Below, in pieces: positions 1-40,226 of a stretch of DNA of 40,226 bases. This DNA comes from Heliobacteriaceae bacterium (GTDB lineage: Bacteria; Cyanobacteriota; Vampirovibrionia; Gastranaerophilales; Gastranaerophilaceae). Position 1 is the stretch's first letter, and each line of letters begins with the position of its first letter. The stretch lies in contig JAISCP010000153.1 of assembly GCA_031265495.1 (NCBI GenBank), positions 1-40,226 on the forward strand. Reading direction: 5' to 3'. Both the position numbers and the translations under genes were made by a program. The notes beneath the pieces are model-generated. The model had not been told where the DNA came from, ran no database searches, and worked only from the letters and a program-made list of their open reading frames with translations.

Positions 1-252
1 ATTTGACGGAATATTTAAGAAGCTCTCCATCTGTCCGGCGTATGATGCTCCGCCGCTATCTTCCCCAACAGCAGATGAGCGCACTGCAAGAAGTTTTCCA
101 TTCATTTTATGTTCTTCAATTTTTGAGAGGATTTTTTCTTCACTTATTTCCTCATCAACGGGCAAAACAAACCACTCAGGCACATTCAGCCCGGCTTTTG
201 TTAAAATATCAAGGTTATACGCTTTTCCACCGATTTCAGTTTCAAGATACAT
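1..252 (-). CDS. PEP synthase / pyruvate phosphate dikinase-type N-terminal domain protein (partial, 5' end only)
   Basis: The gene begins with ATG at 252-250 and runs off the left edge, so only the first 84 codons are present. The translation starts MYLETEIGGKAYNLD and continues with AGLNVPEWFVLP, LLAVRSSAVGEDS and ASYAGQMESFLNI. These are the conserved N-terminal blocks of the PEP/pyruvate-binding domain (PPDK_N): GGK(A/G)xNL, VPxxFV and the RSSAxxEDxxxxSxAGxxxS nucleotide-binding motif. Such enzymes interconvert pyruvate and PEP, or use the same fold to phosphorylate other substrates. With the C-terminal domains missing I cannot tell PEP synthase from a stand-alone PPDK_N protein. The start overlaps the end of the UbiA-like gene by 11 nt, so the two are probably co-transcribed. 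Confidence 0.8.
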   Translation of the reverse strand, partial: MYLETEIGGKAYNLDILTKAGLNVPEWFVLPVDEEISEEKILSKIEEHKMNGKLLAVRSSAVGEDSGGASYAGQMESFLNIPSN

Positions 253-1186
253 AGCCCCTCACTAAATTTAAAATCATCGGAATGCCACCCAGAGATAAAT
301 ACATTCCAAGTGTCCAAATTCCTGCCATAGTTTCGATTTTAGCCGATGTTTTTTCGCTGTTGTCTTTGAGAAATTTCAATGCCGGAAGTGAACAGAAAAT
401 CATAAAGAATAATAGAAACAAGAATGAATATTTCCCAAAACCCGCATAAAAACAGGCAATATTGGCAAAGATAAACGTAATAAATAAAACACCGAGCCAC
501 ACATAAGTCGCGTTTTTACTCCCCCATAGATAGGAATAAGTTTCAACGCCCACTTCTTCTTTCTCTTTCGGTCTGATTTTGCGCCCTATTTCAATTACCA
601 CGCCATTTAAAAAAGTTACAATAAGGAAAATCACAAGCCCTTGCGGAAGCCCGACATTTTCTATATTCCAGTCAAGCCCTGTTGTATAGAAATCCATTAC
701 CGGCATAATCATCATGTGCGTTATCAGATAAAAAATCGGATGTTTGCGAAGCCACTCGCTAATAAAGAACTCCCGCGCCATTATAAACATATAAATCAGC
801 ACCAACGCCAATACCCACAACATTGCATGCAGAAAGAAAAAGTTTATAATAATCTGCAAGCCGATAACCGCTGCTATAACAAACTTCAATTCTTTAAACG
901 ACACCAATCCCCGTGGTACAGCTAGGTATGGACGGTATTGCGCATCGGTTTTTGCGTCTTTAAACTCATCAAAAAGTCTTAGCAGGAAGAAAAATCCAAA
1001 AGAAGTCAAAGCCCCAAACGTAAGTATTTCCCATGAAAAATCAGTAACCCCGCGTAGAATTTTGGAATAAGACATCGCTGAAAATGAAAATGCAAGTACC
1101 ATTAGCCCGTAAAGAAAAAACGGGAATCTTTCACTCTGATATATCCGGAATCTCTGAATAAAACATAAACTCTTTTCGTCTTCCAT
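242..1186 (-). CDS. UbiA-family prenyltransferase-like membrane protein
   Basis: A 314-residue polytopic membrane protein with about eight hydrophobic segments. Residues 70-96 hold the sequence RLFDEFKDAKTD followed by RPYLAVPRGLVS. The aspartates D73, D77 and D81 match the Mg-prenyl-diphosphate binding DxxxDxxxD motif of the UbiA superfamily, and the RPxxxPRGxxS stretch is the conserved loop that follows it. A second Asp-rich loop typical of the family is weak here; IEIGRKIRPKEKEE near residue 210 is the candidate. The acceptor is unknown. The family attaches prenyl or phytyl chains to aromatic rings or sugars at the cytoplasmic face. A TGC-extended -10 box (TATGAT, 1201-1196) lies 9 nt before the ATG. 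The PPDK_N gene follows with an overlap. Confidence 0.72.
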   Translation of the reverse strand: MEDEKSLCFIQRFRIYQSERFPFFLYGLMVLAFSFSAMSYSKILRGVTDFSWEILTFGALTSFGFFFLLRLFDEFKDAKTDAQYRPYLAVPRGLVSFKELKFVIAAVIGLQIIINFFFLHAMLWVLALVLIYMFIMAREFFISEWLRKHPIFYLITHMMIMPVMDFYTTGLDWNIENVGLPQGLVIFLIVTFLNGVVIEIGRKIRPKEKEEVGVETYSYLWGSKNATYVWLGVLFITFIFANIACFYAGFGKYSFLFLLFFMIFCSLPALKFLKDNSEKTSAKIETMAGIWTLGMYLSLGGIPMILNLVRGYVS

Positions 1187-1195
1187 AATTTATCT

Positions 1196-1204
1196 ATCAT
1201 AGCA
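1196..1204 (-). promoter_or_regulatory. Extended -10 promoter of the UbiA-like gene
   Basis: On the minus strand the sequence reads TGC-TATGAT, an extended -10 element, ending 9 nt before the ATG of the UbiA-like gene. Transcription would start about 3 nt before the start codon. No good -35 is visible, as expected for extended -10 promoters. Confidence 0.45.
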
Positions 1205-1223
1205 TAAAAACGCTTGAGTGATT

Positions 1224-1514
1224 TAGGTCGTGTCGACATTAAAATTCAATTTTCGTTACCCTGATATCAGTGAATAGGTGATTGAGATTGGTAAAATCAA
1301 ACCATAACCATCCTGTCATCCTGAACTTGTTTCAGGATCCGGCACTTTGTAAATAGCACTATCTTCTCAATCTTATTTCACCATCTATCTGCACGGGTAA
1401 GAAAACTTTACAGAAATCGTATATTTTTATCAGTGGACAGATCCTGAAACAAGTTCAGGATGACGGGACGGTCGTTCAGCGTGATGTTTTTCTATTGAAT
1501 GTCGACACTGCCTA
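1224..1514. repeat. MITE-like dispersed repeat, type A, copy 1
   Basis: A 287-bp block bounded by inverted ends: the left end reads GGTCGTGTCGACATT, and the right end on the opposite strand GGCAGTGTCGACATT. It is flanked on both sides by the dinucleotide TA (1224-1225, 1513-1514). The interior carries inverted copies of the palindrome CCTGAACTTGTTTCAGG near 1320-1336 and 1442-1460. No open reading frame of its own. The TA flanks suggest a target-site duplication of the Tc1/mariner-IS630 kind. Related copies lie at 11693, 23697 and, without ends, 36225. Confidence 0.7.
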
Positions 1515-1746
1515 GTGTCTAGGATGCTAGCATAATAAAAAAAGTCCGGGCGGGTGTGGTTTTGTTTTGACATTACTGTGCGCCTACACCGGCGTAATAC
1601 CGGAGAGCTTACCGCTATGCTGAGACGTTAAATATTCTTAGTTTATAAAAGCCGGGCTGCGCGTGTTTAAATGTGAGGCGTCTGTGGGGAACGCGCCGCG
1701 TCACTTCATGCAATATTACGGCGGAGTTAATACGAGTATTTGATAT
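1515..1746. other. Unassigned GC-rich intergenic segment
   Basis: About 230 bp between the MITE-like repeat and the antitoxin gene. It is more GC-rich than its surroundings and has short self-complementary stretches (for example CCGG...CCGG around 1599-1613). It ends on the minus strand with a GC-rich run followed by seven T (about 1545-1535), which could terminate the toxin-antitoxin transcript. I see no convincing coding frame and do not recognise an RNA family. Confidence 0.3.
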
Positions 1747-2052
1747 TCATGCTACCTTGAGAGTATATCCCAATTCTTTTATTAATTTCAAAATGGTATT
1801 CATTTGCGGCCGGCTTTCACCTTTAAAAAGCGCATACAGGTTGCTTCTTGAAATTCCTGTTTTTTTAGACATACCGGATATTGTATCTTTTGCCTTAACG
1901 GCATATTCAAGAGTCCGGCAGAAAGCGTTCAAGTCCCCGTCTTCCAAAAATTCTTCAAGGCTGATTGTAAGCCACTCTTTTATATCATCTTCCGTTTTTA
2001 AATCTGACATAATTATATCATCTAAACTTATTGTATTTTTATATTTTTTCAT
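1747..2052 (-). CDS. Type II antitoxin, HTH (HigA / HI1420-like)
   Basis: A 101-residue protein with an N-terminal segment (about 1-50, including EEFLEDGDLNAFCRTLEYAV) and a C-terminal Cro/XRE-type helix-turn-helix (about 56-98: ISGMSKKTGISRSNLYALF, then PQMNTILKLIKELGYTL). This is the layout of the addiction-module antidote family named after H. influenzae HI1420. It should bind and neutralise the toxin encoded just upstream and repress the shared promoter through its HTH. Its start overlaps the toxin gene end by 14 nt. The toxin-first order is typical of HigBA-like modules. Confidence 0.85.
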   Translation of the reverse strand: MKKYKNTISLDDIIMSDLKTEDDIKEWLTISLEEFLEDGDLNAFCRTLEYAVKAKDTISGMSKKTGISRSNLYALFKGESRPQMNTILKLIKELGYTLKVA

Positions 2053-2365
2053 TTATTTGCCTCCATTCGTACAAAATCTTTTTAGCATTATTTATATCTT
2101 TTGTCTGTGTTGATTTATCGCCGCCATTAAGCAGCAGTACTGTCATTTCATCAATTTCATTGTAATAAATTCTATAACCGGATCCGAATTTTAATCGCAA
2201 TTCAGATATTTCGGGCTCAATCTTTTTACAATCGCCAAAGTTATTTTCACAAATTCTGTTCAGCCTGATTTCAATTCTTTTTCTTGCAGATTTATCCAGA
2301 GATTTGAACCAGTCTGCAAATGGCGATTTTTCATTGTCTAAAACAGCGATTTCAACTTGTCTCAT
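2039..2365 (-). CDS. Type II toxin, RelE/ParE superfamily (HigB / HI1419-like)
   Basis: A 108-residue protein of the phage-derived Gp49-like / HigB group: PFADWFKSLDKSARKRIEIR near the N-terminus, then ISELRLKFGSGYRIYY and a C-terminal LLLNGGDKSTQTKDI segment with conserved GGDKSTQxxDI. Members of this fold are usually ribosome-dependent mRNA endonucleases. The basic residues R/K in LRLKFGSGYRIYY are the expected active-site surface. It is translationally coupled to the antitoxin gene. Its promoter has a 7-bp inverted repeat between -35 and -10, and the -10 is only 6 nt from the ATG, so the mRNA is probably leaderless. Confidence 0.87.
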   Translation of the reverse strand: MRQVEIAVLDNEKSPFADWFKSLDKSARKRIEIRLNRICENNFGDCKKIEPEISELRLKFGSGYRIYYNEIDEMTVLLLNGGDKSTQTKDINNAKKILYEWRQINEKI

Positions 2366-2371
2366 AATAAT

Positions 2372-2400
2372 ATTGTACTGTGGTCAGTACAGTTTGTCAA
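2372..2400 (-). promoter_or_regulatory. Promoter and palindromic operator of the toxin-antitoxin operon
   Basis: On the minus strand: -35 TTGACA (2400-2395), a 17-nt spacer and -10 TACAAT (2377-2372), 6 nt before the toxin ATG. A perfect 7-bp inverted repeat TGTACTG-n4-CAGTACA (2374-2391) covers the spacer and overlaps the -10. That is where an HTH antitoxin dimer would block RNA polymerase, so autorepression is likely. Confidence 0.75.
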
Positions 2401-2515
2401 TAGTTTTTTATAAAAAAGGGTGAAGATATTCTCAGAGTATAATTCCTGTTAAATCCAATCTAAATTTTTAACACAAATATGAACATTTATACGAATATTA
2501 TGTTTTTGTTTGCAG

Positions 2516-2521
2516 TATAAT
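2516..2521 (+). promoter_or_regulatory. -10 box of yjbQ-like gene (leaderless start)
   Basis: A consensus TATAAT ends 7 nt before the ATG, which puts the predicted transcription start at or within one base of the start codon. No clear -35 box is seen. Confidence 0.5.
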
Positions 2522-2528
2522 AGATATC

Positions 2529-2945
2529 ATGAAATCCTACCGTAAAGAACTGCATTTTCATACCAAAACCCGCCGTGCCTATGTTAACATCACACCGCAG
2601 ATAGAAGCCGTGCTTGCTGAGAGCGGAATTGGCGAAGGATTGTGCCTTGTCAATGCAATGAATATAACCTCAAGCGTTTTTATCAATGATAACGAGAGCG
2701 GGTTGCACCACGACTTTGAGCGCTGGCTTGAAAAGCTTGCGCCGGAAAAACCTTACGACCAATACGAGCATAACGGTTATGAAGACAACGCTGACGCGCA
2801 TTTAAAGCGTACAATTATGGGACGCGAAGTTGTTGTTGCGGTTACAAACGGCAAACTGGACTTCGGCACTTGGGAGCAGATTTTTTACGGCGAATTTGAC
2901 GGTATGCGCGATAAGCGTGTGCTTGTGAAAATTATCGGGAAATAA
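2529..2945 (+). CDS. YjbQ / UPF0047 family protein
   Basis: A 138-residue protein covering the whole UPF0047 (YjbQ) family. Visible landmarks are [37 protein letters not shown], and the C-terminal [20 protein letters not shown] and FYGEFDGMR. The family forms compact trimers with conserved His and Asp residues around a metal-binding site; E. coli YjbQ has weak thiamine-phosphate synthase activity, but the physiological role is unsettled. The gene stands alone. TATAAT (2516-2521) lies 7 nt from the ATG, so the message is probably leaderless. No Shine-Dalgarno sequence is present. Confidence 0.88.
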
Positions 2946-3117
2946 CAGAATTTTCCTAAACGTTTATGAGACAGATTGTTGGTGAAATTGCAAAAAAATT
3001 AAGAGATGCAAATCACAAAATGCACTTAAAGCAGCCGAAGAAACAAAAAAAAACCCGACTTTGAGGGTCAGGTAAAAATTTGTAGGGGAAAAATTAATTG
3101 GAGTTATAAAATCTGTT

Positions 3118-3282
3118 TCATATCAAATGTAAAGCTTGCCGGTTTGCAGTTGCGATGAAGTTCATCTGTGCAAACAGTATTTCTGATTTGTCTTCAAAAG
3201 CGGGAGCAGCGTTAGTGGTAATCTGGCTGCTGTAAAGCTCTTTTAATTTATCGTCAATTTGATTAAGTTGCGCTGTTGCCAT
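3118..3282 (-). CDS. Small hypothetical protein, 54 aa
   Basis: A short open frame starts at ATG 3282-3280 and stops with TGA at 3120-3118. The protein begins MATAQLNQIDDKLKELYS and ends ANRQALHLI. It is mostly helical, soluble and has no signal peptide. A good ribosome binding site (GAGAGG, 7 nt upstream) and a -10-like TATACT (3330-3325) about 42 nt upstream support it. A T-rich stretch after a small GC hairpin follows (about 3066-3047, minus strand) and may be its terminator. I recognise no family. Confidence 0.5.
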   Translation of the reverse strand: MATAQLNQIDDKLKELYSSQITTNAAPAFEDKSEILFAQMNFIATANRQALHLI

Positions 3283-3444
3283 TTTAAAGCCTCTCGTATT
3301 TGCTCATCTCTTATGTATATATAAAGTATATCTGTAAGCGCGGATTTCAAAAAAGGCTAAACTTGTTACATTTGTTTACAAAAATAACCCTTCCGTTAAA
3401 GGAAGGGAGTGGAAACCTTTATTGATACGGCAATCAAACTTTAC

Positions 3445-3521
3445 TGCCCCCTCACTCCAAACACTAAGCTCTCCCTGCGGTTTCGCTAAGTGTTTGTTCT
3501 CTCTCCCGCAGGGAGAGAGTA
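3445..3521. repeat. Dispersed hairpin repeat (copy of 27737-27812)
   Basis: This 77-bp segment is nearly identical to 27737-27812. Both begin with TGCCCCCTCACTCCAAACAC and end with CTCTCTCCCGCAGGGAGAGA, a stem-forming palindrome. It lies in the roughly 315-bp gap between the 54-aa gene and the secreted repeat protein. That gap also has a small hairpin (CCCTTCCGTTAAAGGAAGGG, 3388-3407) and otherwise nothing I recognise. Confidence 0.65.
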
Positions 3522-3597
3522 TGCAATGAAATCAATAAGAAATTACCACTGCCCTAACAGAAGGGTTAGTTTCCAACTAAGTACCTTAACAAAAAAC

Positions 3598-4479
3598 TTA
3601 ATCCAGAATAGTTACACCGCTGCGCGAACCTGTGGAACGATTATCATATCCCCAGCCGCGATTTCCCGTATAATAACTTGCGTCGCCGCCTGCGCCTCTG
3701 TCGTCAAGAAATCCCATAGCCGCAGGGTCCATGCCCCACCCGAGCGAAGGCGTAGTACCCGTAGGCGTTCCGCCCATTAAAAAACTGCCCAAAGCATTGC
3801 GCCAGCCGCCGTTGGAATTTACAACAGGCAAGGCTCCGTATTGTTTGGCCGCACGGCTTAATGTCTCGTATCTTGGCGTCAATTCCCCCGACTGCTTAGC
3901 TCCGAACATTTTTTCTTCAAGACGTTCAATCCTGTTTTGGGCGGTATCCATGCTGAAATTTCTGTTGAAAACCTTATGCTCAAGCATTGACAATTTATTT
4001 GCCGGAATATCTTTTGAGGAATTAGCAATAATGTTATCAATCCGTTTATCATCACTCATTTCGGGATATGTCCGGCTGAAAACCGAACGTTCAAGTCTGT
4101 TCAGGCGTATATCCGTATCCTGATACTCAAAAGTTCTGCCGAGAATACTTTCCTCAGCCTGCGTAATCTTTCCGGTATCCTTGAAAGCCGCATTTACTTC
4201 ATTTGTATTCTTCTTACTTTTAAAGAAGCGCTGAATTAACTTTTGCGGCTGGTAGTAATTCCCGTAGCGGTCGTAATGGCCGCTGCCTTGATAATAGTTC
4301 TGCTGATAACGATACGGATTGCGGTAGACATTGTTGGAATTTTTATACCTGTACGCAGGATGATTATAGTAATTATTGTAATAATTGGGCGTAACTGTTG
4401 TCACAGTATCTCTGACAATTGCATGCGCCGAAGAAAGTCCCAAAACTAAACCGCTTAATAATACAAATATTTTTTTCAT
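3598..4479 (-). CDS. Secreted protein with four short LE...F repeats, unknown function
   Basis: The protein is about 293 residues if translation starts at the MKKIFVLLSGLVLGLSSAHA signal peptide; an in-frame ATG 15 nt upstream lacks as good a GAGGG ribosome binding site. After the signal peptide comes a Tyr/Asn-rich stretch of about 60 residues (NYYNNYYNHP, YRYQQNYYQGSG). Then come four degenerate units of about 21 residues: ESILGRTFEYQDTDIRLNR, LERSVFSRTYPEMSDDKRID, LEHKVFNRNFSMDTAQNRIER and LEEKMFGAKQSGELTPRYE. A Gly-rich tail ends in SGVTILD. It is probably periplasmic or surface-exposed. I know of similar repeat proteins in Gastranaerophilales and cyanobacteria but cannot name a function. 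Confidence 0.7.
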   Translation of the reverse strand: MKKIFVLLSGLVLGLSSAHAIVRDTVTTVTPNYYNNYYNHPAYRYKNSNNVYRNPYRYQQNYYQGSGHYDRYGNYYQPQKLIQRFFKSKKNTNEVNAAFKDTGKITQAEESILGRTFEYQDTDIRLNRLERSVFSRTYPEMSDDKRIDNIIANSSKDIPANKLSMLEHKVFNRNFSMDTAQNRIERLEEKMFGAKQSGELTPRYETLSRAAKQYGALPVVNSNGGWRNALGSFLMGGTPTGTTPSLGWGMDPAAMGFLDDRGAGGDASYYTGNRGWGYDNRSTGSRSGVTILD

Positions 4480-4587
4480 AAATAAAACCCTCATTTATGG
4501 TATAAAATAAGTGAAGGTTTTATTTATTCCCCTGCCGGGTAATTTTTAAAGGCAATTTGCCTCATCATTCCATCCTCGTCACGTCAT

Positions 4588-4635
4588 GCTGTGACAATTC
4601 TTTGCTGTTCCCTCTTTACTAATTTAGCCATACCT
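4588..4635. repeat. Dispersed repeat shared with 27513-27567
   Basis: Read on the minus strand, this 48-bp stretch contains GCTAAATTAGTAAA followed by GAGGGAACAGCAAAGAATTG and TCACAGC. The same string occurs at 27513-27567 on the plus strand with 7 extra bases (CAGGAAA). It sits in the 345-bp gap upstream of the secreted protein; the rest of that gap is AT-rich with no feature I can name. Confidence 0.6.
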
Positions 4636-4824
4636 CAATACCTCCAGCCCTCTATATTACTTAACAAAATTATAACGATTTGTAAATTTTTTTAAAAACA
4701 GCTGTAAAATAACGGATAATGCCTTATAGAGCAGTGTAATACAAAATATGACATTTTCGATTACTAGCAATTTTTTTCGGATTTTGTTTTTTATAAAAAT
4801 ATAGGGGAATAATAGGAATTTATT

Positions 4825-5538
4825 ATGGGGAATATGTCAACACAAATTGGTAAGTTATTAATTCGCAAATTCGGAAATGGTAATACGGCAAGAGTTATGA
4901 CTCAAAAAGCAGGAACGGAAACAAGGACACTTATAGAAATCTTGGATTCAAAAGGTTCTGTAATAAACCATAAGCTTAAGGAAGTAACCCGTATACAAGC
5001 TAAGAGTGATTCATGTCCGCTATTACACGAGATGTACCCCAATATGAAACAATTTGAATTTACTAAAATACATAATTCGGAAATTGGACCTAGGGGTTAT
5101 TATAAACAACTTGATGATGGAACATATATTGGCGGCAGTCGTATAAATGTAACCGGCATTCCGAATGGTGAAAATATTGATAGGGTGGTTGTTGCAAGAA
5201 TGAAGCAATTTGAGAAGGAGGCACTGGTATACAATGAGGCACAGAGATACAATGATCCGGTATACGTCAACAAGCTTCAAAAAAATAATAAGTTTGATTT
5301 TTCATTGGACACATCAAAAAATTTACATCGTAACGAACAATTTTCAAAAGCAAGTATTACTTTTGAAAATGATGCATATGCCCGGTTTCAAAGAAATAAC
5401 CTAGTAGACGAATTTATAGGATCAGACAAATGGAAATGTGACGACAATATAGCATTTCTTTTTGGTACGCCGCAACTGTTGCGACTTACAAGAGAGATCG
5501 GAGTTAAAGCTCAATTTAACCCTTGTTATCCTGGTTAG
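4825..5538 (+). CDS. Orphan cytoplasmic protein, 237 aa
   Basis: Begins MGNMSTQIGKLLIRKFGNG. There is no signal peptide or membrane segment. The N-terminal part (ETRTLIEILDSKGSVINHKL) alternates short strands and turns, and a similar 'charged turn - KG - strand' arrangement is seen in the orphan at 9424 (SRLYNRKGELLSWSKV), hinting at a shared N-terminal fold. The remainder is Asn- and charge-rich without a motif I recognise. AGGA lies 8 nt before the first ATG; a second in-frame ATG (codon 4) is also possible. AT content is higher than in the housekeeping genes. It converges on plsY. Confidence 0.6.
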   Translation: MGNMSTQIGKLLIRKFGNGNTARVMTQKAGTETRTLIEILDSKGSVINHKLKEVTRIQAKSDSCPLLHEMYPNMKQFEFTKIHNSEIGPRGYYKQLDDGTYIGGSRINVTGIPNGENIDRVVVARMKQFEKEALVYNEAQRYNDPVYVNKLQKNNKFDFSLDTSKNLHRNEQFSKASITFENDAYARFQRNNLVDEFIGSDKWKCDDNIAFLFGTPQLLRLTREIGVKAQFNPCYPG

Positions 5539-5559
5539 TGAATTTACAGAAGTTCACTA
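5536..5559. terminator. Hairpin between convergent genes
   Basis: TAGTGAA (5536-5542) and TTCACTA (5553-5559) form a perfect 7-bp stem with a 10-nt loop. The stem contains both stop codons of the convergent genes. There is no T-tract on either side, so termination would be weak. Confidence 0.3.
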
Positions 5560-6159
5560 CCGCACTTTGTTTTCTTCGCCTTTGACCAGCCGGACTATAT
5601 TTGTGCGGTGTAACCAGATAATATAAACCGCCCCTAAAACACAATACCCGATGTATGCGGCGGGCTCATGAAACAAATACATAAGTACAGGCGCGCATGC
5701 CATCGCTATAATAGAGCCGAGCGATACGTATTTTGAAAAATAAGTTATTGCAGCCCAAATTATTGCAATGATTAATCCTGTCTGAAAATTAAGTGCAAGA
5801 ATTGTTCCGATACCGGAAGCAACTGACTTCCCGCCGGTAAAGTTCAGAAAAATTGATTTGCTGTGCCCTAAAATTACTGCGACCGCCGCGATTACCGGCA
5901 GAAGACCTATGTCTGCAAAAGCTGACGTAAAAATTTTTGTCAGAATTACGGGTAACGCCCCTTTAGCCGCATCTAATAACATAGTTATAAAAAACCAGGT
6001 TTTCCCCATAACACGTTTGACATTTGTTGCGCCTGTCGAGCCGGAGCCGATTTTGCGAATATCTTCGCCTCTCGCCAGCTTTACAATAATATATCCGGTC
6101 GGAATTGAACCGATTAGATAAGCTGCGCAAAACACCGTTAATAATTCAAACATATTCAT
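5557..6159 (-). CDS. plsY: Acyl-phosphate:glycerol-3-phosphate acyltransferase PlsY
   Basis: A 200-residue membrane protein, the usual length for PlsY. The three conserved motifs are present: GSIPTGYIIVK near residue 17, the RKIGSGSTGATNVKR loop near residue 35 that binds glycerol-3-phosphate, and LGHSKSIFLNFTGGKSVAS near residue 97. Five or more hydrophobic segments surround them. PlsY transfers an acyl group from acyl-phosphate to sn-glycerol-3-phosphate at the inner membrane, the first step of phospholipid synthesis in most bacteria. It lies 5 nt downstream of the TonB-C-like gene and is probably co-transcribed with it. Confidence 0.95.
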   Translation of the reverse strand: MNMFELLTVFCAAYLIGSIPTGYIIVKLARGEDIRKIGSGSTGATNVKRVMGKTWFFITMLLDAAKGALPVILTKIFTSAFADIGLLPVIAAVAVILGHSKSIFLNFTGGKSVASGIGTILALNFQTGLIIAIIWAAITYFSKYVSLGSIIAMACAPVLMYLFHEPAAYIGYCVLGAVYIIWLHRTNIVRLVKGEENKVR

Positions 6160-6164
6160 GCTCG

Positions 6165-6893
6165 CTACAACGCTATTTTTACTTTAATTGATATAACATC
6201 AAAAGGGGTTCCCTGAGGGAATTCTCCGTAAGGCCCGGACGCTGCCGCAACAAACAAAATCTTTTTATCCCAAGCTTTAAATCCTGAAGATTGCACAACA
6301 GAAGCCTCGATAACATTTCCTCCTCTGTCAAGAGTTAATGCAACAGCTGCGTCAGGACTTGCGATATTCCACCAGAATGCATCCCATTTGTTAAATTTGT
6401 AAGTTGCATTGAAGTTTGCGGTAACAATATTGATAATATTTTTTTTATAACTTGCGAAATTTATGTATCGGCCCTGAGCATTGAAGAAGTATGAATTCCC
6501 AATACCGTCGACAATATAAATGCAGCGTAAATCTCCTGACGGATAGTTATAAACAGCCCAGCTTTGAGGGGACAATAATTTTTTAACCTGAATATTGTCA
6601 AGCTCTCCTGTCGGCACATTGTAATTAAGTTCTGCAAACTTATAATCTACGCTGTTATAGCCGGGTTTACTCTTATAATTTTGAGTTAACGCCTGATAAA
6701 CCGGAGGAATATTGCCCAAATCCAAAATAAGCTTGTCCGGAATATTAGTGAAGACTTTTTGGCTTGCATAGTTTATACTGCCGTAATTAGGTGTATCATT
6801 CGCATTAAGCACATCCGGCGTAACGGTTACATAGCCTGCCATAGCACAGTTGGCGAAAAGTAAACAAAATACAAATAAAAAAAACTTTTTCAT
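6165..6893 (-). CDS. Secreted protein with TonB-C-like C-terminal domain
   Basis: About 242 residues, starting with the signal peptide MKKFFLFVFCLLFANCAMA. This start is favoured because an AAGGAG ribosome binding site lies 6 nt before it; upstream in-frame starts at 6917 and 6896 are less well placed. The last 70 residues (PDAAVALTLDRGGNVIEASV, VQSSGFKAWDKKILFVAAAS and YGEFP) match the TonB C-terminal fold: a VxLxLDxxGxVxxxxVxxSSG strand pair followed by helix AxxxAxxxxGP(Y/F)xxxP. With no N-terminal anchor it is more likely a periplasmic TonB-C-domain protein than an energy transducer. The middle region is unassigned. It lies directly upstream of plsY. Confidence 0.7.
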   Translation of the reverse strand: MKKFFLFVFCLLFANCAMAGYVTVTPDVLNANDTPNYGSINYASQKVFTNIPDKLILDLGNIPPVYQALTQNYKSKPGYNSVDYKFAELNYNVPTGELDNIQVKKLLSPQSWAVYNYPSGDLRCIYIVDGIGNSYFFNAQGRYINFASYKKNIINIVTANFNATYKFNKWDAFWWNIASPDAAVALTLDRGGNVIEASVVQSSGFKAWDKKILFVAAASGPYGEFPQGTPFDVISIKVKIAL

Positions 6894-6955
6894 CATTTTC
6901 TCCTTTGACGTAATCATAGCATGTCCGGGTTTATTTGTAAATAATCAGATAATAA

Positions 6956-8338
6956 TTATTTAAACTTTCTCATCATAGATAAAGCTTTATTTATGCTTTG
7001 CTTACCGGCTTTATTTTTCATGCCTGCCAACGCTTGGTCTGCTTTCATCATGTTCTTTATCCCGCTCATACCTTTCATCATAACCCGCATTTGGTCGAAT
7101 TGTGAAATAAACAGGTTAACCTCATGTATAGGAATACCGCTTCCGGCAGAAATCCGCTTTTTACGGCTTGAATTCATAAGCTGCGGATTTGCACGCTCCG
7201 CAGGAGTCATGCTCTGAATAAATACTTCAATCTTTTTAAACTGCTGTTCCCCGACATGAGAAATCTTTTCCCTGTCGTCTTTTCCGATACTTAAACCGGG
7301 AATTAACCCCAAAAGCTGATCCATTGAACCAAACATTTTCATTTGCTTCTGAATTTTTAAGAAATCATCAAAAGAAAACTCTGCTTTTTGCATTTTTTTC
7401 TGCAGTTCCAATGCTTGTTTTTCATCAAACACTTCCTGCGCGCGCTCCACCAGTGAAACAATATCGCCCATGCCGAGTATTCGCGCGGACATACGTTCGG
7501 GATGGAAATCCTCCAGAGCATTTAATTTTTCGCCCGTACCGGTTAACTTAACGGGTTTTCCCGTGCAGTGAACCACGCTCAATGCTGCTCCGCCCCGCGA
7601 ATCTCCGTCAAGTTTAGTTAAAATAATACCGGTTAAACCCAGCTGCGCGTCAAAATTCTCTGCAACGTTTACCGCTTCCTGCCCTGTCATGGCGTCAATT
7701 ACAAGAAGTTTTTCCGCAGGGTGAAAGTTTCTGTCTATTAACAGCAGTTCCGCCATCATGTCCGTATCAATCTGAAGCCGTCCGGCAGTATCCAGAATAA
7801 GCGTATTAAAACCGTTTGCTTCCGCGTATTTAACGGCATTTTTTACAATTGCCCGGACATCCTTTGAGTCAGGAAGCGTGAATACTTCTGTTCCGGTTTG
7901 CTGTCCCAGTGACTGAAGCTGGCTTACCGCCGCCGGACGGTAAATATCACAAGCAGCCAGAAGCGGATTTCGGCCTTCTTTTTTCAGTTTAACCGCAAGC
8001 TTGGCGCAGGAAGTTGTCTTCCCGGATCCTTGCAAGCCAAGCATCATAATAATATTAGGACTTCCTGATAAATCAAGCGGAACATTTTTCCTGCCAAGAA
8101 TTTCAACAAGTTCGTCATTGACAATTTTAATCAATTGCTGCGACGGATTAACGCCCTTAATAATGCTTTCACCTTCCGCCCTGTCTTTTATTGCGGAAAT
8201 AAAAGCTTTTACCACGCGCAAATTCACATCCGCTTCAAGCAGAGCGCGCCGGATCTCGCGCAGAGCGTCCTGCATATTATCCTGTGTAAGCTTTTTATTC
8301 AATACACTCTGAAGTCTGCTGCTAAGATTGTCAAACAT
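6956..8338 (-). CDS. ffh: Signal recognition particle protein Ffh (SRP54)
   Basis: 460 residues, full length. The NG GTPase domain shows GLQGSGKTT (101-109), the DTAGR box (183-187) and TKLDGDSRGG (241-250). The Met-rich M domain follows (about 300-460), with KKRISAGSGIPIHEVN, the RNA-binding helix-turn-helix, and MMKGM. Ffh binds 4.5S RNA and emerging signal peptides, and docks on FtsY, encoded at 25113 in this window. I found no 4.5S RNA nearby. TATACT (8350-8345) lies 6 nt from the ATG, suggesting a leaderless message. Confidence 0.97.
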   Translation of the reverse strand: MFDNLSSRLQSVLNKKLTQDNMQDALREIRRALLEADVNLRVVKAFISAIKDRAEGESIIKGVNPSQQLIKIVNDELVEILGRKNVPLDLSGSPNIIMMLGLQGSGKTTSCAKLAVKLKKEGRNPLLAACDIYRPAAVSQLQSLGQQTGTEVFTLPDSKDVRAIVKNAVKYAEANGFNTLILDTAGRLQIDTDMMAELLLIDRNFHPAEKLLVIDAMTGQEAVNVAENFDAQLGLTGIILTKLDGDSRGGAALSVVHCTGKPVKLTGTGEKLNALEDFHPERMSARILGMGDIVSLVERAQEVFDEKQALELQKKMQKAEFSFDDFLKIQKQMKMFGSMDQLLGLIPGLSIGKDDREKISHVGEQQFKKIEVFIQSMTPAERANPQLMNSSRKKRISAGSGIPIHEVNLFISQFDQMRVMMKGMSGIKNMMKADQALAGMKNKAGKQSINKALSMMRKFK

Positions 8339-8344
8339 TCCTTA

Positions 8345-8350
8345 AGTATA
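8345..8350 (-). promoter_or_regulatory. -10 box of ffh (leaderless start)
   Basis: TATACT on the minus strand ends 6 nt before the ATG of ffh. The intervening TAAGGA abuts the start codon, too close to act as a normal ribosome binding site. A recognisable -35 is lacking. Confidence 0.45.
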
Positions 8351-8404
8351 ACATAAGAACGACAAATTAAGCATGACTAAAGTTTACACCAAGGGATAAT
8401 CGGA

Positions 8405-8490
8405 ATAAAAAAAAGCTATGTACTGGAGGTGCATAGCTGTGATTAGGGATATGTGTATCTTAGTCTCTAAGGAGTATGGCTTTATATTAT
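8405..8490 (-). ncRNA. Candidate small RNA upstream of ffh ending in an intrinsic terminator
   Basis: On the minus strand a 10-bp stem (AGCTATGCAC / GTACATAGCT, one G-T pair) is followed by nine T, a strong intrinsic terminator at about 8439-8408. The loop exposes CTCC, complementary to ribosome binding sites. No protein gene lies upstream on this strand for about 450 bp, and ffh has its own promoter downstream, so the terminator must end a short RNA. AT-rich -10-like sequences (TAATAT/TATAAA) near 8490 could start it. The 5' end is a guess, and it lacks the GGAA-AGCA hallmarks of 4.5S RNA. Confidence 0.3.
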
Positions 8491-8566
8491 CAAATTGTTT
8501 TTAAAATAAAATCATACATTTTTATGATGTTTCAGAAAACATTGTCAGGTATATAGAGTAATCAGC

Positions 8567-8594
8567 TTGACAAAAGTTCTTGAGTGCATAGAAT
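8567..8594 (+). promoter_or_regulatory. Promoter of tRNA-Ser
   Basis: -35 TTGACA (8567-8572), a 16-nt spacer and -10 TAGAAT (8589-8594), 11 nt before the mature tRNA. Spacing and sequence are close to the sigma-70 consensus. Confidence 0.65.
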
Positions 8595-8605
8595 AATATT
8601 TAACC

Positions 8606-8692
8606 GGAGGAGTGCCAGAGCGGTTGATTGGAGCAGTCTTGAAAACTGTCGAACGTGACGAGCGTTCCGTGGGTTCGAATCCCACCTCCTCC
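8606..8692 (+). tRNA. tRNA-Ser (anticodon UGA)
   Basis: A class II tRNA of about 87 nt. The acceptor stem GGAGGAG pairs perfectly with CTCCTCC (8686-8692). The anticodon arm GCAGT-CTTGAAA-ACTGT gives anticodon TGA (Ser, UCA codons). A long variable arm CGAACGTGACGAGCGTTCC (with CGAACG/CGTTC-type pairing) is typical of serine tRNAs, followed by T arm GTGGG-TTCGAAT-CCCAC. CCA is not encoded. The base after the acceptor stem is T, whereas bacterial tRNA-Ser usually has G73. It has its own promoter and terminator. Confidence 0.95.
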
Positions 8693-8697
8693 TTATT

Positions 8698-8727
8698 TAA
8701 AAGAGAGTCCGAAAGGGCTCTTTTTAG
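8698..8727 (+). terminator. Intrinsic terminator after tRNA-Ser
   Basis: The stem AAAGAGAGTCC-GAAA-GGGCTCTTTTT closes on a GAAA tetraloop (G-U pairs allowed) and runs directly into five T. It lies 6 nt downstream of the tRNA. Confidence 0.8.
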
Positions 8728-8900
8728 TGCGTTTTAGGCATATTAAATTTTTACAAAAAAGAGTATTTTTGACCTTTAGGGGACTATTTGGGGACTGCTG
8801 AGAAAATTTGTTGATTTTATTGGGCAAAAATTTTGCACGAAATAATTGTTATTTTTTGTTCTTTCGAAAATCCTTGTCGTTATTATTTTTCTCATATACG

Positions 8901-9086
8901 CTATCTTTTTTTATTCAAATACAAATTTGCTCGTTTGTTACGTGGATCATAGTATATACTTCCATATTCAGTATCAGATTTGCCTATATTTATAACAATC
9001 CTGATTGAATCATACCCAATATTTTTAGAAAATGGCGGAGCAGTATTGTCTAATAACATTTTTCTAAATGCTTCATTGCTATTCAA
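8901..9086 (-). pseudogene. Fragment of IS5-type transposase, inverted, fused to unassigned sequence
   Basis: A 61-codon open frame starting with TTG. Its first residues NSNEAFRKMLLDN and PPFSKN resemble the segment of IS5/IS427-type transposases just upstream of the YDKxxYKxRN-IERxF block (typically YDSNExRxxLxxxG...IPxxKNR). That block is found on the opposite strand immediately to the right (9084 on). The rest (GYDSIRIVINIGKSDTEYGS) I cannot place. It reads best as half of a broken insertion sequence whose left part is inverted. Similarity is by eye only. Confidence 0.35.
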
Positions 9087-9251
9087 TACGATAAGGAACT
9101 TTACAAAAAAAGGAATTTCATTGAAAGAATTTTCGGTAAACTAAAGGAAAACCGTAAGCCGGCATTGCGTTTTTCAAATTTAGGAGAATTAGAAATTAAG
9201 GATTTGGCTAAACCGACCAAGAGTGCTTCAAAAGATTTTATAGATTCCTAA
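9084..9251 (+). pseudogene. C-terminal remnant of an IS5-type (DDE) transposase
   Basis: An open frame ends at TAA 9249-9251 and reads QYDKELYKKRNFIERIFGKL followed by KENRKPALRFSN. This matches the conserved C-terminal block YDKxxYKxRNxIERxFxKLKxxRR(I/L)A(T)R(Y/F) of IS5/IS427-group transposases, which holds the catalytic Glu (the E of IER). No start codon or upstream DDE domain is in frame: a stop lies at 9054-9056 and homology begins at about 9084. The remaining 50-odd codons are degraded. It is a dead insertion-sequence scar next to tRNA-Ser. Confidence 0.6.
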
Positions 9252-9423
9252 CCAAAATATAAACGGAACTAATAATCGTAAACAATTGTAAAATTAATCT
9301 AAAATAGTTGTAAATGCAGTTATAATCCTATATAAGAGATAGTATGGCCGGTAGTGTCATGGCAATTTTTTTTTCATTTTTGCACTTTAATAATTGTGTA
9401 GAAGTGAAAAAAGGTTTTTAGCT

Positions 9424-9978
9424 ATGGCATTGGAAAAAGTTTTGTCAGGACTGCGAAAAGCAGGGGTTAATGTATGTACGAAGTTGTGCGATGAAGGTAC
9501 GGTAGTTTTATATAAAAATAAAACTAATAATGCCATGCATTCAAGACTGTATAACAGAAAAGGGGAACTTCTAAGCTGGAGCAAGGTTAACGGGGACGGG
9601 TTTGAGTCCTTAGGTAAAATAAACAGAGACTATCCGTCTACTGAAATAATAACCCCAAAGCGCAGCCTCTATGACTACCCGGAGACAAAATGTACGCATA
9701 TTCATCACGAAGGCGGGCATCATTACAGTAGGTCTGTTGATGCAGAAGAAATTAACAGATACGGCTTGCCGAAACTGCCGAATGAAATCCGGCCGCATTC
9801 AACAGATTATGAGTTTGGGAGTTTAACATCAAGATTCCCTGAGAGTAATTTCGGAGAGTTTGACGGTGTATCCAAACCTCTTAATGATTTTAATAAATCG
9901 CAGAATTTTGATGATATAATAGGCAGTGACCCTTATAATCCTTTTGGAAATGATTTCGGAAATATGTTTGGGTTTTAG
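9424..9978 (+). CDS. Orphan protein, 184 aa
   Basis: Start at ATG 9424 (MALEKVLSGLRKAGVNVC), with AAAGG about 9 nt upstream; a TTG 30 nt earlier is possible but lacks a ribosome binding site. No signal peptide or membrane helix. The N-terminal 65 residues are mixed alpha/beta (VVLYKNKTNN, SRLYNRKGELLSWSKV). The middle has a His cluster (THIHHEGGHHYSRS) that could bind metal. The C-terminus is Asn/Asp/Phe-rich and low in complexity (YNPFGNDFGNMFGF). TATAAT at 9321-9326 may be the promoter, about 100 nt upstream. The next orphan (10001) follows after 22 nt. Confidence 0.6.
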   Translation: MALEKVLSGLRKAGVNVCTKLCDEGTVVLYKNKTNNAMHSRLYNRKGELLSWSKVNGDGFESLGKINRDYPSTEIITPKRSLYDYPETKCTHIHHEGGHHYSRSVDAEEINRYGLPKLPNEIRPHSTDYEFGSLTSRFPESNFGEFDGVSKPLNDFNKSQNFDDIIGSDPYNPFGNDFGNMFGF

Positions 9979-10000
9979 TTAAACAGAAAGGAAAAAAATT

Positions 10001-10264
10001 ATGAGTATACAATCAGTTAATCCAAGTTTTGGCAGTTCTTACAAAGTTGACATGTCGCAAAGATTTGACACCAGAGAAAAATGTCTTAAAAGAGATTTCG
10101 TTGTTGGTTATTGGGCAGGCTACTCAATAAATAGTGATGAAGTTATGGCAGCTATGAAGAAAAACCCTGATGCAACAGTCACATTGAGACTCCCTGAAAA
10201 GTACGATGCAGACTTTGAAAAAACACTCCGGGTTGTCGGACAGAAATTTGATAAAGCGGCATAA
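10001..10264 (+). CDS. Small orphan protein with N-terminal NPSFG motif, 87 aa
   Basis: Starts MSIQSVNPSFGSSYKVDMSQ, with a ribosome binding site AGAAAGGA about 9 nt upstream. Short proteins that begin with a few residues and then N-P-x-F-G followed by a strand are, as I recall, common in Gastranaerophilales; their function is unknown. The rest (SDEVMAAMKKNPDATVTLRL, then DFEKTLRVVGQKFDKAA) looks like a small alpha/beta domain. It lies 22 nt after the 184-aa orphan, probably in the same operon. Its last 86 nt overlap the end of the convergent membrane-protein gene. Confidence 0.65.
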   Translation: MSIQSVNPSFGSSYKVDMSQRFDTREKCLKRDFVVGYWAGYSINSDEVMAAMKKNPDATVTLRLPEKYDADFEKTLRVVGQKFDKAA

Positions 10265-11588
10265 CCGTTTGTGCGGCATTACAACAGCTTACTGCAAGGG
10301 GTAATTTGTCGGCAAAACCGCTCAAAATAAATTTTTTGTAAAATTCCGTATTACTATTTTTATTTTGTTTCTGCTTGTCTTTTTCAACATCTTTACGTAT
10401 AACGGAATTAACAAACGCCGGAACACCAAACCCGACAATAGCCGTTATAATCGCAAGATTTGCCCAGTAAACCCCCAGCCGTACTTTTTTATCAAGAGAT
10501 TTTCCTTCTTTACCGACTTCCTCAAGTGATTTATATTTAGGTAAAACTTTTTGTATCAGGTTTTTCTTCTCTTTTGTTAACTTAGTGTCGAACAATTTAT
10601 CGCTCATGTTCATAAACACGCTTGCCAGCAGCAAATCTCCGCCCAAAAATATTGTATCCGTAAGCCCGTAACGCAAAATATTGTCTTTTAATTCCGTTTT
10701 ATTTCTTGTAGCAAGAAAATTCCCAAAATGTCCGAGCAGCACTCCAAATAGCGTAAGCGACAAACGCGACATATAAATACCTTTTTCATAATCAAACAGG
10801 TGTGCATTTTTTTTCATTAATGCTTTAGGATTTTTTGAAAGCAGTCCGCCCCGTATCAGCAAAGGTAATCCAACTGTCATTGCGGCAACCGAGCCTGCAA
10901 AAACAGCGTAACGTTTTTTCCATGTTTTTTCGTAATTCTGCGCGCGTTTTTCAACCAGCTCTTTATCCGCCATTTTGAATTCCGCGCTGAAGCCGCTCTG
11001 CCCGCTCTTTTTCTTAGTAATCCTGTTATTCACGAATCCGATTGAACCGAATGGCAATGATGATAATATCACATCTGCGGCAAGAATTCCCGCTTTTGTA
11101 TTAACAAGTTTTCGCCTTAATTTTTCAGGGTCATTTCCGCATTTTTCAAGAAGCTCATTAAAGTCCAGAGGTTTGCGCTCAAGCTTTTTTCCGGTTATTG
11201 TTGACCAAAGTCTCTCAAGCGGACTGAAAGTGTATTTGTTTTTCAGTATCTCCAAACCTTCTTTCATTTTATCTGCGCTGCCAAGAAATTCATTGGATAA
11301 ATGAACCGCTTTGTGATTATCAGACCGGAAACTTTTGGTTAATTTAGCGCCGTATTTCATACCAATTCTGTTTGACAGCGGCAGAGTCAATATCGGAGCG
11401 AGAAACGAAAGAGTAAGGCCTACGGAAAACCGTCGGATTTTTTCCCAGCGTTCAACATTGTTATTTGCCATTGCAACCCATGCAACGTCATTCACGCCGG
11501 CTATCAAGGCCCGGTTCATCAGTACATTCCTCTCAAAATCCGCGCTGAAATTGTAAAATCTATCACCTCTAACGGGCTGTATTGCCAT
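10179..11588 (-). CDS. Orphan polytopic membrane protein, 469 aa
   Basis: About six hydrophobic segments: near residues 53-75 (LTLSFLAPILTLPLSNRIG), 170-190 (AGILAADVILSSLPFGSIGF), 228-250, 278-295, 312-330 and 372-395 (ITAIVGFGVPAFVNSVI). Long basic, soluble stretches separate them, such as KKKSGQSGFSAEFKMADKEL. There is no cleavable signal peptide. The N-terminus MAIQPVRGDRFYNFSADFER has the short-leader style of the other orphans here. I recognise no family. The C-terminal 28 codons overlap the convergent 87-aa gene, so either the end is unusual or one frame has shifted. Confidence 0.65.
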   Translation of the reverse strand: MAIQPVRGDRFYNFSADFERNVLMNRALIAGVNDVAWVAMANNNVERWEKIRRFSVGLTLSFLAPILTLPLSNRIGMKYGAKLTKSFRSDNHKAVHLSNEFLGSADKMKEGLEILKNKYTFSPLERLWSTITGKKLERKPLDFNELLEKCGNDPEKLRRKLVNTKAGILAADVILSSLPFGSIGFVNNRITKKKSGQSGFSAEFKMADKELVEKRAQNYEKTWKKRYAVFAGSVAAMTVGLPLLIRGGLLSKNPKALMKKNAHLFDYEKGIYMSRLSLTLFGVLLGHFGNFLATRNKTELKDNILRYGLTDTIFLGGDLLLASVFMNMSDKLFDTKLTKEKKNLIQKVLPKYKSLEEVGKEGKSLDKKVRLGVYWANLAIITAIVGFGVPAFVNSVIRKDVEKDKQKQNKNSNTEFYKKFILSGFADKLPLAVSCCNAAQTVMPLYQISVRQPGVFFQSLHRTFQGVSM

Positions 11589-11692
11589 AGTAACTTATAC
11601 AATTATCCTTTCCGGTAACATTGGTCATGTTTGTATAAATTAAAACATAAACAAAATAATTTTTGCTACTCCGTCATGCCGATATAGGTGAC

Positions 11693-12246
11693 TAGGTCGT
11701 GTCGACATTCAAATTCAATTTCCGTTACTCTGAATCAGTGATTAAGTGAATAGGAAAGAGCAAAAAGACCATCAGTTGCCGAACAATCACCCTGTCATCC
11801 TGAACTTGTTTCAGGATCTGGCCAATGGTAAAATCAGACCAACAACCCTCTTTAATATCTCTACCTCGAAATTTTTTATTGTTTTGTCATTGCGAGGCGC
11901 TTGCATGGTAAGCAACGAAGCAATCCAGAAGAAGTTTTACCGGATTGACCTGCTTCAGGCTCTGAGTACCGGTAAAAATATTCAATACCTTTAAGTTTTA
12001 CTTGCCCGTACAGACGGCAGATCCTGAAACAAGTTCCACAACTGTCCCGTTAAAATTTTCAAGTGGATAAAGCGTCATTCCGGGCTTGGAATCTATCAAT
12101 TTTAATTAAACTGATAGACCCTGAATCAGCGGATTTCGGCGGGGCTGAAAGCCCCATGTGAGGTCGGACGTTACTCCGACCGAACGCCGATAATCCAAGA
12201 CAAGTTCAGGGTGACGGGAATTGGGTTTTAGTGTCAACACGACCTA
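11693..12246. repeat. Composite MITE-like repeat, left end type A, right end type B
   Basis: A 550-bp block flanked by TA on both sides (11693-11694, 12245-12246). The left end reads GGTCGTGTCGACATTC (type A). The right end, on the opposite strand, reads GGTCGTGTTGACACTAAAAC (type B, as at 36091). The interior contains CCTGAACTTGTTTCAGGATC, a GTCATTGCGAGG...GCAATCC unit (about 11889-11926), and near the right end an inverted relative of the type B core (GATAGACCCTGAATCAG). It fills most of the 829-bp gap before the pyr cluster. I see no gene in that gap apart from the pyr leader. Confidence 0.65.
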
Positions 12247-12303
12247 ATTACTTAACAATGTACAGCAGTCATCAATAAAAGTTAACATTCGGTGTTCTTT
12301 CTC

Positions 12304-12332
12304 TTGACTTTGCGTCTTGTACTTAGTTAAAT
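12304..12332 (+). promoter_or_regulatory. Promoter of the pyr cluster
   Basis: -35 TTGACT (12304-12309), a 17-nt spacer and -10 TTAAAT (12327-12332), about 85 nt upstream of pyrK. The predicted transcript starts at about 12339 and would carry the attenuator-like hairpin at 12376. Confidence 0.6.
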
Positions 12333-12338
12333 TAAAGT

Positions 12339-12365
12339 ATGAAAGATAAAGGTATGGGAAGTTAA
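12339..12365 (+). CDS. Possible pyr leader peptide, 8 aa
   Basis: An ATG at the predicted transcription start opens a frame MKDKGMGS that ends with TAA TAA, 11 nt before the 5' arm of the leader terminator. A ribosome at that stop would cover the base of the hairpin. There is no ribosome binding site, but several genes in this window appear to start leaderless at the same distance from their -10. This is suggestive only; eight codons can arise by chance. Confidence 0.25.
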   Translation: MKDKGMGS

Positions 12366-12375
12366 TAAATAATAA

Positions 12376-12408
12376 AAAAGGAAAGGCCTTTGCTTTTCCT
12401 TTTTTTTT
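12376..12408 (+). terminator. Attenuator-like intrinsic terminator in the pyr leader
   Basis: The stem AAAAGGAAAGGC / GCTTTTCCTTTT (12376-12387 with 12392-12403, one G-T pair, CTTT loop) is followed by a T-tract to 12408. It lies between the pyr promoter and the pyrK start, 9 nt before the ATG. The pyrK ribosome binding site (GGAA) abuts the T-tract. No plus-strand gene lies upstream for it to terminate, so it most likely regulates read-through into the pyr genes. I see no PyrR binding site or pyrR gene in the window. Confidence 0.7.
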
Positions 12409-12417
12409 GGAACAGAT

Positions 12418-13152
12418 ATGAAAAAAATACACAAAGGTATAGTAAAAACAATAAAAGAAGCTGCAAAAAACACGGTATATATGAGTTTTGAGCCGGAGAA
12501 CCCTATGGAAATCAAACCCGGTCAGTTTATTTCGATTTTGTGCGGCGGCCTGACTTTGCGAAGACCGTTTAGCGCGGCTGATTTTGACGGGAAGGAAATT
12601 GCAATTCTGTTTAGGAGAAAAGGTAAAGGTACAAATTATCTTTCCGGACTGAAACCCGGCAGCGAAATAGATTTTATCGGCGCTTTAGGGAACGGGTTTG
12701 ACGTCGTGGATAAAAAATCTTTAATAATCGGTGCGGGCATTGGTATTGCACCGGTTTCTTATTTAAAAAAGAAATTAGACAGCGGGATATTAGTCGGGGC
12801 GTTCATGAGCAAAGATGAGGCGCCGCAGGGGATTTCTTTTGATGAAATTATTACAAACGACGGCAGCGCCGGCAAAAAGGGCAGTATTTTAGACCATCTG
12901 GAAAACCTGATTGATAATTATAAACCGGAAATTATTTACGCTTGCGGACCTGCGGTTGTTTTGAGGGCTGTTGGCGAAGCGGCGCAAAGACACGGCGCAG
13001 ACTCGCAGCTTGCAATGGAAAAGGTTATGGCATGCGGGATTGGCGTGTGCAAAGGGTGTGTAATTAAGGTTAAACGCGGCGGAGAAATAAACAATATGAC
13101 GGTTTGCAGTGACGGGCCCGTGTTTCGGGGAAGCGAGGTCTTATGGGAATGA
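12418..13152 (+). CDS. pyrK: Dihydroorotate dehydrogenase electron-transfer subunit PyrK
   Basis: 244 residues, full length. The N-terminal FAD domain carries KPGQFISI and LRRPFS. The NAD-binding part has IIGAGIGIAPV and IYACGPAVVL. The C-terminal [2Fe-2S] cluster is bound by C206, C211, C214 and C230 (MACGIGVCKGC, then VCSDGPVF). PyrK passes electrons from the PyrDB dihydroorotate dehydrogenase to NAD. It is the first gene of the cluster and overlaps pyrD by 10 nt. The start ATG has a weak GGAA site directly after the leader terminator. Confidence 0.96.
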   Translation: MKKIHKGIVKTIKEAAKNTVYMSFEPENPMEIKPGQFISILCGGLTLRRPFSAADFDGKEIAILFRRKGKGTNYLSGLKPGSEIDFIGALGNGFDVVDKKSLIIGAGIGIAPVSYLKKKLDSGILVGAFMSKDEAPQGISFDEIITNDGSAGKKGSILDHLENLIDNYKPEIIYACGPAVVLRAVGEAAQRHGADSQLAMEKVMACGIGVCKGCVIKVKRGGEINNMTVCSDGPVFRGSEVLWE

Positions 13153-14063
13153 TAACCGATTTAAGAGGTTTGACTCTGAAAACGCCGATTATCAGTGCGT
13201 CAGGAACTTACGGCTATAATAACGAGTTTGATGTTTTCTGCGATGTGAAAAACATCGGAGCGGTTGTAACAAAGGCCGTTACGCTTGCCCCGAGAGCCGG
13301 AAACGATTGGCAGCGCATATTTGAGGTTCCCGGAGGGCTTATTAATTCAATAGGGCTTGAGAATGTGGGAATTGAGAAATTCCTTGAGGAAAAGCTTCCG
13401 GTGTTAAAGTCGGAAAATATAGAGTTTATAGTAAACATAGCGGGTTCAACGCTTGACGAATACCTGCAGTTAGCAAGAATTTGCGATAAAAACTCCATAA
13501 AAGCGATTGAACTCAATCTTTCCTGCCCGAATGTAAAATCCGGCTGTTTGGAATTCGGAACTGACGAGGATGCGCTGTATGAGGTTGTATCAGGGGTTAG
13601 ACAGGAATTTTCAGGGTATTTGGCCGCAAAACTCACGCCGAATGTAACTTCAATAGAAAAAATCGCTGCTGCTGCCGAAAAAGCCGGTGCGAATGCGGTT
13701 TCGGCAATTAATACGGTTAAAGCTCTGGGGTTAAAACTGCAATATGTAAACGGGGAATTTAAGAAAGAGTTTGTACATGGCGGGCTTTCGGGGCGGACGG
13801 TTAAGCCTGTCGCGCTCTCATGCGTTAACAGAATATCAAAAGCTGTAAGCATTCCGGTAATCGGAATGGGCGGAATATATTGCCTGGATGATGTTTTGGA
13901 GTTTTTCTCGGTCGGAGCTGAGGCTGTTCAGGTTGGCACGGCGAACTTTACACACCCTGATATTTGCGAAAAACTTGCCAATGATTTGGAAGAATTTATG
14001 CAAAAAAATGGTTTTACACAACTGGATGAATTAAAATGTAAATTACGGGAGGAAGTTATATGA
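13143..14063 (+). CDS. pyrD: Dihydroorotate dehydrogenase PyrD, class 1B
   Basis: 306 residues, an FMN TIM barrel oxidising dihydroorotate to orotate in the cytoplasm. Landmarks are SASGTYGYNNEF, NSIGLENVGIEKF, IELNLSCPNVKSG with the catalytic-base cysteine C128 (class 1 enzymes use Cys), SAINTVKALG, HGGLSGRTVKPVAL and GMGGIYCLDDVLEF. Pairing with PyrK fixes it as the NAD-linked heterotetrameric 1B type, in keeping with an anaerobe. The start overlaps pyrK; the end overlaps pyrE by 4 nt (ATGA). Confidence 0.97.
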   Translation: MGMITDLRGLTLKTPIISASGTYGYNNEFDVFCDVKNIGAVVTKAVTLAPRAGNDWQRIFEVPGGLINSIGLENVGIEKFLEEKLPVLKSENIEFIVNIAGSTLDEYLQLARICDKNSIKAIELNLSCPNVKSGCLEFGTDEDALYEVVSGVRQEFSGYLAAKLTPNVTSIEKIAAAAEKAGANAVSAINTVKALGLKLQYVNGEFKKEFVHGGLSGRTVKPVALSCVNRISKAVSIPVIGMGGIYCLDDVLEFFSVGAEAVQVGTANFTHPDICEKLANDLEEFMQKNGFTQLDELKCKLREEVI

Positions 14064-14638
14064 GCGGAAATGTTTTAGAACTGCTGGAAAAAGCTGAAGG
14101 AGTGTTAAAAGGGCATTTTTGTCTTACTTCCGGTCTGCATTCGGATATTTACTTTCAGTGCGCAAAGCTGTACCAATACCCTGATTTGACTGAAAAAATC
14201 GGGAAAGAGCTTGCGCAAAAGCTTGAAGGTATTGAGTTTGACACGATAGTATCCCCTGCAATCGGCGCTGTTATAATGGGGTATGAAACCGCAAAACAAG
14301 CGGGCAAAAGGAACTTATTCGTTGAAAGAAAAGACGGTAAAATGGAGTTAAGACGCGGTTATTCGCTTGATAAGGGCGAAAAAGTGGTTATTATTGAGGA
14401 CGTAATCACCACTGCAAGAACGATTAACGAAACAATTGAAGCTCTTGCGCCTTTCAGGGCTGAGGTGGCTGCTGTGGGCTGTATTGTTGACCGGACTTGC
14501 GGCAAAACCGGTTTCAATATAAAATCGCTTCTGCAGATTGACCCTGTAACCTATGACCCGTCAGACTGCCCGTTGTGCAGGGAAGGTCTGCCGTTAGTGA
14601 AGCCCGGCAGCAGAGTTGAGGTAAAAGCAAGTGTTTAA
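14060..14638 (+). CDS. pyrE: Orotate phosphoribosyltransferase PyrE
   Basis: 192 residues. The PRPP-binding motif reads VVIIEDVITTARTI near residue 113, acceptable for the phosphoribosyltransferase signature although the usual last part is TTGGS. GHFCLTSGLHSDIYFQCAKL forms the N-terminal substrate region. The C-terminus CPLCREGLPLVKPGSR is the extra tail I associate with Thermus-type OPRTs. It converts orotate and PRPP to OMP. It overlaps pyrD by 4 nt and pyrB by 8 nt, so translation is coupled through the cluster. Confidence 0.94.
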   Translation: MSGNVLELLEKAEGVLKGHFCLTSGLHSDIYFQCAKLYQYPDLTEKIGKELAQKLEGIEFDTIVSPAIGAVIMGYETAKQAGKRNLFVERKDGKMELRRGYSLDKGEKVVIIEDVITTARTINETIEALAPFRAEVAAVGCIVDRTCGKTGFNIKSLLQIDPVTYDPSDCPLCREGLPLVKPGSRVEVKASV

Positions 14639-15533
14639 ACATCTTATTGATATAAAAAACCTTGATAAACAGGATATTTTGAACTTAATACGCAAGGCTG
14701 AACTCTTCAAATCCGGTGAATTGCATTCCTCATCAGCCGGAAAGACCGTTGCAATGATGTTTCTGGAAAACTCAACCCGTACAAAATGTTCGTTTGAACT
14801 GGCGGCTAAGAAATTAGGGCTTCACGTTTTGAATTTTGAAACCTCAAAGTCTTCTTTTTCTAAGGGTGAAAGTTTGCTTGACACTCTGAACAACCTTTAT
14901 TTTATCGGTGTTGAGGCTGTTGTAATCCGCAGCGGTGAAAACGGTCTTCTTGAAAATACGGCTTCACGGCTTAAATACCCGTTAAAGCTTATTAATGCGG
15001 GCGAAGGGAACATGTCGCACCCAACGCAGGCTCTGTTGGATTTTATGACAATGACTGAAAAGCTCGGCGATATTAAGGGGAAAAGAATTGCTATTGCGGG
15101 CGATATTAAGCACAGCAGGGTTGCAAAATCAAATCTGGAGCTGCTTGGCAAGTTTGGCGCAAAGGTTAAGCTTTGCGCGCCCGATTATTTTAAGGATGAA
15201 AGTATTAAAAATGTCACGTGGTACAACAATTTAGCCGGAGCGATTACGGCTGCGGATGTTGTGATGATGCTGAGAGTGCAGCGTGAACGCCACGAACAGA
15301 CGGATTATTCGTTTGAGGATTACGTGCGGGACTTTGGTTTGACGTCTGAGAAACTTGAAAAATATGCGCCGGATGCTGTTCTCATGCATCCCGGCCCGGT
15401 GAACCGCGATGTGGAAATTAGTTCGGAGCTTCTTGACGGCGAAAAAGGGCTTACAATATTGGAACAGGCGCGAAACGGCGCTTATATCCGAATGGCGGCG
15501 CTGGATGAAATTCTTTCGGAGGGAGCAAAATGA
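14631..15533 (+). CDS. pyrB: Aspartate carbamoyltransferase catalytic subunit PyrB
   Basis: 300 residues, starting at GTG 14631 with GAGG about 10 nt upstream. The carbamoyl-phosphate site is STRTK (S48-T51, with K52 where Arg is common). KSSFSKGESLLDTL is the mobile loop containing the active-site Lys. HPTQALLD begins at H130; MMLRVQRER and HPGPVNRDVEI bind aspartate and stabilise the active site. It makes N-carbamoyl-aspartate. No pyrI regulatory subunit is present, so control by CTP of the E. coli type is not expected. It overlaps pyrC by 4 nt. Confidence 0.96.
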   Translation: MFKHLIDIKNLDKQDILNLIRKAELFKSGELHSSSAGKTVAMMFLENSTRTKCSFELAAKKLGLHVLNFETSKSSFSKGESLLDTLNNLYFIGVEAVVIRSGENGLLENTASRLKYPLKLINAGEGNMSHPTQALLDFMTMTEKLGDIKGKRIAIAGDIKHSRVAKSNLELLGKFGAKVKLCAPDYFKDESIKNVTWYNNLAGAITAADVVMMLRVQRERHEQTDYSFEDYVRDFGLTSEKLEKYAPDAVLMHPGPVNRDVEISSELLDGEKGLTILEQARNGAYIRMAALDEILSEGAK

Positions 15534-16606
15534 TAAAAGTACCTGCCTTTGTTGAAATGCACTGCCACTTGCGCGAACCCGGCTTTGAAGAGAAAGAAAC
15601 TATTGAAACCGGCTCCGCTTCGGCGATTGCCGGAGGATATGCAGCGGTTTGCCCTATGGCAAATACAAATCCGGTGAATGACAATCCCGAAACGCTTAAA
15701 TATATTCTCAGCAAGGCAAAAGATATAAATATTTATCCGATTTGCGCAATTACCAAAGGGCTTGCGGGAAAAGAGCTTACGGACATGAAAACATTGAAAG
15801 AGTCCGGCGCCGCCGCGTTTTCCGATGACGGAAGACCGATTGAGGACATGGGGCTTCTGTATGAAGCCATGCAGACGGCAAAAGAGCTTGATATATTGTT
15901 GATTTCGCATGCCGAAGACAGTTCAATTCACGATAAATATAAGTTCTCGGAAGACATTGCAACGGCAAGAGAGCTGGAAGTCCTGCGCAGCGCCGGCGGT
16001 ACACGCTATCATTTTGCGCATGTGTCGACAAAACGGTCAATTGACTTAATCAGACAAGCTAAAAAAGACGGCCTTAACGTCACGTGCGAAACCGCTCCGC
16101 ACTATTTTTCGCTCTCCAAAGAGGATATTATTGACGCAAGATTTAAGGTGAACCCTCCTCTGCGCGGCGCAGAAGATGTTGAGGCTGTTATAGAAGGCTT
16201 GAAAGACGGTACTATTGACGTAATCGCCACAGACCATGCGCCGCATACTCTTGAGGAAAAACAAAAATCATGGGCTGATGCTCCGATGGGAATTGCCGGT
16301 TTTGAGACAGCATTCGGGGCTGCAAATACCTATCTGGTTAAAGCCGGTCACTTAACGCTTGAAGAACTTATCCAAAAAATGTCTTATAATCCAACGAAAA
16401 TTTTAGGGATTTCAAACAAGGGAAATTTTGCACTAATAGACGAAGACTTTGAATGGACGGTTAAAGCCGCAGATTTTAAATCAAAATGCAAGATTTCGCC
16501 GTTTGAAGGAAAAAGGCTTACGGGAAAGGTTATACAGGTAATAACAAAGAAAATACCTCTCTCTGCGCAGAACGCCGGCTTATTGGCACGTCATTGCAGC
16601 GCGTAA
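15530..16606 (+). CDS. pyrC: Dihydroorotase PyrC (class I, lacking the N-terminal beta domain)
   Basis: 358 residues; typical class I dihydroorotases have about 425. The protein starts almost at the metal site (H11-C-H13-LREPG), so the small N-terminal beta-sandwich strand set is missing, as in the DHOase domain of animal CAD. Other landmarks are AFSDDGRPI, HVSTKRSIDLIR, TCETAPHYF and ATDHAPHTLEEK. It cyclises carbamoyl-aspartate to dihydroorotate. The last residues (LLARHCSA and stop) come from a dispersed GTCATTGC...GGCAATGAC repeat that runs into the gene, so the natural end has been replaced or extended. Confidence 0.92.
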   Translation: MIKVPAFVEMHCHLREPGFEEKETIETGSASAIAGGYAAVCPMANTNPVNDNPETLKYILSKAKDINIYPICAITKGLAGKELTDMKTLKESGAAAFSDDGRPIEDMGLLYEAMQTAKELDILLISHAEDSSIHDKYKFSEDIATARELEVLRSAGGTRYHFAHVSTKRSIDLIRQAKKDGLNVTCETAPHYFSLSKEDIIDARFKVNPPLRGAEDVEAVIEGLKDGTIDVIATDHAPHTLEEKQKSWADAPMGIAGFETAFGAANTYLVKAGHLTLEELIQKMSYNPTKILGISNKGNFALIDEDFEWTVKAADFKSKCKISPFEGKRLTGKVIQVITKKIPLSAQNAGLLARHCSA

Positions 16607-16624
16607 GCCCGATGCGGCAATGAC
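16585..16624. repeat. Short GTCATTGC...GCAATGAC repeat overlapping the pyrC end
   Basis: Inverted ends GTCATTGC and GCAATGAC enclose GCGTAAGCCCGATGCG. The same internal string (GCGTAAGCCCGACGCGGCAA) occurs at 18749-18768. The TAA in it is the pyrC stop codon. Confidence 0.6.
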
Positions 16625-16667
16625 AAGGTGTGAAAAGAAAAATTGACTAAAATAAAGGAAAAAATAT

Positions 16668-18518
16668 ATGATTAATCCGAAAATTAAGGAAAAAATAGTT
16701 TTAGCGCTGGATGTTGACGATATAGAGTCTGCAAAAAAGCTCGTAAATGAGCTTAAAGATTATGTAGGAATTTTTAAAGTCGGCCTGCAGTTTTATACGG
16801 CGAACGGCAGCGAACTTTTTGAGTTTATGAAGTCGGTCGGCGCGGATTACTTTCTGGATGTAAAATTCATGGATATTCCAAACACCGTAGCCAAAGCCTC
16901 GCAGAACGTAATAAAAAAAGGCGCGGACTTTTTCAATGTTCATGCGCTCGGCGGCAAAGAAATGATGCAAAAAGCAATGGAAGCAGCGTCCGAAACAGCC
17001 CTTAAGCTTGGCCGGAGCGCGCCGACAGTGCTTGCGGTAACTGTTTTGACGAGCATAAGCAACGAAACCCTCAATGATGAACTTGAAATTGGCCATAATG
17101 TGAATAAATACGCGCTTAAACTGGCGAAACTTGCCAAAGAAAGCGGTTTAACCGGAGTAGTGGCAAGCGTTTTTGAAGCAAGAAAAATAAAAGAAGTCTG
17201 CGGAGCGGATTTTAAGGTTCTCTGTCCGGGCATAAGACCGGAATGGTCGGTAAAAGACGACCAGAAACGTCTTGCAACGCCGAAACTGGCAATTGAAGAA
17301 GGCGCGGATTATCTTGTAATAGGCCGCGCAGTTACGGGCGCGCCTGGCAGACTTGAGGCTATGCGCAGAATTTATGATGAAATTGAAGAGGCCTTAAACA
17401 AAAAACCGTTCAAAATCCACTACGCAAAACCCGCAAGGCTGCTTTTGGACAACGGAACGGAGTTTGAAGGAGAGTCTTTCGGAGCGGGCGGAACTTCTTT
17501 CGGCGAAATTGTATTTAACACTTCTATGGCAGGTTATCAGGAAATTTTGACCGACCCGTCTTACAGTGAACAGGTTGTGGTCATGACTTATCCGGAAATC
17601 GGCAACTACGGAATAAACGACGGTGATTTTGAAAGTTCAAAAGTTCACGCGAACGGATTTATCGTAAAGAGCTGCTGCGAGCGCGAAAGCCATTACCGGA
17701 GCGTTAAAACGCTTGATAAATACTTAAAAGAAAACGGCGTAGTCGGCATAAAAAACGTTGACACAAGGACTATAACCGAAATTATACGCGAAACCGGCGC
17801 TATGAACTGCGTCCTGACAACATCGGAGATTACGGACGAACTCAAAGAGCAGCTGAAAAATTACTCAATGTCCAAAGATGTTGCAATAAAAGCTTCTTCT
17901 AAGAATATACGCAGAATTCCCGGCTCCGGCGTTAAGCTCGGAATAATTGATTTGGGAATTAAAAAAAGCATTGTGGAAAATTTTGAGCGGCTTGGCTGTG
18001 ATATAACGATTTTTCCTGCCAACGTGAGCGCGAAAGAGATTTTAGCGGAAAACTTTGACGCCGCGCTTCTCTCCAACGGTCCCGGAAACCCGCAGGACGC
18101 GGTTTGCGCCATTGAATGCGCCCGAGAGCTTGCCGGAAAACTTCCGCTGTTCGGGATTTGTCTGGGACACCAGATTTTGAGCATAGTTCTCGGAGCAAAG
18201 ACCTACAAGTTGAAATACGGCCACAGAGGCGGAAACCATCCCGTAATCAACCTTGAAACAAATAAAGTTATTTTGACTTCGCAAAATCACGGCTATGCAG
18301 TGGATGAAAATTCGTTTACGCCTGATATGAAAGCGACTTACAAAAACCTTAACGATGGCACAATAGAAGGCTTTCGGTGTGAAAAACCGTATATTGAAGC
18401 GGTGCAGTTTCATCCTGAAGCTGCGCCCGGCCCGATTGACGCGAATGAAATATTCACAAAATGGATAAACGGAATAAGGCAGACAACAAGCAAAGGAGTT
18501 GAAAGGTTGAAAAGTTGA
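16668..18518 (+). CDS. pyrF-carA: Bifunctional OMP decarboxylase / carbamoyl-phosphate synthase small subunit (PyrF-CarA fusion)
   Basis: A single 616-codon frame encodes two complete proteins. Residues 1-244 are type 1 orotidine-5'-phosphate decarboxylase, with catalytic D64-x-K66-x-x-D69 (LDVKFMDIPNTV), VHALGG and VLCPGIRPEW; it makes UMP from OMP. After a linker of about ten residues (KKPFKIHYAK), residues 254-605 are the glutaminase subunit of carbamoyl-phosphate synthase: RLLLDNGTEFEGESFGAGG, NTSMAGYQEILTDPSY, LSNGPGNP, FGICLGHQ with nucleophile C498, GHRGGNHPV, and H582/E584 in QFHPEAAPGP. The fusion links the first and last steps of UMP synthesis. The final residues (about TSKGVERLKS) read into an intergenic repeat. 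A ribosome binding site (AAGGA) precedes the ATG. Confidence 0.95.
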   Translation: MINPKIKEKIVLALDVDDIESAKKLVNELKDYVGIFKVGLQFYTANGSELFEFMKSVGADYFLDVKFMDIPNTVAKASQNVIKKGADFFNVHALGGKEMMQKAMEAASETALKLGRSAPTVLAVTVLTSISNETLNDELEIGHNVNKYALKLAKLAKESGLTGVVASVFEARKIKEVCGADFKVLCPGIRPEWSVKDDQKRLATPKLAIEEGADYLVIGRAVTGAPGRLEAMRRIYDEIEEALNKKPFKIHYAKPARLLLDNGTEFEGESFGAGGTSFGEIVFNTSMAGYQEILTDPSYSEQVVVMTYPEIGNYGINDGDFESSKVHANGFIVKSCCERESHYRSVKTLDKYLKENGVVGIKNVDTRTITEIIRETGAMNCVLTTSEITDELKEQLKNYSMSKDVAIKASSKNIRRIPGSGVKLGIIDLGIKKSIVENFERLGCDITIFPANVSAKEILAENFDAALLSNGPGNPQDAVCAIECARELAGKLPLFGICLGHQILSIVLGAKTYKLKYGHRGGNHPVINLETNKVILTSQNHGYAVDENSFTPDMKATYKNLNDGTIEGFRCEKPYIEAVQFHPEAAPGPIDANEIFTKWINGIRQTTSKGVERLKS

Positions 18519-18560
18519 AGGGTTTAAAAACCGTTAAGCATGTTCAACAAGACAAGCAAA
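18497..18560. repeat. Intergenic repeat unit, partner of 18955-19018
   Basis: GTTGAAAGGTTGAAAAG... through GTTCAACAAGACAAGCAAAG is repeated at 18955-19018 with small changes. The unit overlaps the last codons of the pyrF-carA fusion. Confidence 0.55.
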
Positions 18561-18732
18561 GGAGACAGGTAACAACAAATAAAAGCCGGCAATGGGTAAA
18601 GCTGATAAATAATGAAGTAATTCCCGGCAAAGGCGTCAGAAGGTAGAATTAACTTGAAGCGAACAAAACAAGTAAAAATTGAAAATTTAAACTACCCTTC
18701 CCTTGAGGGGAGTGTCAATTTTTCATTGATAT

Positions 18733-18825
18733 GTCATTGCGAGGAGGGCGTAAGCCCGACGCGGCAATCCAGTAAATTCAATGTTTTTGACTGGATTGCT
18801 TCGTCGCTTTGCTCCTCGCAATGAC
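18733..18825. repeat. Long inverted repeat GTCATTGCGAGG...CGCAATGAC
   Basis: A 93-bp palindromic block: GTCATTGCGAGGAGG at the left end mirrors CTCCTCGCAATGAC at the right, and GGCAATCCAGT mirrors ACTGGATTGC around a short AT loop. A close copy lies at 40135-40222, a partial one at about 11889 and a short relative at 16585. It would form a strong hairpin in RNA. It lies in the fusion-carB gap (645 bp), which holds no gene. Confidence 0.75.
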
Positions 18826-18834
18826 GAAGCAAGC

Positions 18835-19138
18835 AAAGGAGTGACTAAGTGAATAGGTTCATCTAAGAAATATTAAATAAAAAGCTAATAAAACCCTCAT
18901 CCGCCCTACGGGCACCTTCTCCCAGAGGGAGAAGGAAGAGATATAAAAAGCAAAGCGGTTGAAAGGTTGAATGGTTTAAAAATCGTTAAGCGCGTTCAAC
19001 AAAACAAGCAGAGGAGTGACTAAGTGAATAGGTGAATAGGTTCATCTAAAAAATATTAAATAAAAAGCTAATAAAACCCTCACCCGCCCTACGGGCACCC
19101 TCTCCCAGAGGGAGAGGGAAGAGATATAAAAAGCAAAA
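18835..19138. repeat. Direct duplication of a 120-130 bp repeat block before carB
   Basis: Copy A (18835-18954) and copy B (19008-19138) share GGAGTGACTAAGTGAATAGG, TATTAAATAAAAAGCTAATA, then AACCCTCA-CCGCCCTACGGGCACC and CTCCCAGAGGGAGA. Copy B has an extra 8 bp (GTGAATAG). A 50-60 bp spacer between them itself repeats 18497-18560. The block looks like a segmental tandem duplication of several intergenic repeat modules. It contains hairpins (CCGCCCTACGGGC, TCTCCCAGAGGGAGA). Confidence 0.7.
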
Positions 19139-19163
19139 CAAAAAAAACTTGAAAGGACATAAA

Positions 19164-22100
19164 ATGAAAGATAACATAAAAAGAGTTCTGGTAATCGGCT
19201 CCGGGCCGATAGTTATCGGCCAGGCTGCGGAGTTTGATTATGCGGGAGTTCAGGCGTGCCGCGCGCTCAAAGAAGAAGGCGTTGAAGTTGTTCTCGTAAA
19301 CTCCAACCCCGCCACAATTATGACGGACGAAGATATTGCCGATAAAGTTTATATCGAACCTCTGCGGATTGAAGTTCTGGAAAGTATTATCAAAACAGAA
19401 CGCCCTGACGGGATTATAGCATCGCTGGGAGGGCAGACAGGGTTAAATCTTGCGGTTGAACTTTATGAAAAAGGTATTTTGGAAAAATATTCGGTGAAAC
19501 TTCTGGGCACCGGAATTGAAGCTATTAAGAAAGCGGAAGACCGGGAGCTTTTCAAGAATTTGATGAGCGAAATCAACGAGCCTGTACCTGAAAGCATTAT
19601 TGCGTCAAGTCTTGAGCAGGCAAAAGAATTTGCTGCGCAAATCGGCTTTCCGGTAATCATCCGCCCCGCATACACTCTCGGGGGTTCGGGCGGCGGAATT
19701 GCCTCTAATGCACGGGAGCTTGAAGAAATTGTACACTCCGGCCTGCTGAGAAGCCCTATTTCACAAGTGCTTGTCGAGCGCAGTATTGCAGGCTACAAAG
19801 AGATTGAATATGAAGTTATACGCGACGGAAACGATACTTGCATAACTATCTGCAACATGGAAAATATTGACCCGATTGGAATTCACACAGGAGACAGCTT
19901 TGTTGTTGCGCCGTCGCAGACGCTTACAAATAAAGAATTCCAAATGCTGCGGACTTCTTCCATAAAGATTATACGGGCGTTGAAAATCGAAGGCGGATGC
20001 AATGTCCAGTTTGCTCTTGATACTAAAAGCAGCCAGTACTATGTAATTGAGGTTAATCCCCGCGTAAGCCGCTCGTCCGCGCTTGCCTCAAAAGCCACCG
20101 GATATCCGATTGCAAAGGTTACGGCGAAAATCGCTATGGGGTACCATCTTCACGAAATTAAAAATGCTATTACGGAAAAAACCGCCGCGGCTTTTGAACC
20201 GGCTATTGATTATGTTGTAACTAAAATTCCCAAATGGCCGTTTGATAAATTCGCACACGGAGACAGAGTTTTGGGTACAAAAATGAAAGCAACCGGCGAG
20301 GTTATGGCAATCGGCAGAACATTTGAAAGCTCATTTAAAAAAGCCATAACTGCAATTGAAAGCAAAAATACCGGACTTTACAGAAAAAGATACGCTGATT
20401 TTTCCAATGAAGAATTAAAAGCAATTCTTGCAGTGCAGGACGACAGACGGATTTTCAGGCTTGCCGAAGCTCTTAATCGCGGTATAAGTATTGAAGAAAT
20501 TAATAAAATTACCAAAATTGACATGTGGTTTATTGCTAAAATAAAAAATCTTTGTGATTTTGAAAACAGGCTTAAAAAAGAACCCCTCACCGCCCGGTTG
20601 TATCTGGAGGCTAAAGAAAAAGGATTTTTGGATACAGAAATCGCTGTGACCTCAAGAAAAACTCTTAAAGAAGTTGAAAAACTCCGCGATAACAACGGTA
20701 TCAGTGCCGCGTTCCGTGTGGTTGATACGTGTGCGGGAGAGTTTCAGGCGTACACGCCGTATTATTATTCGGTTTACAATGAAGCTGACGAGTATAACGA
20801 AGAAACTGAACAAAAAGCAAACCCTTCAACTAAAATTTTGGTACTCGGCTCCGGCCCCATACGTATCGGACAGGGGATTGAGTTTGATTACTGCTGCGTT
20901 CACGCGGCTTGGGCTATCAGGAAAAACGGCTGTAAATCGCTGATTGTGAATTCCAACCCCGAAACGCTCTCCACTGATTTTGACGTTGCCGATAAACTGT
21001 TTTTTGAGCCGATGAATATTGAAAACGTTATGAATATTATTGAAAGGGAAAAGCCTGCCGGCGTAATGGTTCAATTCGGCGGGCAGACGGCGATAAATCT
21101 TGCTCCACAGCTTGCAAAGCGCGGGGTTCCGATACTGGGAACATCGCTGGAGTCCATTAATACAGCGGAAGACAGAAAGCTTTTTGAAGCATTGCTGCAG
21201 GAACTGCAAATACCTCAGCCTAAAGGCGTTGCCGTAAAAAAATCCGAAGAGGCGCTTCAGGCGGCGAAAAAACTGGGATTTCCGCTGCTGGTAAGACCTT
21301 CTTACGTAATCGGCGGACGCGGCATGCAGGTCGTTTATAACGAAAGCGAGCTTCTGACATATTTCAAATCAGCTTTACAGTTTTCGGACGAACACCCTGT
21401 ACTTATCGACCAGTATATTGAAGGCGTAGAACTTGAGCTTGATGCGGTAAGCGATGGCGAGGACGTTTTAATTCCGGGAATAACCGAACACATAGAGCGC
21501 GCCGGAGTGCATTCCGGCGACAGTATGGCGATTTATCCGACCCAGAATGTTAAAAAAGAAGTCCTGAACAGCCTTGTTGATTATGCCCGAAAGATTGCGA
21601 AAAAGCTTCAAATAAAGGGGCTTATGAACATACAGTTCGTGCTGAAAGATAATGTGGCGTATATCATTGAGGTTAATCCCCGCGCATCGCGTACAGTGCC
21701 GATTATGAGCAAAGTTACGAATATTCCGATGACTGATATTGCCGTAAACGCTGCGCTGGGAAAATCCATTAAAGAACAGGGGTACAAACCCGGTTTACAG
21801 AAAACAACCGACCTTGTATGCGTTAAAGTGCCGGTGTTTTCGTTCCAGAAGCTTAACCGCATAGACCCTGCGCTTGCGCCGGAAATGAAGTCAACCGGAG
21901 AAGTGCTTGGCGTTGATTATGTTTACGAAAAAGCGCTTGTTAAGGGGTTTCTTGCAGCGGGGTACAATTTCCCCGAAACGCGCGGGGATGTAATGCTGTC
22001 GCTCAACGACCACACAAAGCCCGAAGGTGTTGAAATCGCCAGCACGCTTAACGCTCTGGGTTACAGAATTGTTGCCACGACCGGAACACATAAATTCCTT

Positions 22101-22412
22101 AAACAGCACGGCATTGAGTCCAGAGAGATTGAAAATTTTGACATGGAAAAAATGCAGGAACACATGAAAAAGCGGCAGCTTGCATTTATCATTAATACTC
22201 CTGCAACTAACTCCAATACCGTACGTGTCGGCTCTGAACACAGGGGATTTTTGATAAGAACAATTGCGGAATTGTATTCTACGCCTTGTTTTACGTCAAC
22301 GGATACAGCGGCGGCTTACCTGAAAGCGCTCAGTTTTTACATTAAAAACCCGAAATTGGAATACAAAAGTATTGACAAGTACCGCAGGGAAATCTTTTGC
22401 AATATATGGTGA
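19164..22412 (+). CDS. carB: Carbamoyl-phosphate synthase large subunit CarB
   Basis: About 1082 residues from ATG 19164, chosen over the TTG 15 nt upstream because AAAGGA lies 6 nt before it. It has the two homologous halves of the family: VLVIGSGPIVIGQAAEFDYA at the start and ILVLGSGPIRIGQGIEFDYC near residue 560, each followed by an ATP-grasp domain (VIIRPAYTLGGSGGGIA and LLVRPSYVIGGRGMQVVY; EVNPRVSRSSALASKATGYP and EVNPRASRTVPIMSKVTNIP). The C-terminal MGS-like domain (about 945-1082) includes IVATTGTHKFLKQHGI, the usual allosteric region. It uses ammonia from CarA to make carbamoyl phosphate. It is separated from the fusion gene by a 645-bp repeat-filled gap. Confidence 0.98.
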   Translation: MKDNIKRVLVIGSGPIVIGQAAEFDYAGVQACRALKEEGVEVVLVNSNPATIMTDEDIADKVYIEPLRIEVLESIIKTERPDGIIASLGGQTGLNLAVELYEKGILEKYSVKLLGTGIEAIKKAEDRELFKNLMSEINEPVPESIIASSLEQAKEFAAQIGFPVIIRPAYTLGGSGGGIASNARELEEIVHSGLLRSPISQVLVERSIAGYKEIEYEVIRDGNDTCITICNMENIDPIGIHTGDSFVVAPSQTLTNKEFQMLRTSSIKIIRALKIEGGCNVQFALDTKSSQYYVIEVNPRVSRSSALASKATGYPIAKVTAKIAMGYHLHEIKNAITEKTAAAFEPAIDYVVTKIPKWPFDKFAHGDRVLGTKMKATGEVMAIGRTFESSFKKAITAIESKNTGLYRKRYADFSNEELKAILAVQDDRRIFRLAEALNRGISIEEINKITKIDMWFIAKIKNLCDFENRLKKEPLTARLYLEAKEKGFLDTEIAVTSRKTLKEVEKLRDNNGISAAFRVVDTCAGEFQAYTPYYYSVYNEADEYNEETEQKANPSTKILVLGSGPIRIGQGIEFDYCCVHAAWAIRKNGCKSLIVNSNPETLSTDFDVADKLFFEPMNIENVMNIIEREKPAGVMVQFGGQTAINLAPQLAKRGVPILGTSLESINTAEDRKLFEALLQELQIPQPKGVAVKKSEEALQAAKKLGFPLLVRPSYVIGGRGMQVVYNESELLTYFKSALQFSDEHPVLIDQYIEGVELELDAVSDGEDVLIPGITEHIERAGVHSGDSMAIYPTQNVKKEVLNSLVDYARKIAKKLQIKGLMNIQFVLKDNVAYIIEVNPRASRTVPIMSKVTNIPMTDIAVNAALGKSIKEQGYKPGLQKTTDLVCVKVPVFSFQKLNRIDPALAPEMKSTGEVLGVDYVYEKALVKGFLAAGYNFPETRGDVMLSLNDHTKPEGVEIASTLNALGYRIVATTGTHKFLKQHGIESREIENFDMEKMQEHMKKRQLAFIINTPATNSNTVRVGSEHRGFLIRTIAELYSTPCFTSTDTAAAYLKALSFYIKNPKLEYKSIDKYRREIFCNIW

Positions 22413-22485
22413 TTAGTTGTTAGTAAATAGTATTTAGTAAATAGGAGTGAACAGGAAACAGGAAAGAGAGCTGAATGGTTGAATG

Positions 22486-22555
22486 CCTCTCCATACGGGA
22501 GAGGAAGAATTTCTTAATGAACACGCAGTGTGAATTTAGAAATTCAGGTGAGGTG
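22486..22555. repeat. Dispersed structured repeat (copy of 27573-27642)
   Basis: Begins with the hairpin CCTCTCC-n5-GGAGAGG, then GAATTTCTTAATGAACAC and, after a short insert, TTTAGAAATTCAGGTGAGG. The arms GAATTTCT and AGAAATTC also pair. Over 90% identical by eye to 27573-27642. Confidence 0.65.
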
Positions 22556-22650
22556 GGCAGGCTGAGCCTGCACCCAAAACACTGTGCTCTACCCGAGATT
22601 TATTCGCTTTTGCGCCACCTAACCTGAACAACCCTATTCGCTATTCAATC

Positions 22651-22878
22651 CTATTCACCCGGCTGACGGCATTTCTTTTTGATTTCCAGCTCATACCCGA
22701 GGAAATCCAAAATTTCCTGAACCCTGTCAAATTTTACGGACTTTGTAGTCAGACTTTTAGACAAACCGCCCACAGTAGCCGGATTATGACCTGTCTTATT
22801 CATCTGAGCAATCATTTTAGTCATGGACAAGCCCCTGCGAAGCAGCAAAACTTTTATTTCTTCCTGAATGTTTAACAT
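22651..22878 (-). CDS. Small helix-turn-helix protein, 75 aa
   Basis: Begins MLNIQEEIKVLLLRRGLSMT. The pattern IKxLLxxRGLSMTKMIAQMN...LSKSLTTKSVKFDRVQEIL and DFLGYELEIKKK matches small XRE-like DNA-binding proteins (two-helix HTH followed by LGYELE). The last residues (RQPGE) read into a GTGAATAGG-type repeat, so the stop codon is repeat-derived. It is transcribed divergently from the prepilin gene. A promoter (TTGTCA-18-TACAAT) with an imperfect inverted repeat GTTTACT-AAA-AGTATAC next to the -10 suggests autoregulation. The -10 is 7 nt from the ATG, so the mRNA is probably leaderless. Confidence 0.7.
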   Translation of the reverse strand: MLNIQEEIKVLLLRRGLSMTKMIAQMNKTGHNPATVGGLSKSLTTKSVKFDRVQEILDFLGYELEIKKKCRQPGE

Positions 22879-22885
22879 AAATCAA

Positions 22886-22937
22886 ATTGTATACTTTTAG
22901 TAAACAGTTTGACAAATTCGTTTGCTTCTATTATCTT
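22886..22937. promoter_or_regulatory. Back-to-back promoters for the HTH gene and the prepilin gene
   Basis: Minus strand: -35 TTGTCA (22915-22910), 18 nt, -10 TACAAT (22891-22886). Plus strand: -35 TTGACA (22909-22914), 17 nt, -10 TATCTT (22932-22937); an alternative TATAAT lies at 22949-22954. The two -35 boxes share the palindrome TTTGACAAA, so the promoters compete. An HTH-bound operator at 22890-22906 could influence both. Confidence 0.5.
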
Positions 22938-22987
22938 ATAGTTAATGATATAATCTAATAGATAATATTTATTACAAGGAGGTAATG

Positions 22988-23692
22988 ATGAGACTAAAAG
23001 GGTTTACACTTGCGGAGGTTTTGATAACGCTTGGCGTCATCGGGGTCGTTGCGGCAATGACCATGCCCGCATTGGTTCAAAAATCTAAAGAAAAAGAAAC
23101 CGTTACAAAGCTAAAAAAAGCATATTCTGTTCTTTCTAATGCATATATGCTTGCCAAAGCGGAAAATGGCAGCGGCATTGATACATGGGTCGAGGGCAAA
23201 ACAGGCAATGAGGCTACGCAAACATTATTTGAAAATATGAAGCCATATTTAAACATTTCAAAAGACTGCGGGTTTAACGGCGGATGTTTTAAAGATGTTT
23301 CTATAACAAGGCTTGACGGAACTCCTGACACTCCTGAGTTCAATTACGGGAAACCAAGGGGAATATTTTCAACATTTATCCTGACAGACGGAACGCCGGT
23401 GTTGTTACAGGGGGTTCCCGACACTAATACCGGCATTGCCGTTGTAGACACAGGCAGCATGCACGGGACAAGCGCTTACGGGAAAAACATTTTCTTTTTC
23501 AGATTTTACCCTGACAAAGTTGTACCAAGTGGTCTTCCGACAGAGAGCAGCCATGAGCTCAAAGATTTAGAATGTACCGGAAATGAACAGCAAGACGGCA
23601 AAGGCTGCACCGCATGGGTATTATTAAATGAAAACATGGAATACCTGCACTGCAACGACCTGAGCTGGAATAACAAAACTCAATGTAAATAG
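22988..23692 (+). CDS. Type IV pilin / type II secretion pseudopilin-like protein
   Basis: 234 residues. The N-terminus MRLKG-FTLAEVLITLGVIG is a prepilin leader: a short basic leader, Gly before the cleavage site, F1 and E5 of the mature protein, then a hydrophobic helix (AAMTMPALVQKSKEKETVTK follows it). The globular part contains pairs of cysteines (DCGFNGGCF, LECTG, GCTAWV, HCND, TQCK) that may form disulfides. The start is chosen at the second ATG because AAGGAGGT then sits 5-6 nt upstream; an ATG 3 nt earlier is equally in frame. The prepilin would be processed by a PilD-type peptidase at the inner membrane. The gene is solitary; its stop lies 6 nt from a MITE-like repeat. Confidence 0.85.
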   Translation: MRLKGFTLAEVLITLGVIGVVAAMTMPALVQKSKEKETVTKLKKAYSVLSNAYMLAKAENGSGIDTWVEGKTGNEATQTLFENMKPYLNISKDCGFNGGCFKDVSITRLDGTPDTPEFNYGKPRGIFSTFILTDGTPVLLQGVPDTNTGIAVVDTGSMHGTSAYGKNIFFFRFYPDKVVPSGLPTESSHELKDLECTGNEQQDGKGCTAWVLLNENMEYLHCNDLSWNNKTQCK

Positions 23693-23696
23693 CGGC

Positions 23697-23998
23697 TAAG
23701 CAGTGTCGACATTAAAATTCAATTTCCGTTACCCTGATATCAATGAATAAGTGATTGGGATTGGTAAAAGCACACCATAACCATCCTGTCATCCTGAACT
23801 TGTTTCAGGATCTGCCTTTTGTACGGGGAAGTAAAGCTTAAAGGTATTGAATATTTTTGTAGTCAGAACCTGAAACAATACAGTCGTTCTTGTATAGGTT
23901 ATGGTGTGCTTTTGTCATGTGCAGATGCTGAAACAAGTTCAGCATGACAGGATGGTTGTTCGGCGTGATGTTTTTATATTGAATGTCGACACGCCCTA
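23697..23998. repeat. MITE-like dispersed repeat, type A, copy 3
   Basis: A 298-bp block with ends AGCAGTGTCGACATT (left) and GGGCGTGTCGACATT (right, opposite strand), flanked by TA at 23697-23698 and 23997-23998. The interior resembles copy 1 (CCATAACCATCCTGTCATCC, CTGAACTTGTTTCAGGATCT). It occupies the first part of the 518-bp prepilin-nusB gap. The rest of that gap has a hairpin CTCTCTCCCTGCAGGAGAGAG (about 24072-24092) and tandem TTCAACC units (24109-24146). Confidence 0.7.
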
Positions 23999-24175
23999 AG
24001 CGAAGGGGAAACAGGAAACGTTTTTTTCCTTACAGTAAGAATTTTTTAATGAACACACAGTATTAAAATACTCTCTCCCTGCAGGAGAGAGTAGGCCGGG
24101 TAAACCGTTCAACTATTCAACCCTTCAACCTTTCAACCTTTCAACTACCTTTCCTGTTCACTTAATATTTTTTGT

Positions 24176-24184
24176 GCTAGAATT
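24176..24184 (+). promoter_or_regulatory. Extended -10 promoter of nusB
   Basis: TGC-TAGAAT, about 28 nt upstream of the nusB start. The resulting leader would be about 20 nt and contains the ribosome binding site AGAGGAC. Confidence 0.45.
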
Positions 24185-24210
24185 GTCCTGTAACAGAAAG
24201 AGGACAAATC

Positions 24211-24858
24211 ATGCAGGCACGCAGAGCATCACGGGAATTAGCTTTTATATTATTCTCACAGTTTGACAAAAGAAAGTATTCAGAAGAAGATTTGGAAGAT
24301 ATTATTCTGAAATCCGTACGTATTCTCACAAGCAGCGCCGAAGACGACCTGAAAACAGCGCTCAGCGCGCTTATTGAAATGAAAGATAAAATCGACACGT
24401 ACGAAGCTGACCACGAAATAAATCTTTCCCGCCCAATCGGTGTTGCAAACCTGCCCGTGCCAATGACTTCCGATATTTCCGGCAGGCTCGGAGAAATGAC
24501 CGAAATAGCCGAAAAAACACTGTTTGCGCTTGAAATAGCTGAATTTGCAGCACTCGATACGCAGAACGAAGTTAAAAGCTACGCAATTAAAATTGCGCAG
24601 GAATTTTTAAACCACAATGCCGAAACAGACGAAATTATACGCAAATACGCAAAAAATTGGAACCTTGAACGGCTTGTTAAAATGGATAAAGACATTTTGC
24701 GCATAGCCATTACAGAACTTCTGTACGTGAAAGACGCACCGTTTCAGGTTATTGTTGACGAGGCGATTGAGCTGGCGAAAAAATATTCGACGGATGACAG
24801 CGCGTCTTTTATTAACGGTATTCTGGCAAAAGTCATTGTTGATTACGGACTGAACTAG
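24211..24858 (+). CDS. nusB: Transcription antitermination factor NusB
   Basis: 215 residues, longer than the roughly 140-residue E. coli protein because of an insertion of about 65 residues after the first helices (about 30-110), as in some cyanobacterial NusB proteins. Diagnostic parts are MQARRASRELAFILFSQ at the start, then WNLERLVKMDKDILRIAITE, FQVIVDEAIELAKKYSTDD and SASFINGILAKVI at the end. NusB with NusE binds boxA RNA and supports rRNA transcription antitermination. A good AGAGGA site precedes the ATG. The downstream small-peptide/antisense RNA locus and ftsY follow on the same strand. Confidence 0.93.
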   Translation: MQARRASRELAFILFSQFDKRKYSEEDLEDIILKSVRILTSSAEDDLKTALSALIEMKDKIDTYEADHEINLSRPIGVANLPVPMTSDISGRLGEMTEIAEKTLFALEIAEFAALDTQNEVKSYAIKIAQEFLNHNAETDEIIRKYAKNWNLERLVKMDKDILRIAITELLYVKDAPFQVIVDEAIELAKKYSTDDSASFINGILAKVIVDYGLN

Positions 24859-24942
24859 AACCTTGAAAACTTAATAGGGATAGCCCAAACCTCCAATTGC
24901 TACAACCTTTTATGCGATTTAAAGGGCAAGAAAGGAGGCAGT

Positions 24943-25017
24943 ATGAGCAGAGAAATAGTGAAAAAAGCCCTAGCAACGCTAGAGCTTTTAATCAAAATAA
25001 TTTTGATTCTTGTATAG
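24943..25017 (+). CDS. Small hydrophobic peptide, candidate type I toxin (24 aa)
   Basis: ATG 24943 follows a near-perfect ribosome binding site (AAAGGAGG, 24931-24938). The peptide has a basic N-terminal half (MSREIVKKALA) and a hydrophobic end (LELLIKIILILV), the composition of small membrane-acting toxins. An upstream CCTCC (24890-24894) could hide the ribosome binding site, and GCCC (24883-24886) can pair with GGGC (24924-24927). A minus-strand promoter and terminator define an antisense RNA over the second half of the frame and its 3' region. A plus-strand promoter is not obvious; it may be read from nusB. It does not match a toxin family I know. Confidence 0.45.
   Translation: MSREIVKKALATLELLIKIILILV
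24963..24989. terminator. Hairpin inside the small peptide gene, terminator on the minus strand
   Basis: AAAAGCCCTAGC (24963-24974) pairs with GCTAGAGCTTTT (24978-24989) with one mismatch and a 3-nt loop. On the minus strand it is followed by a run of six T; on the plus strand by four T then AATC. Confidence 0.65.
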
Positions 25018-25025
25018 GGGCGATT

Positions 25026-25062
25026 AAAGGGTTAAGTCGAATAAGGGCTTAATCCTTTTCCC
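25026..25062 (+). terminator. Hairpin after the small peptide gene
   Basis: AAAGGGTTAAG (25026-25036) pairs with CTTAATCCTTT (25048-25058) with one G-T pair and an 11-nt loop, followed by TCCC. The T-tract is short, so termination efficiency is uncertain. The same sequence forms the 5' stem-loop of the antisense RNA. Confidence 0.45.
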
Positions 25063-25071
25063 TATGTTTTC

Positions 25072-25099
25072 ATTATAACTCATTTTTTTAAAAAATCAA
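25072..25099 (-). promoter_or_regulatory. Promoter of the antisense RNA
   Basis: TTGATT (25099-25094), a 16-nt spacer of A/T, and consensus TATAAT (25077-25072), directed away from ftsY. No open frame of useful length begins downstream on this strand before the terminator at 24961. Confidence 0.6.
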
Positions 25100-25112
25100 G
25101 TGGTAAATAATT

Positions 25113-26012
25113 ATGTTTAATTTTTTTCAAAATTTTAAAAACACGGCGCGGACGCTTGTGGGAAACCTTGTCAACACAGCGGAAACAGAAGAAGAATTGT
25201 CGGATTTTGTTCTGGATGAAATGGAAGATATGCTTATCAGCGCGGATTTAGGGGTGAATTACGCTGCCGAACTTATCGATACGCTGCGAAACCAAACCCG
25301 TATTAAACCCGAAGCGGTAAAGGAATTTCTAAAGGAAGAATTTTTGAAAACCCTGCAATCAGCCGGCAGCAATGAATTAAGATATTCCGACGGATTAAAT
25401 ATATACTTCATTACAGGGGTAAACGGCGCAGGTAAAACAACTTTAATAGGAAAGCTTGCGTACAAATTTAAAAATGAAGGCAGGAAAGTTCTGGTTGCAG
25501 CCGGAGACACTTTCCGCGCCGCAGCTGAAGAACAGCTTGATATCTGGTCAAAACGCGCAGGTGCGGATATTGTACGCAGAGACGGCGCAGACTCTGCATC
25601 AGTGGTTTACGAGGCAATTCAAAAGGCGAAAAAAGAGAATTACGATGTAATTCTGGTTGATACGGCAGGACGTCTGCAAAATAAGTACAATTTAATGGAA
25701 GAACTTTCAAAGATAAAAACCGTCATTGACAAAAATGCACCGGAAGCTTTGCGGGAAAGCATTCTGGTTTTGGACGCAAACACCGGACAAAACGGGCTTC
25801 AGCAGGCAAAAGTTTTTGCGGATGCAGTAAAACTGACTTCCGCCGCGCTTACAAAACTTGACGGCTCGGCAAAAGGGGCGGTAATTCTGGCGATTGCAAA
25901 AGAGATGAAACTGCCTGTGAAACTTATAGGAACAGGTGAAAAAATTGAAGATTTGCAAGAGTTTAACGCGGAAAAATTTATTAATGCGCTGTTTGACTGC
26001 AAGGACGGATAA
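25113..26012 (+). CDS. ftsY: Signal recognition particle receptor FtsY
   Basis: 299 residues, the short form lacking the acidic N-terminal A domain. The N domain covers about 1-90. The G domain shows GVNGAGKTT (102-110), [29 protein letters not shown] (DTAGR 183-187) and [11 protein letters not shown] (247-257), the last with Ala where GG is usual. FtsY is the membrane docking partner of Ffh. It is followed without any gap by the M14 peptidase gene. The ribosome binding site is weak (AAGTGG). Confidence 0.96.
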
Positions 26013-26633
26013 ATGGTTGAAAAGTTTAATGTTTTAAAACAAGTAAAAACAAAACTCGGCAATGATATTGTCTTACTTGGCAATAACCCTTCAGCCCTGA
26101 TTATCGGGATTTTTCACGGGGACGAGCCGCAGGGAAAATTTCTTATAGAAAATTATATAAATAACCCCGTTCAACCGTGTTCAGCCCTGTTCATTCCATG
26201 CCTCAATCCTGATGGACTTGCGGCCGGCACACGCACGAACGCAAACGGCGTGGATTTAAACCGGAACTTTCCGGCGGCAAACTGGGAGTTAACTGAAAAA
26301 AACGAATTTTTCGGCGGCGAAACTCCCGGCAGTGAAATTGAAACACAATTCCTTATGGACGTGATTAAAGAATATAAGCCCAAAACAATTCTGGCTTTGC
26401 ATGCGCCGCTCAAAGCAGTGAATTATGACGGGCCTGCGCAGGAAGCAGCCCGAAAAATATCCGAAATAATCAATTACCCCGCAGCGGAAGACATCGGCTA
26501 CCCAACGCCCGGAAGCTTTGGAACATGGGCGGGCGTTGAGCGCGGAATTCCCGTGATTACACTGGAACTTGACGATAAATGTCCCGCTGAAGACCTGATT
26601 GAACCTTTTAGAAAAATTTTGTTAAGTTTGTAA
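26013..26633 (+). CDS. M14-family zinc carboxypeptidase (MpaA-like)
   Basis: 206 residues. The zinc ligands and catalytic residues of the M14 fold are visible: H35-G-D-E38 (HGDEPQGK), the substrate-binding block NPDGLAAGTRTNANGVDLNR and FP, the third zinc ligand H130 in ILALHAP, and the catalytic glutamate E185 in VITLELDD. The size and the HGDE/NANGVDLNRNFP pattern fit murein peptide amidase A-like enzymes, which cut the gamma-Glu-meso-DAP bond of recycled peptidoglycan peptides. There is no signal peptide, consistent with a cytoplasmic recycling role. Its ATG starts directly after the ftsY stop, so it is probably coupled to ftsY. Substrate is inferred. Confidence 0.85.
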   Translation: MVEKFNVLKQVKTKLGNDIVLLGNNPSALIIGIFHGDEPQGKFLIENYINNPVQPCSALFIPCLNPDGLAAGTRTNANGVDLNRNFPAANWELTEKNEFFGGETPGSEIETQFLMDVIKEYKPKTILALHAPLKAVNYDGPAQEAARKISEIINYPAAEDIGYPTPGSFGTWAGVERGIPVITLELDDKCPAEDLIEPFRKILLSL

Positions 26634-26641
26634 ACAAAAAA

Positions 26642-26670
26642 TTTGCAATATACACGAAAAAGTGTATAAT
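26642..26670 (+). promoter_or_regulatory. Promoter of the 253-aa orphan
   Basis: TTTGCA (26642-26647), 17 nt, TATAAT (26665-26670). The leader would be about 30 nt and carries AGGAAAA before the ATG at 26706. Confidence 0.5.
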
Positions 26671-26705
26671 ATTAATGGTTTACTTTAAATGTTTAGGAAA
26701 AAAAA

Positions 26706-27467
26706 ATGGAGATAAAAGGAGTCATGGGAACAGGTTCAGTTCCTGCAAGTCAAAAAACAGATTTACAGCCGCAGAATAATGACTATCAAATTCAATTTTC
26801 TGCCGGAATGTCAGAAGAAGAAAAATCCATACGTATTGATGTTAAAAACAGTTTTGACAGATATATTCGCCAATTAAGTTTTAATTGGAATCTGATGGAT
26901 CCCAATTGTATTGAATTACATCTGGATAAAAATAATAAACTGTCTTACGGTGATATTAAAGCAATGTTTCACATCAGGGATTATGCTTTAACAGATGCGG
27001 CAAATCCGAGTATGGAGCCCCACTTTCATTTGGATGACGGGGATGTTCCTCAAGACACGGTTCAAATTCCGATTTCAAGCATAGGGTATGGCGGAATAAA
27101 GCCAATGACCTATGACGAAACTATGACTATGTACAAACAAGCAAAAGAGAAGTATGAAAAAAACAAAAAGCAAGCTTTAACTTTTATAAAAGATAATGCC
27201 CAAAATTTTAATATTATATATAATGAAAATAAGGGCAATGAAAACGGTCCGTATATTCAAATACACGGAGACGGAAAAACTACTATGGGTGAATACAAGC
27301 AATCTTTAGCTTTGAAAGACGGTGTTATTAAACGTGATAATCCGAACTTCCATGCACCCAATTTGAATAACCTTGTCGTTGAACCAAATGAATTTTTTCG
27401 GGTGTATACAAAAGATTTGGGTGAAGTCGGCATAGAAAATAAATATGTTAAAAAAGCTGTAAAATAA
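26706..27467 (+). CDS. Orphan soluble protein, 253 aa
   Basis: Begins MEIKGVMGTGSVPASQ with a polar, flexible N-terminus and no signal peptide. Two stretches look like loop-helix motifs: LHLDKNNKLSYGDIKAMF and IHGDGKTTMGEYKQSL. They recall the spacing of EF-hand or dockerin-type loops but lack the full set of acidic ligands, so calcium binding is speculative. The middle is charged (KQAKEKYEKNKKQ). It is AT-rich compared with the housekeeping genes. Its stop codon lies at the tip of a 398-bp inverted-repeat-bounded block. Confidence 0.6.
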   Translation: MEIKGVMGTGSVPASQKTDLQPQNNDYQIQFSAGMSEEEKSIRIDVKNSFDRYIRQLSFNWNLMDPNCIELHLDKNNKLSYGDIKAMFHIRDYALTDAANPSMEPHFHLDDGDVPQDTVQIPISSIGYGGIKPMTYDETMTMYKQAKEKYEKNKKQALTFIKDNAQNFNIIYNENKGNENGPYIQIHGDGKTTMGEYKQSLALKDGVIKRDNPNFHAPNLNNLVVEPNEFFRVYTKDLGEVGIENKYVKKAVK

Positions 27468-27863
27468 AAATGTGAATAGGTGACTAAGTGAATAAGTGAT
27501 CAAGAAATTAAGAGGTATAGCTAAATTAGTAAACAGGAAAGAGGGAACAGCAAAGAATTGTCACAGCCTGCTCCTCTCCATGCGGGAGAGGAAGAATTTC
27601 TTAATGAACACATAGTGTGAATTTAGAAATTCAGGTGAGGGGGCGCAAAACAGAATAAATCCAGAACACATGTCATGGATGCTACGCTATGCCTGGCATG
27701 TCAAACTACAAGCTCGCTTTTGTTTGTCATGCAGCCTGCCCCCTCACTCCAAACACTAAGCTCAACCTGCGGTTTCGCTAAATGTTTGTACTCTCTCCCG
27801 CAGGGAGAGAGTACAAAAGAATTTCTTAATCACCTATTCACTTAGTCACCTATTCACATTTTT
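27466..27863. repeat. 398-bp block with 35-bp terminal inverted repeats
   Basis: The left end 27466-27500 (AAAAATGTGAATAGGTGACT then AAGTGAATAAGTGAT) and right end 27829-27863 are inverted copies matching at 34 of 35 positions. Between them lie other dispersed modules: 27513-27567 (as at 4588), 27573-27642 (as at 22486) and 27737-27812 (as at 3445). No gene is inside. The left end begins at the stop codon of the 253-aa orphan and the right end reaches the cysS promoter. It looks like a composite non-autonomous element or a nest of repeats. Confidence 0.75.
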
Positions 27864-27864
27864 A

Positions 27865-27873
27865 TGTTAAAAT
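27865..27873 (+). promoter_or_regulatory. Extended -10 promoter of cysS (leaderless start)
   Basis: TGT-TAAAAT ends 6 nt before the cysS ATG, placing the expected transcript start at the start codon. It directly adjoins the right end of the inverted-repeat block. Confidence 0.45.
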
Positions 27874-27879
27874 TTTTCT

Positions 27880-29253
27880 ATGAAACTGCATAACTCATAT
27901 ACGAATAAATTGGAAGAATTCAAGCCGCTTGTTGAAAACAAGGTGAGCATGTATGTCTGCGGCCCGACTGTTTATGATTACGCACATCTCGGGCATGCGC
28001 GTTGCTATATCACTTGGGATGTTTTGTACAGGTATTTAAAGTTCAGAAATTACGACGTAACCTATGTGCGCAACGTAACCGATGTGGATGATAAAATTCT
28101 CAAAAAAGCAGACGCTGAAGGCAAGACGCCGGAAGAAGTTTCAAACCGGTGGTATAACGCATTTGTAAAAAGCATGGAAGCGCTAAACACTTTAAAGCCC
28201 GGCATTGAACCTTTTGCAACCGAAACAATCGGTGAAATGATTGATATTACAAGAGATTTAGTTAATAACGGCTATGCTTATGAGGTTAACGGAGATGTTT
28301 ATTTCAGGGTTAAGAAATTTCCGCAGTACGGAATGCTTTCGAAACAGCCTGTTGATGCGTTAGAGAGCGGAGCAAGAGTAGAAGCGAATGACGTTAAGGA
28401 AGACCCGCTGGACTTTGCGCTGTGGAAAAAAGATGAGAAACACGGTTATCAAAGCCCTTGGGGCAAAGGCCGTCCGGGCTGGCATATTGAATGTTCCGCA
28501 ATGAGCCGCAGGTATTTGGGTAAAACCATTGATATTCACGCGGGCGGAGCTGACTTAATTTTTCCGCACCATGAGAATGAAATTGCCCAGTCTGAATGCG
28601 CAAACGGATGTAAATTCGTAAACTACTGGCTTCACAACGGTTTTGTAACGATAAATAAAGAAAAAATGTCAAAATCTCTGGGGAATTTCCTCACAATCGA
28701 CAATCTGCTTGAACAGTACGATGCAAATACCATTCGTTTTTTTATTTTAACAAATCATTACCGAATGCCTGTTGAATTCTCGGACGAGGCTTTGAGCGCG
28801 GCAGCAAACGGGGTTAAGCGGATAATGAACGCGAAACGCACGGAAATTGACGCTAATTTCGATATAACCGCAGCTGATGAGTATAAACTGTTTGTTGAAG
28901 CAATGGACGAGGATTTGAACACCGCAAAAGCGCTTGCCGTACTCTTTGAGCTTGCAAACAAAGCCAACAAAGATGAGCCGCATGCATTCACTATTTTGTA
29001 CAAACTTGCGTCAGTACTCGGCTTTACATTTGAAAAACAGGCTTTGACAGAAGAAGAATTTAGTGAAAAGATTAGGTATGTTAGTGCAAAATTGGGTGAA
29101 AATTTCAGTTCAATGGAAGAAATTCTTGTTTACAGAAAAAAAGCGCGTGATGAGAAAGATTGGGATACTGCGGACAAAATCAGGATTGCTTTTAATGAAG
29201 CAGGAATTATTTTAAAGGACTCAAAAGAGGGAACAACTTGGGAAGTAAAGTAG
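27880..29253 (+). CDS. cysS: Cysteinyl-tRNA synthetase
   Basis: 457 residues, the usual length for this class I synthetase. The HIGH motif is H36-L-G-H39 (YAHLGHARCY) and KMSKS is at 262-266. Zinc ligands include C27 in YVCGPTVYDY and the cysteine in GWHIECSAMSRRYLG; FPHHENEIAQSE is also typical. It charges tRNA-Cys. It appears leaderless (see the -10 at 27868-27873) and heads a tight cluster cysS - SpoIID-like - murJ - tsaC. Confidence 0.98.
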   Translation: MKLHNSYTNKLEEFKPLVENKVSMYVCGPTVYDYAHLGHARCYITWDVLYRYLKFRNYDVTYVRNVTDVDDKILKKADAEGKTPEEVSNRWYNAFVKSMEALNTLKPGIEPFATETIGEMIDITRDLVNNGYAYEVNGDVYFRVKKFPQYGMLSKQPVDALESGARVEANDVKEDPLDFALWKKDEKHGYQSPWGKGRPGWHIECSAMSRRYLGKTIDIHAGGADLIFPHHENEIAQSECANGCKFVNYWLHNGFVTINKEKMSKSLGNFLTIDNLLEQYDANTIRFFILTNHYRMPVEFSDEALSAAANGVKRIMNAKRTEIDANFDITAADEYKLFVEAMDEDLNTAKALAVLFELANKANKDEPHAFTILYKLASVLGFTFEKQALTEEEFSEKIRYVSAKLGENFSSMEEILVYRKKARDEKDWDTADKIRIAFNEAGIILKDSKEGTTWEVK

Positions 29254-29276
29254 CGGACGGTATAGAAGCATGGAGT

Positions 29277-31034
29277 ATGGAGCATTTTCTTCACAGAAAG
29301 CTGCCTGCTGTCTCCTCTGGAAATCACAAAACGATATTTAACCGCTTTATAAACCATTCAACCATACTTCTATGCCTCTATACCTCTATACTTCTGTTAA
29401 CGCCTGCGTTTGCACAGCATATTCCGCCGGTTTCCGAAGCTGCGCTGCGGGGTCATGGAATTTACACACCCGAGATAAAACGAATTCCCGATTCGGAAAC
29501 CGTCCGCGCAGCAATAGGGGATTCCGCGTTCAAAAATTATACTTACAGCGAAATATCCGTTTTCGGAACCAAAGAAATAATGGTGTATGACAACGGACGC
29601 TTAGCAGGGAAATTTCCGTCAAATATGCCGGTAAAATTCAAATATATAGATGACGAACTGTACTTTTATGAAAATGAGCATGTTTTGCCGCAGGTTTTGG
29701 ACGGCGGTCAATCCGGCAAGGTTGAAATCGACTGTCCTGACGGGCTTTTGGGAGTTGAGAACCTCAAACGCGCCGGCAAACAGGCGCTTTATCGGGGTTC
29801 GTTTGAAATTATACGGGTGAACGGAAAATTCAACCTGATAAACGTCATAGAAGTTGAGGATTATCTGAAAGGCGTTGTACCGAACGAAATGCCCGTAAGT
29901 TTCGGTTTGGAAGCCTTGAAAGCCCAGAGTGTTGCCGCGCGCAATTACGTACTCGCACCGCGCATAAAAACATCCGTAAATTATGATGTTGTGGATTCTG
30001 TTGCAAGCCAGGTTTACTACGGAGCAAACACGGAACGCCCGCTTGCGGTGCAGGCTGTTAACGAAACGGAAGGAATTACGGCGCTTTACAACGGAGAGTT
30101 AATCCTTGCCCAGTACAGCTCCACTGCCGGAGGTTATACGGAAAGCTATGCGAATGTCTTTGCTGATCCGTGTTCAAAACAATTCCGCGATAGGCCTTAC
30201 CTGGCTGCAACGCCGGATATATTAAGCCAAACGCCGCTCAATACCGAAGAAGCCGCAAGGGAATATTACAAATCCAAACCCGACTCTTATGATATCCGCT
30301 CGCCGTATTTCCGCTGGGAACGCGAATGGGAAGCCAAAGAATTAAAAGAAGTGCTGAAAAATATGACTTCAGGGCAGGATATTAAAGAACTGAAAGCCGT
30401 CAGACGGGGAAATTCAGGTAAAATTATTGAACTTGAAATTGTAACAAACGGGCAGAGTTACACAGTGCAAAAAGAACTTGCTATAAGACGATTACTCACC
30501 CAAAACGGCTCTGCGCTGCCTTCCGCAAATGTTGTTTTTGAACACGAATACGACTCCGGCGGAAAACTTATCCGTATAAAAGCTTTTGGCGGCGGATACG
30601 GACACGGAGTAGGAATGAGCCAGTACGGGGCCGGGTTTATGGGTTCCGAACTGAAATTACCTTACGAAACAATCTTACAGCGCTACTATGCAGGGATTTC
30701 GCTCGGAACAAAGCCCGTAGTAATCAGCGCGGCGCTTCCCTGCGTAACCCAAAATTTCTACGCGGGAAACTCCAAAAAAGAAAAAAAAGCTGTTATAATT
30801 ACAGATAATAAATCTCAGGTTTCCAAATTTATTGCAAACATAAACGGAAAAGAACACATGTTTGAACTTCACAGCGGTTTTTTACACAGCAAAAAAACAG
30901 AGGAAACGGATATTTCGGAATATATTAAGCAGGGCAGAAATACAATCATATTTTATTATCCGCCCGATGAAAGCGCCAAAAAATCACTTAAACTTTACGT
31001 AGAATTGGAACAGCCTAAAGAGAGTATCTGGTAG
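29277..31034 (+). CDS. SpoIID/LytB-domain protein
   Basis: About 585 residues if started at ATG 29277; a TTG at 29238 overlapping cysS is also in frame, and neither has a good ribosome binding site. A hydrophobic segment (STILLCLYTSILLLTPAFA) is probably a signal peptide with an unusually long, poorly conserved lead. The SpoIID core lies in the middle: VEDYLKGVVPNEMPVSFGLE, ALKAQSVAARNYVL, AVNETEGI, YSSTAGGYTES, then GGGYGHGVGMSQYGA and YYAGI. SpoIID proteins are lytic transglycosylases, or enhancers of amidases, that act on denuded peptidoglycan. The C-terminal 120 residues are unassigned. murJ starts 2 nt downstream. Confidence 0.88.
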   Translation: MEHFLHRKLPAVSSGNHKTIFNRFINHSTILLCLYTSILLLTPAFAQHIPPVSEAALRGHGIYTPEIKRIPDSETVRAAIGDSAFKNYTYSEISVFGTKEIMVYDNGRLAGKFPSNMPVKFKYIDDELYFYENEHVLPQVLDGGQSGKVEIDCPDGLLGVENLKRAGKQALYRGSFEIIRVNGKFNLINVIEVEDYLKGVVPNEMPVSFGLEALKAQSVAARNYVLAPRIKTSVNYDVVDSVASQVYYGANTERPLAVQAVNETEGITALYNGELILAQYSSTAGGYTESYANVFADPCSKQFRDRPYLAATPDILSQTPLNTEEAAREYYKSKPDSYDIRSPYFRWEREWEAKELKEVLKNMTSGQDIKELKAVRRGNSGKIIELEIVTNGQSYTVQKELAIRRLLTQNGSALPSANVVFEHEYDSGGKLIRIKAFGGGYGHGVGMSQYGAGFMGSELKLPYETILQRYYAGISLGTKPVVISAALPCVTQNFYAGNSKKEKKAVIITDNKSQVSKFIANINGKEHMFELHSGFLHSKKTEETDISEYIKQGRNTIIFYYPPDESAKKSLKLYVELEQPKESIW

Positions 31035-31035
31035 C

Positions 31036-32634
31036 ATGATAAACAAATCTGATAATTTTGAAGACGGCAAGACAACCGGTATATTAAGAGCGGCAACGCT
31101 TATTGCTGCGGTTACGATTTTCAGCAAGTTAATCGGGTTCATCAGGGATGTAATTATTGCGAACTATTACGGCGCTTCTACGGTTTCGGACGCATACTTT
31201 TACGCGTATCAAATCCCTTCGCTTGCCCTGATACTGCTCGGCGGAGTGGGAGGGCCTTTCCACAGCGCAGCTGTTTCGGTCTTTTCCAAATTAATCCCGA
31301 ACCTTAACGAAAAACCGTCCGAACTTGTCAACAAATTGTACAACACATTTCTGACCGGAACAATAATATTTTTCACGGCTCTCGGAGTGTTGTTCTTCAC
31401 TTTTTCAGACCAAATTATGCAGCTGATAATTTCGGAAGGTTCGCCTGTATTGATTTCACTTGCCGCAAAACATCTTGAAATTATGTCGCCGATTTTTGTG
31501 ATAGGCGGGATTGCCGGAATTTATTACGGAATTCTGGTTACCTACAAGCACTTTATGCTGCCGAATATTTCACCGGTAATCCTGAGTCTGGTCATAATCC
31601 TGATGGTAGTTTTAGCCAAAAACGACCCGACGGGAGTTGTTCTTGCTTGGGCAACAACTATCGGCGCCATTTGCCAGCTGGTTTTGCAGTACCCCAAAAT
31701 CCGCCAAATCGGATTTAAATTCAAACCTGATTTCCATTTTTTCAATAACCCTGAATACAAAAATATCTGCGAACTGCTGTTTCCGGCTGTGCTGAGTTCA
31801 ACAGTCGGGCAGCTGCATATTTACGTGGACATGTTCTTTGCGTCCTCAATCCGCGAGGGCGCGTGGACAGCAATAGGCTACGCTAACAGGGTTTTTCAGT
31901 TTCCGGTCGGAATTCTGGTTACTGCATTTTTAGTGCCTTTGTTTCCGCTGTTCTCAAGACTTGTGGCAAAAGAAGATTACAACGGCATCCGCGAATATTT
32001 TAACAAAGGCGTGGGAACCCTGTTTCTCATTGGAATCCCCATCATTATAGGAATTCTGGCTGTCGGATACGATTGTATAAGTCTCATCTTTAAACGCGGC
32101 GCCTTTGACAATGACGCTGTTTTCATGGTTACGGAAGCGCTCTGGTTCCTGTCCGTGTCGATTTTGCCTTACGTTTTCAGAGATTCCGTCACAAGGGTTT
32201 ACTACTCGTTTAACGACTCAAAAACCCCTTTTATAATCGCGTTTTCTTCAATTCTGCTAAAACTTGCCTTGAATTTTGTTTTTATAAAAAAAATGGGGCT
32301 GGGAATTGGCGGCGTAACGCTTTCCACCTCACTCGTAACCCTTTTCAACGCATGCCTGCTCGGGGTTTTAATCTCAAAACGCATAACTTTAAAATACAAA
32401 GAATTATTCAAAAATCTGGCTAAAATGCTTGCAGCCGGAGCGGTTTCTCTTGCCGTATGCTTTGCCGCCGCCGCAGGGTTCGACCTGTATCATCCCGAAC
32501 CTGTTTCGGAACCTCTTTGGCTTATCCTGAAAATATCCTGTGTAAGCATCATACTTTTAACTGTTTACGTTGGGCTAAACCTGCTATTTAGAACGGAATA
32601 CGCGCTGGCGTTTAAAGAAAGGCTGAGACGTTGA
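31036..32634 (+). CDS. murJ: Lipid II flippase MurJ (MviN)
   Basis: 532 residues with about 14 membrane segments. The start has the family pattern GILRAATLIAAVTIFSKLIG followed by FIRDVIIANYYGASTVSDAY, IPSLALILLGGVGGPFHSAA, and later LLFPAVLSSTVGQLHIYVDM and RVFQFPVGILVTAFLVPLFP. MurJ exports undecaprenyl-linked peptidoglycan precursors across the inner membrane. It lies 2 nt after the SpoIID-like gene and 2 nt before tsaC, so all are probably translated from one mRNA. Confidence 0.95.
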   Translation: MINKSDNFEDGKTTGILRAATLIAAVTIFSKLIGFIRDVIIANYYGASTVSDAYFYAYQIPSLALILLGGVGGPFHSAAVSVFSKLIPNLNEKPSELVNKLYNTFLTGTIIFFTALGVLFFTFSDQIMQLIISEGSPVLISLAAKHLEIMSPIFVIGGIAGIYYGILVTYKHFMLPNISPVILSLVIILMVVLAKNDPTGVVLAWATTIGAICQLVLQYPKIRQIGFKFKPDFHFFNNPEYKNICELLFPAVLSSTVGQLHIYVDMFFASSIREGAWTAIGYANRVFQFPVGILVTAFLVPLFPLFSRLVAKEDYNGIREYFNKGVGTLFLIGIPIIIGILAVGYDCISLIFKRGAFDNDAVFMVTEALWFLSVSILPYVFRDSVTRVYYSFNDSKTPFIIAFSSILLKLALNFVFIKKMGLGIGGVTLSTSLVTLFNACLLGVLISKRITLKYKELFKNLAKMLAAGAVSLAVCFAAAAGFDLYHPEPVSEPLWLILKISCVSIILLTVYVGLNLLFRTEYALAFKERLRR

Positions 32635-32635
32635 A

Positions 32636-33199
32636 ATGTTAGAAAGCAATATCGAAAAAATATTGGGAAATGACGGCGTAATCGCTTTTGTTACAGACAC
32701 AGTATGGGGGTTAGGGTGTCTGCCGTCTTCGCAAAAAGCGGTCAAAAGAATTTACGAAATTAAAAAACGTGAAAGCCAAAAACCTTTAATTTTGATGTCG
32801 CATGACATTTATCCGCTTTTGCATTATGTTGAGCCAATTCCTAAAGCAGGACATCTTTTGATGAAAAAACATTTTCCCGGCGCATTGACGCTTGTACTCA
32901 AAAAAAGCAAAAATACACCGGATTATATTACATCAGGGCTTGATACGGTCGGAATCAGAGCGCCTGATAACGAAACTTTCCGGCGGATTTGCAAAGGCTA
33001 TGTTCTTGCAACCACAAGCGCAAACCTTTCACATCAGCCTTCCGCAAAAACTTACGAGCAGACGCTTGAGAATTTAGACGGACTTGCTGACTTAGTAATT
33101 CCTGATTACGGACACCCTGCAAAAGGTTTGGAGTCGACCGTTGCGGGAATTTTTGATGATGAAATAAAAATTTTCAGGCAGGGAGCGGTTATCCTTTGA
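32636..33199 (+). CDS. tsaC: L-threonylcarbamoyladenylate synthase (YrdC/Sua5 domain)
   Basis: 187 residues, a single YrdC/Sua5 domain without the Sua5 C-terminal domain. Landmarks are GVIAFVTDTVWGLGC, KRIYEIKKRESQKPLILM, FPGALTLVLKKS, TVGIRAPDNETFRRICKGYV and LATTSANLSHQPS. It makes threonylcarbamoyl-AMP from threonine, bicarbonate and ATP for the t6A tRNA modification. It is the last gene of the cysS cluster. Confidence 0.93.
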   Translation: MLESNIEKILGNDGVIAFVTDTVWGLGCLPSSQKAVKRIYEIKKRESQKPLILMSHDIYPLLHYVEPIPKAGHLLMKKHFPGALTLVLKKSKNTPDYITSGLDTVGIRAPDNETFRRICKGYVLATTSANLSHQPSAKTYEQTLENLDGLADLVIPDYGHPAKGLESTVAGIFDDEIKIFRQGAVIL

Positions 33200-33215
33200 T
33201 ATTCCCCTCTTCGGA

Positions 33216-33283
33216 GAGAGTGTTAACTTTTTATTGCTTTGACATGTACAGCAATGACAGAGCAATGCAAAATGAACACTCTC
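33216..33283. repeat. Inverted repeat downstream of tsaC
   Basis: GAGAGTGTT (33216-33224) and AACACTCTC (33275-33283) are perfect 9-bp arms about 50 bp apart, inside a repeat of the CCCTC-TTCGGAGAGAGTG / CTCAAGGGGAGGGT kind also seen near 18690-18710. TTCAACC units follow (33303-33325). Possibly a long-range hairpin ending the cluster transcript. Confidence 0.4.
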
Positions 33284-33348
33284 CTCAAGGGGAGGGTAAA
33301 CCCTTCAACCTTTCAACTATTCAACCCTATTCACTAATCACTATTTTC

Positions 33349-33357
33349 TGCTATAAT
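33349..33357 (+). promoter_or_regulatory. Extended -10 promoter of the glycosyltransferase gene (leaderless start)
   Basis: TGC-TATAAT ends 7 nt before the ATG at 33365. The transcript should start at or next to the start codon. Confidence 0.5.
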
Positions 33358-33364
33358 AAACCCT

Positions 33365-34336
33365 ATGAGTAAAAACATTTTAGCATTAAACTTCGGCGGA
33401 ATCGGCGATGAAATTCTCTTTTTACCAACGCTGATTTCGCTCAAAAAAGAATTCCCGCACTCAAAAATTACCCTTGCGCTTGAATCCCGCAGCAAAGGAA
33501 TTAAAGACCTGACGGACGTTATTGATGAAGTGTTTCCGAGCGAAAAAAAAATTCCTGATTTGCTGAAACTTATTTGGTTTGCCCGCAAAGGGAATTTCGA
33601 CATAATTATTTCATCGGGAAGCAATAAATTTATCTCTGTTTTGTTACGGCTTACCGGGATTAAGGAGCGTTACGGCTACGACACCGGCGCGCTGAGCCGC
33701 AGGATTTTGACAAAGGCAGCGCCCCTGAACAAAAATCAGTATGCCGCTTTAATGTACCATGACCTGATTTCCCCGCTTACGGACCAAAGAACGCTTCTGC
33801 CTGAAATAAATGTTGAGTGTACGGAGAAAATTCCCAATTCCGTTTTAATTCATCCGGGCGTGAGTAAATTAAGTGTTGAGAAAGGCATTACTAAAACAGT
33901 TCCCGCTGAAATCTGGGCGCAGATTGCCAATCTCCTTATTGAGAACGGCAAACACGTAATTCTCGCCGGCGGACCGGATGATGAGGAAGTTATTACAGAA
34001 ATACTGAAACAAGTTCAGGACAGCGGAAATTTTGAAAATCATTTTGGCAAAACAAAAAGTCTGCGCGATTTGGCAAAACTTATTGCAAAATCGGAAAAAT
34101 TTGTATGCTCGGATTCTGCGCCGCTGCACATTGCCGCTGCATTAAAAACAAAAACTTACGCTATTTTCGGTCCGACCGACCATAAAAAATTAATTCCGCC
34201 GGATGTTATTGTGCTTAAAATCCCTTGCAGCTGTGAAATTTACCCGTGTTTGTGGGAGCGCCGCCGGACCACCTGCAAAAGCCTTGATTGTCTGAAAATT
34301 AACCCGCAAGACGCAGCGGATATTATATTGCGCTAA
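33365..34336 (+). CDS. Glycosyltransferase family 9 (heptosyltransferase-like)
   Basis: 323 residues. The start NILALNFGGIGDEILFLPTL is the N-terminal nucleotide-sugar pattern of GT9 enzymes. LIHPGVS near residue 160, VILAGGPDDEE near residue 200, and KFVCSDSAPLHIAAALKTKT with YAIFGPTDHKK near residues 240-270 are the C-terminal family blocks. Such enzymes add heptose or other sugars to LPS core, so an LPS role is likely but the sugar is unknown. Residues ILKQVQD (DNA about 34001-34022, ACTGAAACAAGTTCAGGA) are identical to the dispersed palindrome found in the intergenic repeats. That palindrome appears to have been inserted in frame in a surface segment. It overlaps the convergent SDR gene by 4 nt. 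Confidence 0.9.
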   Translation: MSKNILALNFGGIGDEILFLPTLISLKKEFPHSKITLALESRSKGIKDLTDVIDEVFPSEKKIPDLLKLIWFARKGNFDIIISSGSNKFISVLLRLTGIKERYGYDTGALSRRILTKAAPLNKNQYAALMYHDLISPLTDQRTLLPEINVECTEKIPNSVLIHPGVSKLSVEKGITKTVPAEIWAQIANLLIENGKHVILAGGPDDEEVITEILKQVQDSGNFENHFGKTKSLRDLAKLIAKSEKFVCSDSAPLHIAAALKTKTYAIFGPTDHKKLIPPDVIVLKIPCSCEIYPCLWERRRTTCKSLDCLKINPQDAADIILR

Positions 34337-35031
34337 ATCCCCAGACTCAAACCCGCGCAAATATTTATTGACTGCCCCGTAATCCCGCGTGCATCCTCCG
34401 ATACCAGATACTTAACCAGCTTTGCAACCTCAACAGGCTCCACAAACCGCCTTTGCGGAATTGTTTCAATAATTTCTTCAGTTGAAAATTCTCCGGCGGA
34501 ATTCCGTCCCATGTCCGTATCAACCCAGCCCGGATTGACAGTATTAACCGTAATGTTATACTGTGCAAGTTCAAGCGCAAGCGCCTTTGTTAAGCCGATT
34601 AGACCTGCCTTAGAAGACGAATACAGACCGGCGTAAGCTTCCCCCATAACTCCGGAAATTGAACCAATGTTCACAATTCTGCCCCATTTTTTAGATTTCA
34701 TGTGAGGAACCGCTTTTGAGATAAGATACGCCGGAGCCATTAAATTAGCCGCATAGAGTCTTTGAATATCCTCTTTGGATGCTTCTTCTATTGCGCCGTA
34801 AATGTATTCAGCGGCATTATTAACCAGAACATCAATATTTTTATCTTCAATAAAGCCTGCCAGCACATCAATATTCTCCGCCAAATCACAAACGCAGTAT
34901 CCTGCGCTGTCACACAATTTCAGCGCATTCTCATCCCTGCCCGTAACATAAACTCTGCCGGAAAGCTCCTGTGCAGCGGCTTTCCCTATACCGCGCGAAG
35001 CTCCTGTTACCAAAATATTTAATTCCGTCAT
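34333..35031 (-). CDS. Short-chain dehydrogenase/reductase (FabG-like)
   Basis: 232 residues, the classical SDR layout. The NAD(P) site is TGASRGIG (9-16), followed by NNAA (71-74), the catalytic serine in NIGSISGVMG, and Y137-x3-K141 (YSSSKAG). VNPGWVDTDM and a C-terminal GITGQSINICAG are also typical. It is closest in style to 3-oxoacyl-ACP reductases, but the substrate cannot be read from sequence. It starts in a 4-nt overlap with secG. Confidence 0.9.
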   Translation of the reverse strand: MTELNILVTGASRGIGKAAAQELSGRVYVTGRDENALKLCDSAGYCVCDLAENIDVLAGFIEDKNIDVLVNNAAEYIYGAIEEASKEDIQRLYAANLMAPAYLISKAVPHMKSKKWGRIVNIGSISGVMGEAYAGLYSSSKAGLIGLTKALALELAQYNITVNTVNPGWVDTDMGRNSAGEFSTEEIIETIPQRRFVEPVEVAKLVKYLVSEDARGITGQSINICAGLSLGI

Positions 35032-35252
35032 TTTACAATACCGCAGCCAATAAGAAAAGTACAGATAAGAAATATTGCCGCGATAATTGCCGTTACTTTA
35101 TTCAGCCCTTTTTCAGCGCTCTTTTGCGATGCAAAAAGATGCGACGCTCCGCCAATACCGGCAATCCCGTCTCCTTTGGGGGAGTGGAGCAGGATTAATG
35201 CAATAAGCAGCATTGATGAGATAATTTGTATTGTCCAAATGAATGTAGTCAT
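35028..35252 (-). CDS. secG: Preprotein translocase subunit SecG
   Basis: 74 residues with two membrane segments (about 5-22 and 51-70). The central loop LLHSPKGDGIAGIGGASHLF is the SecG signature (LLxxxKGxGxxxxxGGxxxLF). It is part of the SecYEG channel. The ribosome binding site (AAGGAAAAG) is 8 nt upstream. It is followed by the SDR gene with a 4-nt overlap. Confidence 0.93.
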   Translation of the reverse strand: MTTFIWTIQIISSMLLIALILLHSPKGDGIAGIGGASHLFASQKSAEKGLNKVTAIIAAIFLICTFLIGCGIVK

Positions 35253-35282
35253 TATTTCTTTTCCTTTTTTTATTAACGGGAT

Positions 35283-35975
35283 TTACGCTTTGCGCAGCTG
35301 TTTAGCTTTAGATATAAACAGGGCGCGTTTTGAGTTTAACTCAATACTTTCAAATTTGTACAGCCTTGCCGGTCTTTTTGAGGATGATTTTGTGTACTCG
35401 TCAAGCTCGCTCAAACCGTTTGTCGAAAGCGCTTTTTTTCTGAAATTACGTTTATCAAGCTTTTTGCCCATAATTAGCTCATAAGCTTTTTGCATTTCAG
35501 TCAGAGTAAACTTTTCATTCAAAAGCTGGTAAGCCACAGGACACAACTCTAATCTTTCACGGGTTCTTTTCAGTGAGTAATCAATAATTTCTCTGTGGTC
35601 AAAAGCAAGAGGCGGAAGGTCCGAAACTTTATGCCAGCCCAGTTCCGGAGTTGTAATAATATTTATATCTTCGGCTCTTACCAGCGCAAAATATGCACAG
35701 GTTATAACTCTTGCATTCGGATAACGCAGAGGATTTCCGAACGTATAAAGCTGTTCAAGATAAATGTTATCAACATTAGTACGCTCTTTCAGAAGGCGCA
35801 AAGCCGCCTGGTCTAAATTTTCCGATAACCTTACGTATCCGCCCGGACTTGCCCATTTACCCTTGAACGGTTCATTGCGGCGTTTGACCAGCAGTACTTG
35901 AAGCGCATGGTTTTTCAGCGTTAAAATTACTACGTCAACTGTGATTTCATGTGTTTTAGTCTCGTTAAAAGCCAT
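35283..35975 (-). CDS. NrtR-type Nudix/winged-helix regulator
   Basis: About 230 residues from ATG 35975, preferred because AGAGGA lies 5 nt upstream; an in-frame ATG at 36023 has no such site. Residues 11-150 form a Nudix domain (VDVVILTLKNHALQVLLVKR, FKGKWASPGGYV). Its Nudix box reads RLSENLDQAALRLLKERTNV, where the catalytic REXXEE is RLLKER: two of the needed acidic residues are absent, so hydrolysis is unlikely. The C-terminal winged helix (FTLTEMQKAYELIMGKKLDK, RNFRKKAL) is that of NrtR-like repressors, which control NAD or pentose genes and sense ADP-ribose-type ligands. No target gene is obvious here. Confidence 0.85.
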   Translation of the reverse strand: MAFNETKTHEITVDVVILTLKNHALQVLLVKRRNEPFKGKWASPGGYVRLSENLDQAALRLLKERTNVDNIYLEQLYTFGNPLRYPNARVITCAYFALVRAEDINIITTPELGWHKVSDLPPLAFDHREIIDYSLKRTRERLELCPVAYQLLNEKFTLTEMQKAYELIMGKKLDKRNFRKKALSTNGLSELDEYTKSSSKRPARLYKFESIELNSKRALFISKAKQLRKA

Positions 35976-36088
35976 TGCATTCCTCTTAACTTCTATCATA
36001 ATACAAACAAATTTTTTTCGCAATTATCGCTTCACGCACACTAACTTTCCCCGCTGCGTCAATCCTGACATTGTACATGTTAAGTAAT

Positions 36089-36221
36089 TAGGTCGTGTTG
36101 ACACTAAAACCTAATTCCCGTCACCCTGAACTTGATTCAGGGTCTATCAGTTTAATTGAAATTGATAGATTCCGGGTCAAGCCCGGAATGACGTTTTTAT
36201 ATTTAGTGTCAACACTACCTA
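36089..36221. repeat. MITE-like repeat, type B, compact copy
   Basis: A 129-bp block with ends GGTCGTGTTGACACTAAA and, on the opposite strand, GGTAGTGTTGACACTAAA, matching at 17 of 18 positions. It is flanked by TA (36089-36090, 36220-36221). The interior is palindromic: CCCTGAACTTGATTCAGGG and CCGGGTCAAGCCCGG. This is the cleanest copy of the element in the window. It lies in the gap before the MCE gene. Confidence 0.75.
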
Positions 36222-36224
36222 GTT

Positions 36225-36440
36225 ACATGATATTGGCGAATAGGATTGTTAAAAACATACCATAACCATCCTGTCATCTTGAACTTGTTTCAGGATCCGG
36301 CACATGACAAATCAAACTATCTTCTCAATTTTATTTAAGCATCTGTATGGGGAAGAAAACCTTACAGAAATTGTATATTTTATCGGTGGCCAGGTCCTGA
36401 AACACCAGAGGTCAATCCGGTCGTTCAGGATGACGTGACG
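36225..36440. repeat. Truncated type A repeat
   Basis: Resembles the interior of the type A element at 1226-1512 (CATACCATAACCATCCTGTC, TGAACTTGTTTCAGGATCCG, ACTATCTTCTCAAT) but lacks terminal inverted repeats. It directly abuts the type B copy. The second palindrome copy is interrupted by CCAGAGGTCAATCCGGTC. The remaining 120 bp to the MCE gene hold its promoter. Confidence 0.6.
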
Positions 36441-36535
36441 AGAGCGCAAAGCAGAAGGGATTTTTTATGGAACTACACAGCCGGCATAAACAAAATCGTA
36501 TAATTTTGCAAATAATTTATTTTTTTGCTATTATA

Positions 36536-36544
36536 GTAATTAAC
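36536..36544 (+). promoter_or_regulatory. Extended -10 promoter of the MCE gene
   Basis: TGC-TATTAT, followed by a leader of about 8-9 nt with the ribosome binding site AAGGAAGG before ATG 36559. Confidence 0.45.
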
Positions 36545-36558
36545 TCTAAGGAAGGATT

Positions 36559-37920
36559 ATGAAATTTTCATCATCATTTAAAGTTGGCTTATTAACCCTG
36601 ATTGCGCTTGTGCTTCTGCTCGGGGTGGTTTTACGGGTAAAAGGCAGGTCTTTCTCCTCAGCCGAAAGAGTGGAAATCCGCTTTAACGATGTTAACGGAA
36701 TGCGCCCGGGCGCAGGTGTACAGATGATGGGGCTGAAAGTCGGACAAGTCGAAGAAATTGCACCCGTAATAGACGGCAGCAACAGTTATGTTAAAGTTAA
36801 ATTCGTAATAACAGAACCTAATATAGAAATCCCTAAAGCCTCTATGTTTTCAATTCAGCAGTCAGGGCTTATAGGTGAATTGTTTCTGGAAATTACCCCG
36901 CCAAAAGTCAGAACGCTCTACCTGCCGATGACTTCAAAAGATATTTTATATCAGGATGACCCCGTGCAAATGAAACTTGACGACAGCTTCTATGATGTCG
37001 GTATGATTAAGCACATTGACATTATTGCAAAAGATGCTCTGCCTTACAATTTTCGGGAAGATATAAAAACAAACCATGCGTATAAAGTTGATTACATGGT
37101 AAATCTGCCCGGTTTAATCCTGCCGGAATTCATGAAAGGAACAGCCGTAAAAGTAAGCGGTAAAACAAAATTGAGAATTTCAACGCTTGATGATGTTGTA
37201 CTTCCTTACCCGAAACAAACCTCGCCTTATACAGTCGTTAACCCGATGAGAATTGCTGATTTCATGGACTGGCAGTACAAGGCGGCTGAATCATTAACCG
37301 AAACCAACCGCAAAATTAATGAACTTCTGTCTGATGAAGTTATAGCCGAACTGAAAATGTCTGTGGCGAATGTAAACAGCTTAACCGCCCAGACCAGCGA
37401 TATGATGACAAAACTTAACGAGCTTATAGACGCTTCCAAAGGGGATTTGGAAAAACTTATGAAAATGGCTGACCAGACTTCAACGGACTTTCATAAACTG
37501 TCTGCAAATATTAATTACCTAATAGGCGACCCTGAAGTTAAAAATACGATAACTTCCGCAACAGGCTCGCTGGCAAAACTCAGTGATAACCTGAACAAAA
37601 TTATGGGCAATGAACAGGAATCAAAACAAATGGCAGCGGATATCCGCGCAGTTATCCACAACCTTAACGAAATCAGCAGGTTTGTGAGCACCCTTACAAC
37701 AGATAACCAGCTCAAATCCGATCTGACCAAAACAATAAACAACATAAATAATGCCATGGTTGAAATTTCAACAACGCTTGACACGGTAAACAAACTTACA
37801 CCCGAAAATAAAACAGAGTTACAAAAAATCATTGATGACACCTCAACAACTACAAGTAATCTGAAAAAATTCTCAGAAAAACTGAACAAAAGATTTCTGT
37901 TATTCAGGCTAATGTTTTAG
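36559..37920 (+). CDS. MlaD/MCE-family lipid transport protein
   Basis: 453 residues. One N-terminal membrane anchor (about 8-25, FKVGLLTLIALVLLLGVVLR) precedes an MCE domain (about 37-115: VEIRFNDVNGMRPGAGVQMM, GLKVGQVEEI, and the pore-loop-type SGLIGELFLEITP). A middle domain follows (about 120-240). The C-terminal 200 residues form a long alpha-helical coiled coil (SVANVNSLTAQTSDMMTKLN and similar, Thr/Asn/Leu-rich). MCE proteins form hexamers that carry phospholipids between inner and outer membranes; the helical tail may span the periplasm. No MlaE/MlaF genes are adjacent. lpxK starts 5 nt after its stop. Confidence 0.9.
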   Translation: MKFSSSFKVGLLTLIALVLLLGVVLRVKGRSFSSAERVEIRFNDVNGMRPGAGVQMMGLKVGQVEEIAPVIDGSNSYVKVKFVITEPNIEIPKASMFSIQQSGLIGELFLEITPPKVRTLYLPMTSKDILYQDDPVQMKLDDSFYDVGMIKHIDIIAKDALPYNFREDIKTNHAYKVDYMVNLPGLILPEFMKGTAVKVSGKTKLRISTLDDVVLPYPKQTSPYTVVNPMRIADFMDWQYKAAESLTETNRKINELLSDEVIAELKMSVANVNSLTAQTSDMMTKLNELIDASKGDLEKLMKMADQTSTDFHKLSANINYLIGDPEVKNTITSATGSLAKLSDNLNKIMGNEQESKQMAADIRAVIHNLNEISRFVSTLTTDNQLKSDLTKTINNINNAMVEISTTLDTVNKLTPENKTELQKIIDDTSTTTSNLKKFSEKLNKRFLLFRLMF

Positions 37921-37925
37921 GTAAT

Positions 37926-38930
37926 ATGAATTTAAAAACACAATTTACTGAAATGCACTATAACAAAGACGCAAAAAATATTAAGCTTCTTGATTTTTGT
38001 TCGCTGTTTTACGGGGCGCTGAGCCGGCTGAAAAATCTGCTTTATGACAAAGGTATTTTGAAACCCGTAAAAGTCAATGCTTTTGTAATTTCAGTCGGAA
38101 ATATTACCACCGGCGGCGTTGGCAAAACTCCGGTAACTGCGGAAATAGCGCGGTATTTTAAAGACCAAAAAACCGTCATAATTTCAAGAGGCTACGGCGG
38201 AAAGCTTAATAATAAAAAGATTAACGTAATATCCGACGGCAAAGAAATTTTCTACGATGCCGAAACAGCGGGCGATGAACCGTTCTGGCTGGCGCAAAAC
38301 ACAAATGCGGCTGTTATAACTTCAAAAAACAGGATTAAGGCGGCAGAATACGCAACAGAACGTTTCGGCGCAGAAAAAATCATTCTGGATGACGGCTTTC
38401 AGCACCGGAAGCTCCACCGTGATTTGGATTTAGTTTTAACGGACAGCAAGATGAGGTTCGGAAATGAAAAACTCCTGCCTGCCGGACCGCTCAGGGAAGG
38501 AAAAGAAGCTTTTCCGAGAATTGACAATCTGATTGTAGTCAGTAAAAATACAGACCACTCTCAGGCGGAAAAACTTGCGAAAATTCTGGCTGAAAAAATG
38601 AGTATTCCGGTATCCGTATGCTGCACGGAGCCTGAATATATTTATAATATTAAGACAGGCGCCCGCCTTGAGGCGGGCGCCTCAATTACTGCAATCTGCG
38701 CAATAGGCCAGCCGCAGCAGTTTTATGATTTTCTTGCGGATTACAATATTGTACGCACCGTCAGCTTTGACGACCACCACCGGTACGAGCCGGAAGACAT
38801 TGACAAAATATCCGGCGTTATTGTAACAACGGAAAAAGATGCGGTAAAACTCCAAAAATTCAACAATGAAAATATTTATGCGCTAAAATTAAAAACCCGT
38901 TTGAATATAAAGGAAATTTTGCATGACTGA
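37926..38930 (+). CDS. lpxK: Tetraacyldisaccharide 4'-kinase LpxK
   Basis: 334 residues. The Walker A GGVGKT (63-68) in SVGNITTGGVGKTPVT is characteristic, followed by ISRGYGGK, GDEPFWLAQNT and ILDDGFQHRKLHRDLDLVL. It phosphorylates the 4' position of the lipid A precursor at the inner membrane, showing that the cell makes lipid A. A perfect 11-bp GC-rich palindrome (38657-38682) lies in the coding sequence at TGARLEAGAS. It is preceded by the MCE gene and overlaps nth by 8 nt. Confidence 0.95.
   Translation: MNLKTQFTEMHYNKDAKNIKLLDFCSLFYGALSRLKNLLYDKGILKPVKVNAFVISVGNITTGGVGKTPVTAEIARYFKDQKTVIISRGYGGKLNNKKINVISDGKEIFYDAETAGDEPFWLAQNTNAAVITSKNRIKAAEYATERFGAEKIILDDGFQHRKLHRDLDLVLTDSKMRFGNEKLLPAGPLREGKEAFPRIDNLIVVSKNTDHSQAEKLAKILAEKMSIPVSVCCTEPEYIYNIKTGARLEAGASITAICAIGQPQQFYDFLADYNIVRTVSFDDHHRYEPEDIDKISGVIVTTEKDAVKLQKFNNENIYALKLKTRLNIKEILHD
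38657..38682. repeat. Perfect GC-rich palindrome inside lpxK
   Basis: AGGCGCCCGCC (38657-38667), TTGA loop, GGCGGGCGCCT (38672-38682). All 11 pairs match. It is much more GC-rich than the gene around it and encodes GARLEAGA without breaking the frame. Confidence 0.8.
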
Positions 38931-39555
38931 TATTGACCAAATTATAAAAACTTTAAAGCAGGCAAAACAGCCCATGAGTGATTTTGTACACTTGATGGAA
39001 AACTATACAGACCCTTATTTGGTGTTGATTTCGTGTATTCTGAGCCTCAGAACCAATGACAAAACCACTTATCCCGCGACTTTAAGAATGTTTGAACTCG
39101 GCAAAACTCCCGAAGACTTTGCAAAAATTGATGTTAAAAAACTGGAACAAGCAATTTATCCGGTAGGGTTTTACACAAACAAGGCGCGGCAAATAGTTCA
39201 GCTTTCAAAAGAACTGGTTGAAGAATACAATTCAAAAGTGCCGGACACCATTGAAGAACTGATAAAATTCAACGGCGTGGGGCGCAAAACAGCCAATTTG
39301 GTTCTTGCACGAGGGTTTAACAAGCCGGCAATCTGCGTAGATGTACACGTTCACAGGATTTGTAACCGGCTGGGCTACGTCAAAACCAAAACTCCCGAAG
39401 AAACAGAATTTGCACTGCGTGAAAAACTTCCGGTAAAATACTGGATAGACATAAACACCCTTTTGGTAACACACGGACAAAACGTATGCAAGCCGGTCAA
39501 ACCCGATTGTACGCAGTGTCCTGTTGCGCAATATTGTGCAAAAAAAATTATGTAA
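38923..39555 (+). CDS. nth: Endonuclease III (Nth)
   Basis: 210 residues. The helix-hairpin-helix FNGVGRKTANLVLA holds the catalytic lysine K122, and D140 is in ICVDVHVHR. The [4Fe-4S] cluster is bound by C189-x6-C196-x2-C199-x5-C205. Numbering is two residues from the E. coli enzyme. It removes oxidised pyrimidines and cuts AP sites. The usual SxQATD segment is SLRTNDKTT here, so the substrate pocket differs somewhat. Its start overlaps the end of lpxK. Confidence 0.95.
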   Translation: MTDIDQIIKTLKQAKQPMSDFVHLMENYTDPYLVLISCILSLRTNDKTTYPATLRMFELGKTPEDFAKIDVKKLEQAIYPVGFYTNKARQIVQLSKELVEEYNSKVPDTIEELIKFNGVGRKTANLVLARGFNKPAICVDVHVHRICNRLGYVKTKTPEETEFALREKLPVKYWIDINTLLVTHGQNVCKPVKPDCTQCPVAQYCAKKIM

Positions 39556-39651
39556 CAAAATATTACAAGGTTTTATTCAAAAAAGGCAATTTTTCGGAGC
39601 AAAAATTTTTTATATAAATATAAGAAAAAGGAATACGTAAAAGGAATATTT

Positions 39652-39855
39652 ATGAAGGAACAAGAACTCAATACAATGATGTCAGTTGTTGCAGACCCGA
39701 TTGAAAACGTCTACAAGATTGAAACACGAAAAGATTTAGAAGAAATCCGGCGTATTATACGGATATTTGATATTTCCAAAGAGCAGGACAACAAGCACGC
39801 AATGCTCTCGGTAAAAAATCTTGCCACTTTCAGGCTGGTTTTAAGTAATAATTAA
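39652..39855 (+). CDS. Small hypothetical protein, 67 aa
   Basis: Starts MKEQELNTMMSVVADPIENV with a ribosome binding site (AAAAGGAA, 8 nt upstream) and ends SVKNLATFRLVLSNN. Predicted mixed helix/strand, cytoplasmic, charged (KIETRKDLEEIRRIIRIFDI). I recognise no family. A strong intrinsic terminator follows its stop codon, which supports expression. Confidence 0.6.
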   Translation: MKEQELNTMMSVVADPIENVYKIETRKDLEEIRRIIRIFDISKEQDNKHAMLSVKNLATFRLVLSNN

Positions 39856-39859
39856 TAAG

Positions 39860-39883
39860 AAGCCCCGTAACAGGGGCTTTTTT
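39860..39883 (+). terminator. Intrinsic terminator after the 67-aa gene
   Basis: AAGCCCC (39860-39866), a 6-nt loop GTAACA, GGGGCTT (39873-39879), then TTTT to 39883. A strong stem with a U-tract. Confidence 0.9.
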
Positions 39884-39898
39884 AATGTCAATTTTGCA

Positions 39899-40130
39899 TT
39901 GGTGACTAAGTAAATAGGAAAGAGGAAACAGCCCGCATCATGCTGAACAATCTCCCTGTCATGCTGAACTTGTTTCAGCATCTGCACATGACAAATCACG
40001 CCATAACTTCCGAGTAATCCTGAATTACCGGATTGACTTCCGGTGGTTCAGAATCTGGCCACCGATAAAAATATTCAATACCTTTAAGCTTTACTTCCCC
40101 GTACAGAAGGGCATTGTTAACTTTCTATTG
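39899..40130. repeat. Degenerate type A repeat region
   Basis: Contains GTGACTAAGTAAATAGGAAA, then CCTGTCATGCTGAACTTGTT with TCAGCATCTGCACATGAC, and further on AAAAATATTCAATACCTTTA. These are fragments also found in the repeats at 11740-12000 and 23760-23950. No terminal inverted repeats or gene are seen. Confidence 0.5.
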
Positions 40131-40134
40131 CTTC

Positions 40135-40222
40135 GTCATTGCGAGGACGAATGAAATGAGGACGAAGCAATCCAGTAAATTCAACGTTTTTGACTGGATT
40201 GCTTCGCTGCGCTCGCAATGAC
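40135..40222. repeat. Long inverted repeat GTCATTGCGAGG...CGCAATGAC (copy 2)
   Basis: An 88-bp block almost identical in its core (GCAATCCAGTAAATTCAACG, TTTTTGACTGGATTGCTTCG) to 18733-18825. The two ends are inverted copies of each other. The window ends 4 nt later. Confidence 0.75.
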
Positions 40223-40226
40223 AGAG

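Follow-up and report, generated by a model that had tools for sequence, protein, structure and literature searches.

Pyrimidine enzyme fusions are textbook cases, and the best-known ones link neighbouring steps of the pathway. UMP synthase, in which OMP decarboxylase (OMPDC, PyrF) is joined to orotate phosphoribosyltransferase (OPRT, PyrE), the enzyme of the step just before it, is found as OPRT-OMPDC and OMPDC-OPRT, and has its own NCBIfam model in bacteria (NF004034). These fusions, in either order, arose through several independent events (PMC2705460). CAD comprises CPSase, ATCase and DHOase, that is the first three steps, without PyrF (PMC8508918).

We describe here another arrangement, PyrF-CarA, which joins the last enzyme of pyrimidine synthesis to a subunit of the first, in a gut bacterium related to cyanobacteria (family Gastranaerophilaceae). 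The window, by which we mean the whole stretch of DNA analysed, is 40,226 nucleotides long (contig JAISCP010000153.1). As in UMP synthase, OMP decarboxylase is joined to an enzyme of the same pathway, but here this is CarA, which belongs to the first step, and PyrE is encoded by a separate ORF. Eukaryotic CAD and the CPS1-type CarA-CarB proteins likewise carry CarA-type domains within a longer chain; in the window, however, the CarA domains are attached to PyrF, whereas CarB, PyrB and PyrC each have an ORF of their own. No description of PyrF-CarA was found among open-licence PMC papers, in agreement with an earlier note on this DNA, which named PyrE-PyrF and CAD as the known fusions and knew of no PyrF-CarA; the architecture may be present but unremarked in protein databases.

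The fusion is specified by a single open frame of 616 codons (16668-18518, + strand) with zero internal stops, in which a complete type 1 OMP decarboxylase is followed by a linker of approximately ten residues and a complete CarA (Table 1). Pfam analysis of the 616-amino acid product revealed OMPdecase at residues 9-235 (194 bits; PF00215 aligned over positions 2-221 of 221, a full-length match), CPSase_sm_chain at 258-383 (178 bits) and GATase at 426-598 (164 bits). The NCBIfam models for PyrF (NF001273, 255.5 bits against a cut-off of 193) and CarA (TIGR01368, 433 bits against 307, covering model positions 2-360 of 361) were both exceeded. The PyrF catalytic residues D64, K66 and D69 (motif DxKxxDIPNT) and the glutaminase residues C498, H582 and E584 are present, and are invariant across 16 fused homologues. 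Alignment with the small subunit of E. coli places C498 at the nucleophile (GICLGHQ) and H582 and E584 in the HPE motif (HPEASPGP); in E. coli CarA, C269 and H353 are essential (PMC6245113). The two halves thus satisfy the same family models and catalytic motifs as ordinary bacterial PyrF and CarA, which are separate proteins rather than being joined by a linker of some ten residues. The best fold matches were E. coli CarA for the CarA half and bacterial PyrF structures for the PyrF half (35-40% identity to solved chains), using a structure model of medium confidence (mean pLDDT 72.5, pTM 0.43; low at residues 246-253). The uninterrupted frame, the complete decarboxylase and the complete glutaminase subunit, all claimed in the earlier note together with their catalytic residues, were therefore borne out. 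The 2.05-Mb draft genome contains one OMPdecase and one CarA, both inside the fusion, so that, if the pathway works, both functions must come from it.

Table 1. Features of the pyrimidine gene cluster in the window and of the CarA(N)-CarB loci of genome G020 (window coordinates unless a locus is named)
Feature	Position	Strand	Evidence or remark
pyrK, dihydroorotate dehydrogenase electron transfer subunit	12418..13152	+	PF10418; NCBIfam matches below cut-off
pyrD, dihydroorotate dehydrogenase	13143..14063	+	NF005574, 347 bits
pyrE, orotate phosphoribosyltransferase	14060..14638	+	TIGR01367, 187 bits
pyrB, aspartate carbamoyltransferase	14631..15533	+	NF002032, 330 bits
pyrC, dihydroorotase, 358 aa, N-terminally short	15530..16606	+	TIGR00857, 326 bits; sequence
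PyrF domain, residues 1-243, D64/K66/D69	16668..17396	+	PF00215 and NF001273 above cut-off; fold matches; motif invariant
Linker, residues 244-253, NKKPFKIHYA	17397..17426	+	Codon display; unfused relatives; low model confidence at 246-253
CarA N-terminal CPSase_sm domain and hinge, residues 254-425	17427..17942	+	PF00988, 178 bits; aligned to E. coli CarA 3-134
CarA GATase domain and tail, residues 426-616, C498/H582/E584	17943..18515	+	PF00117, 164 bits; aligned to E. coli CarA 197-376
Spacer between pyrF-carA and carB, 630 bp, mostly repeats	18519..19148	.	
carB, separate large subunit, partner of the CarA half	19149..22412	+	TIGR01369, 1496 bits
G020 CarA(N)-CarB	L005:2486-3054	+	Linkers differ between contigs
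G020 CarA(N)-CarB	L094:3-3095	+	Linkers differ between contigs

The fused gene is part of a same-strand run, pyrK-pyrD-pyrE-pyrB-pyrC-[pyrF-carA]-carB, and the partner that CarA requires is thus encoded in the genome. The carB ORF is listed from a TTG codon; an in-frame ATG at 19164 is its likely start. Short repeats are found in both spacers flanking pyrF-carA (16606-16668 and 18519-19148), and their core (TGTCATTGCGAGGAG) has 220 matches in the genome at no more than one mismatch, as compared to 0 for the reversed control. Within the pyr genes nothing was recognized by Rfam, which reported one tRNA only over the whole window.

PyrF-CarA was found in one frame in 27 of the 286 genomes of the order, the window's included, by ORF analysis of the fetched loci. 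The earlier note had proposed looking for other proteins with OMPdecase and CPSase_sm_chain domains; the 26 further genomes all belong to the same family, and comprise 23 members of genus g21, G138 (g26), G198 (g31) and G232 (the window's genus). Two g21 genomes beyond the 27 (G449 and G482) are fused as well. Searches of the class (194 genomes) and the phylum (292 genomes), in which a fused protein would have been among the highest-ranking matches, showed no fused frame outside the family. In most other genera pyrF and carA are separate genes that abut or overlap, in many cases by a single base; a few have longer gaps, and in g24 and some g18 genomes the unfused genes lie in frame as TAA|ATG, an arrangement in which one mutation would complete the fusion. 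Within a single family the genes thus occur apart, overlapping, in one frame but divided by a stop, fused, and joined in a triple fusion.

A number of candidates were rejected. Full-length matches in g24, four g18 genomes and G243 resemble the fusion, but TAA or TAG stands between pyrF and carA and the genes are therefore unfused. Reading of the DNA showed no fusion at the long open frames of CarA (G348, G287), of a second PyrF (G124) or of CarB (G279, G240, G210), and L006 (Rhodospirillales) proved to be PyrF only. The g21 genomes carry an additional standalone PyrF (about 49% identical to that of the window in the two fetched), and because of this second copy the fused PyrF might be redundant there.

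A tree of 50 rows was constructed by a quick method from PyrF and CarA together with the N-terminal 500 residues of CarB. The window and G232 fall together (support 100) inside a group with the unfused g44, g32, g24, g16 and g3 (97), while g26, g31 and g21 form a separate fused clade (99). Constraining all fused rows to one clade cost 16 log-likelihood units (p-AU 0.0165), for a grouping that was chosen after the tree was seen and a tree in which the branch ordering the deepest forks is weak. The linkers are also unlike: ALNKKPFKIHYAKPARLLL in the window, TIGGEFTPCYTRPARLLL in G232 and ALLTQNKSYAxSKGKLIL in g21. Because there are two fused clades with unlike linkers, the fusion probably arose twice, as UMP synthase did on multiple occasions (PMC2705460); the post hoc grouping and the weak deep branch make two origins likely rather than proven, and there may instead have been a single gain followed by later splitting.

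How such a protein originated can be proposed from the gene order. In our view it is very probable that loss of a stop between neighbouring operon genes gave a bifunctional PyrF-CarA, the halves of which would work as usual. With pyrF and carA adjacent in one pyrimidine operon, pyrF would have lost its stop codon and some ten linker codons would have been gained, resulting in one reading frame. The N-terminal half would then be a normal OMP decarboxylase making UMP, and the C-terminal half an ordinary glutaminase subunit, which would pair with the separately encoded CarB and supply it with ammonia. This supposes that both halves are active, that the linker remains uncleaved, that binding of CarA to CarB leaves PyrF able to dimerise, and that the genes are coupled and transcribed together. 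The origin could have been near-neutral, the ratio of first-step to last-step enzyme thereafter being fixed at 1:1; channelling would not be needed. Fixed stoichiometry is the likeliest main gain, and the fusion may have been retained for that reason or since it is harmless. The earlier note's suggestion that the fusion could coordinate stoichiometry or regulation is plausible.

A different possibility, which we regard as unlikely, is that the fusion has acquired a new function: PyrF anchored to the CPSase would increase UMP in the vicinity of CarB's allosteric domain, or would organise a complex of pyrimidine enzymes, with local feedback or channelling as the outcome. The CarB of E. coli synthesizes carbamoyl phosphate from ammonia and bears the effector sites; UMP, which PyrF produces, is an allosteric inhibitor of this CPSase and binds the C-terminal domain of CarB (PMC6245113). 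Since UMP inhibits E. coli CarB, it is conceivable that proximity links the making of UMP to the control of CPSase. The window's CarB retains the MGS allosteric domain (which, in isolation, matched no solved chain in the fold comparison), and a fusion that probably arose twice persists across a whole genus. Against this, UMP diffuses freely, so that feedback is possible without fusion, close relatives are unfused, and a conserved contact or regulatory element was not found. The family offers a natural series for testing the fusion, a regulatory or stoichiometric gain being set against near-neutral compaction of the operon.

The junction bears on whether one protein is made or two. In unfused relatives PyrF ends at about residue 243 and CarA begins at about residue 254 (fusion numbering), which gives a linker of about ten residues, the length put forward in the earlier note. 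Were the chain cleaved, or CarA also started internally, two ordinary proteins would result. The in-frame start codon closest to the window's junction, a TTG, lies within the first strand of CarA, and an ATG occurs just before the linker in two g21-type genomes; however, in-frame ATG and GTG are both absent from the codon display of the window's linker, and a start codon in the linker is rare among g21 species. In g21, moreover, conservation of the linker is at the protein level. Its LTQNKSY part varies mostly at silent positions and has a pN/pS of 0.036, against a median of 0.12 among equally long windows (19% of which are lower), as expected if the linker is read as protein; this fits translation and purifying selection on that part. 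Separate products accordingly seem very unlikely to us. Least credible of all is an error in which the consensus lost a stop and a start between two ordinary genes, the sequencing deletion against which the earlier note had warned: although the window belongs to a 153-contig draft genome, a further 26 genomes in the sample of the order share the one-frame arrangement, among them a separate draft from the window's genus whose linker differs, and the junction exceeds that of relatives with touching genes by some ten codons, so that a single dropped base would not create the fused frame. The occurrence in independent genomes, the differing linker types and the selection on one linker support PyrF-CarA as a genuine fusion, both halves of which are apparently intact.

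In G232, a sister species within the window's genus, the process appears to have gone further. A single frame of 1481 amino acids (L026:3768-8213, - strand) encodes PyrF-CarA(N)-CarB, in which CarB is complete and the GATase domain is absent. This genome (92% complete) has just two class I GATase matches, both of them in CTP synthase-like proteins, and hence no other CarA-type glutaminase was found in it. In G020, which belongs to another family, two contigs show CarA(N) running directly into CarB, again with GATase missing (Table 1). Because the GATase domain is missing, the chains of G232 and G020 should depend on free ammonia. We consider it rather likely that an enzyme uniting the first and last steps in a single chain is being assembled in the window's family, with PyrF-CarA formed twice and then the 1481-residue chain of G232, which lacks a glutaminase and would necessarily be fed by ammonia. 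The loss of the glutaminase in G232 bears on how carbamoyl-phosphate synthases turn ammonia-dependent.

Several other features of these genomes deserve mention. The second CTP synthase-like protein of G232 (L079:1477-3108, - strand) has Ser in place of the nucleophile Cys (GISLGMQ), pointing to the use of ammonia by this protein also. The pyrF gene of G020 contains an in-frame TAG (L005:1938-1940) where relatives have Tyr, which could reflect a pseudogene, an error or recoding. Two g7 genomes encode CarB-like proteins of 893-895 amino acids (L098:3357-6044, + strand; L099:2062-4743, - strand) with no match to the MGS allosteric domain, and no CarA in these genomes matched the query used. With the queries used, many genomes of g2, g4, g5, g11, g14 and other genera of the family have a standalone PyrF without a CarA or CarB match, and g6, most g7 and most g15 genomes match neither PyrF nor CarA/CarB, a distribution which suggests that de novo pyrimidine synthesis has been lost widely in the family. 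Lastly, the dihydroorotases of the window and of G232 (L026:8210-9166) begin just before the HxH motif and are without approximately 50 N-terminal residues that the dihydroorotases of several other genera possess.
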